From Betaproteobacteria bacterium (GTDB lineage Bacteria > Pseudomonadota > Gammaproteobacteria > Burkholderiales > Burkholderiaceae_A): 64,000 bases of DNA. Positions 1 through 64,000 of the stretch are shown here, piece after piece. Below the pieces are notes generated by a model. The model did no database searches, had not been told where the DNA came from, and saw nothing but the letters and a program-made list of their open reading frames with translations. The translations under genes were made by a program, and so were the position numbers. Location: positions 62,001-126,000 of the forward strand of contig VGHK01000001.1 in NCBI GenBank assembly GCA_016868305.1. The letters are read 5' to 3'. Within the stretch, counting starts at the first letter, position 1; the number at the start of each line of letters is the position of its first letter.

Positions 1-108
1 GGGCCCAAAGATTGCGACCAGCAGCATGCACGCAAAGAGGCTAAAGGCCAGCAAGGTGACTGGATTGCTCACCAGCACATAGCGAAGATGCTGAAAAAAG
101 CTAGCCAT
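1..108 (-). CDS. ABC transporter permease, DppC/OppC-like, N-terminal part (cut by window edge)
   Basis: Reading leftwards from an ATG at 108, 36 codons remain open to the window edge. They encode a short cytoplasmic lead (MASFFQHLRYVLVSNP) and a hydrophobic first helix ending in AIFGP, the usual opening of the second permease of dipeptide/oligopeptide-type importers. The ATG overlaps the stop of the preceding permease gene in ATGGCTAG, so the two are translationally coupled. It should form the channel heterodimer with the permease at 101-1120, fed by the binding protein at 1143-2753. ATPase genes would be expected beyond the window. Confidence 0.8.
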   Translation of the reverse strand, partial: MASFFQHLRYVLVSNPVTLLAFSLFACMLLVAIFGP

Positions 109-1120
109 CAATCTTCAACCGAGGGTCAATCAGTGTGTAGGCAATATCAACGCAGAGGTTGAGCAACACAAACAAAACGGCCATGGCCAGCACAAAGCCC
201 TGCACGGCGGCATAGTCGGAGGCAACCAATGCCTCAATGGCATAAGAGCCAATGCCGGGCCAGCTAAATACCTTTTCAACCAGGACATTGGCCCCCAGCG
301 AAAACGAAAAGACCATGCCAAGCGTGGTGACCACCGGAAGCAGGGCATTGCGCAGGGCATAACTGAATAGAACTTTTGACGAACGTAGGCCGCAGGCCTT
401 TGCGGTGCGGATGAAATCCGAGCCCAATGCCTGCAGCATTGAGGCCCGGGTCATACGCGCCAGCGGGGCCAAGGTAAAAAGCGCCAGGGTAATCGATGGC
501 AGCGCAAGCTGCTTTAGGGCAGACCAGGCCGTCTGCCACTCACCCGACAAGGGCGCATCAATCAGATAAAAACCCGTTACCTGGGGAGGCGGCAAGGAAA
601 TGATATCGATTCGGCCCAAGGGCGTTGGCGCAATTCCTAACAGGTAATAAAACACATAGACCAAGACCAGGCCGGTGAAAAAGGTGGGAAGACTTACCCC
701 TGCCGTAACAACAAATCGGCAGAGCTGGTCAATCCAGGTGTCTTGATTCAATGCAGCCAATACGCCTAATGGCACTGCGATCGAAACCGAAAGAAAAAGC
801 GCGACCAGGGTAAGCTCAAGAGAAGCTGGCAGTCGCTGAGCCAGATCGGTAAGTACTGGCTGGCCTGTCGATAAAGACTGACCAAGGTTGCCACGCAGCA
901 GGTCGGTAAGATAATCCAAAAACTGAACGGGCAGGGGCTGATCCAGGCCGAGTTGTGCTCGAACCTCTGCAATGGATTCGGTGGTGGCTGCCGGACCTGC
1001 AAAGAAAGCCGCCGGGTCTCCCGGCAGCGCCCGGGTCATGAGAAAGGTCACTACCAGAATCCCAAACAGGGTTGGCAGTGACTGACCCAGGCGACTGAGG
1101 ACCACGATGAAGCGAGACAT
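101..1120 (-). CDS. ABC transporter permease, DppB/OppB-like
   Basis: Inner-membrane channel subunit of a peptide/opine/nickel-type ABC importer. The protein has the family's N-terminal helix followed by ALPGDP, the GNLGQSL stretch, and a C-terminal half with six or so helices. The EAA loop region is around FIRTAKACGLRSSKV, and the end DPRLKIDG is typical of the DppB family. I start at ATG 1120; an in-frame TTG six codons earlier (1138) is possible. It lies 22 bp after the binding-protein gene and overlaps the next permease, so it is the middle gene of an operon running off the left edge. The substrate is inferred only from the neighbouring amidohydrolases. Confidence 0.88.
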   Translation of the reverse strand: MSRFIVVLSRLGQSLPTLFGILVVTFLMTRALPGDPAAFFAGPAATTESIAEVRAQLGLDQPLPVQFLDYLTDLLRGNLGQSLSTGQPVLTDLAQRLPASLELTLVALFLSVSIAVPLGVLAALNQDTWIDQLCRFVVTAGVSLPTFFTGLVLVYVFYYLLGIAPTPLGRIDIISLPPPQVTGFYLIDAPLSGEWQTAWSALKQLALPSITLALFTLAPLARMTRASMLQALGSDFIRTAKACGLRSSKVLFSYALRNALLPVVTTLGMVFSFSLGANVLVEKVFSWPGIGSYAIEALVASDYAAVQGFVLAMAVLFVLLNLCVDIAYTLIDPRLKIDG

Positions 1121-1142
1121 ATCGAACCCGGCCGGCAATGGC

Positions 1143-2753
1143 TTAGAGCTTTAACGATCGGGCATCGACTTGGCGGTGATACCAGAAGGTGTAGCCCGTT
1201 AACTTTTGTGCCATCGCAGATTCCAGAGTGGGCTGCCATAGAGGAATTCGCGGCAGGTCTTCGAATGCTTTTTCAATCAGCTGGCGAATCTTGGGTGCAT
1301 AGGCAGGGTCGCTGGGCTCCATGTGCAGGGTCTCGTTGACCAGTTGCCTAACGGTCTGGTCATCGTAGTTCGATGCATTAAAGAGGTTCTCTTTCAGGTA
1401 GGAGTAGTAGAAGTAGTAGCAGGGCGTGTTGAGCCAGCCACCAAAGTTTTCTAACAAGAAGGGAAACTTCTTCTCAACGAGTGCAAGCGTTCGCCAGTTT
1501 GCGCCGGGTACCTTATCGAGCGATACCTTGATGCCGATTTTCCCGAGGCTTTCTTGAATCAACAAGGCGGTGGGCTCTCCCCAGTCTGCCTCGCCAAGGT
1601 CAAACGACAATGGCACCTCAAAACCCTTGGGGAACTTACTTTTACTGAGTAAGGCCCTTGCCTGCTCCAGGTTCGTGCTATAGGGGAAGGGCTGCGGCCA
1701 TGCAATGCTGGAAGGCTTTGCCGACTTCGCACCCCACATGGGCACGCCACGGCCAAATGCCGCCTGATCAAAAATCTGTTGATAGGGAATGGCAAAGGCC
1801 ACTGCCTTGCGAACGTTCGAATCCTGAAAGGGCTCAAAGTTGTAGTTCAGGCAGGCCACATACAGGCAGTTGTCAATTGGCGAGCCCACCACCTTCACCT
1901 TTGCATTGCTCGCGAGCTCCTGGGCATCCTTGTTGGGAATCTGAAAGCTCAGCTGAACATCACCGCGTTCAATCAGCGCCCTACGTGTCGACTGCGAGGG
2001 TACCTCGCGAATGATGACGCGGCGAATCGCTGGCTTAGGCCCGCCCGCCCAGTCTTCGTTCCGAACATAGACAAGCTGCTGGCCCGCGTCCCAGCGTTCT
2101 ACCTTGTAAGCACCACTGCCCTGGGGATTCGTGTGCAGGAACTCAGCAGCCCAGGGGTCAGCGGCAGTGGCCTTTGCCTTAGCCGCCTTGGAATTGATCA
2201 CCACCGCGACAGGCACTGCTAGATTGGGCAGTGAGAGCTTGGAGGGCTGCTTCAAATTGACCTGAAAGGTTTTTGGATCGACGACTACGAACTGACCGGG
2301 ATCCACGAAACCACCCGCGCCCATCTGAAACCTTGGAAAGCCGCCCAGCGCCAAAGCGCGATCAAAAGACCACTTCACATCCTCAGCGGTGACCGGGCTT
2401 CCATCCCAGAACTGGGCATTGGCCTTGATCTTGAAGGTGATGGTCTTGCGATCCGGGCTGATGGTCCAGCTCTCGGCAAGCTCCGGAACTACCTTGCTGT
2501 AATCAAACGATAAAGAACCATCTTTCAGGGTTCGGGTGCCAAAACTTACTAGACGGTCATAGACATTGACTGCGACCTGATAACTCGGGCGGTTCGTGCC
2601 GGTCCGGTGTATATCAAGGCTGTTGATCGTATTGCCAATCACCACAACCGCGGTGTCGCCGGTCTGTGCAAATGCGGTGGACTTCAGAAAGGGCAGCATG
2701 GCAGCGCCAAGCGCGGCGCCAGAGGTGGTTTTCAGTAGATCGCGGCGGTTCAT
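1143..2753 (-). CDS. ABC transporter extracytoplasmic substrate-binding protein, family 5
   Basis: Periplasmic solute receptor for the importer encoded downstream. Residues 1-30 carry a Tat-like signal (MNRRDLLKTTSGAALGAA, cleavage near AFAQ). The mature part has SBP family 5 hallmarks: an early VVPELAESWTISPDRKTITF stretch, AQFWDGSPVTAEDVKWSFDRA, and a long two-lobed domain; about 536 residues is normal for the family. The start is ATG 2753, with an AGGAG Shine-Dalgarno 8 nt upstream; a longer in-frame start 32 codons earlier lacks family similarity. Family members bind peptides, opines, nickel or glutathione; given the nearby ureide/amide hydrolases an N-rich amide ligand is my inference. 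Confidence 0.88.
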   Translation of the reverse strand: MNRRDLLKTTSGAALGAAMLPFLKSTAFAQTGDTAVVVIGNTINSLDIHRTGTNRPSYQVAVNVYDRLVSFGTRTLKDGSLSFDYSKVVPELAESWTISPDRKTITFKIKANAQFWDGSPVTAEDVKWSFDRALALGGFPRFQMGAGGFVDPGQFVVVDPKTFQVNLKQPSKLSLPNLAVPVAVVINSKAAKAKATAADPWAAEFLHTNPQGSGAYKVERWDAGQQLVYVRNEDWAGGPKPAIRRVIIREVPSQSTRRALIERGDVQLSFQIPNKDAQELASNAKVKVVGSPIDNCLYVACLNYNFEPFQDSNVRKAVAFAIPYQQIFDQAAFGRGVPMWGAKSAKPSSIAWPQPFPYSTNLEQARALLSKSKFPKGFEVPLSFDLGEADWGEPTALLIQESLGKIGIKVSLDKVPGANWRTLALVEKKFPFLLENFGGWLNTPCYYFYYSYLKENLFNASNYDDQTVRQLVNETLHMEPSDPAYAPKIRQLIEKAFEDLPRIPLWQPTLESAMAQKLTGYTFWYHRQVDARSLKL

Positions 2754-3084
2754 TGTGGAGGCTCCTATAGACCCAAGGGGGTGGTGGCGGTGGGGCCGAT
2801 AGGGAGTCCATAGGGCAGGAGGACACATGTCACCCGGTGGGCACCGCAAGCCTTATGAATACCTATCGGTATACAAGATGGTATGCAGCAAATGTGCCAA
2901 TCTGCAGAATGGCGCGCAGATGCGGTTTACCACGATGGACGCCGGGGTCTTGCTAGGAAGCTGCCCTAAAATTGGGCAGGCTCTGCACCAGACTTGCTCT
3001 AAGGGGTTCGGTCCTGGTGCAGGTGATGGGCTAGGCTACTAACTATTTGGGCAACAGCCCCTGAAGTGTGACCGCGATGTTTTC
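2754..3084. other. 331-bp intergenic region between two same-strand genes
   Basis: This gap separates the gamma-glutamyltransferase-family gene from the binding-protein gene downstream of it on the minus strand. It must hold the end of one unit and probably the start of the next. The only structure I can support is the GGTAT/ATACC dyad cluster at 2859-2886. A 71-codon plus-strand reading frame here has no recognisable similarity and I do not call it. No Rho-independent terminator is evident. Confidence 0.5.
2859..2886. promoter_or_regulatory. Dyad cluster, candidate operator for a GntR/FCD-type repressor
   Basis: ATACC-TATC-GGTAT is an exact inverted repeat (2859-2872). It runs directly into the palindrome GTATAC (2869-2874), and a further GGTAT copy lies at 2880-2884. 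GTATAC-centred sites are typical of FCD-subfamily GntR regulators. It is about 106 bp upstream of the binding-protein start on the minus strand, a reasonable place for promoter-proximal control. No regulator gene is present in the window, so the assignment is inference. Confidence 0.35.
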
Positions 3085-4698
3085 TTAAAAAGCCGCTATA
3101 CCCCCGTTGGACCGGGGATCGAATCCGCCTTCCAGAACACCATTGGCATAACGCCGGATCATTCCTGCATGGCCCACGGACTCATCCCAGGCGCCAATCC
3201 GCTCGACCCAGTGTCCCTTTTTGGTCAGTTCCGCAAACACGGCATCTGAAAAACGCGACTCAAGCTTTAGGCTGTCGCTGGCATTGCCCCAGGTGCGGCC
3301 CAGTAGCCAGCGTGGCTGTGAGATAGCCTCTTGGGGGTTCAGCCCAAACCAATGTACGCGGCTAAAAAGCGTAGCCTGTGTCTGCGGCTGGCCATCGCCG
3401 CCCATGCTGCCATAGACCATGGTGCTGCCATCAGCGAGTTCGGCAAGCCCGGCGTTTAAGGTGTGGAAGGGCCGCTTACCCGGCGCCAGGCAGTTGATCT
3501 GCTGCGGATTGAGGCTAAAGCTGCACCCCCGGTTCTGCCAGTTGACACCGGTGGTGGGCAGGACAATGCCAGAGCCAAACTCATGGTAGATGCTCTGAAT
3601 AAAAGACACCGCAATGCCGTGCTGGTCGACCACACCCATCCACACCGTGTCACCCGGTTCGGTGGGCCGCCCCCAGGCGGCTGCGCGCGCGAGATCCACC
3701 TCGGATGCCAGGGCGTCAATGGCCTCGGGTGCGAGCAGGCTCTCGGGCGTGACGGTCATATGGCCAGGGTCGGTAAGGTGTTGGTTGCGTACCCGAAAGG
3801 CAAGCTTGGTGGCCTCCACCTGCAGGTGAATAAACCCGGCTGACTCGGGCCCATCAAGCGCATGGGGATGCTGCGCAACCACCCGGTTCATGATGGCCAG
3901 AATAAGCAGCGACACCAGCCCCTGCGAAGGCGGGCGCATATTGCGTAGCGCAGCGTTTTTTACTGCGTAGTGCAGCGGGTCTACCAGTCGGGCAGAAAAT
4001 TGCTGAAAGTCGGCTAGCGTAAGCGGGCTGCCCAGGGCCTGCAGGTCGTGGGCGTTGTCGCGCGCGATCTGCCCGCGGTAGAAGTCATCGAGCCCTGCGC
4101 GTACTAGGCGTTTAAAGGTGGCAGCAAGCCGTGGCTGTTTAAAGACTGTGCCCTGCGAGGGCGGCTTATGGTCTATGAGAAACGTGTCGGCAAACCCAGG
4201 AATGTCTTTGAGCTCCTCGTATTTGGCTGCCGTGTTGCTGGCCTGGCTCTGGCTAACCGGCATACCGTTTTCCGCCAGCCAGATGGTATCGGCTAAAAGT
4301 CGGCTTAAGGGCAGTCGCCCCCCGATTTTTCGAGAGACTTCGAGGGCCTTGGCCCATCCGCCCACGGTGCCTGCCACAGTAAGCGCCGCATCTTTTCCGC
4401 GAAAGGGAATGGCATCGGTAATGCCACGTTGGTCGCGATAGTGATCAATGCTGGCAGCGGCCGCACTCGGCCCACTGGCATCGATACCACCAGGTACGCC
4501 ATGAGGCCCGCGCATCACCCAAAAGGCATCGCCCCCAATCGCGTTCATATGGGGGTAGACCACGGCAATGGTCGCAGCAGCGGACACCATGGCTTCAAGT
4601 GCGTTGCCCCCTTCACGCAGCACCGCGACTGCGGATTCCGACGCCAGGCTGTGCGGGGCAACCGCCATGCCCCGCCTGCCGATCGTCGCGTGGTTCAC
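3085..4698 (-). CDS. Gamma-glutamyltransferase-family amidohydrolase (possible oxamate amidohydrolase, HpxW-like)
   Basis: Ntn-hydrolase of the gamma-glutamyltransferase family, made as a proenzyme that self-cleaves before a catalytic threonine. The probable nucleophile is T351 in GDTVWMGVVDQHG, aligning with the TTHFS-type cleavage site, and the small subunit contains the glycine-rich YGSMGGDGQPQTQ loop. No signal peptide is visible, so it is probably cytoplasmic, unlike periplasmic Ggt. It starts at GTG 4698, overlapping the upstream amidohydrolase stop in GTGA, so the two are coupled. Because its neighbours are an M20 ureido hydrolase and a hydantoin-type racemase, an HpxW-like role in releasing ammonia from oxamate or a related amide fits better than glutathione turnover. 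That role is inferred, not shown. Confidence 0.8.
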   Translation of the reverse strand: MNHATIGRRGMAVAPHSLASESAVAVLREGGNALEAMVSAAATIAVVYPHMNAIGGDAFWVMRGPHGVPGGIDASGPSAAAASIDHYRDQRGITDAIPFRGKDAALTVAGTVGGWAKALEVSRKIGGRLPLSRLLADTIWLAENGMPVSQSQASNTAAKYEELKDIPGFADTFLIDHKPPSQGTVFKQPRLAATFKRLVRAGLDDFYRGQIARDNAHDLQALGSPLTLADFQQFSARLVDPLHYAVKNAALRNMRPPSQGLVSLLILAIMNRVVAQHPHALDGPESAGFIHLQVEATKLAFRVRNQHLTDPGHMTVTPESLLAPEAIDALASEVDLARAAAWGRPTEPGDTVWMGVVDQHGIAVSFIQSIYHEFGSGIVLPTTGVNWQNRGCSFSLNPQQINCLAPGKRPFHTLNAGLAELADGSTMVYGSMGGDGQPQTQATLFSRVHWFGLNPQEAISQPRWLLGRTWGNASDSLKLESRFSDAVFAELTKKGHWVERIGAWDESVGHAGMIRRYANGVLEGGFDPRSNGGIAAF

Positions 4699-5978
4699 GG
4701 GCGTACGACTTCCGCCTGCGCAAGCATTGCGTCGAGTAGTACCTGGGCGCCCGCAGCAATATGCGCTGGCTCGGCGTCCTCGATCTCATTGTGTGAGATG
4801 CCGTCTTTGCAGGGAATAAAGATCATCGCCGCCGGCGCAGTGCGTGCCACGTATACGGCATCGTGCCCTGCACCACTGACAACGGGCATAAAAGAATAAC
4901 CACGCTGTTGGGCTGACTCGGCGATGGCTGCCTGCAGCGCGGTGTCAAAGGGCGCCGGTGGGTAATAGACCACCTGTTCCACCGTCACAGAGATCTTGTC
5001 GTTGGTCTGCGACTGGGCCCAGGTCTGCAGGGCCTCATTCATTGCAGAAAGCCCCTCATCGGTGGGATGGCGAAAGTCAACGGTCATTTTCACCTGCCCG
5101 GGGATGACATTGCGCGAACTCGGATGCACCTGCAGATGGCCCACGGTGCCCCGGCCGTGCGGGCTGTGGGAGAGCGCAATGCGGTTGACTTCTTGCACCA
5201 GTGCAGCGGCAGGCAGCAGGGCGTCACGGCGCAGTTGCATAGGGGTAGGACCCGCATGGGCCTCCATGCCGGTAATGGTGATGTCGTACCAGCGCTGGCC
5301 CAGAGCGCCACTCACCACGCCAATGGTCTTGTTGGCGGCCTCAAGCACGGGCCCTTGTTCTATATGGGCCTCGAAGTAGGCCGCGAATCGCGGGGCACCT
5401 TGCGAGAGACTGGCAGGGGCCTCGCCACGAAAACCAATGGTTTCTAATGCGGCTTTGACCGAAATTCCATCGCGGTCTTTGGCAGACCATGCATGCTCGA
5501 GCGTGAAGGCATCGACATAGACCCCCGAGCCCATCATGACGGGAACAAACCGTGAGCCCTCTTCGTTGGTCCAGACGCAGACCTCGAGTGGCGCGCGTGT
5601 GCGTATGCCGGCATCGTTAAGGGCCGCAATAACCTCGAGCCCCGCGAGCACACCGTAGTTGCCATCGAACTTACCACCAGTGGGCTGCGTATCGATATGG
5701 CTACCCGTGCCGATGGCGGGCAGATGGTTCTCGGTGCCCGCACGACGCGCAAAGATGTTGCCAATGGCATCGATGCGAATCATGCAGCCCAGGGCGGTGG
5801 CCCATTCCACAAAAAGACTGCGCGCCTGACGGTCGAGCTCGGTAAGCGCCAGTCGGCAGACACCGCCTTTCTGCGTAGCACCAATCTGGGCAAGCTGCAT
5901 AAGGCGACTCCAGAGTCTGTCGCCGTTGATGGTGATGTAGGGCTGCACAAGGGGATCCCTGGGGTCGCGCATGTTCAT
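4695..5978 (-). CDS. M20-family Zn/Mn amidohydrolase (allantoate amidohydrolase or N-carbamoyl-L-amino-acid hydrolase)
   Basis: Cytoplasmic metal-dependent hydrolase of the AllC/HpxK/HyuC group, about 427 residues as usual. Metal ligands are visible: H94 in GTGSHIDTQPTGG, D105 in GKFDGNYGV, the glutamates of WTNEEGSRF (139-140), H205 in FEAHIEQGP and a C-terminal histidine in GAGHDAVY. The family cleaves ureido groups such as allantoate or N-carbamoyl amino acids, releasing ammonia and CO2. It is coupled to the following GGT-family gene by a 4-nt overlap and lies 82 bp after the racemase gene. Racemase, carbamoylase and amidohydrolase together point to ureide or hydantoin breakdown. Allantoate and carbamoyl-amino-acid specificity cannot be separated by eye. 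Confidence 0.87.
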   Translation of the reverse strand: MNMRDPRDPLVQPYITINGDRLWSRLMQLAQIGATQKGGVCRLALTELDRQARSLFVEWATALGCMIRIDAIGNIFARRAGTENHLPAIGTGSHIDTQPTGGKFDGNYGVLAGLEVIAALNDAGIRTRAPLEVCVWTNEEGSRFVPVMMGSGVYVDAFTLEHAWSAKDRDGISVKAALETIGFRGEAPASLSQGAPRFAAYFEAHIEQGPVLEAANKTIGVVSGALGQRWYDITITGMEAHAGPTPMQLRRDALLPAAALVQEVNRIALSHSPHGRGTVGHLQVHPSSRNVIPGQVKMTVDFRHPTDEGLSAMNEALQTWAQSQTNDKISVTVEQVVYYPPAPFDTALQAAIAESAQQRGYSFMPVVSGAGHDAVYVARTAPAAMIFIPCKDGISHNEIEDAEPAHIAAGAQVLLDAMLAQAEVVRP

Positions 5979-6060
5979 AGCTTTACTCTCTAAAGTAAAT
6001 CAGGTGAAAAACTGAAGTGTGATTGGTCTGCACCATAGCTTCCTTGGCAAGCCCAAAGGC

Positions 6061-6804
6061 TTACGCCCTGCGTGGCCAGCCCAATGGGGCCGCCCAGCCC
6101 AGATAGGTTTTCTCAAGGGGGCGGGCATAGTTGCATCGTTTGCTGGTCTTTAAACCAAGCCCATGCAGAGCCTCGAGAAGCTTGACCGCAGCCGCAACGC
6201 CATCAATCACGGGTACCCCAAGCCGTTGCTGCAGCGCCTCGCATAGGGGCGCCATGCCCGCACAGCCCAGCACGATGGCATCGCTTCTGTCTTTCTCTAA
6301 AGCCTCTTGGCAGGCTGCGAACAACTGCGCTTGCAGGCCATTCCCGGCAGCTTCGAGCGCGAGAACCGGAACATCGGTGCCGTGAATTCCCCGGCACTGT
6401 CGCTCAAACCCGTATTTCACGACCAGGTGTTCCGCGATGACGCAGGTGCGGGTCATGGTAGTGACTATCGAAAACCCTGAGGAGACCATCGAGGCGGCAT
6501 GAAATGCCGCCTCTGCAATACCGAGTACGGGGCAGGTGAGGGCCTCGCGCGCGGCGTCTAGGCCGGGGTCGCCAAAGCAGGCAAGGGCTAGGCCCTGGAT
6601 ATCCTGGGCATCACTGGCCCGAACGCGCGCGGCCACACCGGCTGCTGCGATCGCTTCATCGTAGAAACCCTCAATCGACACCGGCCCAAACTCCGGCTGC
6701 ACGGCAAGAATCTCAGTTGCCGGCCCCGCCACAGCCTGTGCGGCGCGGCCGATGGATGCAGTCATACCATGCGAGGTATTTGGGTTGAGCACCATGATTC
6801 TCAT
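6061..6804 (-). CDS. Asp/Glu/hydantoin racemase family protein (allantoin or hydantoin racemase)
   Basis: Cofactor-independent two-cysteine racemase, 247 residues. The two catalytic cysteines are visible: C76 in GLALACFGDPGLD and C181 in IVLGCAGMAPL, with the N-terminal LNPNTS motif typical of hydantoin and allantoin racemases (HyuE/HpxA type). It would interconvert enantiomers so the stereospecific downstream hydrolase can use both. It is the first gene of the minus-strand catabolic unit and diverges from the sigma-54-driven transporter operon at 7050. I see no sigma-54 site on its own strand. No hydantoinase or allantoinase gene is in the window, so the ring-opening step would be encoded elsewhere. 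Confidence 0.85.
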   Translation of the reverse strand: MRIMVLNPNTSHGMTASIGRAAQAVAGPATEILAVQPEFGPVSIEGFYDEAIAAAGVAARVRASDAQDIQGLALACFGDPGLDAAREALTCPVLGIAEAAFHAASMVSSGFSIVTTMTRTCVIAEHLVVKYGFERQCRGIHGTDVPVLALEAAGNGLQAQLFAACQEALEKDRSDAIVLGCAGMAPLCEALQQRLGVPVIDGVAAAVKLLEALHGLGLKTSKRCNYARPLEKTYLGWAAPLGWPRRA

Positions 6805-6903
6805 AGGAACACTTTAGAGGTTTTTACGGATTGTCCCAAGTAGTTCGCGCGCACACCCTTCCATGGTGCATTTTGCGAGCGATGCATACTCGTCGGGCAG
6901 ATC

Positions 6904-6920
6904 TGCACTGATTTGGTGTC
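6904..6920 (+). promoter_or_regulatory. Candidate NtrC enhancer site
   Basis: TGCACT-GATTT-GGTGTC matches the NtrC consensus TGCACY-N5-RGTGCA at all but the last two positions. It is centred about 97 bp upstream of the -12 element of the sigma-54 promoter at 6995-7010, within the usual range for enhancer sites. It also lies in the upstream region of the divergent racemase gene, so both units could respond to nitrogen status. Confidence 0.55.
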
Positions 6921-6994
6921 GTCTCGCATCTCGCCCGTTTCTTGGAATGTCCCTGCGGGGCGGTAGTTGGTAGTTTTTCTCGTGCCCGCTTGAT

Positions 6995-7010
6995 TGGCAC
7001 GTCGATTGCA
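6995..7010 (+). promoter_or_regulatory. Sigma-54 (RpoN) -24/-12 promoter
   Basis: TGGCACG-TCGA-TTGCA is a full match to the sigma-54 consensus TGGCACG-N4-TTGCW, with the invariant GG (6996-6997) and GC (7008-7009) separated by exactly 10 bp. Transcription should begin near 7021, leaving a leader of about 29 nt with an AAAGGAG ribosome-binding site (7035-7041) before ATG 7050. It should drive the whole operon from the binding protein through to the ATPases and probably the amidase. Confidence 0.85.
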
Positions 7011-7049
7011 ACGAAGTTGTGGTTTTCTTTCCTCAAAGGAGTCTGCACC

Positions 7050-8726
7050 ATGCCTGCTCAAATTGCTTCCCAATCCTGGTTGAAGCGCTCACTTATCGCC
7101 GCCGTGGCCACGGGTGTTGTGGTGATGGCCCTAAGCCAGCCCGCGCTGTCTCAAGAGAAGGTCTTGCGCATTGCCATGACCGCTGCCGATATTCCTCGCA
7201 CGCTCGGTCAGCCTGACCAAGGCTTCGAGGGCAATCGGTTCACCGGGATTCCGATGTACGACGCGCTTACCCACTGGGATCTGTCTAAGTTTGACGGCCC
7301 CAGCGTTCTTATTCCCGGTCTGGCGCTTTCCTGGTCTGCCGACCCGAAAGACCGCACAAAGTGGACGTTTCGACTGCGTTCGGGCGTGAAGTTCCACGAT
7401 GGCTCCGACTTTAATGCCGATGCGGTGGTCTGGAATGTGCAAAAGGTACTCGACAAATCCGCCCCGCACTTTGATGCCAGCCAGGTGGGTGTCACCGCCT
7501 CGCGTATGCCTACGCTGCGCACTGCCCGCAAGATCGACAATCTCACGGTAGAGCTCACCTCCAGTGAACCGGATGCCTTCCTGCCGTTAAACCTTACCAA
7601 CCTCTTTATGGCCTCGCCTGCCCACTGGGCGGCAAAGCTGCAGGCCGTGCCTGCCAGCGTCACAGACCCGGCAGAGCGTGCCAAGCAGGCCTGGGCCGCA
7701 TTTGCGGCTGATGCCTCAGGAACTGGCCCTTTCCGTATGGCCCGTTTCGTGCCTCGCGAGCGGCTTGAGCTACTGCCCAACAAGGCCTACTGGGATCCCA
7801 AGCGCACGCCCAAGATTGACCGCGTGGTGATGCTTCCTATGCCGGAGGCCAATGCGCGCACTGCGGCGCTGCTCTCAGGGCAGGTGGACTGGATTGAGGC
7901 GCCCGCGCCTGATGCCATGAAGCAGATTACCCAGCGTGGCTTTACCATCTATAGCAACGCCCAGCCCCATGTCTGGCCCTGGCAGCTCTCGTTCGTTGAG
8001 GGCTCTCCTTGGCTGGATCGCCGGGTGCGGCATGCGGCCAATCTGTGTGTCGACCGCGAGGGTCTTAGAACTCTCCTGGGCGGAATGATGGCAATACCCA
8101 AGGGCACCGTGCCTCCAGGCCATCCCTGGTGGGGCGACCCCAAGTTTGATATTCGCTACGACGTCGCGGCTGCCCAGAAGCTCATGACCGAGGCAGGTTT
8201 TAGTGCCAGCAAGCCCATGAAGGCCAAGGTGCAAATTTCCGCCTCGGGTTCGGGTCAGATGCAGCCGCTGCCGATGAATGAGTATGTGCAGCAGTCGCTC
8301 AAGAAGTGCTACATCGATATCGAGTTTGATGTCATTGAGTGGAACACGCTCTTCACCAACTGGCGTGTTGGGGCCAAAGACCAGACCGCGAACGGGGCGC
8401 ATGCCATTAATGTCAGCTTTGCCGCTATGGACCCCTTCTTTGCCATGGTGCGGTTCACCAGTACCAAAACCTTCCCGCCGGTCTCAAACAACTGGGGTTA
8501 CTTTGGCAATGCCGAGTTCGATAAGCTTATTGCCGATGCACGCCAGACCTTTGACGATAAGGGCAGAGATGCCGCGCTGGCACGGCTGCATGCCCGCATC
8601 GTGGAGGAAGCACCTTTTGTATGGATTGCCCACGACGTTGGCCCGCGGGCTATGAGCAAGCGCATTAAAAACTTTGTGCAGCCTCGCAGCTGGTTCGTTG
8701 ATCTTGCGCCCATTACGATGGACTAG
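7050..8726 (+). CDS. ABC transporter extracytoplasmic substrate-binding protein, family 5
   Basis: Solute receptor of the second importer. Residues 1-35 form a Sec-type signal (LKRSLIAAVATGVVVMALS, cleavage near ALSQ). The mature protein has SBP-5 motifs: LALSWSADPKDRTKWTFRLR, GVKFHDGSDFNADAVVWNV, TGPFRMARF and the late NWGYFGNAEFDKLI segment; 558 residues fits the family. ATG 7050 is supported by the AAAGGAG site and by its position just downstream of the sigma-54 promoter; a longer in-frame start at 6942 would overlap that promoter and is rejected. A hairpin follows the gene before the permeases, a common way to make more binding protein than channel. Confidence 0.9.
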   Translation: MPAQIASQSWLKRSLIAAVATGVVVMALSQPALSQEKVLRIAMTAADIPRTLGQPDQGFEGNRFTGIPMYDALTHWDLSKFDGPSVLIPGLALSWSADPKDRTKWTFRLRSGVKFHDGSDFNADAVVWNVQKVLDKSAPHFDASQVGVTASRMPTLRTARKIDNLTVELTSSEPDAFLPLNLTNLFMASPAHWAAKLQAVPASVTDPAERAKQAWAAFAADASGTGPFRMARFVPRERLELLPNKAYWDPKRTPKIDRVVMLPMPEANARTAALLSGQVDWIEAPAPDAMKQITQRGFTIYSNAQPHVWPWQLSFVEGSPWLDRRVRHAANLCVDREGLRTLLGGMMAIPKGTVPPGHPWWGDPKFDIRYDVAAAQKLMTEAGFSASKPMKAKVQISASGSGQMQPLPMNEYVQQSLKKCYIDIEFDVIEWNTLFTNWRVGAKDQTANGAHAINVSFAAMDPFFAMVRFTSTKTFPPVSNNWGYFGNAEFDKLIADARQTFDDKGRDAALARLHARIVEEAPFVWIAHDVGPRAMSKRIKNFVQPRSWFVDLAPITMD

Positions 8727-8746
8727 GTGGTTCCTGGCCGTGTCCC

Positions 8747-8781
8747 TGCCCTCTACCGCGACTCCACTGCGTTAGAGGGCA
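8747..8781 (+). repeat. Intercistronic hairpin after the binding-protein gene
   Basis: TGCCCTCTA (8747-8755) pairs perfectly with TAGAGGGCA (8773-8781) across a 17-nt loop. There is no U tract, so it is more likely an mRNA-stabilising or partial-termination structure than a full terminator. Its place between binding protein and permeases matches the known differential-expression hairpins of binding-protein operons. Confidence 0.6.
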
Positions 8782-8809
8782 GGATGCCCGAGAGGGCAAA
8801 AGGGGCGTT

Positions 8810-9763
8810 ATGGTTTCTTTCATATTGCAGCGCATTTTGGTAACCCTGCCCATTATGCTGGGTGTGGCCTTGGTCTGTTTTGGCCTGGTGCATCTCGCGC
8901 CAGGCGACCCTCTGGTGTCTATTCTGCCGCCCGATGCCTCTGCGGAGCTGCAGGCGCAGTTGATGGCGCTTTATGGCTTTGATCGGTCTTATTTCGAGCA
9001 GTTTGTCTCTTGGGTATGGAGAGCTATACAGGGTGATCTCGGTACCTCAATTGCCACAAATCGGCCGGTAGCCGATGAGGTATTTAAGGCCGTTGGCAAC
9101 ACGCTGCGGCTTGCCCTGGTGGCCACCATTATTGGGTTCTTGTTTGGCTGTCTGTTCGGGTTTGTGGCTGGTTATTTCCAAAACTCCTGGATAGACAAGC
9201 TGGCCTCTTTTGTCTCGGTCTTGGGCGTGAGTGTTCCGCACTACTGGCTGGGCATGGTGATGGTGATCATCTTTTCATCAATACTCATGTGGCTTCCGGC
9301 CAGTGGGGCCGGGCCGGGCAGTTCTGCAGACTGGGCCTGGGACTTCGAACACATTAAGTTTCTGATTCTTCCGGCGCTCACCATGAGTGTGATTCCCATG
9401 GGTATCGTTTCGCGCACGGTGCGTGCGCTGGTGGCCGAAACCCTTGCCCAGGAGTTTATTGTAGGCCTCAAGGCCAAAGGCATGCGCGACTTCGGTATCT
9501 TCATGCACGTGGTGAAAAACGCAGCGCCCACGGCGCTTGCGGTCATGGGTCTGCAACTGGGCTACCTGCTGGGTGGCTCTATTCTTATCGAAACCGTGTT
9601 CTCCTGGCCAGGCACGGGCTTTCTGTTGAATTCGGCGATCTTTCAGCGTGACCTGCCGTTACTGCAGGGAACGATTCTTGTGCTAGCTGTTTTCTTCGTT
9701 GTGCTGAACCTGGTGGTCGATGTTATTCAGACGCTGCTCGATCCACGGATCGCGAGAGGCTGA
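8810..9763 (+). CDS. ABC transporter permease, DppB/OppB-like
   Basis: Channel subunit of the second importer, 317 residues, six predicted helices. Family signs are the opening FILQRILVTLPIMLGV, then HLAPGDP, QGDLGTS, the cytoplasmic loop FIVGLKAKGMRDFGI that docks the ATPases, and the C-terminal DPRIARG. It lies 83 bp after the binding-protein gene, with the hairpin between, and 2 bp before the partner permease. Transport specificity is not readable from the sequence; control by the sigma-54 promoter suggests a nitrogen source. Confidence 0.92.
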   Translation: MVSFILQRILVTLPIMLGVALVCFGLVHLAPGDPLVSILPPDASAELQAQLMALYGFDRSYFEQFVSWVWRAIQGDLGTSIATNRPVADEVFKAVGNTLRLALVATIIGFLFGCLFGFVAGYFQNSWIDKLASFVSVLGVSVPHYWLGMVMVIIFSSILMWLPASGAGPGSSADWAWDFEHIKFLILPALTMSVIPMGIVSRTVRALVAETLAQEFIVGLKAKGMRDFGIFMHVVKNAAPTALAVMGLQLGYLLGGSILIETVFSWPGTGFLLNSAIFQRDLPLLQGTILVLAVFFVVLNLVVDVIQTLLDPRIARG

Positions 9764-9765
9764 AC

Positions 9766-10659
9766 ATGACCGCGCTCTCGGGATTTCCTTCGACCTCAGG
9801 CATCAGCCCGGTGGTGGCCTCGCCGGGCTATTGGCAGACGGTCTTTCGCAGGGTCATGGCAGACCGCGTGGCCATGTTTGCGGGCCTGGTGATTCTCTTT
9901 TTATTGGTTCTGGTGGTCTTTGGCCCGCTGATCGCGCCACTGGATCCCTATCAGGCCTCCATGATGAAGCGGCTGCGGCCCATTGGTACTGAGGGCCATC
10001 TGCTGGGTACCGATGAACTCGGCCGTGACATGCTCTCGCGGCTGATTGTGGGAGCACGGCTGTCCTTGTTTATGGGAATCACGCCCGTGATCTGCGCCTT
10101 TGTCTTGGGCTCGCTTATCGGCATTGTCGCGGGCTATGCCGGCGGCCTGGTGAACACCCTCACGATGCGCACGATTGATGTCTTTTATGCCTTTCCGTCG
10201 GTACTGCTGGCCATTGCCTTGTCGGGGGCCCTAGGCGCTGGTATTACCAATTCGCTCATCTCATTGACCATCGTTTTTATTCCTCCCATTGCCCGTGTGG
10301 CAGAAAGCGTTACTACGCAAATTCGCAGCCGCGATTTTGTGGAGGCCGCCCGGGCCTCGGGCGCATCGGCATTTACCATTGTGCGGGTGCATGTCTTGGG
10401 TAATGTGCTGGGGCCCATCTTTGTCTATGCCACCAGCCTGATCGCTGTCTCGATGATTCTCGCCTCGGGCCTGAGCTTTCTGGGCCTGGGTGTGAAGCCT
10501 CCGGAGCCCGAGTGGGGGCTGATGCTCAATACTCTGCGCACGGCCATCTATGCCCAGCCGTGGATAGCAGCTCTGCCAGGGGTCATGATCTTTATGACCT
10601 CGATTGCCTTTAACCTGCTTGCCGATGGACTGCGTTCGGCTATGGAGATAAAGCAGTGA
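9766..10659 (+). CDS. ABC transporter permease, DppC/OppC-like
   Basis: Second channel subunit, 297 residues. It shows the DppC-type N-terminal helix ending in [10 protein letters not shown], the [16 protein letters not shown] motif, and the EAA-like loop [15 protein letters not shown] followed by [17 protein letters not shown], all characteristic. Its TGA stop overlaps the ATG of the first ATPase gene (TGATG), so translation is coupled. It pairs with the permease at 8810-9763. Confidence 0.92.
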
Positions 10660-11654
10660 TGGCCGCACCCAAGGTGGCCTTGGAGGCCCGGGGGCTGGTG
10701 AAGCATTTTCCGCTCAAGCGCGATGTGCTGGGTCGTGGTGGGGGTCTGGTACGCGCGGTCGATGGCGTTGACCTCACGGTGTTCGAAGGGGAGACGCTGG
10801 GCGTGGTGGGGGAGTCTGGCTGTGGTAAGTCCACCACCGCGCGGCTACTCATGCACCTGCTGTCGCTTACCTCGGGCGAGATTGTCTTTGATGGAAAACC
10901 CGTTGGTGGCAGTGGGCTTGGCCTGCGCGCCTTTCGTCGCCAGGTGCAGATGGTCTTTCAAGACAGCTACGCCTCGTTAAATCCTCGGCTTACCATCGAA
11001 GACTCGGTGGCCTTTGGCCCGCAGGTGCATGGTATGGCACAGGCCGAGGCAGTCACTGTCGCCCGCGACCTGCTCACCAAGGTGGGTCTAGACCCCAACC
11101 GGTTTGCCACACGCTATCCGCACGAGCTATCGGGAGGCCAGCGACAGCGGGTGAACATTGCCCGGGCATTGGCCTTGCACCCGCGGCTGGTCATTCTTGA
11201 TGAGGCCGTTTCGGCGCTCGATAAATCGGTTGAGGCCCAGGTGCTTAATCTTCTGCTCGATCTGAAAGACGAGTTTGGGCTTACCTATGTCTTTATCAGT
11301 CACGACCTGAATGTGGTGCGGGCTATTTCCGATCGTGTGGTGGTGATGTACCTGGGGCAGGTGGTGGAGATTGGTCCGAGCGAGTCGATTTTTGCTGAGC
11401 CGAAGCACCCCTATACCCGCGCCTTGCTGTCTTCCATTCCATCCATGGATCCGGCCGATCGGACCGAAAAGCCGCCGCTCATGGGTGACCCGCCCAATCC
11501 TATTAATCCGCCTTCAGGCTGCCGTTTTCATACCCGATGTCCCCATGCCCAGCCGGTATGTTCCGAGCGCACCACCAGCCTAACCTCTGGCGAGCATCAG
11601 GTGGCCTGTCATATGTATGTGCATGGAAGCGGTCATACCGAGGTAGGGGTATGA
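10659..11654 (+). CDS. ABC transporter ATP-binding protein, OppF/DppF-like
   Basis: Nucleotide-binding subunit with Walker [11 protein letters not shown]-loop [13 protein letters not shown], signature [15 protein letters not shown], Walker [12 protein letters not shown] and the switch histidine in FISHDLNVV. The C-terminal oligopeptide-transporter extension with clustered cysteines ([15 protein letters not shown]) is typical of OppF, which can bind an Fe-S cluster. I start at ATG 10659; a GTG one codon earlier (10656) is equally in frame. It overlaps the next ATPase gene in ATGA. Confidence 0.93.
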
Positions 11655-12691
11655 CACCTTCCGCCACAGACGCGATAATGGCCACAGCGCAGACAACCCA
11701 GCCGCAACAGGCTGAGCCCTTTGTATCGATTCGTAACCTGCGTGTGGGATTTCGGTCTGGGCGCGATCAGTATGTCCAGGCGGTCAATGGCGTTGACCTC
11801 GATGTGGCACGCGGCGAGGTGGTTGCCCTGATCGGCGAGTCGGGCTCGGGCAAGAGCGTCACCCTGCGTTCGATTCTGCGGTTGCACGCCGAGAAGCGCA
11901 CCGACATGTCTGGCAGCATTCGGGTGGGCGGGCAGGAGGTGCTCACCATGGCGCCCAATACCCTGGCGGATTTTCGTGGCCTTGTGGCATCCATGATCTT
12001 TCAGGAGCCGCTTCTGGCGCTTGACCCCGTTTTTACGGTGGGCGATCAGATCGCCGAGACCATCCTGCGCCACGAGTCAGTATCGCGGGCCGACGCCATG
12101 GCCCGTGCCCTGGCCTTGTTCGAGCAGGTACGTATTCCGAGCCCCGAGCGACGGCTAAAGGCCTATCCGCATGAGATGTCTGGTGGTATGCGGCAACGGG
12201 CGATGATTGCCCTTGCGCTGGCCTGTCGGCCGCAGTTGTTGCTTGCCGATGAGCCCACCACCGCCCTCGATGCCACGGTGCAGATTCAGATTCTGCTCTT
12301 GCTGCGCGAGCTGCAACGCGACCTGGGGCTCTCGGTGGTGTTCGTCACCCACGACATTGGCGCCGCGGTCGAGGTAGCCAATCGTATTGCCGTGATGTAT
12401 GCCGGACAGATTGTCGAAGAAGGGCCGGTGGAGGCCGTGATTCGGGAGCCCAAGCATCCCTATACCCAGGCACTGCTCTATAGCCGTGCCCATGGGCGCA
12501 TGAATAAGGGCGATCGCCTCAAGACGATTGCCGGGGCGCCGCCTGATTTGTCTGAGCCTATCCAGGGCTGCCCATTTGCCCCACGGTGTGAGTTTGCAAT
12601 GCCGGTCTGTCGTGGGGAGTCTCCAGTGGAGACCCAGCTCCCGGGTTATCATCGTGCCCGGTGTTTTCTGCTCTCAGAAGGCGCCCAATAG
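11651..12691 (+). CDS. ABC transporter ATP-binding protein, OppD/DppD-like
   Basis: Second nucleotide-binding subunit, 346 residues. It has Walker A GESGSGKSVT, Q-loop MIFQEPLLALDP, signature MSGGMRQRAMIALAL, Walker B LLLADEPTTALD, FVTHDIGAA, and the C-terminal GCPFAPRCEFAMPVC cysteine motif. The start at ATG 11651 overlaps the upstream stop by 4 nt; a longer frame from 11537 would run inside the previous gene and is not used. ATPase motifs are all intact. An 81-bp gap separates it from the amidase, with no terminator seen. Confidence 0.93.
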   Translation: MTPSATDAIMATAQTTQPQQAEPFVSIRNLRVGFRSGRDQYVQAVNGVDLDVARGEVVALIGESGSGKSVTLRSILRLHAEKRTDMSGSIRVGGQEVLTMAPNTLADFRGLVASMIFQEPLLALDPVFTVGDQIAETILRHESVSRADAMARALALFEQVRIPSPERRLKAYPHEMSGGMRQRAMIALALACRPQLLLADEPTTALDATVQIQILLLLRELQRDLGLSVVFVTHDIGAAVEVANRIAVMYAGQIVEEGPVEAVIREPKHPYTQALLYSRAHGRMNKGDRLKTIAGAPPDLSEPIQGCPFAPRCEFAMPVCRGESPVETQLPGYHRARCFLLSEGAQ

Positions 12692-12772
12692 GTGATAGGC
12701 AGTGGGCACACGTAAACAAGCAATAGGCCTGCGACTCCCAAGGTTCCGAAGATACAAAAAAGGCATTCACGC

Positions 12773-13948
12773 ATGATGCATGACCCCGCCCGGGCATTTA
12801 TGCCGTACCCCGCTGTCCCTGTTGCAGCCGCCTCCACGGGCCCTTTAACGGGCCTGCGTTTTGGTGTGAAAGACCTATTTGATGTGGCAGGCTACCCCAC
12901 CAGTGGGGGCCAGCCTTTTGTACTTGCAATGTCTGGCATTAAGCAGAACAACGCCCAGACCGTACAGCGTCTTCTTGATGCCGGGGCCCAGTTTGCAGGA
13001 AAAACTGTTACCGATGAGTTCGCCTTTTCGATGAACGGGCAGAACGCCCACTTCGGGTCTCCCATTAATGGCGCGGCACCTGATCGCATCTCAGGTGGGT
13101 CTTCGTCGGGTTCTGCGGCGGCCGTGTCGCATGCGCTGGTTGACTTTGCCCTGGGCACGGATACCGGCGGGTCGGTGCGTGCACCGGCAAGCCATTGTGG
13201 CCTGGTGGGTCTGCGCCCCAGTCATGGCCGGGTGAGCCTCTTGGGGGCGCTCGACCTGGCACCGAGCCTGGATACCTGCGGATGGTTTACGCGTGACCTG
13301 CCCACCTTTTTGCGGATCGGCGAGGTACTGCTAGGGCCTGACGCCAAGGCACTCCCGGCGCAACCTCGTTTGCTGTATCCCAAAGAGGTATGGGGACTGC
13401 TCTCGCCCGAGGTGTCAGCGGCCTATGCGCCTGCACTCGACAAGATCACCCGTACCTATGGCACACCGCAGCCTGTCGAGGTTCTCAACGGCCATAGCTT
13501 TGACGCGCTTTATTGGGGATTTCGGTATATCCAAGGCCATGAGGCATGGAAGACCGACGGCGCACTGATCGAGCGGTTTCACATGCCCTTGGGCCCAGGG
13601 GTGGCCCAACGGTTTGCCTGGTCAAAAGCAGTAACCGACGACCAGTGGAACAAGGGGCTTTCCCTGCGTACCGCGTACCGCAGTTTTCTTGCCGATCTTC
13701 TGGGGGACGATGGCATGATGGTGATGCCCACCATGCCCGACGTGGCGCCCCTTATTTCTGCCGATGAGTCTTCGCTGGAAGACTATCGCAACAAGGCAAT
13801 TCAAATGCTGTGTATTGCTGGGCTCACCGGGTTTCCGCAGCTGAGCCTGCCTTGGGCCTCACGTCTGGATGCGCCCTTGGGAATCTCTCTTTTTGGCCCT
13901 TCGGGTAGCGACCTCAGCCTCATTCAGCGCGCCTTGCAAAGTCAGTAA
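12773..13948 (+). CDS. Amidase (amidase signature family)
   Basis: Serine amidase with the Ser-cisSer-Lys triad of the amidase signature family. K33 lies in FGVKDLFDVAG, the serine-rich GGSSSGSAAAV loop is at 108-118, and the nucleophile is S134 in TDTGGSVRAPAS. The length, 391 residues, is short for the family but compatible with AtzE/HpxY-like enzymes. It follows the second importer operon in the same direction by 81 bp and probably acts on the imported compound or a breakdown product, releasing ammonia. No GatA-type partner genes are nearby, which argues against a Glu-tRNA amidotransferase. The exact substrate is unknown. Confidence 0.85.
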   Translation: MMHDPARAFMPYPAVPVAAASTGPLTGLRFGVKDLFDVAGYPTSGGQPFVLAMSGIKQNNAQTVQRLLDAGAQFAGKTVTDEFAFSMNGQNAHFGSPINGAAPDRISGGSSSGSAAAVSHALVDFALGTDTGGSVRAPASHCGLVGLRPSHGRVSLLGALDLAPSLDTCGWFTRDLPTFLRIGEVLLGPDAKALPAQPRLLYPKEVWGLLSPEVSAAYAPALDKITRTYGTPQPVEVLNGHSFDALYWGFRYIQGHEAWKTDGALIERFHMPLGPGVAQRFAWSKAVTDDQWNKGLSLRTAYRSFLADLLGDDGMMVMPTMPDVAPLISADESSLEDYRNKAIQMLCIAGLTGFPQLSLPWASRLDAPLGISLFGPSGSDLSLIQRALQSQ

Positions 13949-14024
13949 CATCACTAGGTCTTTTCTCGTGTCGATCGTCATATCGTCCTAACTGACGGGC
14001 GCCGCTAGCAACCGTATGGCTAGG

Positions 14025-14462
14025 CTAGGAGGTCCTGGTTTTTCCCGCAGATTCAAGACGCTGCAGATAATCGCGCCAGAGCAGATCTCTATTCTGGCAG
14101 AGCCACCAAAGGTAGTTCCAGGAGTAAATGCCCGTCTGGTGCCCATCAGAGAAGACCGGCTTGACTGCGTACTGCCCCACGGGTTCGATCTGGACAATGC
14201 TGACGGATTCCTTCTCAGTCTGCAAAACTTCTTGGCCGGGGCCGTGGCCTGTGACCTCGGCCGAGGGAGAGTAGACGCGTAGAAGCTCAAAGCTAAGCGC
14301 AAACTCCCCCAGGGGGGGCTCATAGCAAAGAGTCATCAGCCGCTGCGTGGCCGAGACTCGGATCTCCTGCGGAATCGGGGCCTGCCCGGAGTTGACAAAC
14401 TCGGGTCTCTCACCACCAGGCTTGCCGTGCCTGGCCGGTGTATTCGGGGCCGTATCAGTCAT
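14025..14462 (-). CDS. DUF971 domain protein
   Basis: Small soluble protein of 145 residues carrying the DUF971 (GBBH-like N-terminal) fold. Seen here are an early PQEIRVSATQRLMTLCYE strand pair, SFELLRVYSPSAEV, and the diagnostic VFSDGHQTGIYSWNYLWWLC motif. DUF971 proteins are common in proteobacteria, often next to Fe-S or quinone genes, without an assigned reaction. A good AAGAGGAAG ribosome-binding site precedes the ATG at 14462. It diverges from the secreted hypothetical at 14525 across 62 bp. Confidence 0.82.
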   Translation of the reverse strand: MTDTAPNTPARHGKPGGERPEFVNSGQAPIPQEIRVSATQRLMTLCYEPPLGEFALSFELLRVYSPSAEVTGHGPGQEVLQTEKESVSIVQIEPVGQYAVKPVFSDGHQTGIYSWNYLWWLCQNRDLLWRDYLQRLESAGKTRTS

Positions 14463-14524
14463 AGACTTCCTCTTGGTCTGGCGTTAAGGTAGGGAGGCGA
14501 AAAAACAGAAAAGGGCTCTCTGCG

Positions 14525-15142
14525 ATGGTACGACTAAGCAAAGGCCGCTGCTGGGCTGTCAGGCTGGTGGCCCTGGTGGCGGTCATGACGGCACCGCTTG
14601 GCGCAGGCGGACAGGTCTGGTCTGTGCAAGACTCTCCCAGGGAAATCCGCGACCGGGCAGATATGAAAAAGAACGCGTTTATTGCCCGACTGCCCTTGGT
14701 CACCCACTGCAAGGCTCAGGTGGCTGCGGGCGTGCTGCGCCCCGAGGGGCAGGCCAGCTGGTCTGCGGGAGAGTTTGAGGTGGAGCCCCAAGACCATTTT
14801 GTCTTCAGTGTATTTCTCAGGGCGCAGCTGCCAGAGTCAGACCGACCCAGCTGCGAGAGCCAGGCCGAAGCTCTTGTACCCAGCTCCGTGGAGCGTAACC
14901 GCCGATTTGATGATGGGTCGCTACTGTGTGTGAAACGGGTCTATCAGGACGCGGCCCGACTTCCCCAGACCCTGGCTTGTGAGCTTCGGTTTCTGTTGAC
15001 CCAGCCAACCCACTTGCGATGCAAAAACCTTGATCCGATTTTGGATCCCGATGGTATTTTCGTCTCTCCCAACCTGATGATGGTCATGACTCTGCCCCAG
15101 GCAGTGATGACCCAGGGTCTCTGCAGTTCCTCCCCACGCTAG
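14525..15142 (+). CDS. Hypothetical exported protein
   Basis: I do not recognise a family. The first 30 residues look like a Sec signal (basic start MVRLSKGR, hydrophobic AVRLVALVAVMTAPLGA). The mature part of about 175 residues is polar with several cysteines spread as in a disulfide-bonded periplasmic protein. Codon use and GC match the surroundings. It runs convergently into the ferredoxin-MobA gene 13 bp away and diverges from the DUF971 gene. Function cannot be inferred from context. Confidence 0.6.
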   Translation: MVRLSKGRCWAVRLVALVAVMTAPLGAGGQVWSVQDSPREIRDRADMKKNAFIARLPLVTHCKAQVAAGVLRPEGQASWSAGEFEVEPQDHFVFSVFLRAQLPESDRPSCESQAEALVPSSVERNRRFDDGSLLCVKRVYQDAARLPQTLACELRFLLTQPTHLRCKNLDPILDPDGIFVSPNLMMVMTLPQAVMTQGLCSSSPR

Positions 15143-15155
15143 CGGAGTCTCGGGT

Positions 15156-16097
15156 CTAGGCCGAACAGTCTGCATCGAAGTCTGTCGGCGTGTTGAGGTT
15201 TCTGAAGTCGCTGTCGGTAAACCCTTTCAGGGCAATCGCACCTACTTGGTGATGAAAATCTTCAATCCGTCGCTGACCGGTGCCGAGAAAATGCCGCAAC
15301 GGCGCAAGACACCCTTTGCTAAGCAAACAAAAGGCATACTGACCTTCAACAAAAAAACTGCGGGCTTGCACCATGCCTGCACCTGAGTCCGTGAACGACT
15401 CTTGGGCGGCCCACCAGAATCGGTCTATCAGGTCGGCTGGAAAGAGCGGAACATCGCAAGGAACGACCATCAGCCATGGTGTCTGGGCTTTTATCAGGCC
15501 TTGATAGATACCGGCCAGAGGACCTTGAGAGTTTTTTGCGTTCAAGCCATCGGTGTTATCTGCAGAGCAGTGCGCGGTATCTGAGGGGTCAGTAGCGGGT
15601 TCATCTGGCAGTACAGGGTAGCCCCGCTTAGCATAAAGAGCCAGGTTACGGTTAGCACTGATCAACAGCGTCCGTACTCTGGGTGCGAGTCGGTGCAGGG
15701 CATGGTCGATCAGCGGCTGACCCCGCCAGAACTTTAATCCTTTGTCCTCGCCATGAATGCGACGGCCCTGTCCGCCGGCCAGAACCAGGCCTGTGATATC
15801 CGAAAGCCGCACATCGCTCATCGGCTTAGCCAGTTCCTTCAGAAGGCCGATTGCGTCTGCATGCGTCAGAGAAGACCTCCAGAGCCCCTGGGGATAGACC
15901 ACCAGGTTGGGCCCCACACTGCAGAGCCCAAGGCAGCCCGACTTGGTAGCCATGATCCCTGCTTCATGATCCAGGCCTCGCCCCCGTATCGTGGCCTTCA
16001 GAGCCTTGAGGATTTCAAAGGACCCCCGACGGCCGCAGCTTGATCCTTCGTCGCGCTCATTGGTGCAGACAAAAAGGTGGTGTTGGTAGCCGGGCAT
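15156..16097 (-). CDS. mobA: Fusion: thioredoxin-like [2Fe-2S] ferredoxin plus molybdenum cofactor guanylyltransferase (MobA)
   Basis: Residues 1-92 are a thioredoxin-fold [2Fe-2S] ferredoxin with the four-cysteine pattern C11, C21 (FVCTNERDEGSSCGRRG) and C55, C59 (SGCLGLCSVGP). Residues 93-313 are MobA: GLVLAGGQGRRIHGEDKGL is the nucleotide-binding loop (family consensus LAGGxxxRMGxDK), followed by PLAGIYQGL and VPCDVPLFP. MobA attaches GMP to molybdopterin, making the bis-MGD cofactor that formate dehydrogenase-N needs. It lies 1 bp after moeA and diverges from fdnG, so the cofactor and enzyme genes face each other. An internal ATG at codon 93 has only a weak, distant ribosome-binding site, so the fused product is favoured. 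Why MobA carries a ferredoxin is not known to me. Confidence 0.88.
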   Translation of the reverse strand: MPGYQHHLFVCTNERDEGSSCGRRGSFEILKALKATIRGRGLDHEAGIMATKSGCLGLCSVGPNLVVYPQGLWRSSLTHADAIGLLKELAKPMSDVRLSDITGLVLAGGQGRRIHGEDKGLKFWRGQPLIDHALHRLAPRVRTLLISANRNLALYAKRGYPVLPDEPATDPSDTAHCSADNTDGLNAKNSQGPLAGIYQGLIKAQTPWLMVVPCDVPLFPADLIDRFWWAAQESFTDSGAGMVQARSFFVEGQYAFCLLSKGCLAPLRHFLGTGQRRIEDFHHQVGAIALKGFTDSDFRNLNTPTDFDADCSA

Positions 16098-16098
16098 G

Positions 16099-17397
16099 CT
16101 AGTGTCCCTGAAGGGGAATCACATCGATCCAGTCTCCCGCCTGTAATTCGGCCGCCTCATGGGGAAGCACTGCAAGACCATCGGCAGACACCAGCGTTTT
16201 CAGACTGGCTGCACTCTGGCTCGGGAAGATCCGAGCCTGCCAGCCGCCGTCGGTAGATAAGGTGAGCTGACAGCGCAGATACTCGGTTCGGCCTGCCGGC
16301 TTGCGCGTGTGATCAGCAAGCCTTGCTCGCAGCAGCATCGGGGCCTGACCGGTGTCTTCTCCGGCCAGTCGGCCCAATGCATGACGGACGATTGCCATAA
16401 AAGTGACATAGGAGGCGACCGGGTTTCCTGGCAGACCAAAAAAAGGCACCTGCGCACCACCAGGCGGTCGAATCGATCCGAAGGCCAGCGGCCGCCCCGG
16501 CTTGATCGCCAGCCGCCAAAAGTTAACCTGTCCTATCCGGGCCAGCGTCTGACGGGTGTGATCGGCCTCGCCGACGCTGACCCCACCCGAGGTAATCACC
16601 ATGTCTGAGATGGTCGCCGCATGCTGCAGTCGGCTAGCCAGATGGTCGGGCTCGTCACCGACAATTCCCAGGTCGATGGCATGCGCGCCGGTCTGGCGCA
16701 CGAGCTGCAGCAGCATGAACCGGTTGGTGTCGTAAATCTGGCCGCTGGCGAGCGGCTGATCAGGATTTCGGATTTCCTCTCCGGTGGATAAAACAGCCAC
16801 CCGAAGACGCCGCACAACCTGAACCGAGGCTGCACCGACCTGAGCAAGAAGGGCTAACTCCCGGGCACCAATGAGTCTGCCCGCTGAGAGCGCCATTTCG
16901 TTTGCGGCAATGTCCTCCCCGGGCTGACGAACGTTCGCACCTGACCGAATGCGGGCAGGGTCGAAGGCAATGACCCCCGGGCTGAGTTCTTCGACAAGTT
17001 CCTGCGGGATGACTGTGTCGTAGCCAACGGGAACCGCAGCACCCGTAAAAATCCGCAGGGCGAAACGGGCATCGGTGGGTGCTTCATAGGGCTGGCCTGC
17101 TAAGGATTTACCCTTAACTTCAAGAGAAAAAAGGGGCTTTTCTTTCCCCGGACTCTCGGATTGGGCGCGCGCGAGCCTAGCCACCTCATCTGAGGAGAAT
17201 GCGTAGCCGTCCATTGCTGACAAATGCTGGGAGGGAAGTTGCTGCACCGCATAAACCGGCTGTGCCAAGACCCGACCGTGCGCCTCTTCAAGGGATACGG
17301 TCTCGCATTCCGCAATGGGTACGATCGCCCTAAGAACCTTATGCAGCGCGACTTCAACGGGTTCTAATTCCAAAACTGGATCGGTTCGCAGGACCAT
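16099..17397 (-). CDS. moeA: Molybdopterin molybdenumtransferase MoeA
   Basis: Inserts molybdenum into adenylylated molybdopterin. The sequence has the N-terminal EAHGRVLAQPVYAVQQLPSQ region, SAMDGYAF, FTGAAVPVGYDTVIPQE, the central STGEEI and YDTNRFML stretches, TSGGVSVGEADH, and KPGRPLAFG with FFGLPGNPVAS, all MoeA landmarks. Length near 432 residues is normal. I start at ATG 17397; a TTG four codons upstream is the alternative. It forms an operon with the ferredoxin-MobA fusion, and both point away from the formate dehydrogenase genes they serve. Confidence 0.93.
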   Translation of the reverse strand: MVLRTDPVLELEPVEVALHKVLRAIVPIAECETVSLEEAHGRVLAQPVYAVQQLPSQHLSAMDGYAFSSDEVARLARAQSESPGKEKPLFSLEVKGKSLAGQPYEAPTDARFALRIFTGAAVPVGYDTVIPQELVEELSPGVIAFDPARIRSGANVRQPGEDIAANEMALSAGRLIGARELALLAQVGAASVQVVRRLRVAVLSTGEEIRNPDQPLASGQIYDTNRFMLLQLVRQTGAHAIDLGIVGDEPDHLASRLQHAATISDMVITSGGVSVGEADHTRQTLARIGQVNFWRLAIKPGRPLAFGSIRPPGGAQVPFFGLPGNPVASYVTFMAIVRHALGRLAGEDTGQAPMLLRARLADHTRKPAGRTEYLRCQLTLSTDGGWQARIFPSQSAASLKTLVSADGLAVLPHEAAELQAGDWIDVIPLQGH

Positions 17398-17775
17398 TGG
17401 TATCGCCAAAAAAGGAAAAGACGCGCGTCAAATGACAAGGGATGAGTCTATCTGCTCGGCCTTGCCTGAATCGATGCCTCAGGTCTAGCGTTAACCCTAG
17501 GCCTCCCTTTCCACTTGACTGTCAACAAGACCCGGTGTGCCAGGCTGTCGCGCTCTTTTTGGGTCGATGCTTGGGGTACCGACTTTTGCAACGAATCGTC
17601 CTCGGAGAAGGGGGGGTTGCGTATTGGCTGAGGAGGGAGTAGGGTCTTTTTATGGCGATCTCTCACGAGAGGCTAGAAGCTAGGGCATGGGGTGATTATT
17701 TCCAGGCGTCTTGCGGTTTTGCTGGTCTGGTTGCCCCAAGCAAACGAGTGTTAATTGACTCAAGGAGACAACAAG
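17398..17775. other. Divergent intergenic region between moeA and fdnG
   Basis: About 378 bp hold the control signals of the moeA-mobA and formate dehydrogenase units. I see a strong AAGGAG ribosome-binding site for fdnG (17762-17767) and a short dyad CCTGA/TCAGG (17466-17484). I do not see a convincing sigma-54, FNR or sigma-70 site. Two overlapping reading frames of about 70 codons have no similarity and are not called. Confidence 0.5.
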
Positions 17776-20700
17776 ATGAATGCACCAGTGTCTCGTCGGC
17801 AGTTCTTTAGAATCTGCGCGGCGGGGGTTGCAACGTCCTCTATTGTCGGGCTAGGGCTTGCACCGGTCAGCGGCTTCGCCGAGGTCCGAGCATACAAGCT
17901 TGCCCGCACGACAGAGACCCGGGGTATGTGCCCCTATTGTTCGGTGAGCTGCGGTGTGGTCATGTACAGCCGCGAAGAACAAGGCAAGCGAAAGATCATC
18001 CATATCGAGGGCGACCCCGATAATCCTGTTAACAAAGGAACGCTCTGCCCGAAGGGCGCTGGCCTGCTCGACATGGTCCATTCTCCTAACCGTCTGCTGC
18101 ACCCCGAGGTGCGCGAAGCCGGTACGGGACAGTGGAAGCGAATCTCCTGGGACGACGCGCTGGAGCGTGTAGCGCGGCACATGAAAAAAGACCGGGACGC
18201 GAACTTTATCGAAAAAAACACCAGTGGAGTAACCGTAAACCGCTGGCCAAGTACGGCCATGCTGGTCTCTAGCGCGGTGAGCAACGAGACTGGTTATGTG
18301 GCCATTAAAATGGCCCGCGGTCTGGGGTTAGTTACTCTCGATACCCAAGCACGTATCTGACATGCCCCGACGGTAGCCAGTCTGGCTCCGACGTTTGGGC
18401 GTGGTGCAATGACCAACGGATGGGTTGACATTCGTAATGCCGATCTTGTGCTTGTCATGGGCGGAAATGCCGCAGAAGCGCATCCCTGCGGGTTTAAGTG
18501 GGTTACCGAGGCGATGGAGCATCGCAAGGCTCGGCTCGTCGTGGTGGACCCAAGGTTTACCCGATCGGCTGCGATTGCCGATGTCTACGCCCCACTCAGG
18601 GTCGGGACCGACATTGCCTTTCTCGGCGGTGTGGTGAACTACCTGCTGGCCAATGACAAGATCCACAAAGACTACGTCAACAATTACACCAATGCGTCCT
18701 TCATTGTTGGTAAAGACTACAACTTTGAAAATGGGCTTTTCTCCGGCTACGACGAGGGCAAGCGTTCATACGACCGCAAGGCTTGGGCCTACGCCATGGG
18801 TTCCGATGGCTTTGTGTCGGTCGACCCGACGCTCAAAGACCCACGGTGTGTCTTTCAGCTGATGAAGACCCACTTTAGCCGGTACACGCCCGAGAAGGTC
18901 GAGGAAATCTGCGGTACGCCTAAGGACAAGTTCCTGAAGGTAGCCCAGATGATGGGAGAGACCTGTACCCCCGATAAAGTGATGACCATTCTGTACGCCT
19001 TGGGCTGGACGCAGCACACGGTGGGCTCTGAGAACATTCGCACCATGGCGATGATTCAGCTGCTGCTCGGTAATATCGGCAGGGCTGGTGGCGGTGTGAA
19101 CGCGCTCCGGGGTCATGCCAATGTCCAAGGAATTACGGATCTCTGCCCATTTGCGGCCAGCATGCCTGGTTACCTGTCTGCGCCGACCGACGCCGATGAC
19201 ACCTATGCCAAGTTTATCGAGGCACGGGTGCCTAAAGAGCTGCGGCCGAATTCGGTTAACTTCTGGAAGAACTTCCCGAAGTTTCAGGTTAGCCTGATGA
19301 AGGCCTGGTGGGGAGATGCGGCCACGAAGGAAAATGACTTTGCCTACGACTACTTCCCCAAACGGGATCATGTCTACGACATCATGCACACCTTCGAGCG
19401 GGCGTCCAACGGTGAGCTCCGGGGCTTGATCTGCCAGGGCTTTAACCCCATGGCTGCCATGCCAAACAAGACAAAACTTGAGACGGCGCTCTCGAAGCTC
19501 GATTACATGGTGGTGCTCGATCCCCTTAAGACAGAGTCTGCCGAGTTCTGGAAGTCGTTTGACCAGTATCACAAGGCCGATCCCGCCAAGATCAAGACCG
19601 AGGTGATCCGGCTCCCGACATCCTGTTTCGCGGAAGACCCAGGAACCTTCACCAATTCGGGTCGGGTTCTTCAGTGGCACTGGGCTGCGGCCGATCCTCC
19701 CGGGGAGTCCAAGACCGATCGAGAGATTTTTGGGGAACTCTTTGTTCGACTGCGCGAGATGTACGCCAAAGAGGGTGGCAAAAACCCAGTGCCTCTGCTG
19801 AAGATGTCCTGGAACTATGCCAACCCTAAAAATCCCTCCCCCGAAGAAGTCCTGCGAGAGATCTCAGGCAGCACTTCGGCTGACATTGTCAACCCCGATA
19901 CCAAGGAGGTCTTGGTGAAGGCGGGTGGACAGATCGCCGGCTTTGGAATGCTTAAAGACGATGGCACCACTGCCTGTGGGAACTGGATCTATGGTGGCGC
20001 CTGGTCGGAGCGAGGCAACCTAACCGCTCGTCGAAGCAAAGAAGACCCGGGCGAGATGGGCAACTTCCTGAACTGGGGCTTCGCATGGCCGGCAAACCGC
20101 AGGGTGTTGTATAACCGGGCGGGGACCGATCTTGCAGGCGAACCTTGGGATAAAAGCCGTAGCTCCATTAGCTGGGATGGTAGCAAGTGGTCTGGCCCTG
20201 ATATTCCAGATATGCCTCCGACCAACAAGGATGCGGGTCCTTTCATCATGACCCCTGGTGGTGTGGCCAATCTGTACGCACCCATGGCCGAAGGCCCCTT
20301 TCCTGAGCACTACGAGCCGTTTGAGACGCCATTGGGCCGTAACCCCATGAACACCAATCCCAAGGCGGTGAGTAACCCAGCGGCGCGCATCTTCAAGTCA
20401 GTGGCCGGCACTTTCGGAACCCCCGATAAGTTCCCGTATGCTGCAACAACCTACCGGCTTACCGAGCATTACCATTTCTGGACCAAAAATGTCGTCTCTA
20501 ACTCGATTGTTCAGCCTAGCCCGTTTGTAGAAATCAGCGAGCAGCTGGCCAAAGAGAAAGGCATTCGCAATGGTCAAATGGTGCGGGTCTGGAGCAACCA
20601 TGGCGAGATCAAGGCTGCTGCGGTTGTCACCAAGCGGATGCCATCCTTGAAGGTCGCGGGCAAGACGGTCGAGACGGTTGGTATCCCGATCCACTTCGGT

Positions 20701-20817
20701 TTTGTGGGTGTGGCAAAAAGTGGGTTTCTGGCCAATGCGCTGACACCGTACGTGGCAGACGCTAACTCGCAGACGCCGGAGTACAAGGCGTTTCTTGTCA
20801 ACATTGCTAAGGCATAA
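17776..20817 (+). CDS. fdnG: Formate dehydrogenase-N/O alpha subunit, selenocysteine-containing (UGA recoded)
   Basis: Catalytic Mo-bisMGD subunit of respiratory formate dehydrogenase, exported by Tat to the periplasm. The in-frame TGA at 18358-18360 encodes selenocysteine (U195), not a stop. The flanks [24 protein letters not shown] match the known FdnG/FdoG Sec site, and a SECIS hairpin follows. Read through, the protein is about 1013 residues, the family's usual length. The N-terminus has a Tat signal ([12 protein letters not shown]) and a [4Fe-4S] motif ([11 protein letters not shown] ... LCPKG). ATG 17776 is chosen over a TTG at 17755 because AAGGAG lies 8 nt upstream. It is first in fdnGHI-fdhE-selAB. 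It oxidises formate and passes electrons through FdnH to FdnI and quinone. Confidence 0.96.
18358..18391 (+). promoter_or_regulatory. Bacterial SECIS element for UGA recoding
   Basis: Immediately after the UGA, GG-U-AGCC (18372-18378) pairs with GGCT-CC (18384-18389). This leaves a bulged U at 18374 and an AGUCU apical loop containing the GU that SelB recognises. The architecture (bulged U plus GU loop at this distance from the codon) mirrors the E. coli fdhF and fdnG elements. SelB, encoded at 24775-26661, should bind it. Confidence 0.88.
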
Positions 20818-20828
20818 GGAGGAAGATC

Positions 20829-21701
20829 ATGGCAAATGCTCAACCGATGACCATTGTCGACCGGTCTGCCTCCCGGGTGCCAATGGCCTTAAAGTCCAAC
20901 CCGCAACTCGAAGTTGCCAAGCTTATCGATGAGTCAAAGTGCATTGGCTGCAAGGCCTGTCAGGTGGCCTGCATGCAGTGGAATGACCAGCGCGATGAGA
21001 TTGGCAGTAATGTGGGCGTCTACGACAACCCCTCGGATCTCACGCCGGCCTCCTGGACGGTGATGCGGTTTAATGAGGTCGAGGATCGTGAAGGCAGCAT
21101 TAACTGGCTCATTCGCAAAGACGGCTGCATGCACTGCGAAGACCCTGGCTGCCTGAAGGCCTGTCCGGCCCCAGGTGCGATTGTGAAGTACGACAATGGG
21201 GTAGTGGATTTTGTGAAGGATAACTGTATTGGCTGCGGATACTGCGTGGCAGGCTGTCCCTTCGATATTCCTCGAATCAGTAAGGTAGACAACAAGGCCT
21301 ACAAGTGCTCGTTGTGCTCAGACCGCCTTGCGGTTGGAGAGGATCCCGCCTGTGCCAAGGCGTGTCCCACCATGGCCATTAAGTTTGGGCCCAAGTCCGA
21401 CATGATCACCCTGGGTAATAAGCGCGTCGGTGACTTGCAGGAACGGGGCTATCAGAAGGCTGGCCTTTACAACCCGCAAGGGGTAGGGGGCACGCATGTC
21501 ATGTATGTGCTGCGACATTCGGACAAGCCTGATGCCTACAATGGGCTTCCCACCGATCCCAAGATCAGTCAAACCGTCAGTGTCTGGAAGGGCGCCACCA
21601 AGACTTTCCTGTCTTGGACCATGGGTGCAGCGGTCTTGGCTGGGGTTGCGCACTATCTGGTCAAGGGTCCAAAGGTGGTAGACGAGAAAGAGGAGGCATA
21701 G
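20829..21701 (+). CDS. fdnH: Formate dehydrogenase-N/O beta (Fe-S) subunit
   Basis: Electron-transfer subunit of 290 residues with four ferredoxin-type cysteine clusters: [50 protein letters not shown] and [21 protein letters not shown]. These bind four [4Fe-4S] centres linking FdnG to the cytochrome. A single C-terminal membrane helix ([19 protein letters not shown]) anchors it with the globular part in the periplasm. It follows fdnG by 11 bp with an AGGAGG site. Confidence 0.96.
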
Positions 21702-21705
21702 TGTG

Positions 21706-22326
21706 ATGGCAAACAACCTGATACGGCGTTACTCAGACGGTGAGCGCTGGAACCACTGGATTACGGCGATTACCTTCATCTTGCTGGCCTGCTCGGGTCT
21801 TGCCTTCTTCCACCCCTCGTTCTGGTTTTTGTCTGGGGTGTTGGGAGGGGGTGAGCTCTCACGTTTTCTGCACCCGATTATTGGTGTGGTCATGTTTGTC
21901 TCCTTTATGATCTTCGCCCTTAAGAAGTTCTCGGAAAACCTCATTAACCAGACCGACAAGCAGTGGCTTTCTCAGATTGGTGATGTCATTAACAACCGTG
22001 ACGAGCGTCTCCCTGAAGCTGGCAAGTACAACGCTGGTCAGAAGGCTGCCTACTGGGTGATGCTCATTTCCATGATCTTGCTGATGGGCAGTGGCATTGT
22101 CATGTGGCACGAGTTCTTCTCGCACCTCTTTAGTATTGCTGTGGTTCGGGCGGCGATCTTTGTGCACGCCATCTCGAGTGTGGTTCTTATTCTCACCATC
22201 ATCGTGCATGTCTACGCTGCGCTCTGGGTAAAGGGCTCGATGCAGGCCATGTTGTCTGGAGTTGTCTCGCGTGCCTGGGCCAAGCATCATCATCCGGCTT
22301 GGTTCCGCTCTGTTGATAAGTCGTAA
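21706..22326 (+). CDS. fdnI: Formate dehydrogenase gamma subunit, cytochrome b556
   Basis: Four-helix di-haem membrane cytochrome that hands electrons to the quinone pool. Likely haem ligands are the histidines near the N-terminus (RWNHWITA), FLHPIIGVVM, and the C-terminal pair in IFVHAISSVVLILTIIVHVYAALW. The tail WAKHHHPAWFRSV is typical of FdnI/FdoI. ATG 21706 is used; a GTG one codon earlier is in frame. It lies 4 bp after fdnH and is followed by an intrinsic terminator. Confidence 0.95.
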   Translation: MANNLIRRYSDGERWNHWITAITFILLACSGLAFFHPSFWFLSGVLGGGELSRFLHPIIGVVMFVSFMIFALKKFSENLINQTDKQWLSQIGDVINNRDERLPEAGKYNAGQKAAYWVMLISMILLMGSGIVMWHEFFSHLFSIAVVRAAIFVHAISSVVLILTIIVHVYAALWVKGSMQAMLSGVVSRAWAKHHHPAWFRSVDKS

Positions 22327-22375
22327 GAGAAGGGTTCTTTTTTCTCGCAGGTTTTAAAAGAGTGTGTTGTGTTTG

Positions 22376-22405
22376 AAAGCCCCCTCTCCTTGGGAGGGGG
22401 CTTTT
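22376..22405 (+). terminator. Rho-independent terminator between fdnI and fdhE
   Basis: AAAGCCCCCTC pairs with GAGGGGGCTTT around a short loop, followed by TTTTT. It is GC-rich with a U tract, a strong intrinsic terminator. Since fdhE starts 17 bp later on the same strand with no obvious promoter between, it probably acts as a partial terminator, keeping fdhE-selA-selB expression below that of the structural subunits. Confidence 0.88.
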
Positions 22406-22421
22406 TAATTAAAGGAGACCT

Positions 22422-23384
22422 ATGCCGACGCCAATCATTACTGATGGCTCCATGGATAGTGTCAAGGAGGCACCGAAGGTTGTTCTGCCCTCTGGCCTCA
22501 CAGCGCTTTTTCGCCTAAGGGCAGATCGCTTCCTGGCGCTTTCGCGCAAGGACCAGGGCAGCATGGGCCCCTACTTGGCGCTCATGGCCGACCTCTGTCA
22601 AGCCCAGTCTCATTGGGCTGATAAACAGAGCCCAGTGGCGGTGGATTCAGTTGCTCTTGAGCATAGCCGTTTGCATGGCATGCCTCCGATGGCGGATCTG
22701 GTCTTTAATCGACCATCGGGCTGGCAGGCGGATCTGCGTGGCCTGGTCTCCCATGTTCTCGAAAAGGGCTCAGTCAACGATGCCGTTCGTGCAAGCCTCA
22801 ATCACTTGCAGCAGTGCACAGAACAGTCCGACCACGGGTCTACCAAGGTTGAGTCTCTTGCCGATGCGGTCCTCGCGGGGGTGGATCTCGCTGCTGAGGA
22901 TGCCCGCCTGGTGCCTTTCATCGGGGCCGCCCTGCAGCTGCATTTTGCCCGCCTGGCTGCAAGCTTGTCCGCGGAGGACCTGCGAATCTCCGATACACCG
23001 GGGGTTTGTCCTTGCTGCGGGTCTCGCCCGACAGCCAGTATTATTCATATGGATCCCCAGCGCCTTAATTCACGATACCTGGTCTGCTCAGTCTGCCTAA
23101 CGGAGTGGAACATGGAGCGCGTGAAATGCACCAACTGTTACAAGGAAGGGGGGGTCGCCTACCTTCTCATCGATGACTCACCGACCGCCAGTCAGTCTGC
23201 CGCCATTCGGGCAGAGACCTGTGATGACTGCAAAAGTTACCTGAAGATTTTTGTTGAAGAAAAGGACCCGATGCTCGACGTCATCGCTGATGACCTTTCG
23301 AGTCTGGCGCTTGACCTGCTCGTGCATGAACGCGGCTATGCACGCACCGGCCCCAATTTATTGTTGTATCCCGGAGATCAATGA
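22422..23384 (+). CDS. fdhE: Formate dehydrogenase accessory protein FdhE
   Basis: Cytoplasmic rubredoxin-like maturation factor needed for formation of active formate dehydrogenase. Four CxxC motifs are visible: CPCCGSRP, CSVCLTEW, CTNCYKEG and CDDCKSY, the iron-binding cysteines of the family. Length is 320 residues, as usual. An AAAGGAG site lies just before ATG 22422. It overlaps selA by 4 nt, showing that maturation and selenocysteine insertion are coupled here. Confidence 0.94.
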   Translation: MPTPIITDGSMDSVKEAPKVVLPSGLTALFRLRADRFLALSRKDQGSMGPYLALMADLCQAQSHWADKQSPVAVDSVALEHSRLHGMPPMADLVFNRPSGWQADLRGLVSHVLEKGSVNDAVRASLNHLQQCTEQSDHGSTKVESLADAVLAGVDLAAEDARLVPFIGAALQLHFARLAASLSAEDLRISDTPGVCPCCGSRPTASIIHMDPQRLNSRYLVCSVCLTEWNMERVKCTNCYKEGGVAYLLIDDSPTASQSAAIRAETCDDCKSYLKIFVEEKDPMLDVIADDLSSLALDLLVHERGYARTGPNLLLYPGDQ

Positions 23385-24778
23385 GCCAAGTACGCCATGC
23401 CCCGCAGAACGGTCTGATCCGACCGCCCTCGGTTGATCAGGTGCTGGGATGGCCAGCGCTTTCGGCAAGCTTGGCGTCCTTTGGTCGCACCCTGGTGAAG
23501 CGGTCGACCCAGATCTCTCTGGACCGGCTGCGGTCCGGGCAGATTCTCGCCACCGAGCAGGCTGTCTGTTTGGATATTGAGCAGGAGCTTGCTCGGCATG
23601 TCCGCGGTCGCGTGCAGCCGGTGATTAATCTGACAGGCACAGTGATTCATACCAACCTGGGTCGAGCCGTCATGGGGACAGAGGTCATTGAGGCTGTGGG
23701 TGTCGCCATGTCCGGCTACTGCGCCCTGGAGTTCGATCTTACCTCTGGAGACCGGGGCGACCGCGACACCCTAATCGAAGAGCTTGTCTGTCGCCTGACC
23801 GGCGCGGAGGCGGCCACCTGTGTCAACAACTGTGCAGCTGCCGTCTTATTGAGTCTGGTGGCCTTGGGTGCTCGCAAGGAGGTCATTATTTCTCGGGGAG
23901 AACAGATTGAGATTGGCGGGGCCTTTCGCATGCCAGACATTATGCGAGCGGCCAACTGCCGGCTCGTAGAGGTTGGCACCACAAACCGTACCCATCTCAA
24001 GGACTATGCCCAGGCCATCTCCGCAAAGTCTGCACTGATTGTGAAGGCGCATCGTTCGAACTACGCCGTTACCGGTTTTACCGCCGAGGTCGGTGATGCG
24101 CAGCTCGCCGCCCTGGCCCATGAGCACAATCTGTTTTATATGGTCGACCTGGGGTCTGGGGCGCTGATCGATATGTCTGCGTATGGCCTTCCGCGAGAGC
24201 CCCTGCCCTCCGATAGCCTTGCGGTTGGCGCTGATGTGGTGATGTTTTCGGGCGATAAGCTTCTGGGGGGTCCGCAGGCCGGAATTATTGCCGGTAGCCG
24301 CAAGGCCATTGACCGAATCAAGAAGCATCCCCTAAAGCGCGCCCTGCGCGCCTCAAAAATGGTTCTGTCCGCCTTGGAGGCAACCCTGCGTATCTACGAT
24401 TCGGGCCATAGGCTTACTGAAAGGCTGCCAGTGCTGGCCATGCTGACCCGGCCTGCCCAGGAAGTTCAGAGCCAGGCCCAGCGGCTTTTACCGCTCTTTA
24501 AGCGTATTGCTGGGGATGGGGTCCTTGCTGACCTTGTAGCCTGTCGCAGCCAGATTGGAAGCGGGGCACTGCCCGAAGAACGTATCGACTCTTATGCGGT
24601 GAGGCTTCGGTCTTTATCAGACCGACCCTCTGGCCGGTTTGCCAGCCAGCTGCTCGCTCGATTCCGGGACCATCGGCCGAGCATCATTGGACGCATTCAT
24701 AATGGCTCGGTCTTGTTCGACTGTCGTTGCCTTCTCCCGGCCGATGAGAAGCGACTTCTACAGGGGCTGCAGCAGTGA
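23381..24778 (+). CDS. selA: L-seryl-tRNA(Sec) selenium transferase
   Basis: PLP enzyme that converts Ser-tRNA(Sec) to Sec-tRNA(Sec) using selenophosphate. The cofactor lysine is in VVMFSGDKLLGGPQAG; the N-terminal VINLTGTVIHTNLGRA and the glycine-rich NCAAAVLLSLVALG are SelA signatures. At 465 residues it is full length. It starts in ATGA overlap with fdhE and ends in overlap with selB. Its selenophosphate supplier SelD is not in the window and must be encoded elsewhere. Confidence 0.96.
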   Translation: MSQVRHAPQNGLIRPPSVDQVLGWPALSASLASFGRTLVKRSTQISLDRLRSGQILATEQAVCLDIEQELARHVRGRVQPVINLTGTVIHTNLGRAVMGTEVIEAVGVAMSGYCALEFDLTSGDRGDRDTLIEELVCRLTGAEAATCVNNCAAAVLLSLVALGARKEVIISRGEQIEIGGAFRMPDIMRAANCRLVEVGTTNRTHLKDYAQAISAKSALIVKAHRSNYAVTGFTAEVGDAQLAALAHEHNLFYMVDLGSGALIDMSAYGLPREPLPSDSLAVGADVVMFSGDKLLGGPQAGIIAGSRKAIDRIKKHPLKRALRASKMVLSALEATLRIYDSGHRLTERLPVLAMLTRPAQEVQSQAQRLLPLFKRIAGDGVLADLVACRSQIGSGALPEERIDSYAVRLRSLSDRPSGRFASQLLARFRDHRPSIIGRIHNGSVLFDCRCLLPADEKRLLQGLQQ

Positions 24779-26661
24779 TTGTTGGAACCGCTGGTCATAT
24801 TGATCACGGAAAGACCAGCCTTGTTTATGCACTTACCGGCAAGAACACCGACCGTCTGCCAGAGGAGAAGCGGCGAGGCATCAGCATAGCCCTGGGCTAT
24901 GCCTATCGCGACGTTCAGGGCCAGCCTGGACTGCTGGGTTTTGTCGATGTTCCTGGTCATGAAAAGTTTGTCCACACCATGGTTGCGGGAGCCTCTGGGA
25001 TAGACCATGCGCTGCTGGTCATTGCCTGTGATGATGGGCCCATGCCCCAGACTCGGGAGCACCTGGATATTCTGCGACTCCTTGGTATCGGCCATGGAAC
25101 GGTGGTTCTGACCAAACGTGACCGTGTTCCAGACGCCCGGATGCCAGGGCTTTCGGCAGAGGTCGCGGCCCTGGTGGCTGGCTCGCCGGCTGCCGACTGG
25201 CCGGTCTTCGAGGTGGCTTCCGTCACGGGCATGGGCATTGCCTCTCTAGAACAACGGCTCGCAGACCTTGCACTCCAGATGGGTCAACGCCCTGTGGAGG
25301 GTCTGTTCAGGCTTGCCATTGATCGAAGCTTCGCGGTTGCCGGTCATGGCACGGTGGTTACTGGGACTGCCTGGTCAGGCTCAGTTCAGACCGGTGACGA
25401 GATCTGGGTCTCTTGCCTGAGGCAGTCAGTGCGGGTGCGCGGCCTGCATGCGCAGGACCATGATGCAGACCAGGGTTTTGCCGGTCAGCGGCTGGCGCTT
25501 AACTTGGCAGGGGTTAGCCACACTCAGATCCGTCACGGGGACTGGGTCTGCGGCACCGAGCCTCGTATGTCCTACACCTTCGATGCACTCTTGCAGGTCT
25601 CGGCCTTTCAGCCCACCCCCATCCGCGGCGGGCTCGAGGTGCATCTGCATCATGCAGGGCTAGACAGCCTAGCGCGGCTCCATCCGCTCGGTGCATCAGC
25701 GCTTGAGCCGGGTCAGGACGGGCTCGTTGCCATTCAGACCCGGGAGCCCTTGCACCTGTGTTCCAGGGACCGATTTATTATTCGTAACAGTCAGGCGAGG
25801 ACTACTCTGGCGGGCGGTCGGGTACTCGATCCAGCGCCTCCTCGTCGTGGTCGTCGTCTGGCCGCAAGGCTTTCGCTGCTCAAGGAACTCAGCGAGATTG
25901 CTCGGCCTGCCGAAGCGGTGGCGATTCACGTTCGCCATGCACCGGTTTTAAGAACAGATCTTCGGGCTTGCTGGAATCTGACCGAAGCCGAACTCGATTC
26001 AGCCCTTGAAGGTCAGGCGGTGGTTCAGGCCAGCGGGCAGCTTTTTTATCGGCCCCACTGGGAGCAGAGAATGTCTCTGGTCGAGACCGCCGTCGATGAT
26101 ACCCACCGACTTGAGCCGGAAATGCCCGGCATTGAGCTTCAGAGGCTGCGAAGGCGCACGGTGGCGAGCCTTTCAAAAGAAGCCTTCGCCGACCTGATTG
26201 ATGCCATGGTCGCCCAGGGCCGGATTGTTCGGCGGGGGGCATTTGTTGCACGGGCCTCCCACAGAGCCGAGCTCTCGGCTGCCGACAAGGCTCTCTGGCA
26301 GAGTGTGGAGCCGCTTCTAAGGGCCCAACCGTACAATCCCCCTCGGGTTCGCGACATTGCCCGGGAACTCAATATTCCCGAAAAAGAAGTGCGTCAACTG
26401 CTGCAACGGGTGGCGCGCACTGGGGAGGTCTGCCTGGTGGCCGTAGACCACTTCTTTCTCACCGCTTCTGTGGGTAACATGGCCGAACTCGTGAGAAGCC
26501 TTGGACAGGCAGCCATTGAGGTTCGGGCAGCAGACTTTAGAGACCTGATTGGGACTGGGCGAAAGGTGGCCATTCAGATTTTGGAGTTCTTTGACCGAGT
26601 GGGTTACACCCGACGAATCCGTGATAACCATCTCATTCGTGGCCAAAATCCATGGCGATAG
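24775..26661 (+). CDS. selB: Selenocysteine-specific elongation factor SelB
   Basis: Specialised translation GTPase that delivers Sec-tRNA(Sec) at UGA codons carrying a SECIS hairpin. The G domain is clear: GTAGHIDHGKTSLVYALTG, DVPGHEKFVHTMVAG and TKRD. The C-terminal half, from about residue 350, consists of winged-helix domains that bind the SECIS RNA. It uses a GTG start at 24775 overlapping the selA stop. Length, 628 residues, matches the family. The tRNA-Sec gene follows 33 bp later. Confidence 0.96.
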   Translation: MIVGTAGHIDHGKTSLVYALTGKNTDRLPEEKRRGISIALGYAYRDVQGQPGLLGFVDVPGHEKFVHTMVAGASGIDHALLVIACDDGPMPQTREHLDILRLLGIGHGTVVLTKRDRVPDARMPGLSAEVAALVAGSPAADWPVFEVASVTGMGIASLEQRLADLALQMGQRPVEGLFRLAIDRSFAVAGHGTVVTGTAWSGSVQTGDEIWVSCLRQSVRVRGLHAQDHDADQGFAGQRLALNLAGVSHTQIRHGDWVCGTEPRMSYTFDALLQVSAFQPTPIRGGLEVHLHHAGLDSLARLHPLGASALEPGQDGLVAIQTREPLHLCSRDRFIIRNSQARTTLAGGRVLDPAPPRRGRRLAARLSLLKELSEIARPAEAVAIHVRHAPVLRTDLRACWNLTEAELDSALEGQAVVQASGQLFYRPHWEQRMSLVETAVDDTHRLEPEMPGIELQRLRRRTVASLSKEAFADLIDAMVAQGRIVRRGAFVARASHRAELSAADKALWQSVEPLLRAQPYNPPRVRDIARELNIPEKEVRQLLQRVARTGEVCLVAVDHFFLTASVGNMAELVRSLGQAAIEVRAADFRDLIGTGRKVAIQILEFFDRVGYTRRIRDNHLIRGQNPWR

Positions 26662-26694
26662 TATCCAGCATGGCGATTTTCGTTATTTTCTCAA

Positions 26695-26790
26695 GGAAGA
26701 GTCTCGTGGCCCGGTGGCCCGGTCAGACTTCAAATCTGGTGGGGGTTGCCAGCAATCCCTGGTGGGTTCGACTCCCATACTCTTCCGCCA
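26695..26790 (+). tRNA. selC: tRNA-Sec (anticodon TCA)
   Basis: A 96-nt tRNA with the features unique to bacterial tRNA-Sec: an 8-bp acceptor stem (GGAAGAGT with ACTCTTCC), anticodon TCA in ACTTCAAAT, a long variable arm around GGGGGTTGCCAGCAATCCC, the T arm TGGGTTCGACTCCCA, discriminator G and an encoded CCA. It lies directly after selB, completing the selA-selB-selC set. A long reading frame crossing it is spurious. Confidence 0.97.
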
Positions 26791-26833
26791 TTTTTCACGG
26801 GTTGTTGGTCTCTATGGATCATCGGAGTGCGGC

Positions 26834-27310
26834 ATGACCCTGGAGGAGTTCAGTGCAAGCCTGCCCGGCGACCTGCTCTATGCCCCGCAGAGCGATCTCT
26901 GGGTCCGTCCGGGTCAGGATCTCTGGACGGTTGGCGCCAATGCATTTGTGGTGCATTACGGGCGGTTCATGATCTTCTACCCTAAGCCCGATGGTCTGCA
27001 GTTTGCGCCCCAAGACTCACTTGGTGTCATGGAGACGTGGAAGACTGCCTTTGCGATTGAGGCCCCGTTTGCGGGCCGGCTTACCCGCAGCAACCTGGCC
27101 GCAGCCGAGGATATCGAGCGGGTTCGCAGTTCCCCGTACGAGCAGGGCTGGCTTTTTGAAGTCTGCCCTGCAGACACCGAGGCGGCAAGAGAAGGCCTGC
27201 TGGGCCTGTCGCAGTATCGCGAGTGGCTCGCCACCCATGGGCAGCATCAGTTTGCCCATCTGATGCCCGAGAAGAATCTGGTGCCCTATGACCCGCTGAC
27301 GGGCGTTTAA
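26834..27310 (+). CDS. GcvH-like lipoyl-carrier protein (orphan, not with gcvT/gcvP)
   Basis: A 158-residue protein resembling glycine cleavage H protein. The segment GVMETWKTAFAIEAPFAGRL aligns with the lipoyl-lysine loop (K70 is the likely lipoylation site), and SSPYEQGWLFEV matches the H-protein SDPYGEGWLLKI region. No gcvT or gcvP is nearby. Lipoate-binding H-like proteins without glycine cleavage genes are known in sulfur metabolism (sHdr system), and the next gene encodes a DsrE-like protein, so a redox or sulfur carrier role is possible. ATG 26834 is chosen; the frame extends upstream only through tRNA-Sec. The role with formate dehydrogenase is unproven. Confidence 0.72.
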   Translation: MTLEEFSASLPGDLLYAPQSDLWVRPGQDLWTVGANAFVVHYGRFMIFYPKPDGLQFAPQDSLGVMETWKTAFAIEAPFAGRLTRSNLAAAEDIERVRSSPYEQGWLFEVCPADTEAAREGLLGLSQYREWLATHGQHQFAHLMPEKNLVPYDPLTGV

Positions 27311-27314
27311 GACC

Positions 27315-27719
27315 ATGGCGACAACAGACGTTTTGCCTTCTCGTCGCTCCGTACCGTTGCTGATTGTGCTCGCGGCAGGCCATGACCAGCAGCCCGAGCT
27401 CGCAGCCACGGCTTTTGTCTACGCCCAGACTGCACGCGCCCTTGAGCAGTCCGTCGAGGTGCACCTGACCGGTCGGGCAGTCCGGCTGGCCTTCGAAGGG
27501 GTGGCCGATCATCTGGTCACTGACCCGGCCAGCGACACCCGTCTTCTGCAGCATATGCAGCGGGCGGTCCAGATCGGGGCCCGTATTTTTGTCTGTTCCA
27601 TGGCCATGGCCAGTCATCATCGTGGCGAGCCGCTGTTGTCGATTGTCAGCGGTCGCTCGGGCACAACCAGCGTTCTGGGCAAGATGTTTGCCGAGGATGC
27701 CCGCGTGCTGGTCTTCTAA
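27315..27719 (+). CDS. DsrE-family protein
   Basis: Small soluble protein, 134 residues, of the DsrE/DsrF-like fold. It has an N-terminal VPLLIVLAAG strand, alternating helices, and a single cysteine C94 in ARIFVCSMAM, in the position of the sulfur-carrying cysteine of the family. DsrE-type proteins pass persulfide sulfur. The start is 4 bp after the GcvH-like gene, so the two are co-translated. The pair may form a small sulfur or redox relay; no hdr or dsrAB genes are present. Whether it is active in sulfur transfer is inference. Confidence 0.72.
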   Translation: MATTDVLPSRRSVPLLIVLAAGHDQQPELAATAFVYAQTARALEQSVEVHLTGRAVRLAFEGVADHLVTDPASDTRLLQHMQRAVQIGARIFVCSMAMASHHRGEPLLSIVSGRSGTTSVLGKMFAEDARVLVF

Positions 27720-27753
27720 AGAGAGCCCCGGTGCTGCATCCCAGCCTTCGAGA

Positions 27754-27780
27754 GAATAACGCTCGCGATCGGGATTATTC
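27754..27780. repeat. Inverted repeat at convergent gene ends
   Basis: GAATAA (27754-27759) and TTATTC (27775-27780) form a perfect dyad around a GC-rich centre. It lies between the DsrE-like gene and the stop of the small exported protein on the other strand. It could serve as a weak bidirectional terminator, but there is no U tract. Confidence 0.3.
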
Positions 27781-28056
27781 GATGCCCAGGAGCCGTTTTG
27801 CAGACCCCAGTACGAGCATGGATTCCGCATGACGTCCGAGCAGATGAAGCCGCTCACCCTCGGCCCGCAGCTTATCGACGCGTTTTCGCAGTTCGGGGCT
27901 GATTGTGGGGTTTTCCGAAAGATGAACATCTATTTTTCGCATCTCGCCCGGACAGCCATGGGCGAGGGCGTTAGTATGCAACACCAGAAGCCCGAGGGCT
28001 ACAGCGATGGGCCATACCCATTTCTTAAGAGTGACTCGATATGCAACGGCGTACAT
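27775..28056 (-). CDS. Small exported helical protein, unknown function
   Basis: A 93-residue protein. Residues 1-33 form a signal peptide (KKWVWPIAVALGLLVLHTNALAHG). The mature 60 residues are helical and charged (SPELRKRVDKLRAEGERLHLLG, split by a short turn) with one cysteine just after the signal (HGCPG). I do not recognise the family. It diverges from the multicopper oxidase and their 5' ends overlap by 16 bp. An export role alongside the oxidase is conceivable. The signal peptide and clean composition support a real gene. Confidence 0.55.
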   Translation of the reverse strand: MYAVAYRVTLKKWVWPIAVALGLLVLHTNALAHGCPGEMRKIDVHLSENPTISPELRKRVDKLRAEGERLHLLGRHAESMLVLGSAKRLLGIE

Positions 28057-29477
28057 TCCTAAAGGCTAGCGCAGCTGTCGGTGCGGTGGCAAGTGTTGGT
28101 GGCTATAAGCTCTACACCATGCCTGGCGCTGGCCAGTTGGTGGCCGCTTCCGATGATGTTCAGTTTCTGGGAGCAGACTTTCCGTATACCTCCGTCTGGG
28201 CCTTTAACGGGCAGGTACCAGGTCCTGTGCTGCGTTACGCGCAGGGGGATCGACTGCAGATCGAACTCTGGAATCGGCTACGGCAGCCCACCACCATCCA
28301 CTGGCATGGGATTCGGCTACCCAACGAGATGGACGGGGTGCCGGGTATCACCCAGCCAGCCGTGCTGCCGGGAGAGCGGTTTCAGTACGACTTTGTCCTT
28401 CCGGATGCGGGTACTTTCTGGTATCACCCCCACTTCGCCACCTATGAGCAGATCGGTCGCGGGCTTTACGGGGTGTTGGTTGTCGATGAGTATCCACGGC
28501 CCGATGTAGACCAGGACATCATCTTGGTCTTGTCAGATGTGAATATCGACGAGCGCGCCCAGATTATGGGTGATTTTAAAAACCTGCATGACACCTCACA
28601 TGCGGGTCGTCTGGGCAATGTGATTTTGGTCAATGGTCAGAAGGTACCCGCAACGCTGCAGGCACAGCCTGGAAGTCGGCTGCGGCTGAGGGTTGTCAAT
28701 GCCTCGAGTGCCCGCATCTATAAGCTTCGGTTCCACAACAGTCTGCCTACTATTGCGGCCATTGATGGCCATCCTTGTGAACTCTTTCAGGCCTTTGAGC
28801 AACTGTATTTTTCTCCTGGAAATCGTTTTGACTTTATTCTAGATATGCCAGCGGGTTCTGGGCCCTTGCCCTGGATTGAAGATGATTTCTTCCCAGCGAT
28901 GCGTAAGCCACTGGCCCAGTTTGCAGTCGATAACCGTCCCGCACTGGCCGCTCGGGGATTTTTCCCCGGCCTGCCTCCCAATGCCATCATGGCTGAGGAG
29001 CCAGACAAGGCCGTGGGGGTGGTGCTCACCCTAGAGGGTGGTGCCCTTTCGAACAAGGCGACTCGTGAGCATGTCTGGCTGATCAATGGCCAGGGGAACT
29101 CTCATGACCATTCCCACATGGACGGTCATGGTCAGTCTCCAGAGCCGCTATTCACCGTCGAGCAGGGATGTACCGTGCGCTGCATTATTGATAATCGAAC
29201 CGCCTGGTTTCATCCGATGCATTTTCATGGCGTGGTGTTGCGAGAGAGGCTCAAAAACGGGGGCTGGGGCCCGCTGCGTGACGCGACCCTGGTTTGGCCC
29301 TTCACCAAGCAAGAGGTGATGTTTCGGGCAGATCTTCCTGGCGACTGGATGATCCATTGTCATGTATCGGAGCATCATCACTCGGGCATGATGACGACCT
29401 TTCGTGTGGTCGGTGGCCTGTGTGTCTCCCCGCGGATTGACCTGCCTTTGCTGCCCAGGGGTGGCGTTCGTCTATAG
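28041..29477 (+). CDS. Tat-exported multicopper oxidase
   Basis: Periplasmic copper oxidase, 478 residues. The Tat-type signal is MQRRTFLKASAAVGAVAS. All four copper-ligand motifs are present: HWHG, WYHPH, HPMHFHG, and HCHVSEHHHSGM (type 1 site with axial methionine). A histidine-rich insert, NSHDHSHMDGHG, lies before domain 3. The closest named types are CueO, laccase and CopA-like oxidases; cuprous-ion or phenol oxidation is possible. It sits between the GcvH/DsrE pair and mrp. No copper efflux genes are visible, so the link to copper tolerance is open. Confidence 0.92.
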   Translation: MQRRTFLKASAAVGAVASVGGYKLYTMPGAGQLVAASDDVQFLGADFPYTSVWAFNGQVPGPVLRYAQGDRLQIELWNRLRQPTTIHWHGIRLPNEMDGVPGITQPAVLPGERFQYDFVLPDAGTFWYHPHFATYEQIGRGLYGVLVVDEYPRPDVDQDIILVLSDVNIDERAQIMGDFKNLHDTSHAGRLGNVILVNGQKVPATLQAQPGSRLRLRVVNASSARIYKLRFHNSLPTIAAIDGHPCELFQAFEQLYFSPGNRFDFILDMPAGSGPLPWIEDDFFPAMRKPLAQFAVDNRPALAARGFFPGLPPNAIMAEEPDKAVGVVLTLEGGALSNKATREHVWLINGQGNSHDHSHMDGHGQSPEPLFTVEQGCTVRCIIDNRTAWFHPMHFHGVVLRERLKNGGWGPLRDATLVWPFTKQEVMFRADLPGDWMIHCHVSEHHHSGMMTTFRVVGGLCVSPRIDLPLLPRGGVRL

Positions 29478-29523
29478 TGATTGAACGGTCAGATGAATTG
29501 AATTCAACCAAGGAGACAACAAT

Positions 29524-30612
29524 TTGAGTGTTACAACAGAGCAAGTGAAATTGGTTTTGGCGCAGGTACAGGTCGCAGACCTGAGAACCGACTTAGTGTC
29601 AGCCGGCATGGTTAAAGACATTCAGGTGACTGAAGATCAGGTGATGATCGACATTGAGTTTGGTTACCCCGCGAAAAGCCAGTGGACAGACTTGCGGTCA
29701 CAGGTGGTCGCGATGATTCGCAACATGCCTGGGGTTGGGAATGTCAGTGTCTCGGTGGGTCAGAAAATTATTGCCCATGCAGTTAAGCCAGGTTTGAAGC
29801 CTCTTGCAGGAGTTCGCAATATTGTTGCGGTGGCCTCAGGCAAGGGCGGGGTGGGTAAGTCCACGACTACCGTAAACCTTGCGCTTGCTTTAGCGGCCGA
29901 AGGGGCCCAGGTGGGTGTGCTCGATGCCGATATTTATGGGCCAAGTCTACCGACCATGTTGGGGCTGCAGGGTCGCCCAGAGTCTACCGACGGTAAGACC
30001 ATGATGCCTTTGCAGAGTCACGGTCTGCAGGCCAACTCGATTGGCCTGATGGTCGAGAAAGACCAGGCCATGATCTGGCGTGGGCCAATCGCCACGCAGG
30101 CCCTAGAGCAACTGCTTCGCCAGACGAACTGGTCAAGTCTGGACTTTCTGCTCATCGATATGCCACCGGGCACAGGCGATATTCACCTGACACTGACCCA
30201 GAATGTGCCGGTGACCGGTGCCATCGTCGTGACCACTCCGCAGGAGATTGCACTCATGGATGCCCGCAAGGGGTTAAAGATGTTCGAGAAGGTTTCTGTG
30301 CCTGTGCTTGGTATCGTTGAGAACATGTCGATGCATTGCTGTTCGAACTGTGGTCATGTGGAGCATATCTTTGGCGAAGGGGGAGGCCAGCAGATGTCCC
30401 ATGACTACAAAGTTCCTTTGCTGGGTAGCCTGCCCCTGAGTCGCTCGATTCGGGAACAGGCCGATTCGGGCAGACCCACGCTGGTGGCCGAACCCAACGG
30501 GCCTATTGCCGACATCTACAAGGCGGTGGCCCGACAAGTCGCCATTGCTGTCTCAAAGATCGGCAAGGACCATGCCTCGAAGTTTCCAAGTATTGTGATT
30601 GAAAAGATTTAA
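29524..30612 (+). CDS. mrp: Iron-sulfur cluster carrier protein Mrp/ApbC
   Basis: P-loop NTPase that binds and transfers [4Fe-4S] clusters. It has an N-terminal MIP18-like domain (to about residue 95), then the deviant Walker A GKGGVGKSTT, the DADIYGPSLPTMLGL switch, LIDMPPGTGDIHLTL, and the cluster-binding CCSNCGH motif. It uses a TTG start at 29524 supported by an AAGGAG site; no ATG is available near. Upstream are a palindrome TTGAATTCAA (29498-29507) and a -10-like TATAGT (29473-29478). It could load the clusters of the formate dehydrogenase. Confidence 0.95.
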   Translation: MSVTTEQVKLVLAQVQVADLRTDLVSAGMVKDIQVTEDQVMIDIEFGYPAKSQWTDLRSQVVAMIRNMPGVGNVSVSVGQKIIAHAVKPGLKPLAGVRNIVAVASGKGGVGKSTTTVNLALALAAEGAQVGVLDADIYGPSLPTMLGLQGRPESTDGKTMMPLQSHGLQANSIGLMVEKDQAMIWRGPIATQALEQLLRQTNWSSLDFLLIDMPPGTGDIHLTLTQNVPVTGAIVVTTPQEIALMDARKGLKMFEKVSVPVLGIVENMSMHCCSNCGHVEHIFGEGGGQQMSHDYKVPLLGSLPLSRSIREQADSGRPTLVAEPNGPIADIYKAVARQVAIAVSKIGKDHASKFPSIVIEKI

Positions 30613-30759
30613 TCTCGCAGGGCCCGAGCGACTGCTACTGAGCCCCTCAGCATGTGCCGACATTTAAGGCCGGTCTAGCCCATGACCGGTCGTCGCCTCG
30701 CTAAAGGCAGGCACGCTCGTCGGCCGCCCGTTCATGTGCTCCCCGGGCCATCATGCTGT

Positions 30760-30846
30760 TGGTGCCCAGAAGAGGACTCGAACCTCCACAGTGTTGCCAC
30801 CGCTAGGACCTGAACCTAGTGCGTCTACCAATTCCGCCATCTGGGC
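30760..30846 (-). tRNA. tRNA-Leu (anticodon CAG)
   Basis: On the minus strand the cloverleaf has acceptor GCCCAGA/TCTGGGC, D-arm GGCGGAATTGGTAGACGC, anticodon stem CTAGG/CCTAG with loop TTCAGGT (anticodon CAG), a long class II variable arm, T-arm GAGGTTCGAGTCCTC and an encoded CCA. This decodes CUG, a frequent leucine codon here. A sigma-70 promoter is at 30887-30914. Confidence 0.96.
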
Positions 30847-30886
30847 CTATCATCGAGAGATACATCTGATCTCGCGTAGACTCGAC

Positions 30887-30914
30887 ACTTTAGCGAGATT
30901 CTTGGAATTGTCAA
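30887..30914 (-). promoter_or_regulatory. Sigma-70 promoter for tRNA-Leu(CAG)
   Basis: On the minus strand TTGACA (30909-30914) and TAAAGT (30887-30892) are separated by 16 bp. Initiation would fall near 30880, about 35 nt before the mature tRNA 5' end. The -35 hexamer overlaps the candidate TTG start codons of rnr on the other strand. Confidence 0.7.
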
Positions 30915-33214
30915 AACACCGAAAACCGCGTCTGACAGACGACAGCGAACCGGAGAACGATGCCGGCCTGGTCTTTTCTGGAAGGCTAATTGGCCACCGT
31001 GATGGGTTTGGATTTCTCAGGCCTGACGCCGGGGGTGATGATGTATTTGTCTCGCCTCGCGAGATGCTCAAGGCCATGCATGGAGACCGGGTTACCGCCA
31101 AGGTAGTCGGTACCGACCGAAGAGGCCGGCCTGAGGCCGTAATTGTGGAAGTGCTCGAGCACGCGGTGGGCCGCCTAGTGGGCCGCCTTGTGCAGGAACG
31201 TGGCATCACCCTGGTGGTGCCAGAAGACCAGCGCATTAAGCACGACATTATCGTGGGCAGCGCCGATACCCAGGGGGCAGACCCCGGCCAGGTAGTGGTC
31301 GTGCAGGTAATCGACCCTCCCACCCGCTACACGCCGCCGATTGGCCGTGTGGTGGAGATTCTTGGGGGCATCGATGACCCTGGAATGGAGGTCGAGATTG
31401 CCGTTCGAAAGTTTGACGTGCCCCATACCTTTTCAGACAAAGCCCAGGCCCTTGCCAGCCGACTGCCCGATGGGGTGCGGGCCTCTGATGTTAGAGGGCG
31501 GGTGGATCTGCGCGACCTTGCCTTCATGACCATTGATGGCGAGGACGCCCGTGACTTCGACGACGCGGTATACGCCGAGCCGATTTTCGCAAAGAAAAAA
31601 CCCATAGGGTTTCGGCTGCTGGTGGCGATTGCCGATGTCAGTCAGTATGTGAAGACTGGCGATGCGCTCGACCGTGATGCCTTTGAACGGGCCACATCGG
31701 TCTACTTCCCACGGCGTGTGCTGCCCATGCTGCCCGAGAAGCTTTCCAACGGGCTGTGCTCGCTTAATCCGGGCGTGGAGCGACTCGCGCTGGTCTGCGA
31801 TATGGTGATTTCTACCGAGGGCTTAGTCACCGCCTATCAGTTCTACGAGGGAATCATTCTGTCCTGCCAGCGGCTTACCTACGATCGCGCATGGTCTGCG
31901 ATTGCCGACCCGCAAGGGCCAGAGGCACGCGCCCTCGGCTCCAAGCATGACACCCTCATGCGGCTCTATGCGGTGTATCAGAGCCTTGCCAGTCAGCGAT
32001 CAGCCCGCGGTGCGATTGACCTCGAGACTATCGAGACCTATATGCAGGTTGGAGCCGACGGCCGGATAGCGCAGATTCTGCCCCGCACCCGCAACGATGC
32101 CCACCGTCTTATCGAAGAATGCATGCTGGCAGCTAACACCAGTGCCGCCGATTTTCTGGCGCGTAGTAGGCAGCCTGGGCTCTATCGCGTGCATGAAGGC
32201 CCCACGCCGGAGCGGCTAAAGGCACTGCGCGAGTTTCTGCGCCTGCAAGGCCTGCGCTTAGAGGGTCAGGATGACCCTCAGCCCGCAGACTATGCCCGAC
32301 TGGCCCGCGAGATTAAGGCGCGTCCCGATGCCCGGCTGCTGCAGACGCTCTTGCTGCGGTCGATGCAGCAGGCCATTTACAGCCCCGATAACGCAGGGCA
32401 CTTTGGTCTGGCCTATGCCGCATATACCCATTTCACATCGCCGATTCGGCGCTATCCCGATCTGCTCGTACATCGTGTGATAAAGGCCATACTGGCGCGG
32501 CAGAGCTATCGTCCGGCCTTTGGGGCAGACGGGCTTGATCCCCAGGCCGACCTGCTGGACCACTGGCGCCGCGTGGGCGACCACTGCTCGGCAGCCGAGC
32601 GCCGCGCCGATGATGCCTCCCGCGATGTCGAGGCCTGGCTGAAGTGCCAGTTTATGAAGGGCCGTGTGGGTGAGGAGTTTCGCGGCGTGGTCACGGGGGT
32701 CACCAGTTTTGGGCTCTTCGTTACCTTAGACAGCCTATATGTGGAAGGCCTTATCCACGTCTCAGAGCTCGGTGCGGAGTATTTCCAGCACAACGACATT
32801 GTTCACGAGCTGCGCGGGGAGCGCACGGGCAGGCGGTTTCGGCTCTATGACCCGGTTTCGGTACTCGTCTCTCGGGTGGACCTTGATGCCCGACGCATAG
32901 AGTTTCGGCTGGTCCCCAGCCTTGTACGGGTCACCCGTCGGCCGCGTTCTGGGGTCGTTGGTGAGGAACTGGAAGACTTCGCGGCCATGCCAACGCATGG
33001 GCCTGATGCCGACCTCCTAGAGGACAGCGGCACTGCTGCTCTTCCAGATCGCCGGGGGCGTAAAGAGGGTCTGGTTCGGCCCGCCCGCACGTCAGGCTCC
33101 CTTCAGAAAAAAACACCCAAAAAGTCCGCGAAGACCCCGGTGAAGAAGCCGGTTGCCAAGCCAGGGCGCGCTGCGGCCCGAGGGTCTGCCAAGAAGTCCC
33201 GCCGCAGAGGCTAG
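30902..33214 (+). CDS. rnr: Ribonuclease R
   Basis: Processive 3'-5' exoribonuclease that degrades structured RNA. In order: cold-shock domains from FSGRLIGHRDGFGFLRPDA, the RNB catalytic domain with the metal aspartates in IDGEDARDFDDAVYAEP, an S1 domain (EEFRGVVTGVTSFGLFV), and a Lys/Arg-rich tail (KKTPKKSAKTPVKKP). No ATG exists before the first domain except at 30734, which would read antisense through tRNA-Leu. I therefore place the start at TTG 30902 (or 30908), leaving only about 20 residues before the cold-shock region and no N-terminal helix-turn-helix seen in many RNase R proteins. The start is uncertain; the rest is clear. Confidence 0.9.
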   Translation: MELSKHRKPRLTDDSEPENDAGLVFSGRLIGHRDGFGFLRPDAGGDDVFVSPREMLKAMHGDRVTAKVVGTDRRGRPEAVIVEVLEHAVGRLVGRLVQERGITLVVPEDQRIKHDIIVGSADTQGADPGQVVVVQVIDPPTRYTPPIGRVVEILGGIDDPGMEVEIAVRKFDVPHTFSDKAQALASRLPDGVRASDVRGRVDLRDLAFMTIDGEDARDFDDAVYAEPIFAKKKPIGFRLLVAIADVSQYVKTGDALDRDAFERATSVYFPRRVLPMLPEKLSNGLCSLNPGVERLALVCDMVISTEGLVTAYQFYEGIILSCQRLTYDRAWSAIADPQGPEARALGSKHDTLMRLYAVYQSLASQRSARGAIDLETIETYMQVGADGRIAQILPRTRNDAHRLIEECMLAANTSAADFLARSRQPGLYRVHEGPTPERLKALREFLRLQGLRLEGQDDPQPADYARLAREIKARPDARLLQTLLLRSMQQAIYSPDNAGHFGLAYAAYTHFTSPIRRYPDLLVHRVIKAILARQSYRPAFGADGLDPQADLLDHWRRVGDHCSAAERRADDASRDVEAWLKCQFMKGRVGEEFRGVVTGVTSFGLFVTLDSLYVEGLIHVSELGAEYFQHNDIVHELRGERTGRRFRLYDPVSVLVSRVDLDARRIEFRLVPSLVRVTRRPRSGVVGEELEDFAAMPTHGPDADLLEDSGTAALPDRRGRKEGLVRPARTSGSLQKKTPKKSAKTPVKKPVAKPGRAAARGSAKKSRRRG

Positions 33215-33225
33215 CCTGCTGAACT

Positions 33226-33984
33226 ATGTCTCGTACTGACCTTCAGCCGCTACTGGGCTTTCATGCCGTTCGCGCAAGGCTGCGGGCTGCGCCCGAAACG
33301 CTACGCGAGGTCTGGGTGGACCGCGACCGCCGGGATGGCCGCGTGAAGGCCTTGCTTGCCGAACTGGCCGTGGCCCAGGTTAAGGTGCACCTAGGGTCTT
33401 CCCATGAACTGGAGGCCCATGCTGGCGGGCAGCGGCACCAGGGGGTGGTGGGACTTGCTCTGGCCCGCCGCCTGGCAGATGACCTCCCCAGTCTTCTGCA
33501 GCAGATTGCAGGGCAGACTGCGCCAGCCCCTTTTTTGCTGTTTCTTGATGGGGTGACCGACCCCCATAACCTTGGCGCCATTCTGCGCACAGCCGATGCG
33601 GCGGGCGCTGCGGCGGTGGTAGCCCCGAAGGACCATTCGGCGCCGCTGTCTTCCGTTGCCACTCGCGTGGCTGCTGGGGCGGCCGATCAGGTGCCCTATC
33701 TGCAGGTCACGAACTTGAATCGCGCCATTGAGCAGGCCCAGGCAGCTGGCTTTTTTGTCTGGGGTCTGGCCGATGAGGCCAGCCAGTCGGTCTATAGCCT
33801 CGACCTTACCGGTCCAGTGGTGTTGGTGTTTGGCGCTGAAGGGGCCGGCCTGCGTCGGTTGGTGCGGGAGAACTGCGACGGCCTCATCGGCATTCCGATG
33901 CGTGGATCGGTATCGAGCCTTAATGTCTCGGTGGCCTGTGGGGTGGCCTGTTACGAGCGCCTGCGTCAGACCTTAGTGGGATAG
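33226..33984 (+). CDS. rlmB: 23S rRNA (guanosine-2'-O-)-methyltransferase RlmB
   Basis: SPOUT methyltransferase that modifies G2251 of 23S rRNA. The N-terminal substrate-binding domain begins LLGFHAVRARL; the knotted SAM domain shows LDGVTDPHNLGAILRTADA, VFGAEGAGLRRLV and IPMRGSVSSLNVSVACGV, the three SpoU motifs. It lies 11 bp after rnr, a common pairing in proteobacteria. Length of 252 residues is normal. Confidence 0.95.
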   Translation: MSRTDLQPLLGFHAVRARLRAAPETLREVWVDRDRRDGRVKALLAELAVAQVKVHLGSSHELEAHAGGQRHQGVVGLALARRLADDLPSLLQQIAGQTAPAPFLLFLDGVTDPHNLGAILRTADAAGAAAVVAPKDHSAPLSSVATRVAAGAADQVPYLQVTNLNRAIEQAQAAGFFVWGLADEASQSVYSLDLTGPVVLVFGAEGAGLRRLVRENCDGLIGIPMRGSVSSLNVSVACGVACYERLRQTLVG

Positions 33985-33985
33985 G

Positions 33986-34558
33986 CTATCGGGCCTGCTT
34001 CTCTGCGCGGGAAGCCTCTTTTTCCCGCTGGCGAAATTCCCAGGGCGGCACGGGATCGGCTTCCCGCCAGAGTCCTCGCTGCGCCCTCTGTGCAGACTTT
34101 TCCGCAGCGTCATAGGCCCGTCTTTGCTCTTTGGTCAGGTCAGTCTGATAGCGCCGAAAAAACCAGACCAGCCCTTCTTCAATCATGACTAGCCCTAAGT
34201 CTTTGTCTGCAATCCAGAGGCTCGCGAGCCACCTGCCATAGACATCTTTTTTCAGAATTGCTACACGTAGACCGTCCTGGTTTAGCAGTTCGGCCAGTCG
34301 GTCTCGGGCAGGGTCGGCAAAAGGCTGAGACTTTTCCGGCGCATCGATTCCCGCAATGCGCACCTGAATCACGCTGCCCTCTGGGTTACGCATCAGCATG
34401 GAGTCCCCGTCAAATACCTTCACCAGGCGATAGCCGGTAGCGGCGGACGGCGGAGAGTCTCCGGCATCGATTGGGCCCGTCCATATCGAAACCGCGCCAA
34501 GCAGGCTTAAGGCCAGTACGATGACAAGGCGTTGCAACTTTTGAGACAAGAACCGCAT
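33986..34558 (-). CDS. Thermonuclease-family (SNase-like) exported nuclease
   Basis: Staphylococcal-nuclease-fold protein of about 190 residues. A hydrophobic N-terminus (LVIVLALSLLGAVSIW) acts as signal or anchor. The fold signatures are VKVFDGDSMLMRN, VRIAGIDAPEKSQPFA (calcium and catalytic arginine region), KKDVYGRWLASLW and EEGLVWFFRRY. The start at 34558 avoids overlap with the divergent NUDIX gene at 34567; an in-frame start at 34585 is possible. The C-terminus is rich in charged residues. It probably acts in the periplasm on nucleic acids. Confidence 0.88.
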   Translation of the reverse strand: MRFLSQKLQRLVIVLALSLLGAVSIWTGPIDAGDSPPSAATGYRLVKVFDGDSMLMRNPEGSVIQVRIAGIDAPEKSQPFADPARDRLAELLNQDGLRVAILKKDVYGRWLASLWIADKDLGLVMIEEGLVWFFRRYQTDLTKEQRRAYDAAEKSAQRAQRGLWREADPVPPWEFRQREKEASRAEKQAR

Positions 34559-34566
34559 AGGCCTTA

Positions 34567-35445
34567 ATGCTAACCGGGATCCCAACGAACCACCTTGCAG
34601 ATACGTCTCCGTGGGGGCAGCTCTGCTCGGACGAAACCTGGCCGATTGCTGAGTTTGAGCCTGCGGTCTCGGCCTGCCAGGCGGCCTCGGCAGGCCTCAT
34701 TCCTTGGTCGATCGGATTCTCAACTGGGCTGTCGTCTGATACCCTGGGCTGGATGCACCCTACGGTGTTCGCCTATCTGCAGGCATCAGAAGCCTCTCTG
34801 CGGTACGCCCTGACCCCTAACATGGGACAGGGCGGGGCGCCAGGCCTGGTGATCGCTGCCGATGATCTGCTTGTTCTCGAATCCATTCTTCGTGAATCTT
34901 TTATCGGAAAGGGATGGCGCAACGAACGTTTCTTTCTGCGTGACCGTGCTGGGGGTCTTGTTGTTAATGGAGTACACGGGCCCTTGGCACTCGAGCGCAG
35001 CATGTTTCGGCCTTTGGGCCTTTTATCTGCCTCTGTGCAGCTCAATGTAACAACGCCAGAGGGAAGGGTCTGGATTGGCCAGCGTGCCCTGCATAAGCAG
35101 ATCGACCCGGGTCTCTGGGATGCTGCTGTCGCGGGAGGGCTTACGGCGGGAGAACTACCGCTTGCGGCCATACGCCGTGAGGCCTGGGAAGAGGCAGGCC
35201 TGGGGTCGCAATGGTGGCCGCATATTCGACCCATGGGCCGGGTGCGGGTCTGCCGGTTGTTACCTGACTGCCTGCACCATGAGCAGGTCTGGGTCTTTGC
35301 CCTGCGGGTTGCTGCCGATACGGTTTTGCATCCCCAGGATGGCGAGGTAGCAGGCTTCTCCGCGGTCTGGCCCGAGGAAATTCTCCGGCGCTATCAAGAA
35401 GGCCTTTTCAACCACGAGGCTGCCTGCGCGAGTTTTCTTTCTTAG
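34567..35445 (+). CDS. DUF4743 plus NUDIX hydrolase domain protein
   Basis: Residues 1-130 form a DUF4743-like domain; residues about 150-290 form a NUDIX hydrolase with the full box GGLTAGELPLAAIRREAWEEAGL in two parts (GX5E then REAWEEAG). Such two-domain proteins resemble plant and fungal Nudix enzymes that act on thiamine-related pyrophosphates and are common in betaproteobacteria. The substrate is not readable. It is convergent with rsgA (4-nt overlap at 35442-35445) and divergent from the nuclease. Confidence 0.82.
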   Translation: MLTGIPTNHLADTSPWGQLCSDETWPIAEFEPAVSACQAASAGLIPWSIGFSTGLSSDTLGWMHPTVFAYLQASEASLRYALTPNMGQGGAPGLVIAADDLLVLESILRESFIGKGWRNERFFLRDRAGGLVVNGVHGPLALERSMFRPLGLLSASVQLNVTTPEGRVWIGQRALHKQIDPGLWDAAVAGGLTAGELPLAAIRREAWEEAGLGSQWWPHIRPMGRVRVCRLLPDCLHHEQVWVFALRVAADTVLHPQDGEVAGFSAVWPEEILRRYQEGLFNHEAACASFLS

Positions 35446-36473
35446 GTAATCAGGGCCAGCCAGGCCCGGCGGCGAGACTCCAGGTGAGTTCCCAGAGACG
35501 GATTCTTTTCCAGTATCGCTGCAATTCCCGCCTTGACCCCACAGCCAGGCTCATGGCTATGGCGACAGTTGTAGAACCGGCAACTGGTCTCCCGCTGCAG
35601 TAGGGCCCATTCGGGAAAGCAGGCGCCGATCTCGTTCAGACTCAGGTGGGCAAGGCCAAACCGCTGAAACCCTGGCGTATCGATCACCCAGGTGGTTGTA
35701 CCGCAAGACGCAGTCGGTGCATCGGGCCAGTGGTAGGCCTTACTTACCGTGGTCGTGTGTCGGCCGGTCTGAAGCGCCTCAGAGATCTCCTGTGTCTGGG
35801 CTGCCGCCTGCGGTACCAACCGGTTCAGCAGGCTTGACTTGCCCATGCCCGACTGCCCAATCAGGGCGATGCTTGTCTGTTTGTCTGAGCCCGTGCCAGA
35901 TGCCCGCGATTGGGCGGTGTCGGCGTCGTCTACGAAGAACCTCTCAATCAGCTTTAGCAAGGATGCCAGTCCGGACATTCCCTCGCCTGTGGTGGCGCTT
36001 ATCTCGCAGCAGGTAAGCAGTAGCTTATCTGGCTGCGTGTCACCATGCGGGGGCTTGAGGGCAGGAAGGCTCAGGCGCAGGGCCTCACGGGCCTTCTCAA
36101 GTCCTGCAGCCTGGTCAGCCTTATTGACCGCAATAACGACAGGAATCTGGGCCGCCTTCAGACTGGCCAATACCCGCAGCAATAGGTCTGCAGAAAACAG
36201 AGGGTGGCCAGAGACAACTACGATGGCGAGGTCTATATTGGACGCCAGCTGTTTGGTCTTGGCGCCTTCGCTGCGCATCACGGTATTGGCCGCGGCAAGT
36301 ATTTCTTGCACGACCGGGGGGTCGTGGGTCCAGTCGACCCGCACCCAGTCTCCTGCAACCGGTTTCAGGCTACGCCCCTTTAACTGGGCAAGGCGCGCGG
36401 GCGACGCGTCGAGCCAGGCCTTATCGCCGTGGGCGCTTACAACCCGAGTTGCTGCAGGATCTGGTCGGCGCAC
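35442..36473 (-). CDS. rsgA: Ribosome small subunit-dependent GTPase RsgA
   Basis: Circularly permuted GTPase for 30S maturation. The order is the OB-fold first (GRSLKPVAGDWVRVDW), then G4 NKAD, G1 GQSGMGKSSLLNRL and G3 DTPG, followed by a zinc knuckle with C and H ligands (CFPEWALLQRETSCRFYNC, then SHEPGC). It starts at GTG 36473. It is last in the minus-strand run that begins with rpsP, after the CobD-like gene by 66 bp. Confidence 0.93.
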   Translation of the reverse strand: MRRPDPAATRVVSAHGDKAWLDASPARLAQLKGRSLKPVAGDWVRVDWTHDPPVVQEILAAANTVMRSEGAKTKQLASNIDLAIVVVSGHPLFSADLLLRVLASLKAAQIPVVIAVNKADQAAGLEKAREALRLSLPALKPPHGDTQPDKLLLTCCEISATTGEGMSGLASLLKLIERFFVDDADTAQSRASGTGSDKQTSIALIGQSGMGKSSLLNRLVPQAAAQTQEISEALQTGRHTTTVSKAYHWPDAPTASCGTTTWVIDTPGFQRFGLAHLSLNEIGACFPEWALLQRETSCRFYNCRHSHEPGCGVKAGIAAILEKNPSLGTHLESRRRAWLALIT

Positions 36474-36539
36474 GCTAAGCCGATGGAGGGAATACCGAAT
36501 TTGTTGCAGCCAGGCCGTTCTGCCGGTCGCAGCCGAGCT

Positions 36540-37586
36540 TCAGGCAAACCAGCGACCCAGCGAAAACAAGAGCACCATAAAGAACCAGACGAGTACTGCC
36601 CGCCAGACCAGCCCGACAGCCGAGCCCATAGCAAGCGCATCGGGGTCGCGCAGGGGTACCTCTGTAGTTCCCCCCACGGAAAACTCATCAAGGCTCTCGG
36701 CGCCGGAAGGGGCATCGGGCAGCGACAGACGCACGCCCATGGCGCCAGAGCCTGCTGCGATAAGCACCCGCTCGGTATCGTTCTGCGCCGACGGGGCCAC
36801 TATTGAGGCGGAGGCCTGGCTGCGCCATTGGTCTACGGCATCCTCAAAATTTCCCACCATGGCGTAGATGCCTGCGGTGACCCGGACCGGCAGCCAGTCG
36901 ATCCAACGGAATGCCCGTTCGGACACCTGGCTATGGGCATCGTAGGCGGGGCTGCCAAAGTCACCGGCCGATGCCTCAGACTCGGGCACCTCTGAAAGAC
37001 TGCTCAGCGCATCACGCGGAGACGACCAGGCCTTGAGAATCTGCACGCTCAGCCAATAGGCGAGTGCCCCAGATGGCCCGGGAAGGATAACGAACCAGAA
37101 GATCACTCCGAAGACATGGCGCTGCGCGGCAATCAGCGCGAGCCTTATGGATTCTCGGGCAATTGCCTGGGCGTCGCCCCGCTCTGCCGCTGCCTGGGCG
37201 GGGCGGTCTGCCTGCGTCTGACGCACCCAGTCTTGAAACACCTCGCGTGCCCTACCGAGGTCGTCGGTTTTGAGCGCCGACTGGATCTCGTTAAACCAAT
37301 GACTGAACTGCCGAAAGCCGAGCGTGAGGTACAGGATGGCCACGATTCCCAGAAGCTCAAGCAGGGGGTGAATCAGACCCAGCAGCCAGGTTACTGTCAG
37401 GCCGAGCAACGCCCCTCCGCCGACAACGAGCCACCAGGCCACCCAGATGGACTGCTCTTCATCGGGGGCCGCCATAAGCCGAAGCCGCCGAAGCTGCTGG
37501 TCAATCCAGCCTTGAATGGCATTGGAGGGCCGCATGGGCTGAACCTGCTCTAGCAAGAGGGCGATGAGAAGGCTAATCAGGGTCAT
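36540..37586 (-). CDS. CobD/CbiB-family integral membrane protein
   Basis: About 348 residues with four or five membrane helices, including LVVGGGALLGLTVTWLLGLI, LLGIVAILYLTLGF and WRAVLVWFFMVLLFSLG. The pattern MTLISLLIALLLEQVQP and the soluble middle with AREVFQDW match the CobD/CbiB-related family frequent beside rsgA in Betaproteobacteria. No other cobalamin genes are nearby, so a corrinoid role is doubtful; AmpE-like function is an alternative. It lies 6 bp after the CoA-pyrophosphatase gene. Confidence 0.75.
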   Translation of the reverse strand: MTLISLLIALLLEQVQPMRPSNAIQGWIDQQLRRLRLMAAPDEEQSIWVAWWLVVGGGALLGLTVTWLLGLIHPLLELLGIVAILYLTLGFRQFSHWFNEIQSALKTDDLGRAREVFQDWVRQTQADRPAQAAAERGDAQAIARESIRLALIAAQRHVFGVIFWFVILPGPSGALAYWLSVQILKAWSSPRDALSSLSEVPESEASAGDFGSPAYDAHSQVSERAFRWIDWLPVRVTAGIYAMVGNFEDAVDQWRSQASASIVAPSAQNDTERVLIAAGSGAMGVRLSLPDAPSGAESLDEFSVGGTTEVPLRDPDALAMGSAVGLVWRAVLVWFFMVLLFSLGRWFA

Positions 37587-37592
37587 GACAAC

Positions 37593-38264
37593 TCAGAGGG
37601 CTTTCGGGCGTGACTGGTTCCAGGCGGCATGTAGAAAATGATAGAGGTTTCGTATCATGGCTGCAGTCGCTCCCCAGATGAACTGGCCGTGATACGGGAT
37701 CGCAAAAAACTCGATCACTTCCGATTCTAGCTGCACCTGACGCAGTTCATGGTTTCGGGGGTTCATGAGAAACGCCAATGGCACCTGCAGTATTTCTTCT
37801 ACCTCGAAAGGATCGGGTCGCAGGCAGTAGCCCGCAGTGAGCACGCTGAGCACCGGTGTCACCCGAAACCCGGTAACCGTAATGTATTCGGGAAGTGTCA
37901 ACAGGGGCTGTATCCAGCGCCTTTGCAGACCCACCTCTTCCTCTGCCTCACGGCAGGCCGCATCAATGGCAGATGGGTCGAAAGACTCCATGCGTCCACC
38001 GGGAAAACTAATCTGACCAGGATGGTCTTTGAGGTGTAGCGGCCTGCGGGTAAGTATCAGTTCTGATGACTCTGGGCAGACCGCAATGAGCACTGCGGCG
38101 GGGTGAAGGCTGGGAAGGTCAAGCAGACGGTGGCGCCTGTCTGCCAAGAGCTCTGGCTGCCACAGGGGAAACGCAGGGTCACTTTGGGCCCGACGGCACC
38201 ATCGAACGATCTCTTCAATGCTGAGCGCTTCTGGGGGAACAGAAGGCCCATCGAGCCGCGCCAC
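37593..38264 (-). CDS. NUDIX CoA pyrophosphatase (NudL-like)
   Basis: Hydrolase of 223 residues with the CoA-diphosphatase signature LTRRPLHLKDHPGQISFPGG, followed by the NUDIX helix ACREAEEEVGL. Family members cleave CoA to 4'-phosphopantetheine and 3',5'-ADP. The start is GTG 38264. It follows rplS on the minus strand after 72 bp and precedes the CobD-like gene by 6 bp, so it is likely co-transcribed. Confidence 0.87.
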   Translation of the reverse strand: MARLDGPSVPPEALSIEEIVRWCRRAQSDPAFPLWQPELLADRRHRLLDLPSLHPAAVLIAVCPESSELILTRRPLHLKDHPGQISFPGGRMESFDPSAIDAACREAEEEVGLQRRWIQPLLTLPEYITVTGFRVTPVLSVLTAGYCLRPDPFEVEEILQVPLAFLMNPRNHELRQVQLESEVIEFFAIPYHGQFIWGATAAMIRNLYHFLHAAWNQSRPKAL

Positions 38265-38336
38265 AACGGGCGCGGCCTGGGGGTCGAAGGGTGGCTTTCG
38301 CAGAATATCGGACTGCGCGAACGACCCTGCTATGCC

Positions 38337-38771
38337 TTACGCCGCAGGGGTGTCGGGCGTTGCTTCTGGCTCTTCCCGCGAGGGCTGGCCCGAGGCCACA
38401 GCAATAGACAGGCCTTTGGACTGAAGCTTTTCGCGGATACGGGCAGACTTGCCGGAGCGCTGACGCAGGTAGTAGAGCTTGGCTCGCCGGACATCGCCAC
38501 GGCGCTTTACCTCGATCTTTGCAATCAGGGGCGAATAGAGCTGAAAGGTGCGCTCTACGCCTTCTCCTGCCGAAATTTTGCGAACAATAAAAGAAGAGTT
38601 CAGGCCACGGTTGCGCTTGGCAATCACAACGCCTTCATAGGCCTGCAGCCGCTTTCGGGTGCCTTCCACAACGTTGACGCTTACCACGACGGTGTCGCCG
38701 GGTGAAAACTCGGGCACGGTCTTGTTAAGACGTGCAATCTCTTCCTGCTCAAGGGTACGAATTAAATCCAT
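38337..38771 (-). CDS. rplS: 50S ribosomal protein L19
   Basis: Ribosomal protein at the 30S-50S interface. [15 protein letters not shown], the [14 protein letters not shown] strand and [13 protein letters not shown] are L19 landmarks. The start is ATG 38771; an in-frame start 19 codons earlier is not family-like. The C-terminal tail of about 30 residues rich in E, P and A is longer than the E. coli protein (144 against 115 residues). It is last of the rpsP-rimM-trmD-rplS operon. Confidence 0.96.
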
Positions 38772-38834
38772 AATGGCTCCACGGGTCATCGTTGGGGTGG
38801 CTGGCCGGGCCCCACAAGAGGATGGCAAAGGGTT

Positions 38835-39716
38835 TTAGACTGACCTTTTTACAAGATCTGGCCTGCGGGACTGCGTAAGCAGATACGCCTGCTCTTTCCG
38901 CCAATTTGCTATTTTGCCATGATGCCCAGATAAAAGCACGGAAGGCACAGCCCTACCTGCAAAGACCTCCGGCCGGGTGTAGTGGGGATGGTCGAGCAGC
39001 GGTTCGATAAATGACTCCGCCACAGAAGACATCTCATCATTAAGCACCCCAGGAAGGCGTCGCACCAGGGCGTCCATAAGGGCCAGTGCGGCGATCTCTC
39101 CGCCAGACAGCACAAAGTCTCCCAGACTGATCTCTTGGTCGACGTACTGGTCGATAAACCGTTGGTCAATGCCCTCGTATCGCCCGCAGACCAGCGTGAA
39201 CTCGGCAATCGCGGAGCTGTCCGGGGTTGCGCCATGCGGCGAGGCTCTTGCCTTGTCTGACTGCTGCAGAATCCAGGCCCTTTGCGCCTCAATCCAGGAC
39301 TGGGTAAGCGGGGTTCCTGCAGGCGAAAAAAGAATCACCGGTCCGGGAGAATACGGGGCCGAAGCCTTGCGAATGGCCTCAATGCAGCCTGCCAGGGGTT
39401 CGGCCATCATCACCATGCCGGGGCCGCCACCATAGGGCCGGTCATCCACGGTCTGGTGCGGATCGTGGGTGAACTGCCTTGGGTTCCAATGGCTAACCGC
39501 CACGCGGTTCTGGCTCACGGCCCGGCCGCAGACCCCAAGCCTCTGCCAGGGCGCAAAGAACTCCGGAAACAAAGACACGATCTGAAACCGTACCACCGGC
39601 CCCGCCGTTGGCCCCTCATTTGGCCCCGCCCGGGTATCGGTTGCAGTGTCTACCGCCAGTTTTGTGGCTGAGTCGCCCAGGTCTTGCCCAGCGTCGGTAT
39701 CGGCGGGAAGGTTCAT
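38835..39716 (-). CDS. trmD: tRNA (guanine-N1)-methyltransferase TrmD
   Basis: Makes m1G37 in tRNAs to prevent frameshifting. The core begins RFQIVSLFPEFF; the knot motifs include PYGGGPGMVMMAEPL, FTLVCGRYEGIDQR, and ISLGDFVLSGGEIAAL. About 40 N-terminal residues precede the usual start. ATG 39716 overlaps the rimM stop in ATGA, favouring it, but a GTG at 39596 would give the ordinary N-terminus. An extra stretch (KARASPHGATPDSSA) sits inside the catalytic domain. Confidence 0.94.
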   Translation of the reverse strand: MNLPADTDAGQDLGDSATKLAVDTATDTRAGPNEGPTAGPVVRFQIVSLFPEFFAPWQRLGVCGRAVSQNRVAVSHWNPRQFTHDPHQTVDDRPYGGGPGMVMMAEPLAGCIEAIRKASAPYSPGPVILFSPAGTPLTQSWIEAQRAWILQQSDKARASPHGATPDSSAIAEFTLVCGRYEGIDQRFIDQYVDQEISLGDFVLSGGEIAALALMDALVRRLPGVLNDEMSSVAESFIEPLLDHPHYTRPEVFAGRAVPSVLLSGHHGKIANWRKEQAYLLTQSRRPDLVKRSV

Positions 39717-40411
39717 GTCCAGTCCTTTTCCCAGTGGACCACCATGGGTGTGCTGTCGCTACCCAGCGAGACAACGTGCTTCTCCACTAAAGGAATGTAA
39801 TGCTGGCCCACCACCAGCCAGTCTTGCTGGCCATTGGTTTCGAGTCGGTCTACATGGCCCAAAAGGTCTCCCGTGGCACTGCGAACCTCTCTTCCCACCA
39901 GGTCTGACCAGAGAACCGGGGTCTGGTCGGGTTCCTGCAGGGTTACATTACTGTTGCGCGTCGTACCCAGGCGAACCCCTACCAGCGACTCGGCATCCTG
40001 GCGATTCCTGCTGCAGGAAAGCGTGAGGCAGAAATCGCTGCCCCGTGGGCTGCACGATAAGACCTTAGTGAGCCGCCAGCCGGCAGCGGACCGCAACCAG
40101 ACCTGCTTAAGGCCCGGGATAAGAGAACCAGAAACTCCGGGCAGAGCACCAGCGCCAGAGGCGACCGGCGATGACAGATGCAACTGAACGCGTTTTGCTT
40201 CTGCCAGAGGCCGGGCACGAACCTGACCCTTCAGGCCAATGGCCGCGGTAATGAGGGCAAGACCAGTGAATCCAGAAGGTGGGGAATCCTCGAAAGCCAC
40301 CACGGCGCGAGGCGGGGGATTTTCAGGACTGCCGAGCAGGCTGGCCCTGCGGGACCGAAACGTGTCGGCGATGCGGGAACGGGGTTGGGCAGAAATGTTG
40401 CGTAAGGGCAA
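39713..40411 (-). CDS. rimM: Ribosome maturation factor RimM (divergent)
   Basis: 30S assembly factor, identified by place between rpsP and trmD and by the PRC-barrel half (WSDLVGREVRSATGDLLGHVD, NGQQDWLVV, YIPLVEKHVVSLG). The N-terminal half is divergent: ITAAIGLKGQVRARPL is the only clear trace of the GxxGxxGxxxV motif. At 232 residues it is longer than the usual 170-180, with about 45 extra N-terminal residues. In-frame GTG codons near AVVAFE offer a shorter start. Confidence 0.85.
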   Translation of the reverse strand: MPLRNISAQPRSRIADTFRSRRASLLGSPENPPPRAVVAFEDSPPSGFTGLALITAAIGLKGQVRARPLAEAKRVQLHLSSPVASGAGALPGVSGSLIPGLKQVWLRSAAGWRLTKVLSCSPRGSDFCLTLSCSRNRQDAESLVGVRLGTTRNSNVTLQEPDQTPVLWSDLVGREVRSATGDLLGHVDRLETNGQQDWLVVGQHYIPLVEKHVVSLGSDSTPMVVHWEKDWT

Positions 40412-40450
40412 CGCTGCCTCACCGACCCCTGCATGGCACAGGGTTCTGCC

Positions 40451-40720
40451 TTACGCGGCAGCCCCGGTGCTGGCTTTCTGGCCTTCGAATGTCTTTACCA
40501 GCTGGCTAACCCGCGGGCTAATCTGGGCGCCAACGCCCTGCCAGTAGGCAACCCGGTCGAGCGATATCGTAAGCCCAGAGTCGTTGCCACGGACAATGGG
40601 GTTAAAGAATCCGAGGCGTTCAATAAACCTACCGTCGCGACGATTTCGCGAATCCGTGGCAACCACGTGGTAAAAAGGGCGCTTGTGCGACCCGCCTCGG
40701 GCCAGTCGAATAACAACCAT
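40451..40720 (-). CDS. rpsP: 30S ribosomal protein S16
   Basis: Ribosomal protein of 89 residues. [19 protein letters not shown] and [14 protein letters not shown] are the S16 signatures. It leads the rpsP-rimM-trmD-rplS operon; the opposite-strand mltB begins about 110 bp upstream of its start. Confidence 0.97.
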
Positions 40721-40831
40721 GCTGTGATTTCCTTAAATTTCCTTAAACTGCTGACGCAGCGACTCGATAGTGACTTGCTAGTGACTCGATCAAAAGTCTC
40801 AAATTATAGCATCCCAAGGCCTGTAGCCCAA

Positions 40832-41893
40832 GTGCCGCAAGGGCTTTCTGGCCGTCGGGCCCTCCTGGGGGCAGCCGCCGCCGCGGCAATGGCCTTATCG
40901 ATACCAGCGGTGGGCCAGGCTCCAGTACGTCGTGCGGTGTCGGTCAAGGCCAGCGGCGGTATTCCTGATTGGCTCGATAGCGCCTCGGTGCAGGCCTTTT
41001 GGCAGCAGTTGCAGTCGGAGCATCAGCTCGCTGAGCCCTGGCTGGCCCGTCAGTTTTCGGGCCTGTTGCGCCAAGACCGGGCCCTTCAGCTTGTCAATCC
41101 CGATCCGGCCATAGCCCAGGACCGTCCTAAGCCTTCGTTGTCGCGGTCGCTTGCCCGAAACCTTGATACCCGAACACAGCAAGAGGGAAGGGCGCTCTTG
41201 GTAAAGGAACAGCTTTTTCTTGCCCGGGCAGAAGACCTCTACGGGGTTCCGCCTGAGGTGGTTGTGGGAATCCTGGGCGTGGAGACCCGCTACGGCCGTA
41301 TTCGCGGATCGTTCCCAACGCTCGATACGCTGGCCAGCCTGGCCTTCTTATCCCCCCGTCGGCAAGACTTCTTTCGCCGAGAGCTCGGCCATTTGCTCTT
41401 GATGGGTCATCGCGGAACTCTCGACCTGTCGAAAACCCAAGGATCCTTCGCGGGGGCCTTGGGAATTCCGCAGTTCATGCCCTCGAGCTGGCAGTCTTGG
41501 GCGGTGGACTTCGACCAGGACGGCAGGGCAGACCTGATCAACAGCATGCCCGATGCCATGGGGTCTGTGGCGCACTTCTTAAAAGAGCATGGCTGGGTCC
41601 GGGGCCTGCCAAGCTTTGTCTCCTTGGGCAGCACCCTTGCGGTCGACCCATCGCCGTTTATGGTGCAGGGCCTTGAGGCGCAGCACACTGCAGGAGATAT
41701 GGCTCGCGCCGGCCTGCTGCCCCGAGACCTCGAGCTCGCCCCGCAGACGCCTGCAAGCATCATCGCTCTGCCAGAGCCTGATCTGGCACCGGTTTATTGG
41801 CTCGTTACCCCCAACTTTTTCGCGGTCACCCGCTATAACCGCAGCTACCTCTATGCTGCCTCGGTCTTGAGTCTCGCCCAGGCAATTCGTTAA
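40832..41893 (+). CDS. mltB: Lytic murein transglycosylase B (MltB family)
   Basis: Cleaves peptidoglycan to 1,6-anhydromuropeptides. The catalytic glutamate is in [30 protein letters not shown] and [10 protein letters not shown] are family motifs. The export signal [18 protein letters not shown] looks Tat-like or Sec with a twin arginine. I choose GTG 40832 so that the signal begins correctly (alternative GTG at 40781); the longer frame from 40433 runs antisense to rpsP. No lipobox is seen, so it may be a soluble periplasmic form. It lies 5 bp before orn. Confidence 0.88.
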
Positions 41894-41898
41894 TAAAA

Positions 41899-42477
41899 AT
41901 GACCCAGATATCTTTGAGTGAAAACAACCTGGTCTGGGTCGACATGGAAATGAGTGGCCTTGACCCCGAGCAGAACCGCATTCTTGAAGTTGCGGTGGTG
42001 GTTACCTGCCCGCAGCTCACGCCCGTTGCCGAAGGGCCTGTGCTTGTTGTGCATCAGACCGATGCCCATATGTCGACGATGGACAGCTGGAATAAGGGCA
42101 CGCATACCCGATCGGGGCTCGTAGACCGGGTTAAGGCCTCCCCCTTTGCCGAGGCCGATGTGGAGCAGACCCTTATAGACTTTTTGAAGGCCTTTGTTCC
42201 GCCGGGTAAGTCGCCGCTCTGTGGCAACACGGTGCACCAAGACCGGAGGTTTCTGCTGCGCTACATGCCGCGGCTAGAGGCTTATTTTCATTATCGCAAT
42301 ATCGATGTCAGTACCATTAAAGAACTCTGTCGCCGATGGCGTCCAGACATTCTTAAGGGCTTTGAGAAAAAAGGCGCCCATACCGCGCTGGCCGACATCC
42401 AGGAGTCGATCGAGGAACTCAGGTACTACCGCAAAAACCTCATGCCACTGAGCTACTCCGACTTTGTTCGCTCTTGA
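41899..42477 (+). CDS. orn: Oligoribonuclease
   Basis: DEDDh 3'-5' exonuclease that finishes RNA decay by degrading 2-5-mers. [11 protein letters not shown] holds the first D-E pair, [11 protein letters not shown] the second D, and [10 protein letters not shown] the histidine and last D. The length, 192 residues, is normal. The last 25 bp overlap the convergent membrane protein gene. Confidence 0.96.
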
Positions 42478-44288
42478 AGATAAAACCGTGTGCGCTCCGG
42501 TCGATTGGGGTTACGCGGGATTTCAAGAACGGTAACCCAGCCCTCGGGAACAAAGCTTGATGTGGATAGCCGCCAGTGGCACTGGCCATAGCTGGGTCCG
42601 GCCAAAGGCAGGCTAAGGCTGGAGAGCACAATCGCCCGACTTGTCAGGTCGGTGCCCGGTGCCTGCACGCAGGTCTGCGCTGGTCTGAGGCTTGCCAATG
42701 GTACCGCTCGATCTATCGCCGACTGAATGCCGGCTACCGCATGGCCGTAGCCCCGGTTAATCTCCAGGGCGGGCAGTAGCAGGTTCATCATCAGCACCCA
42801 GGCGAGGCTCACCCCCCCAGCCGAGAGCACCACCGGCCGCCAAAGACGGTTTTCTCCTCGCCCGATACGCCAGGTAATCAAGGCAATCCAGAGGCCACTG
42901 ACCGAGACCCCCGCAAGCAACTCGAAAAGACTCGCATCGCCGGTAACGCCCGGTGCAAGAAAGTCTAGTCGGCTCGCCAGTTGTTCCGGAAAACCAAAAA
43001 CAATCGCCGACCAATAGAGCCAGATGAGAACTCCTAGGCCCGTAAAGACCACCACGGCAAACCAGTCTACGAGGCTCGTCACCGATCGCGGCAGCGACAA
43101 GAGCCCGTAAGCGGCCAGGCAGGAGAGCAGGGCCACCGGCATGAACCGTGCCGGATTACCCCCTCCAAGGCCCAATCCGTAGACGAGGATCCATGGCAGA
43201 AGCAAAGCGGCCATCATCTGCAGGTGGAAAAGGCGCCAGAGCCCATGGCGCCATGCCTGAACCATAAGCGTAAGAACCATGGGCCACAAGGGCCACCATG
43301 ACCATGCCCAGGTCTCAGGGCCATGCAGCAGCGATCGGGGTATGGCGGTCTGCTGAGAATCCCACCAGGTTTTCAGCACCGCCTCTTGGTCGAAGGCAAT
43401 CACCGCCATCAACCACAGCCCGAGGCCCAGGCATAAGACCGGCAGTCCGATACGCAAGAGCGTTGGGGCAATCAGACGCCATGGCGCAACGAACAGGCAG
43501 GCCATGGTGATGCCTGCGAGCGCTGCCAGCAGAAACCGTAGCCCCTCATTGAAAAACCCAAAGGCAGTAAGCACCCCAATCCACAGGCCTGCCTGTCGGG
43601 GCCTTTCGGGAGCGACTGCCATAGCCCAGAGCAGGCCTGCGGTGAGGCAGAAATGCAGGGCATGCGGGCTGGCCTCATGCCAGCGGGCGAATGCGCCAAT
43701 GCAGGCAAGCGCCAGCAGCACCGCGCAGTCGGCCATCGTGGTTGCAAAGGCCGGCGCGGTCGGGCCAATGCCAAGCGGGTCGTCTGGACGTGCCTCCCGC
43801 CTGCGCGAGAGCCGATGGGTGGCCTGCCAGAGGCATACCAGACCGCCCAGAATCCAGACAACCAGACTGATTCTCCCCGCCGCATGCAGGCTCTCTATAG
43901 AGACCGGGAATCCAGCCAGGCCGCCAGCGAAGAGGGCCCAGACTGCCATGCCCAGCGCCATCCACCAGGCAGTCAGCGGCCCTTCGCTGAGCAGGGCTCC
44001 GCCCTGGAGCTGGGAAAAAAGAAGCGAACCCACGGCATCGCCAAGCGATACTACAGACGCGTCTAAGGGCTGAAGCGCCTGCAGAATCGAGCGCGCCTGC
44101 GCCATACCCAGAAGGTCTGGCCCTTGCCAGGGGCCATGGGTAAACAGGCCCGACCAGAGATAGAGAATCCCCAGAAGAACCAATACCCATCGGGGCACAT
44201 GCTGCGTGGCGCTAGCGGCAAGACCTGGCAGCGGCCGAGGAGGCCGCCACGACCGAATGTGGTCTCGCATGCCAGAGGAGACAGTCAC
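42453..44288 (-). CDS. Polytopic membrane protein, possibly a GT-C/ArnT-like glycosyltransferase
   Basis: A 611-residue protein with about 11-12 membrane helices and a C-terminal soluble segment. The first helix ([19 protein letters not shown]) is followed by a periplasmic loop with an acidic residue ([12 protein letters not shown]), as in protein-mannosyltransferase/ArnT enzymes. Later come [17 protein letters not shown] and a C-terminal segment with two cysteines ([15 protein letters not shown]). Members transfer sugars from polyprenyl phosphate. No lipid A or glycan genes are adjacent, so the assignment is by topology only. It starts at GTG 44288 or ATG 44270. It lies 76 bp after rpmE2 and overlaps orn at its 3' end. 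Confidence 0.6.
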
Positions 44289-44364
44289 CGTTAACGACCC
44301 TCAGGGTAGAAACGGCCGGGGTGAGAAGGCGGTGGCCTGGGCCTGACCCTGCAAGGCCCTTGGG

Positions 44365-44637
44365 CTAGCTGGCGGACTTGGCTCCAGCGCCGCGCTTGGC
44401 ACCAAACTTTTGGCGGAACTTTTCCACCCGGCCGGCGGTATCCATGATCTTCTGGGTGCCGGTGTAGAAAGGATGAGACTCTGAGCTGGTATCGAGCTTG
44501 TACAAGGGATAGTCTTTGCCGTCTTTCCACTTGATCGTCTCGCGGGTATTCACCGTGGAGCGGGTGACGAAGCTGAAGTCGTTGGAGAGGTCGACAAAGA
44601 CAACCTCGCGATAGTTAGGGTGAATGCCCTCTTTCAT
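44365..44637 (-). CDS. rpmE2: 50S ribosomal protein L31 type B
   Basis: Ribosomal protein of 90 residues, type B form (no zinc CxxC): [38 protein letters not shown]. It follows rho on the minus strand in the trxA-rho-rpmE arrangement common in Betaproteobacteria. The 144-nt leader between rho and this gene contains a large palindromic structure (44669-44719). A lone type B L31 would be a zinc-independent choice unless a type A copy exists elsewhere. Confidence 0.95.
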
Positions 44638-44668
44638 AGCTGCTGTTCCTTAACGTGGCGGATCGCCG

Positions 44669-44719
44669 GTCTTTTATCGATTGCCTGAAAGGCTTGACGC
44701 AACTTTCAGGATAAAAGAC
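44669..44719 (-). promoter_or_regulatory. Long two-part hairpin between rho and rpmE2 (candidate L31 leader)
   Basis: On the minus-strand transcript an outer 9-bp stem (GTCTTTTAT with ATAAAAGAC) and an inner 8-bp stem (CCTGAAAG with CTTTCAGG) are both perfect. They are separated on one side by a 6-nt bulge (CGATTG as read on the plus strand) and capped by an 11-nt loop. The element ends 32 nt before the rpmE2 ATG. It is not followed by a U tract. It may be an autoregulatory L31 binding site or a structure at the rho mRNA 3' end. Confidence 0.6.
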
Positions 44720-44781
44720 TACGTGTCCTTGTGAAATTAGCCAATGAGTATATAGGAATTAGGTCTTACAAGCCCGCTGCC

Positions 44782-46044
44782 CTAGCCCCCGCGCTTCATC
44801 ATGTCGAAAAATTCGCTGTTGTTCTTAGTCTGCCTTACTTTATCAAGCAGGAATTCCATCGACTGGATCTCGTCCATATCGTGCAAGAGCTTTCGCAGAA
44901 TCCAGATCTTTTGCAGCAGATCGGCAGGAATGAGCAGTTCTTCTTTGCGGGTACCTGAACGGTTGATGTTGATCGCAGGATAAACACGCTTCTCAGCCAG
45001 GCGCCGCTCAAGATGCACTTCCATATTGCCTGTGCCCTTGAACTCCTCGTAGATCACCTCATCCATGCGGGACCCGGTTTCGATGAGTGCGGTGGCGATA
45101 ATGGTGAGCGACCCCCCTTCTTCGATATTGCGGGCCGCTCCAAAGAATCGCTTCGGTCGGTGCAGGGCATTGGCATCCACGCCGCCCGTAAGCACCTTGC
45201 CAGAGGTGGGCACCACCGTGTTGTAGGCGCGTGCCAAGCGGGTGATGGAATCGAGCAGAATGACCACATCTTTTTTGTGCTCAACCAGGCGCTTGGCCTT
45301 TTCGATGACCATCTCGGCCACCTGAACATGACGCGTGGCAGGCTCATCAAATGTGGAGGCCACCACCTCGCCGCGCACAGAGCGTTGCATTTCGGTGACC
45401 TCTTCGGGGCGCTCATCGATCAGCAGAACAATCAGCACCACCTCGGGGTGGTTGGTGGTAATAGCATGCGCAATGTGCTGCATCATTACCGTTTTGCCGC
45501 TTTTGGGAGAGGCAACCAACAGGCCACGCTGTCCCTTGCCGATGGGCGCGATCATGTCGATGATGCGGCCCGTAATGTTCTCTTCTCCCTTCATGTCCCG
45601 TTCAAGCTTCAGGGGCTTGTTGGGAAACAGCGGGGTGAGGTTCTCAAAAAGGATTTTATTTTTAGAGGCCTCGGGCGGCTGTCCGTTGATCCGGTCTACC
45701 TTCACCAGGGCAAAGTACCGCTCACCGTCTTTGGGGGTGCGAACCTCACCCTCTATTGAGTCTCCCGTATGAAGATTAAAACGGCGAATCTGAGAGGGCG
45801 ACAGATAGATATCGTCGGTACTTGCAAGGTACGAAGATTCCGGTGCTCTGAGAAAGCCAAAGCCATCGGGTAACACCTCCAGCACGCCGTCACCAAAGAT
45901 CTGCTCGCCGGTCTTTGCCTTTCTTTTGAGAATGGCAAACATCAGTTCCTGCTTGCGAAGCCGGCTGGCATTGTCGATTTCCAGAGTGCTGGCCAGCTCG
46001 ACGAGCTGGGTTACGGGCATAGCCTTTAATTCAGACAGATACAT
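44782..46044 (-). CDS. rho: Transcription termination factor Rho
   Basis: Hexameric RNA-dependent ATPase. The N-terminal RNA-binding domain contains [16 protein letters not shown] and [13 protein letters not shown]; the motor has the Walker [35 protein letters not shown] and the Q/R-loop region [20 protein letters not shown]. 420 residues is typical. It lies 32 bp after trxA on the minus strand. Confidence 0.98.
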
Positions 46045-46076
46045 GAGAAGAAGAGAAGAGGAGGAGAGAAAAGGCT

Positions 46077-46403
46077 TTAGATCTGACTATCGATCCAGGC
46101 CGTGAGCTGGGACTTTGCTGCTGCCCCGACCTTTTGCGAGACCACTGCTCCGTTTTTAAACAGGATGAGGGTGGGAATGCCGCGGATGCCATGCTTTGCA
46201 GGAACCGCCGCGTTTTCGTCGACGTTGAGCTTGGCAACGGTGAGCTTGCCGCCGTATTCCTTGGCAATCTCTTCAACGATCGGGCCAATCATTTTGCAGG
46301 GGCCACACCATTCGGCCCAGAAGTCTACTAAGACAGGGAGATCGGATTTCAATACATCGGACTCGAAGCTTGCATCGGTAACAACTTTTACGGAATCGCT
46401 CAT
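46077..46403 (-). CDS. trxA: Thioredoxin
   Basis: Cytoplasmic disulfide reductase, 108 residues, with the WAEWCGPCK active site, the cis-proline region [10 protein letters not shown] and the usual C-terminal helix. The start is ATG 46403; an upstream in-frame ATG adds 18 residues without similarity. It is the first gene of the trxA-rho-rpmE2 run. Confidence 0.97.
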
Positions 46404-46621
46404 GATTATTCGGAAAAATAAATAAGGGGAAGGTGAAGGGGCCCTCGCGAGGTGCACCAGAGACAGCCAGACAGTGAAATAAAAACGCCTTTGGGAGACC
46501 GGGGAGGAATCGTATTGCGCGGCTGCTACTAGGGATTGGGGCGAAGGGCAGCCGATCTAGGCCGGTAGTGTAGCGCATAAGCCCCTGACGCGCGCAACCC
46601 CTTCGCTTGATACACTGCTTG

Positions 46622-46721
46622 CTGGCGGGCCGCCCCGCATTGTGAGCCTGTGAACCTGGTCAGGTCGGGAACGAAGCAGCCACAGCGGGTCCTTGCAAGT
46701 GCCGGGGGTCCGGCTCGCCTC
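46622..46721 (+). ncRNA. ffs: 4.5S (signal recognition particle) RNA
   Basis: The conserved SRP core is present in two pieces, GTGAACCTGGTCAGGTC and GGAACGAAGCAGCC, forming the Ffh-binding internal loops and tetraloop end. The ends GGCGGGCCG (46624) and CGGCTCGCC (to 46719) pair with one wobble. A -10-like TACACT lies at 46611-46616. Its place just upstream of dnaX is the same in many Betaproteobacteria. Confidence 0.93.
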
Positions 46722-46810
46722 CTTTGCGTTCCGATGTTCCCTATGCATGCTCTGCACACTATGCCTTTTGCCTGTCTTATCGCCTTGACGAAAAACCTGT
46801 CTCTTACACG

Positions 46811-48553
46811 ATGACAGGACTATTCGAAGACCTCCCTTCTGCCGGGGCGCAGGCACCGGTTGCGCTGGCGCGCAAGTGGCGGCCGCGCAGCTTTGCCACC
46901 GTGGTCGGCCAGGACCATGTGGTGAGGGCTCTCCAGCATGGGCTTGCCCAGAACCGGCTGCACCATGCCTACCTTTTGACAGGCTCGCGTGGGGTAGGAA
47001 AGACCACCCTTGCTCGCATTCTTGCCAAGGCCCTGAACTGCGAGACAGGCCTTGTGGCAGAGCCCTGCGGCCAGTGTGGCAGCTGCCAGGAAATCGATGC
47101 CGGGCGGTTCGTGGACTACATCGAAATCGATGCCGCTTCTAACCGTGGGGTCGCCGAGATACAGCAGCTGCTTGAGCAGTCCCGTTTTGCCCCCACCTCA
47201 GGCCGTTACAAGGTCTATGTCATCGACGAGGTACACATGCTCTCGGGGCATGCCTTTAACGCCATGCTCAAAACCCTTGAAGAGCCCCCCGCGCAGGTGA
47301 AGTTCATTCTTGCCACCACAGACCCGCAGAAGATCCCGGTTACCGTGCTCTCGCGTTGCCTGCAGTTCAGCCTGAAAAACCTGCGCGTCGATGCGCTAGA
47401 AGGCCATCTGCATTTTGTGCTTCAGCAAGAGGGCGTGGTTGCCGAGTCCTCTGCGGTGCATGCGCTGGCCCGTGCCGCCCAGGGCTCTGTGCGTGATGCC
47501 CTTTCGCTTACTGATCAGGCGATTGCCTATGGCGGCGGCACGATCAGTCAAGAGGCCGTCGACCAGATGCTTGGTCTGGTGCATAGAGAGGCTCTGATTG
47601 CGCTGGCGGGGCATCTTGCCCGGGGCGAGGCCCAAGACAGCCTTGCCACGGCCGAGGCCCTGGTCACCGCAGGGGCGTTGGCCGATGCGGTTCTCGAGTC
47701 TCTTGCCCGGATCTATCACGAGGCGGCCCTCGTGTCGGCGCTGGGCCTTTCCGATGCGGTCTCTGACCCGGCTATCGCACCTTTGGCCCAGGCGCTTGGG
47801 CCTGAGCGGGCCCAGTTGGGCTACCAGATTCTGGTGCTGGGGCGGCGAGACCTTGCCCTGGCCCCCGATGAGTCCACCGGGCTGCAGATGACCCTGCTGC
47901 GGCTTCTGGCATTTTCTCCAGAAACTGTGGCTGGCGAACCGGGCGGTGCTGGCGGCCGTTCTGGCCAGAGGTCTGCAGTAAAGGCAGCAGCGCTGGTTGC
48001 CGCATCCGGGCAGCGACAGGCACCCCGCGTGGCGCCCCAGGCCAAAATAACTGCCGCGGTGCCGACTGCCCAGGAGCCTCTTTCAGCTCTGACGCCAGCC
48101 CGCTGGCCAGAGGTCGCCCGGTGTCTTAGTCTCGCGGGCCTGTCGCGGCAGTTTGCCCAGCAGTCTGGCTTTGAAGGATTCCACCCGCAGCGTGCAGACC
48201 AGCTTCTGTTCAGTGTTCCGCTGGATGCCCTCGCCGAGGAGGCCGTTGTGCATAGGGTAACGACCAGCCTCGAGGAGTACTTTGGCCAGAAGCTGAAGCT
48301 TCAGGTGCGGGTTTCCGCGCCAAGCGGGCCCACCGCCGCCGCCCAGGATGCAGGCAAAAGGGCCCAGGCACTTGCCGATGCTGAGGCCTCAATTGTCCAG
48401 TCTGCCCTAGTTCAGAATCTTATTCGCAGGTTTGATGCGAAGATCATTCCCGGATCAATCCGGCCGATCGGTGAAGCGACGCAGTCGGCCGACTCGTTGC
48501 CCCCGGCCGATCCAATAACGGCAGCGATGCCATCTCCAGGAGAACCACGATGA
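46811..48553 (+). CDS. dnaX: DNA polymerase III subunit gamma/tau
   Basis: Clamp-loader ATPase of 580 residues. [19 protein letters not shown], Walker [15 protein letters not shown], a zinc-binding set (CETG, CGQCGSC), [17 protein letters not shown] and [16 protein letters not shown] are typical, followed by a long Ala/Pro-rich region and a C-terminal tau-like domain. The start is ATG 46811; the frame's extension to 46724 has no similarity. I see no clear AAAAAAG slippage heptamer that would yield gamma. It overlaps ybaB by 4 nt. Confidence 0.96.
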
Positions 48554-48879
48554 TGAAAGGTCAGATTGCCGGGCTGATGCGGCAGGCCCAGCAGATGCAG
48601 GAGAAGATCAAACAGGCGCAAGACTCCCTGGCGGATCTTCAGGTAGAAGGCCAGGCGGGTTCCGGCCTGGTAAAGCTTGTCATGACCGGTAAGCATCAGG
48701 TGAAGTCTCTGGCGATCGACCCGAGCCTCATGACCAGCGACCCCGATGACCGCGAGACCCTGCAAGACCTGCTGGTTGCGGCAGTCAATGATGCGGTGGC
48801 TAAGGTAGAGCAGATGTCTAACGAGCGAATGTCTGCGGTCACTGCAGGGCTACCCTTGCCTCCTGGCTTTCGCCTCTAG
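48550..48879 (+). CDS. ybaB: YbaB/EbfC family nucleoid-associated protein
   Basis: DNA-binding protein of 109 residues: [20 protein letters not shown] at the start, then [36 protein letters not shown] and a C-terminal GLPLPPGF. These are the family marks. It lies between dnaX and recR as in most proteobacteria. The start overlaps dnaX; two ATG codons in a row are possible. Confidence 0.95.
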
Positions 48880-48897
48880 TTTAAGTAAAAGGCTGGG

Positions 48898-49548
48898 ATG
48901 GCTGGATCGCTGTCTCGTGCGGATTCTGTGGGCGCGGCGCCAAGCCTTGCGGCCCTCACCGAGTCCTTTGCGCGCCTTCCGGGCGTGGGTCCGAAGACGG
49001 CACAGCGCATGGCCTTTCATCTGCTGCAGCATGACCGCGAAGGGGCAGAGCAGCTGGGCCATAGCCTGCTCAATGCCCTCTCCAGGCTAGAGCCCTGCCG
49101 TCGTTGCAATACCTTCTCCGAGCAGCCGGTATGTCCTACCTGTCTTGATGAGACCAGAGACCATGGACAGCTCTGCGTCGTGGAAAGCCCCGCAGACCTG
49201 CTTGTCATGGAACAGACCCGAAGCTATCGGGGGCTGTACTTTGTCCTGATGGGGCGGCTTTCGCCGCTCGATGGCCTTGGCCCCGCACAGCTGCCTTTAG
49301 AGCGTCTGCTCGAACGCGCGCGCGAAGAGGCACTTACCGAGGTGATTCTCGCCACCAACTTCACGCCCGAGGGCGAGGCCACCGCCCATGCCATTACGGG
49401 GCTGCTGCAGAGTCTGATACGAGCCGTGCCGCTTCGTATTACCCGGCTTGCCCGCGGCGTTCCGCTGGGCGGAGAGCTGGAATATGTCGACCTGGGTACT
49501 GTTGCCCAGGCCTTCCGTGACCGTCGCGAAAAGGAGCCTTCCAAATGA
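48898..49548 (+). CDS. recR: Recombination protein RecR
   Basis: Part of the RecFOR gap-repair pathway. The helix-hairpin-helix [19 protein letters not shown], the four-cysteine zinc finger [16 protein letters not shown], the Toprim domain ([30 protein letters not shown]) and the C-terminal [18 protein letters not shown] are all intact. It overlaps the MAPEG gene by 4 nt. Confidence 0.97.
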
Positions 49549-49919
49549 CGACCGCCCTGTGGTGTCTTCTGATCAGTATGTTTCTGCCTATTGTCTGCGC
49601 GGGAATATCCAAGGCCGGCGGCCAGGGCTATGACAATGCGCAGCCGCGAGACTGGCTGGCCCGCCAGGAGGGCTTTCGCGCCCGCGCGGTAGCGGCCCAG
49701 CAGAACAGCTGGGAGGCCCTGATTATCTTTGCCATCGCTGTGCTTGTGGCCCATGGTGTGGCGGGGCCCTTGGAATCGGTAGACCAGATGGCAGTAGCCT
49801 TCGTTCTGGCGCGTCTGGCCTACATTGTTGCCTATGTCGCGAACTGGGCCCTGTTCCGGTCTCTGGTCTGGCTGCTGGGGTTCTTCCTTAGCATTTCCAT
49901 CTTTGTTGCTGCCGCCTAG
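49545..49919 (+). CDS. MAPEG-family membrane protein
   Basis: Four-helix membrane protein of 124 residues. The MAPEG pattern is seen in [24 protein letters not shown] followed by [16 protein letters not shown], the region that binds glutathione in eukaryotic members. Bacterial members of this type are common and functionally vague. The start overlaps recR in ATGA. Confidence 0.85.
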
Positions 49920-50038
49920 TAGGCCTTGTCTTCCCCGGCTGCCTTGCCGCCGGGGCTGTTGCGGGTCGGCGAGAGATATCAAGGGACATCGCAGCATATT
50001 TCTAGCTTGGGCTTCGCCGAACCGTAATTCCGCTCCTT

Positions 50039-50044
50039 TATAAT
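50039..50044 (+). promoter_or_regulatory. -10 element upstream of carA
   Basis: TATAAT matches the sigma-70 -10 consensus exactly, 24 bp upstream of the carA start codon, with an AAGGAG ribosome-binding site (50057-50062) between. No convincing -35 hexamer is present at 16-18 bp, so an activator may help. The leader would be under 25 nt. Confidence 0.55.
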
Positions 50045-50068
50045 CGTCAAAATTACAAGGAGTTTATT

Positions 50069-51349
50069 TTGCAGGTTCGCCAGCTGCTGGCCGCGGTGCA
50101 GACCGATGCGGCCGGATTCTCTTCGTCTGTGTCTTCTCAGTTTCCCATTGCTGTTCTTGCCCTTGCCGATGGCAGTCTTTTCGAAGGCTTCTCAATTGGT
50201 AGCCCCGGACAGACCACCGGCGAGGTGGTCTTTAATACGGCCTTAACGGGCTACCAGGAAATCCTTACGGATCCCAGCTACTGCCAGCAGCTCGTCACCC
50301 TTACCTATCCGCATATCGGCAACACCGGCTGGAATAGCGAAGACCATGAGTCGGCAAAGGTGCAGGCAGCAGGCCTGATCGTGCGCGACCTTCCACAAGT
50401 GGTGTCAAGCTTTCGCAGCGAGCAGAGCCTTTCAGACGCACTGCAGGCCGCGGGCATAGTAGCCATAGCGGGTATCGATACCCGGGCCCTCACCCGTCGG
50501 CTGCGCGAAACCGGGGCACAGTCGGGGGCCATTGTCTGTGCAGAAGGCTCTGGGCTGATGTCAGGCATGCAGTCGCTCGCTGATCGGGCGGTAATGCTTG
50601 CCCGTTCGTTCCCAGGGCTGGTGGGTGCCGACCTTGCGCAGAAAGTATCAACAGAAAAGTCCTATCGCTGGACAGAGGGCAGCTGGCAGCTGGTCTCGGC
50701 CATGACCGGTGCCCCCGCATCAAATACGGCCTTCGCCCAGCAACGGCAATCCCCTGCCGAGGCTGCGCCCCATGTCGTAGCCTACGACTTTGGCATCAAG
50801 TACAACATTCTGCGTCTGCTGGTCGACCGTGGCGCCACGGTAACCGTGGTGCCGGCCAAGACGTCGTATGCTGATGCCCTGGCGCTTAAGCCCCAGGGCA
50901 TTTTTCTCTCCAATGGGCCGGGAGACCCACAGCCCTGCGACTATGCCATCGCCGTGGCACAGCAGGCGATGGCAGATCGCCTTCCGCTGTTCGGCATCTG
51001 CCTGGGGCATCAGATCATGGCCCTGGCCGCAGGTGCCAAGACCTTAAAGATGAAGTTTGGCCATCACGGTGCCAACCATCCGGTACAAGACCTCGCCTCG
51101 GGCCGCGTTTTTATAACCTCGCAGAACCACGGATTTGCGGTTGACCCGCAGAGCCTGCCCGCGCAGCTTAAGGTAACCCACGTGTCACTGTTCGATGGCT
51201 CGATTCAAGGTCTCGCCCATACCCAGGCCCCTGCCTATTGCTTTCAGGGGCACCCTGAGGCAAGCCCTGGGCCGCACGACATCATCCCCTTATTCGACCC
51301 GTTCTTTAATGCGATGGCGCGGGCGGTAAAGGCGGTGGCCCATGCCTAA
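50069..51349 (+). CDS. carA: Carbamoyl-phosphate synthase small (glutaminase) subunit
   Basis: Class I glutamine amidotransferase that feeds ammonia to CarB for arginine and pyrimidine synthesis. The N-terminal [33 protein letters not shown] region is CarA-specific (written here in part), and the glutaminase has the nucleophile in [13 protein letters not shown] with the H/E pair in GHPEASPGP. At 426 residues it is about 40 longer than E. coli CarA, with an extended N-terminus and a short Q/A-rich linker ([12 protein letters not shown]). The TTG start at 50069 has an AAGGAG site 6 nt upstream; no ATG is available. Confidence 0.95.
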
Positions 51350-54300
51350 GCGCAGCGATATCAAAACCATTCTCATTATCGGGGCGGGCCCCATTGTCAT
51401 TGGCCAGGCCTGCGAGTTTGACTATTCCGGTGCCCAGGCCTGCAAGGCGTTGAAGCAAGAGGGCTTTAAGGTGGTGCTGGTCAACAGCAACCCGGCCACC
51501 ATTATGACCGACCCCGAAACGGCCGACGTCACCTATATTGAGCCGATCACCTGGCAGATGGTCGCGCGCATTATTGAGAAAGAACGGCCCGATGCCCTAC
51601 TGCCCACGATGGGTGGGCAGACCGCACTGAACTGTGCGCTTGATCTCGCCCGCGAAGGGGTTCTTGCAAAGTACAAGGTAGAGCTCATCGGTGCGCGGGA
51701 AGAGGCCATCGAGAAGGCCGAAGATCGCCAGAAGTTTAAGCAGGCCATGACCAAGATTGGTCTTGCGTCTGCCCAGTCCGGCGTGGCCCATTCTATGGAA
51801 GAGGCCTGGCAGGTGCAGCGCCAGATCGCCGAACTGACTGGCAGTGCGGGCTTTCCCATGGTGATTCGCCCAAGCTTTACCCTGGGCGGCACGGGCGGCG
51901 GTATTGCCTACAACGCCGAAGAATTCGAGACTATTTGTAAGCGGGGCCTGGAGGCCTCTCCCACCCGTGAGCTGCTTATTGAAGAGTCGCTTATTGGCTG
52001 GAAAGAGTTTGAGATGGAGGTGGTGCGCGATAAGGCCGACAACTGCATCATCGTCTGCTCCATTGAGAACCTCGACCCCATGGGTATTCACACCGGAGAC
52101 TCGATCACGGTGGCGCCTGCGCAGACGCTGACCGACAAGGAATACCAGATCATGCGCAACGCCTCGATCGCTATTCTGCGAGAGATTGGCGTGGATACTG
52201 GGGGCTCGAATGTGCAGTTCGCCATCAATCCCACCAATGGCCGCATGATCGTGATCGAGATGAACCCCCGGGTCTCGCGGTCTTCGGCCCTGGCCTCTAA
52301 GGCCACGGGCTTTCCGATTGCCAAGGTAGCGGCCAAGCTCGCGGTGGGCTATACCCTCGATGAACTGCGTAACGAGATCACCGGCGGGGCTACACCGGCC
52401 TCGTTTGAGCCTTCCATCGACTATGTGGTCACCAAGGTGCCGCGCTTTGCCTTTGAAAAATTCCCACTTGCCGATGTCCATCTCACCACCCAGATGAAGT
52501 CTGTGGGCGAGGTCATGGCCATGGGCCGCACCTTTCAGGAGTCGTTTCAGAAGGCCCTGCGTGGTCTCGAAGTGGGCGTCGATGGCCTGAACCAGAAAAC
52601 AGTGGACCGCGAGCGTATTGAAGAAGAGCTGGGCGAACCCGGCCCCGAACGTATCTGGTACGTGGGTGATGCCTTTGCCCAGGGGTTTACCGTCGAAGAA
52701 GTCTTTGCGCTGACCCATATCGACCGGTGGTTTCTGGTGCAGATCGAAGAAATCGTGCGCATCGAGATGGCCCTTGAGAAAAAGACCCTGGCCGAGATTG
52801 ATGCGGAGCTTTTCTTCGAACTAAAGCGTAAGGGATTCTCCGACAGACGGCTCGCCTACCTGCTCGATACCTCTGAGGCCGAGGTACGCAAGCAGCGCCA
52901 TGCTCTTGGCGTGCGGCCCGTGTATAAACGTGTGGACACCTGTGCGGCCGAGTTTGATACCGGCACGTCCTACTTTTATTCCACCTATGAAAAAGAATGT
53001 GAGGCTCGGCCCACCGATCGCAAGAAGGTAATCGTGCTGGGGGGCGGGCCAAACCGCATTGGCCAGGGCATTGAGTTTGACTACTGCTGTGTCCATGCGG
53101 CCATGGCCCTGCGTGACGATGGCTTTGAGACCATCATGGTGAACTGTAACCCCGAGACGGTCTCCACCGACTACGACACCAGCGACCGGCTCTATTTTGA
53201 GCCGCTCACGCTGGAAGACGTGCTTGAGATCGTCGACATCGAAAAGCCTGTGGGGGTGATCGTGCAGTATGGCGGTCAGACCCCGCTGAAGCTTGCCAAG
53301 GCTTTAGAGGCTGCCGGGGTGCCGATTGTCGGCACCTCACCCGAATCCATTGACATTGCCGAAGACCGCGAGCGGTTCCAAAAACTACTTACCAAGCTTG
53401 AACTCTTGCAGCCGCCCAACCGCACCGCTCGCAATGAAGAAGAGGCTATGCGCCTTGCCCAGGAAATCGGCTATCCCTTGGTGGTACGCCCGAGCTACGT
53501 GCTCGGCGGCCGGGCTATGGAGATTGTCCATGAACAGAAAGACCTCGAGCGCTACATGAAGGAGGCCGTGAAGGTCTCAAACGATTCGCCTGTGCTGCTT
53601 GATCGGTTTTTAAACGACGCCATCGAGGTCGACGTGGACTGCCTGTCTGATGGCAAGCGTGTGTTTATTGGTGGCGTTATGGAGCACATAGAGCAGGCCG
53701 GGGTGCACTCGGGCGACTCCGCCTGCAGCCTGCCGCCCTATTCTCTGCCAGATGCCGTGGTCACCGAGCTAAAGCGTCAGACCGAGATCATGAGCCGGGC
53801 GCTTCATGTGGTTGGCCTAATGAACGTGCAGTTTGCCATTCAGGGCCAGACCGTTTTTGTGCTCGAAGTAAACCCTCGGGCCTCGCGCACGGTGCCGTTT
53901 GTCTCCAAGGCCACCGGACTGCCTCTGGCAAAAATCGCCGCCCGGGCCATGCTGGGCAAAAGTCTCGACGAACAGAACATTCGCGGTGAGATTGTCCCCC
54001 CTTATTTTTCGGTCAAAGAAGCGGTTTTTCCCTTCGTGAAGTTTCCGGGTGTCGATACCATTTTGGGGCCCGAAATGAAGTCCACGGGCGAGGTCATGGG
54101 CGTTGGTAAGTCCTTTGCCGAGGCCTTTGTAAAGTCGCAACTGGGCGCCGGCGTACGCCTTCCCGAGCCCGCTCAAACCGGATATGTCTTTCTTAGCGTA
54201 AAAAATGCTGATAAGCCAGGTATTGCCCCGGTGGCCCGCAGCCTGCATCAAATGGGCTTTCGGCTGGTAGCCACACGCGGCACAGCCGCCGCTATTTTGG

Positions 54301-54587
54301 CAGAGGAGATTCCCGTCACCATCGTGAATAAGGTCACCGAGGGCCGACCCCACGTGGTTGATCTCATAAAAAATGGCGAGATCGTCTTTATGGTCAACAC
54401 CGTGGAAGAACGGCGTAATGCTATGGCCGATTCGCGTTCCATACGCACCACCGGGCTTGCCCAGCGGGTGACCACCTACACCACGCTGGCCGGTGCACGG
54501 GCTGCCGTCGAGGGCATGAAGGCTATGGCCGAGGCGAGGCTAGACGTTTATGATCTGCAGTCAATGCACAAGGACCTTGCCCAATGA
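51342..54587 (+). CDS. carB: Carbamoyl-phosphate synthase large subunit
   Basis: Two homologous ATP-grasp halves plus an allosteric C-terminal MGS domain. [21 protein letters not shown] opens half one, and [18 protein letters not shown] opens half two near residue 565. The C-terminal domain contains [17 protein letters not shown] and NTVEER. 1081 residues is standard. It overlaps carA in ATGCCTAA, an 8-nt coupling, and overlaps greA by 4 nt. Confidence 0.98.
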
Positions 54588-55063
54588 CCACCACTGTCCC
54601 TCTTACCGTGCGCGGCTCAGAGATGCTCAAGGCCGAGCTGCACCGGCTTAAGCACCAAGAGCGTCCGGCCGTTATTAACGCCATCTCCGAGGCGCGGGCG
54701 CAGGGCGATCTTTCCGAAAACGCCGAATACGACGCCGCTAAGGAGAAGCAGGGCTTCATCGAAGGCCGCATTGCCGAACTGGAGTCAAAGCTTTCCATGG
54801 CCCAGGTGATTGACCCCAAGACCCTTGAGCAGGACGGCCGGGTGGTCTTTGGCACCACGGTGCAACTCTCAGACCTCGACTCCGAAGAGACTGTGGTCTA
54901 TCAGATCGTGGGCGAAGACGAGGCAGACCTGAAAGACCGCAAGATCTCGATATCCAGCCCGATCGCCCGCGCCCTTATCGGTAAGTCGGTGGGCGATGTT
55001 GTTACCGTGCAGGCCCCGGGTGGGGGCCGAGAGGTCGAGATACTCGAAGTTCGTTACGAGTAA
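54584..55063 (+). CDS. greA: Transcription elongation factor GreA
   Basis: Rescues backtracked RNA polymerase. The N-terminal coiled coil includes [19 protein letters not shown], with the acidic tip; the C-terminal domain holds [13 protein letters not shown] and [17 protein letters not shown]. 159 residues. It overlaps carB in ATGA, a pairing common in Betaproteobacteria. Confidence 0.97.
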
Positions 55064-55090
55064 CGGCTGGCGCGCGCTCTGGCAAAAATT

Positions 55091-55819
55091 CTGGCAAAAA
55101 ATAAATCCAATCCCGCCTGGATCCATCGTCACGTTACGGATCCTTACGTGCGGCAGGCGCAGCAGAAGGGCTATCGGTCGCGCGCTGCCTTTAAGCTCCT
55201 AGAGATCGATGAGAAGGATCACCTTCTTCGCCCTGGTATTACCGTACTGGACCTTGGAGCGGCCCCGGGAAGCTGGTCTCAGGTGATCCGTGAGCGGCTT
55301 GCTTATAAATCGGCTGCGCCATTAAAGCCAGGTGAACCGTCGGCTGCGGGCCGTGACTACCCGCAAGATTCCCGCCCGCCCGGTATCCGTGGGCGGGTAT
55401 TGGCCCTTGATCTTTTGCCGATGGAGCCGATTGCTGATGTAGTGTTTCTACAAGGTGATTTTCGGGACGAGGCCATAGCGGATCTTTTGGCCCAGCAGCT
55501 CGGCGACGAGGGAATCGACCTTGTTTTGTCGGATATGGCCCCCAACTTGTCGGGAGTGGGGGTGGCTGATGCCGCCCGAGTGATGCACCTCGGGGAGCTC
55601 GCCCTGGAATTTGCTGCGCGATACCTCAAGCCCAACGGGGCTTTGCTGATAAAGACCTTCCAGGGTAGTGGGTATAGCCAGTTGGTGGAGCAGTTCAAGA
55701 AAGTCTTTAAGACCGTGGCGCCCCGCAAGCCGGGGGCCTCACGGGCAGAGTCGTCAGAAGTGTTTCTGTTGGGCAGAGATTTAAAAAATCAACTGCTTAA
55801 GGGTGAAACAAGGGTTTAA
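55091..55819 (+). CDS. rlmE: 23S rRNA (uridine-2'-O-)-methyltransferase RlmE, apparent CTG start
   Basis: FtsJ-family methyltransferase of U2552. [14 protein letters not shown] is the SAM motif; [24 protein letters not shown] and [16 protein letters not shown] supply the catalytic K-D-K-E set. The conserved N-terminus [18 protein letters not shown] lies before the first standard start (GTG 55148), and the frame holds no ATG, GTG or TTG back to the greA stop. CTG 55091 gives exactly the usual family beginning; ATT 55088 is an alternative. A 12-bp tandem repeat (CTGGCAAAAATT) sits over this start. A proline-rich insert of about 30 residues follows the SAM motif. Confidence 0.88.
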
Positions 55820-55905
55820 GACGAGTATCCTAAGAAGAATATTGATTTACAGCTGGTGCGTTTCCGCCAGCGCAATACCGGGCAGCTAGCCCAAGGAGTG
55901 ATGCG

Positions 55906-57795
55906 TTGAACAATGTTTTCTCAAAAGTAGCCATCTGGATGGTGATCGCTCTGGTGCTGTTCTCTGTCTTTCGGCAGTTTGAAGGCACACAGCCGCGTGG
56001 ACTCGAGGTCTCCTACTCCCAGTTTATGGAAGAGGCGCGGCAGGGGCGTATCCGCACGGTCATCATTGATGGCAACACCGTTCGGGCCATGACCACGGAT
56101 GAGCGCCCAATTGTTGTAAATACACCACAAGACCTCTGGATGGTCTCCGACTTGTTGAAGTACGGCGTGGCAGTCTCGGCAAAAGCCGCAGAGCAGCCGT
56201 CCTTACTTATGAGCATCTTCGTCTCCTGGTTCCCCATGCTGCTGCTTATCGCGGTCTGGGTGTTCTTCATGCGCCAGATGCAGGGCGGTGGCCGGGGCGG
56301 GGCGTTCTCTTTTGGTAAGAGCAAGGCCCGCATGCTCGATGAGAACAACAACAGCATCACATTTGCCGATGTGGCTGGCTGCGATGAGGCCAAAGAAGAG
56401 GTGCATGAACTCGTGGAGTTTCTGCGTGACCCATCCAAATTCCAAAAGCTCGGGGGCCGTATTCCACGTGGTGTGCTCATGGTGGGTTCGCCGGGCACAG
56501 GTAAAACGCTTCTGGCCAAGGCCATTGCGGGTGAAGCTAAGGTGCCGTTTTTTTCTATCTCAGGCTCTGACTTCGTAGAGATGTTCGTCGGCGTGGGCGC
56601 GGCCCGTGTGCGCGACATGTTCGAAAATGCCAAGAAGCATGCGCCCTGCATCATCTTTATTGACGAGATCGACGCCGTTGGCCGGCAGCGCGGTGCTGGC
56701 TTAGGCGGTGGTAACGATGAGCGTGAGCAGACGCTTAATCAAATGCTGGTGGAAATGGATGGGTTTGAGACCAACCAGGGCATTATTGTTATTGCAGCCA
56801 CTAACCGCCCCGACGTTCTTGACCCCGCGCTGCTGCGCCCAGGCCGATTCGATCGTCAGGTGGTGGTGCCGCTGCCCGATGTCCGTGGTCGCGAGCAGAT
56901 TCTTACCGTGCACATGCGTAAGGTGCCCATGGCCCCCGATGTTAAGGCAGACATTCTGGCCCGGGGCACTCCGGGTATGTCGGGCGCCGACCTGGCCAAT
57001 CTGGTCAACGAGGCCGCTCTTTTTGCGGCCCGCCGCAATGCCCGGCTTGTCGATATGGACGACTTCGAAAAGGCCAAAGACAAGATCCTTATGGGGGCTG
57101 AGCGGCGTTCTATCGTCATGCCCGAAGAAGAGCGTCGTAACACCGCCTACCACGAGTCGGGTCACGCACTGGTTGCGCGCATGATGCCAAAGACCGATCC
57201 CGTGCACAAGGTCACCATCATTCCTCGCGGGCGTGCGCTCGGTGTCACCATGCAGCTCCCTGAGGGTGATCGTTACAGCATGGATCGTGAGCGCATGCTC
57301 AGCACGATTGCGGTTCTTTTTGGTGGCCGGATTGCCGAAGAGGTGTTTATGAACCAGATGACCACCGGTGCCTCAAACGACTTCGAGCGCGCAACGGGAT
57401 TGGCTCGTGACATGGTTACCCGGTACGGCATGAGCGAGGCTCTTGGGCCTATGGTCTATGCCGAAAACGAGGGCGAGGTGTTTCTCGGTCGTTCGATCAC
57501 CAAGACCACCCATGTCTCTGAGTCGACCATGCAAAAGGTAGACGCCGAGATTCGTAAGATCATCGACCAGCAATACGCCGTTGCCCGCAAGCTCATTGAA
57601 GACAATAAAGACAAGATGCATGCTATGGCCAACGCCCTGCTCGAATGGGAAACCATCGATGCTGATCAGATCGATGACATTATGTCTGGCCGCTCGCCAC
57701 GTCCGCCTAAGCAGTCTGGGCCGGGTGGTGGTAATGCCCCCTCGGGCGGTGCAGACCCCAAAGTAGCACCCGATAGCGCTGCGGCACCGGCGTAA
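55906..57795 (+). CDS. ftsH: ATP-dependent zinc metalloprotease FtsH
   Basis: Membrane-anchored AAA+ protease. Two N-terminal helices ([15 protein letters not shown], and [15 protein letters not shown] near residue 110) flank a periplasmic domain. Then Walker [14 protein letters not shown], Walker [16 protein letters not shown], the second region of homology [18 protein letters not shown], and zinc site HESGH. The C-terminus is Gly/Pro/Ala-rich. The start is TTG 55906, 7 nt after AAGGAG; an ATG five bases earlier opens only a two-codon frame, ATGCGTTGA. 629 residues. Confidence 0.97.
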
Positions 57796-57868
57796 GCTCA
57801 GGCGCTTCTTCACGGTCGCGAGTCTCAGTAACTCCTGCGTCTGGTCTGGTTCGCTAAAATAGCGGCCC

Positions 57869-59203
57869 ATGACCAGACAATATTTCGGAACGGACGGAAT
57901 CCGGGGCAGGGTGGGTACCCCACCAATTACCCCGGATTTTGTTTTACGACTTGGCATGGCGGCAGGCCGCATTCTCGCGAGTCATTTTGATGAACCTGCT
58001 GTTCTTATCGGCAAAGATACCCGGGTTTCTGGCTACATACTCGAAGCGGCCTTAGAGGCTGGCTTTGCCAGTTCGGGGGTCGATGTGGTTCTCGCAGGTC
58101 CCATGCCTACCCCTGCCATTGCCTATCTCACCCGAACCCTGCGTCTGTCGGCTGGGGTCGTCATTAGCGCCTCTCATAACCCGTTTGAGGACAATGGCAT
58201 CAAGTTCTTCGATGGCCAGGGAGAAAAGCTACCCGATGCGATGGAGCTTGAAATCGAGAAGGTGATCGACCAGCCACAGTTCTGTGCCGACCCACATCTT
58301 CTTGGCAAGGCGCGTAGGCTCGACGATGCCGCGGGTCGCTACATCGAGTTCTGTAAGGGCACCTTTCCGTCTCGCCTGTCGCTCAAGGGCCTGCGCATCG
58401 TGGTCGATTCTGCCCATGGGGCTGCCTACCATGTGGCGGGGTCCGTCTTTCATGAGCTAGGGGCCGAGGTCATTCCACTAGGCGATGCGCCTGATGGCTT
58501 CAACATCAACCAGAACCTGGGTGCGGCCAGCCCCCAGGCAATGGCCCAGAAGGTGCTCGACGTAAAGGCCGATTTCGGCATTGCCCTGGATGGCGACGGA
58601 GACCGGCTTGCCATGGCAGACGCCTCGGGCCGACTCTTTAATGGCGATGAGCTTTTGTATGTCTTGGCACGAAGCCGGGTTCGGCATAAGGGCAAAGGCA
58701 GTGTGCAGGGCGTGGTCGGCACGCTGATGTCAAACCTGGCCCTGGAGCACCGGCTTGAGGCTATGGGGCTTGATTTTCGGCGGGCCAAGGTAGGCGATCG
58801 GTATGTACTTGAGATGCTCAAAGAAACCGGCTGGGAGCTTGGGGGCGAGTCCTCGGGGCACCTGCTCTGTCTTGATAAGCACACCACGGGCGATGGCATT
58901 GTGAGTGCGCTGCAGGTGTTGGCTGCCCTGGTATGGTCAGAGCAGTCGCTGGAAGAATACCTGGGCGACCTGCAGCTCTACCCCCAGGTGATGATCAATC
59001 ACCCCATGGCCGCTGACCTCGACTGGAAGAATCATGCAGGCTTTCAGCGGGTCTATCAGGATGTCTCGCAGGCTATTGAAGGCAGCGGCCGGGTATTGAT
59101 CCGCCCCTCAGGCACCGAGCCTGTGCTGCGCATTATGGTGGAGTCTCCCGACAAGGCCGAGGCAACCCGGCATGCTCAGGCGCTGGCCGATGCCCTGACA
59201 TGA
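57869..59203 (+). CDS. glmM: Phosphoglucosamine mutase
   Basis: Interconverts glucosamine-6-P and glucosamine-1-P for cell-wall precursors. [10 protein letters not shown] at the start, the phosphoserine loop [18 protein letters not shown], metal loop [11 protein letters not shown], sugar loop GGESSGHL and phosphate loop [14 protein letters not shown] are all present. It overlaps folP in ATGA. In many Burkholderiales folP precedes glmM; here the order is reversed. Confidence 0.97.
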
Positions 59204-60030
59204 CCAAGTCCTTCGGCCGGTATCAGCTTGATGCGGGCCGGCCTTGGGTAATGGGAATCCTCAATCTCACTCCTGACTCTTTCTCAGATGGCGGGCTTAT
59301 TGGTGGTGTCGATCAGGCCGTCGTCCGTGCCGAGGCCTTAAGGCAGCAGGGGGCTGATATCCTCGATATCGGGGGTGAAAGCACTCGGCCGGGAGCTCGG
59401 GCGGTAAGCCCGGAAGAAGAGGCACGGCGGGTGCTGCCGGTGCTCAAGGCTCTGCAATACCTTAGGCTGCCATTGTCTCTCGACTCGCGCCGCCCCGCCG
59501 TGGTTGCCGCTGCCCTCGATATCGGTATTGATATGGTCAATGACGTTACTGGCCTGCGTGATCCAGGAATGCGGGCGCTGCTGCCGAGCATTCAACAGAC
59601 GGGTTCTACGGTCTGCGTTATGCATATGCAAGGCGACCCACAGACCATGCAGCAGTCACCCTGCTACGACGATGTAGTTGCTGAGGTATTCGGCTTTCTG
59701 CGCAGCAGGCAACAAGACCTGATCGATAACGGATTTGACGCCTACCAGGTGTTTCTCGATCCGGGATTTGGATTTGGCAAGACTCTTGCCCACAACCAGG
59801 CACTGATGCATGCCTTGCCGAGTCTTGCCCATCACCACCAGGTGCTGGTGGGGCTTTCGCGTAAGTCGATGATCGGAGCATTGCTCGGGCGTCCAACAGA
59901 CCCCCACGACCGGCTTGCAGGAAGCCTTGCGGCAGCCCTCTACGCAGCGCAACAGGGCGCCCGTATCGTTCGGGTGCACGACGTGCAAGAGACGGTCGAT
60001 GCCCTGCGGGTGTGGCGGGGGCTCAGGTGA
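59200..60030 (+). CDS. folP: Dihydropteroate synthase
   Basis: Condenses p-aminobenzoate with the pterin for folate synthesis. [38 protein letters not shown] and [11 protein letters not shown] are the pterin and pABA site motifs. 276 residues. The start overlaps glmM. It is the last intact gene of the housekeeping run; pseudogene fragments begin 23 bp after its stop. Confidence 0.97.
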
Positions 60031-60053
60031 TGCAAACCCCTCGATCCCCATTT

Positions 60054-60164
60054 GGCGGGAGTCATCCCAAGGGGGAGGTCAATCCGCTCACCCTTGAAAT
60101 CCTTTCGGCAAACCGCCTGCCCATCGAAGGGCTGCGTAGCAAAGACTGGAACGAGTTCTCTGGT
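60054..60164 (+). pseudogene. Fragment of arsC (thioredoxin-type arsenate reductase, LMW-PTP fold)
   Basis: An open stretch of 37 codons contains GSHPKGEVNPLTLEIL followed by a short gap and LPIEGLRSKDWNEFSG. This matches the central part of proteobacterial ArsC (GSHPKGEVHP...GLRSKSWDEFA). The catalytic P-loop before it and the C-terminal cysteine region after it are missing. Downstream in the same frame GESARSIV resembles the P-loop GNSARSIM, possibly a second scrambled piece. This is a relic, not a working gene. Confidence 0.7.
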
Positions 60165-60206
60165 CTACTGGGTGAATCGGCGCGCAGCATAGTAACGCGA
60201 CACGGG

Positions 60207-60311
60207 TTACGGGGTGTCCATGGCCGCGTATCCCAGAGCAGCCTCTGCCATAACCTCTTCTGCCTTGGCCACGATAGTCTCCCAGCTGCTCTCATGTGCC
60301 AAGGCTAGGCC
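60207..60311 (-). pseudogene. Possible C-terminal remnant of a family-4 glycosyltransferase
   Basis: On the minus strand an open run of about 34 codons ends at a TAA (60207-60209) and reads LALAHESSWETIVAKAEEV and onwards. This resembles the helical C-terminus (HSWE-type motif) of GT4 glycosyltransferases. No N-terminal part precedes it: the frame meets a stop about 90 nt upstream. The match is short and could be chance. Confidence 0.35.
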
Positions 60312-60326
60312 TGCGACATAACATTT

Positions 60327-60359
60327 CTGTGAGAGTTCTGTGAAGTTTTTGTGAATCAG
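60327..60359 (+). promoter_or_regulatory. Three direct repeats with 11-bp period (Pho-box-like)
   Basis: CTGTGAGAGTT, CTGTGAAGTTT and TTGTGAATCAG follow each other with exactly one helical turn each. PhoB-type response regulators bind 7-bp CTGTCAT repeats separated by 4 bp (11-bp period); here CTGTGAA replaces CTGTCAT. A CAGTCATAA stretch follows at 60369-60377. In related Burkholderiales the phosphate-uptake pst operon often follows glmM and folP, so this may be a stranded or re-used Pho box. Confidence 0.5.
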
Positions 60360-60570
60360 GCTATATGACAGTCATAAAAATGGAACCAAAGAGACATCAG
60401 ATCGTCATCAGACTTCGCCACAGTACAGGCTAAGCGGCGTTTGATTTCAAGAGCAGTCAGGCAGTAGCGCTAACGAGACTCAATGCTACGCATGCGCTTT
60501 CGTAACGCCGCCTCAGGGGGGGCAACTGCTAGCCCTTCAAACCGTGTAAACCAACAAAAGGAACCGATTC

Positions 60571-61188
60571 GTGACCGCTCTCAAGAGACTGCAAACCACC
60601 CTTCGCACCCAACGCTGGGATGACCATCGCTACTACCACCAGAGCCGCATTAATCAGGCATTGCATCTGGTGAGCGCCATCTCATTTCTGGTGGCCTATG
60701 TCTACCTTTTTATTGACCCTGTGATCTCTGCCTTAGTGGCCTGGCTGATTGCCATGACGACACGTCAGGTAGGGCATTTCTTCTTTGAGTCAAAGGAATA
60801 CGACACGGTGAACCAGGCGACCTTCGAGCACAAAGAAGAGATCAAGGTGGGCTATAACCTTAGCCGCAAGGTTGTCTTGTTGTCCATATGGGCTGCTATC
60901 CCCGTGTTTGCCTACTTTCTGCCGCAGGCGGTAACCTGGATGGTGCCCGCATCGTTTGAAGATAGCACCCTGCGTATTGTCGGCTTTGCCTGGCTGGTGT
61001 TGGGTGCGGCAGGGCTGCTCTTTCGTGCCATTCAGCTCACGATTAAAGAAGATCTCTTTGAGGCCTGCGCCTGGGTGTTAAAAATTATTACTGACCCATT
61101 CCACGACATTAAGCTTTACCACCGTTCGCCGCTTTACCTGCTAAAGGGAGAGCTGGTCGATCCGATGCCCCACGTTCGGGCCTCGTAA
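60571..61188 (+). CDS. Integral membrane protein, DUF962/Mpo1-like
   Basis: A 205-residue protein with four or five helices (LHLVSAISFLVAYVYLFI, VISALVAWLIAMTT, VVLLSIWAAIPVFAYFL, IVGFAWLVLGAAGLLF). The spacing of HQSRINQALHLVS and RQVGHFFFE resembles the histidine-bearing motifs of the DUF962/Mpo1 family, whose yeast member is an iron-dependent dioxygenase of 2-hydroxy fatty acids. Similarity is modest, and the N-terminal HxxxxNxxxH pattern is the main evidence. It starts at GTG 60571. Its last 80 bp overlap the convergent aminotransferase gene. Confidence 0.5.
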   Translation: MTALKRLQTTLRTQRWDDHRYYHQSRINQALHLVSAISFLVAYVYLFIDPVISALVAWLIAMTTRQVGHFFFESKEYDTVNQATFEHKEEIKVGYNLSRKVVLLSIWAAIPVFAYFLPQAVTWMVPASFEDSTLRIVGFAWLVLGAAGLLFRAIQLTIKEDLFEACAWVLKIITDPFHDIKLYHRSPLYLLKGELVDPMPHVRAS

Positions 61189-62833
61189 ATTTGGCCACGA
61201 TCATCTCTCGAAGTACGCTGCGTCTAATCTGCTTGGCTGTTAGCCCCTCTGGGGCTGACAGCCAGCCGTCTTCCGAGAACTGACGGCAGCCTGTCACAAA
61301 CCGATCCAAAAACTCCGAGAAGTCTGCCTCGGTGAATCCAAAGTTAAAGATCAGACGCCCCGTACCCACCCAGCTGAGGTATAGCCCGGCACGCCGCAGA
61401 TAGAACTGCAGCAGCCAGTGGTAGCGACCCGCCTGCGCGATCTCCAAGGCCCATACTGTAGGAAGCCCAGAAAATCTCAGTGGAAGGCCTTCTTGCGCCA
61501 GCCTGCGGTTTGCGGCCTGCATACGGTCGTTCCAGAGGGCCTCGGAGGCCTTGTACGCCGCTCGCTGCTCGGGCGTGGTAACGCGCTTTAGAAATGCGTG
61601 CATGCCGGCAACCACATGCGGATGGGCATTAAAGGTGCCGCGGGCAAAGCAGACATTCGCAGGCTGGTCGGGCCGAAACCGTCGCATCAGGGCAGCGCGC
61701 CCACACAAGACGCCAATGGGAAATCCCCCACCGACGGTCTTACCGTAGGTAACAAGGTCTGCCTGTACGCCAAAGAACTCCTGGGCGCCTCCAAGTGCAA
61801 GACGAAAACCAAGAAATACTTCATCAAAGATTAAGACGATGCCTTTTTCGGTGCAGACCTCTCTCAGTGCCTTGAGCCATTGGGTATACGCTTCGCGGTC
61901 ATAGTGAATCGCACGCATGCCATCGATCAGCAAGGCATCGGTAGGCGCATTGCGGTTGGGGTGCATGGCCTGAATAGGATTAACCAGCACGCAGGCAATA
62001 TCGCTTCGGCTTCTTAGAAAATCGAGGGTGGGGGTATATACCTCACGCAGCGTGAGCGTATGACGTGAGGGCGGCATGGGGTTACCAGGCCCAGGTTGGA
62101 CATCATCCCACCAGCCGTGGTGGGCCCCGCTAAACCGCACGATCTTCTTGCGGCCTGTGTGGTAGCGGGCAAGACGCACCGCCTGCATCACTGCCTCTGT
62201 TCCTGACATATGAAAGGACACCTCGTCCATCTGCGCAACCTCGAGCAGCATCTTGACGGCCGGAAGCAGGCTTGAATGGTAGCCGCCTAAAAAGGGGCCA
62301 AGGTCGTTTGCCTCGTGCTGGGCCTCTGCCATGGTGCCCTTGTAAAAGTCGAGCCCAAAGAGGTTGACACCATAAGACCCGCTGATATCGATAAACTCCT
62401 GGCCATCGAGATCGTAGAGGCGGCAGCCCTGACTCGCCCGCCAGAAGGTGCCGGTCTTCAATCGCATGACATCGTTGTTACGAAACTGAAGGGGAATGCG
62501 GTTGTGCTTAATAAACTGCGCATCCGAGATCACCTCTGCCGACTCGGCAGCCGCGGCAATGGTCTTGGGGCTGCGCTGTGCAAGCTCTGCGGCAAGCCGC
62601 CTGAAGCCCCGCCGCCTGCGATCGAGCACCGCGGGCTCTGCACCGTCTACCCCGAGCCAAAGGGCATCAGGGTACTGGTAGTTGGGTATAAACCGGGTAA
62701 AGGTCTTGGCCATGCGCGAGTGCCCGGTGAGCGACGGGTGTTTGACCCGCGAGAGCCCTAGTCGGCGATAGACCTTATAGCCCACAAGTGCGGCCAGAGA
62801 CCCCCAGAGCAGGTTTACCAGTGGTGTATCCAT
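61109..62833 (-). CDS. Membrane-anchored class III aminotransferase (GSA aminotransferase-like)
   Basis: PLP enzyme of 574 residues related to glutamate-1-semialdehyde aminotransferase. An N-terminal hydrophobic segment (VNLLWGSLAALVGYKVY) and a 100-residue lead precede the catalytic domain. There are MSGTEAVMQAVRLAR, FSGAHHGWWDD, IFDEVFLGFR and the PLP lysine in TYGKTVGGGFPIG. True HemL is about 430 residues and soluble, so this is not the haem enzyme. Neighbours (phosphatidylserine decarboxylase and a fatty-acid-oxygenase-like protein) suggest amino-lipid or amine metabolism at the membrane. An AAGGAGG site lies before ATG 62833 in a hairpin. Confidence 0.82.
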   Translation of the reverse strand: MDTPLVNLLWGSLAALVGYKVYRRLGLSRVKHPSLTGHSRMAKTFTRFIPNYQYPDALWLGVDGAEPAVLDRRRRGFRRLAAELAQRSPKTIAAAAESAEVISDAQFIKHNRIPLQFRNNDVMRLKTGTFWRASQGCRLYDLDGQEFIDISGSYGVNLFGLDFYKGTMAEAQHEANDLGPFLGGYHSSLLPAVKMLLEVAQMDEVSFHMSGTEAVMQAVRLARYHTGRKKIVRFSGAHHGWWDDVQPGPGNPMPPSRHTLTLREVYTPTLDFLRSRSDIACVLVNPIQAMHPNRNAPTDALLIDGMRAIHYDREAYTQWLKALREVCTEKGIVLIFDEVFLGFRLALGGAQEFFGVQADLVTYGKTVGGGFPIGVLCGRAALMRRFRPDQPANVCFARGTFNAHPHVVAGMHAFLKRVTTPEQRAAYKASEALWNDRMQAANRRLAQEGLPLRFSGLPTVWALEIAQAGRYHWLLQFYLRRAGLYLSWVGTGRLIFNFGFTEADFSEFLDRFVTGCRQFSEDGWLSAPEGLTAKQIRRSVLREMIVAKFTRPERGASDRPALPLAGKAANGGKA

Positions 62834-62835
62834 GT

Positions 62836-62872
62836 TGTAACAAAGCCTCCTTATGCTCTGCTTTGTATTACA
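62836..62872 (-). promoter_or_regulatory. Hairpin carrying the ribosome-binding site of the aminotransferase gene
   Basis: ACAAAGC (62840-62846) pairs with GCTTTGT (62860-62866), with outer TGTAA/TTACA extending the dyad after a 2-nt slip. In the minus-strand mRNA the AAGGAGG (62846-62852) lies mostly in the 13-nt loop. This could modulate translation or be an operator in the intergenic region shared with psd. Confidence 0.4.
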
Positions 62873-62907
62873 AGAACATGACCCTTTGATGACGGTGGGC
62901 GATTTCC

Positions 62908-63822
62908 TTGTACTCCACTTGCAATACCCTACATCCCGTTCCTACAGCCTATTCCCAATTTCTTATGCGCGCCTTAAGAGCCGTCTTCAGCAGCGAAGAC
63001 ATTAACTTTCTGCTCACCAACCGCATTCCCCGTCTGGCCGTCACCCACTGGGTGGGCTGGCTGAGTCGAATCAAGAGCCCGCTACTCACTCGAGTCTGCA
63101 TCTGGGTCTGGCGGCTCTTCACTGACCTCGACCTGAGCGAGGCTAAGGAGCAGCGGTTCGAAAGCCTACGCGACTGCTTTATTCGCGAACTTAAGCCCGG
63201 GGCCCGGCCCCTTGATGCTGACGTGAACGCGTTCGTGAGCCCCTGCGATGGCTTTGTTGGGGCCATGGGCAGGGTAGAGCAGGGGCGGCTGTTTCAGGCT
63301 AAGGGCTTATCGTATCGGCTTGATGACTTCCTTATCCATGACCGGCTGTTGTCGCAATGGGCTGATGCCCAGTACCTCACGATTCGGCTCACCTCGGCCA
63401 TGTACCATCGGTTTCATGCACCGTACGAAGGGCGGCTAACCCAGGTGCATTACATTTCGGGCGACACCTGGAATGTGAATCCTGTAGCGCTGTCTCGCGT
63501 TGAGAGCCTCTTTTGCAAGAACGAGCGGGCGATTCTTGAGGCCGAACTTGGCTTGCAAAGGCTGCCTTGCCTCATGATTCCTATCGCGGCCATTCTTGTA
63601 GCAAGCATGCGTATTCATGCCCTTGACCGCACCTTTACCAGTCGCCTTCCAGGGCGCTTCTCGGTGCCCGTCGATTATCGCTTTGCAAAGGGGCAGGAGC
63701 TTGGCTGGTTTGAGCATGGGTCTACCATCATCCTGATGCTACCCACGGAGTGCGCCTTGGCAGAAGGTATTCAGACGGGGTCAGAGCTCAAGATGGGGCA
63801 GTGGCTCTTTCGAATGCCGTAG
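62908..63822 (+). CDS. psd: Phosphatidylserine decarboxylase proenzyme
   Basis: Membrane enzyme making phosphatidylethanolamine; the proenzyme self-cleaves at a serine to form a pyruvoyl group. The cleavage site is HGST in FEHGSTIILMLP (E. coli LGST). Other motifs: SPCDGFVGAMG, SAMYHRFHAPYEGRL, LFCKNERA. The N-terminus has basic, amphipathic character. The start is uncertain: TTG 62908 or ATG 62965; neither has a strong ribosome-binding site. At about 304 residues it is similar in size to E. coli Psd. Confidence 0.92.
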   Translation: MYSTCNTLHPVPTAYSQFLMRALRAVFSSEDINFLLTNRIPRLAVTHWVGWLSRIKSPLLTRVCIWVWRLFTDLDLSEAKEQRFESLRDCFIRELKPGARPLDADVNAFVSPCDGFVGAMGRVEQGRLFQAKGLSYRLDDFLIHDRLLSQWADAQYLTIRLTSAMYHRFHAPYEGRLTQVHYISGDTWNVNPVALSRVESLFCKNERAILEAELGLQRLPCLMIPIAAILVASMRIHALDRTFTSRLPGRFSVPVDYRFAKGQELGWFEHGSTIILMLPTECALAEGIQTGSELKMGQWLFRMP

Positions 63823-63833
63823 GGGTATTTAGT

Positions 63834-63871
63834 CAGTTATTACTTGGCTGGGCTTTCGCCGTGCATAACTG
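63834..63871. repeat. Inverted repeat at convergent 3' ends
   Basis: CAGTTAT (63834-63840) and ATAACTG (63865-63871) form a perfect dyad with an inner GGC/GCC stem around TTTC. It lies between psd and the convergent partial gene, a fitting place for a bidirectional terminator, although U tracts are weak. Confidence 0.4.
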
Positions 63872-64000
63872 TTAATAATGCTGGTAGCGCTTGCACAGCC
63901 ATGCGGTATCTAAGGTTTCGCTGAGTCGTAGGTCGCCACTGGTGGGGTTGAATCGCACAGTCTGCCCACTTTGCTTGTTCTGATAAAGACGTTCTGCCCC
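63872..64000 (-). CDS. C-terminal end of an unidentified protein (cut by window edge)
   Basis: From the right edge the minus strand is open for 42 codons to a TAA at 63872-63874. The peptide includes GQTVRFNPTSGDLRLS and ends WLCKRYQHY. Composition is like a soluble protein. I do not recognise the family, and 42 residues are too few to decide. Confidence 0.45.
   Translation of the reverse strand, partial: GAERLYQNKQSGQTVRFNPTSGDLRLSETLDTAWLCKRYQHY

Follow-up and report, generated by a model that had tools for sequence, protein, structure and literature searches.

Comparative-genomic reconstructions of NtrC regulons in Proteobacteria give a core of glnA, amtB and ntrBC together with taxon-specific nitrogen-scavenging genes, and the allophanate hydrolase gene atzF is given there among the NtrC-regulon genes of Rhizobiales (PMC5343134). 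In Burkholderia cenocepacia H111, expression of xanthine dehydrogenase, a urate oxidase cluster, allantoicases, and a dipeptide-type ABC importer depends on NtrC, and an ntrC mutant grows poorly on allantoin (PMC5491218). The locus analysed here resembles the H111 regulon in bringing together NtrC, purine/allantoin genes, and a dipeptide-type importer (the importers being likened by type alone), but differs from it in that the B. cenocepacia importer is linked to an alanyl-alanine dipeptidase (PMC5491218). The importer operon described below is not named in the main-text account of the reconstructed regulons (PMC5343134).

NtrC control of nitrogen-scavenging genes is, therefore, already known, and the locus in our window (the entire 64,000-nucleotide stretch of betaproteobacterial DNA that was analysed) is, as predicted from its sites and their conservation, a new example of it. 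Our literature search returned no earlier account of the operon, which we call importer 2, nor of a GntR operator placed on a sigma-54 −12 box.

Two further groups of described systems invite comparison. The Klebsiella hpx genes (a purine/allantoin catabolic set that includes those for HpxW and HpxA) share with the window an HpxW-like amidohydrolase and an allantoin-racemase-like protein, with probable allantoin/oxamate chemistry and a probable role in the use of a nitrogen source; unlike hpx, the window adds two peptide-type ABC importers, an M20 amidohydrolase, an amidase, and an allophanate hydrolase. Like the Dpp, Opp, and Nik importers, importer 2 consists of a family 5 binding protein, two permeases, and two ATPases. 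Unlike in those systems, the match to every curated dipeptide, nickel, or glutathione model falls short of the cut-off (DppA scores 80.9 bits against a cut-off of 1005 [SBP2] and DppB 189 against 590), and the neighbouring enzymes are of ureide type; with the curated models so far below their cut-offs, we rejected assignment by name to dipeptide, nickel, or glutathione transport. The generic label ‘dipeptide transporter’ can thereby be replaced with a testable statement, namely that this is an RpoN/NtrC-controlled nitrogen-scavenging importer that probably takes up nitrogen in ureide or amide form; since dozens of genomes keep the control, a culturable strain of Hydrogenophaga, Variovorax, Ramlibacter, or Pseudorhodoferax would serve for such a test.

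Sigma-54 and NtrC-like sites before importer 2

Importer 2 is encoded on the forward strand by genes for an SBP_bac_5 substrate-binding protein (7050–8726), permease B (8810–9763), permease C (9766–10659), ATPase D (10656–11654), and ATPase F (11537–12691 as the open reading frame is listed, the true start probably lying near 11651), and its last gene encodes an amidase (PRK08310 equivalog; 12773–13948) that occupies the same place in two related loci (L164 and L165). The ATG of the binding-protein gene at 7050 has AAAGGAG upstream. Before it, TTGGCACGTCGATTGCA at 6994–7010 (+) agrees with a sigma-54 −24/−12 promoter at all thirteen scored positions, with a predicted start near 7021. The initial annotation had claimed a perfect match to TGGCACG-N4-TTGCA, and this is what we found: TGGCACGTCGATTGCA at 6995–7010 (+) has zero mismatches, the preceding T completes the 13/13 score, and GG and GC stand 10 bp apart within YTGGCACG-N4-TTGCW. 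Just two 13/13 sites occur in the window, this one and another at 2900–2884 (−). Across the 2.26-Mb genome, the exact pattern is present in two copies (before importer 2 and before flgB) and the same pattern read backwards, which served as a control, in none; the looser YTGGYAYR-N4-YTGCW yields 14 sites against two control sites, including those before flgB, flhA, a flagellin gene, and both importers.

The candidate NtrC enhancer, TGCACTGATTTGGTGTC at 6904–6920, is centred 97 bp from the −12 element, the distance given in the initial annotation, and 109 bp from the predicted start, which places it 80–150 bp upstream as a TGCACC-N5-GGTGCA dyad of an NtrC regulon would be. It departs from TGCACC-N5-GGTGCA at three of twelve fixed positions and from GCAC-N7-GTGC at one of eight (GTGT in place of GTGC), and on its own is a moderate match and not significant, about one site of such a score being expected per 64 kb of shuffled sequence; we estimate from that rate that the probability of a chance location in the 130-base enhancer zone is about 0.2%. 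Imperfect as it is, the site ranks first among 63,984 window positions when scored with a matrix trained on orthologue sites only (consensus tGCACCannntGGTGCa), and alignment with close relatives puts it at the homologous place, in the same position as the NtrC-like sites of L009, L010, and L057. A possible second site, TGCATACTCGTCGGGCA at 6883–6899, lies 21 bp upstream and is weak (score 5.4, rank 80).

Conservation was assessed in 80 loci from named, nearly all betaproteobacterial genomes with binding-protein relatives at 76–87% identity, 78 of them with upstream sequence that could be used. Within 190 bases upstream of the start, 65 of 75 orthologues carry a sigma-54 site scoring at least 12/13, against two on the reverse strand and zero to two in the five control zones taken from these loci; once this conservation is counted, the match in the window clearly appears not to be due to chance. 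We then examined, with no motif chosen beforehand, all 4,352 palindromic 4+4 dyads (gaps of 0–16, one mismatch) upstream of the sigma-54 sites in 68 non-redundant sequences, the window's own included. CACC-N5-GGTG ranked first (33 loci against 4.3 expected), followed by the GntR-like motif TGTATACA, GCAC-N7-GTGC (35 loci against 7.1 expected), and ACCA-N3-TGGT; the first, third, and fourth of these are nested registers of TGCACCA-N3-TGGTGCA, the NtrC consensus, with z values of 10.5, 8.6, and 6.6 where the largest in shuffles was 3.2. Of 71 enhancer zones, 37 hold an NtrC-like site with at most one mismatch, against 1–11 in control zones, about half of the orthologues having no such site in the enhancer zone, and several loci (L023, L028, L032, and L037) carry paired sites 20 bp apart. 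Shuffles and control zones remove the kinship of the orthologues only in part from these counts. The initial annotation had named the conservation of both motifs upstream of orthologous binding-protein genes as a check on its proposal, and both are enriched there, which supports, at the level of predicted sites, its claim that nitrogen limitation controls the importer 2 operon with its amidase.

The genome encodes the regulators that such control would need. An rpoN gene is present (L001; E 1.2e-62, TIGR02395 above its cut-off), as are ntrB and ntrC (L085; PRK11073 and TIGR01818 above NCBIfam cut-offs), which share a contig with glnA; the latter has a sigma-54 site and a GCAC-N7-GTGC dyad of its own (CGCACTAAATAAGTGCG and CCGGCACGGAAACTGCA).

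Importer 1, the divergent racemase unit and a GntR-like operator

Importer 1 lies on the reverse strand, with a substrate-binding protein gene at 1143–2753 and a permease gene at 101–1138, followed beyond the window edge by permease C, a fused ATPase, an allophanate hydrolase (above two cut-offs), and, at the operon's end, a GntR/FCD regulator. Its sigma-54 promoter, TTGGCACATTTGCTGCA at 2884–2900 (−), scores 13/13 and is an addition to the initial annotation, which had missed it. Tandem NtrC-like sites stand before it at 2962–2978 and 2984–3000. The four closest relatives of importer 1 (L140–L143, 76–79% identical) each have a counterpart sigma-54 site, 68–73 bases from the start, with NtrC-like sites farther upstream, and because importer 1 thus has parallel sites that are kept in relatives, both importers appear to belong to the nitrogen regulon. 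At the predicted start of importer 1 is a GntR-like operator sequence, TTGTATACCG at 2867–2876 (−), which also occurs downstream of the −12 box in three of the four relatives (L141–L143).

A related operator bears on importer 2. In 24 of 74 orthologues, a GntR-like operator, TTGCATACAA, has the TTGCA of the −12 box as its first half, always at an identical offset, and most operator-bearing loci that have the divergent racemase carry a second copy 29–50 bases before it. The operator-bearing loci fall within L004–L081 of our series. In the window itself, both copies are eroded: the remnant at importer 2, TTGCAACGAA at 7006–7015 (+), overlaps the −12 box as TTGCATACAA does in the 24 relatives, and differs at three positions from the TTGTATACAA-type operator that those relatives possess. 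The GntR encoded with importer 1 was considered as the TTGCATACAA repressor and rejected, a close homologue being absent from some operator-bearing relatives; near the GntR homologues found in relatives, no TTGCATACAA operators were seen. The sharing of letters between the −12 box of a short promoter and a putative repressor operator may be a variant that deserves attention.

The divergent racemase (6061–6804, −) has as its closest solved structures the hydantoin/allantoin racemases 3qvj and 5lfd. The initial annotation had suggested that this unit was possibly under nitrogen control as well, a suggestion that we do not uphold. No sigma-54 site scoring at least 9/13 faces the racemase on the minus strand of 6801–7060, and among relatives with a divergent racemase, even a weak one is present in only five of 24; a sigma-54 promoter for the racemase was accordingly rejected, and because such sites are missing in the window and few in relatives, the unit is without a direct tie to NtrC. 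In relatives, the racemase is instead linked to the importer by the shared, predicted GntR-like operator.

Proposed control and its rivals

We consider it very probable, from the sites, their conservation, and the regulators encoded, that 6994–7010 is a working sigma-54 promoter served by an NtrC enhancer at 6904–6920, with a parallel promoter at importer 1 and likely import of ureides or amides. Under nitrogen limitation, NtrC-P would bind 6904–6920 (a second dimer may occupy the site 21 bp upstream), and looping would bring it to RNA polymerase–sigma-54 at 6994–7010; transcription would then begin near 7021 and extend through importer 2 and its amidase, the promoter at 2900–2884 acting in parallel for importer 1. 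Both importers would most likely supply ureide or amide nitrogen (allantoin, oxamate, or related compounds) to the racemase, the amidohydrolases, the HpxW-like enzyme, and the allophanate hydrolase.

The genome encodes just two full sigma-54 activators, NtrC and the L084 protein, and the existence of the latter, together with the imperfection of the window's single NtrC site, leaves room for a real sigma-54 promoter whose enhancer serves another activator, such as this one, and answers a signal other than nitrogen. The L084 protein, however, has no receiver domain, and it is encoded approximately 7 kb from flgBCD on a contig that also holds flhA, so that its role is probably flagellar. Because the only alternative to NtrC lacks a receiver domain and is encoded near flagellar genes, NtrC is the likely activator; moreover, the motif that emerged unprompted from the orthologues is the NtrC consensus and glnA in the same genome has an NtrC-type dyad. 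We regard control by another activator as quite unlikely. One may also suppose that both sites are chance matches and that a sigma-70 promoter drives transcription. An NtrC-like score this high does arise about once per 64 kb in shuffles, but the sites are conserved across orthologues whose flanks diverge and no sigma-70-like site is present in 6700–7100, and we hold this supposition to be highly improbable.

Control mainly by substrate through a GntR-type repressor, sigma-54 providing only the competence to start and nitrogen playing a minor part, would also fit three observations: TTGCATACAA overlaps the −12 box in 24 of the 74 orthologues, a further copy stands before the racemase, and TTGTATACCG lies where importer 1 is predicted to start. 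Sigma-54 promoters require an activator, however, and the operator survives in the window only as the remnant TTGCAACGAA and is lacking from most orthologues, whereas nearly all keep the sigma-54 site; predominant substrate control is, in our judgement, improbable here. Nitrogen control through NtrC, which we prefer, can be combined with the operator in a more tentative proposal, somewhat short of an even chance in our estimation: many Burkholderiales relatives may possess a single AND-gate promoter in which NtrC reports nitrogen need and release of GntR reports substrate, and the window's lineage may have lost the repressor half while retaining a consensus sigma-54 site, leaving importer 2 to answer nitrogen only.

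Probable ureide context and distribution of the cluster

Next to the racemase, on the reverse strand, lie genes for an amidohydrolase of the M20 hydantoinase/carbamoylase family (4695–5978) and an Ntn amidohydrolase (3085–4698). The best match of the latter is the chain pair of 5hft, which we take to be Klebsiella HpxW, an oxamate amidohydrolase: the two chains give E values of 1.5e-95 and 1.9e-78, whereas the best chain of the classical gamma-glutamyltransferase 2e0w gives 8e-43, and Thr351, with which the second chain begins, is retained and aligns with the first residue of 5hft chain B, as would befit a sequence of HpxW type. Pfam and NCBIfam would label this product a gamma-glutamyltransferase, which is likely a mis-annotation; with 5hft scoring far better, a true gamma-glutamyltransferase was rejected.

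Elsewhere in the genome, contig C46 carries xanthine dehydrogenase, urate oxidase, a PuuE allantoinase, and an apparent fusion of UraD with an allantoate-type amidohydrolase; neither a sigma-54 nor an exact NtrC-type site turned up on this purine cluster fragment. Related genomes (L011 and L164–L166) have a PuuE allantoinase and M20 hydrolases near the importer 2 operon, on the opposite strand, and the neighbours differ in other relatives (uronate genes in Paracoccus, a Zn-hydrolase in Klebsiella). Together, these surroundings suggest the catabolism of ureides (allantoin/oxamate) or related amides rather than the use of peptides, and because of the HpxW-like enzyme, the racemase, the allophanate hydrolase, and the purine-degradation genes, a ureide or amide is our best guess for the substrate. 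The initial annotation had narrowed the substrate to a nitrogen source, with which the neighbouring enzymes and the purine-degradation genes agree, and had missed the ureide signature. In three relatives (L167, L168, and L059), two binding-protein genes lie beside one importer operon, which suggests a diversified substrate range; the binding proteins of L167 and L168 are about 50–60% identical to the query.

Searches of same-genus genomes yielded neither importer, and genomes of the same family lack a close copy; copies at 77–83% are present in more distant genomes of the order. This distribution suggests that the cluster at 101–13948 was gained by transfer or lost repeatedly. Further along the window, 17755–20817 (+) encodes a formate-dehydrogenase-like molybdopterin oxidoreductase whose reading frame contains a TGA at codon 202 (18358–18360), and a SECIS_3 element lies directly on that TGA (18355–18413; 79.3 bits, E 2.3e-18). 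The product is predicted to be a selenoprotein, whose gene is split in two by open reading frame callers.
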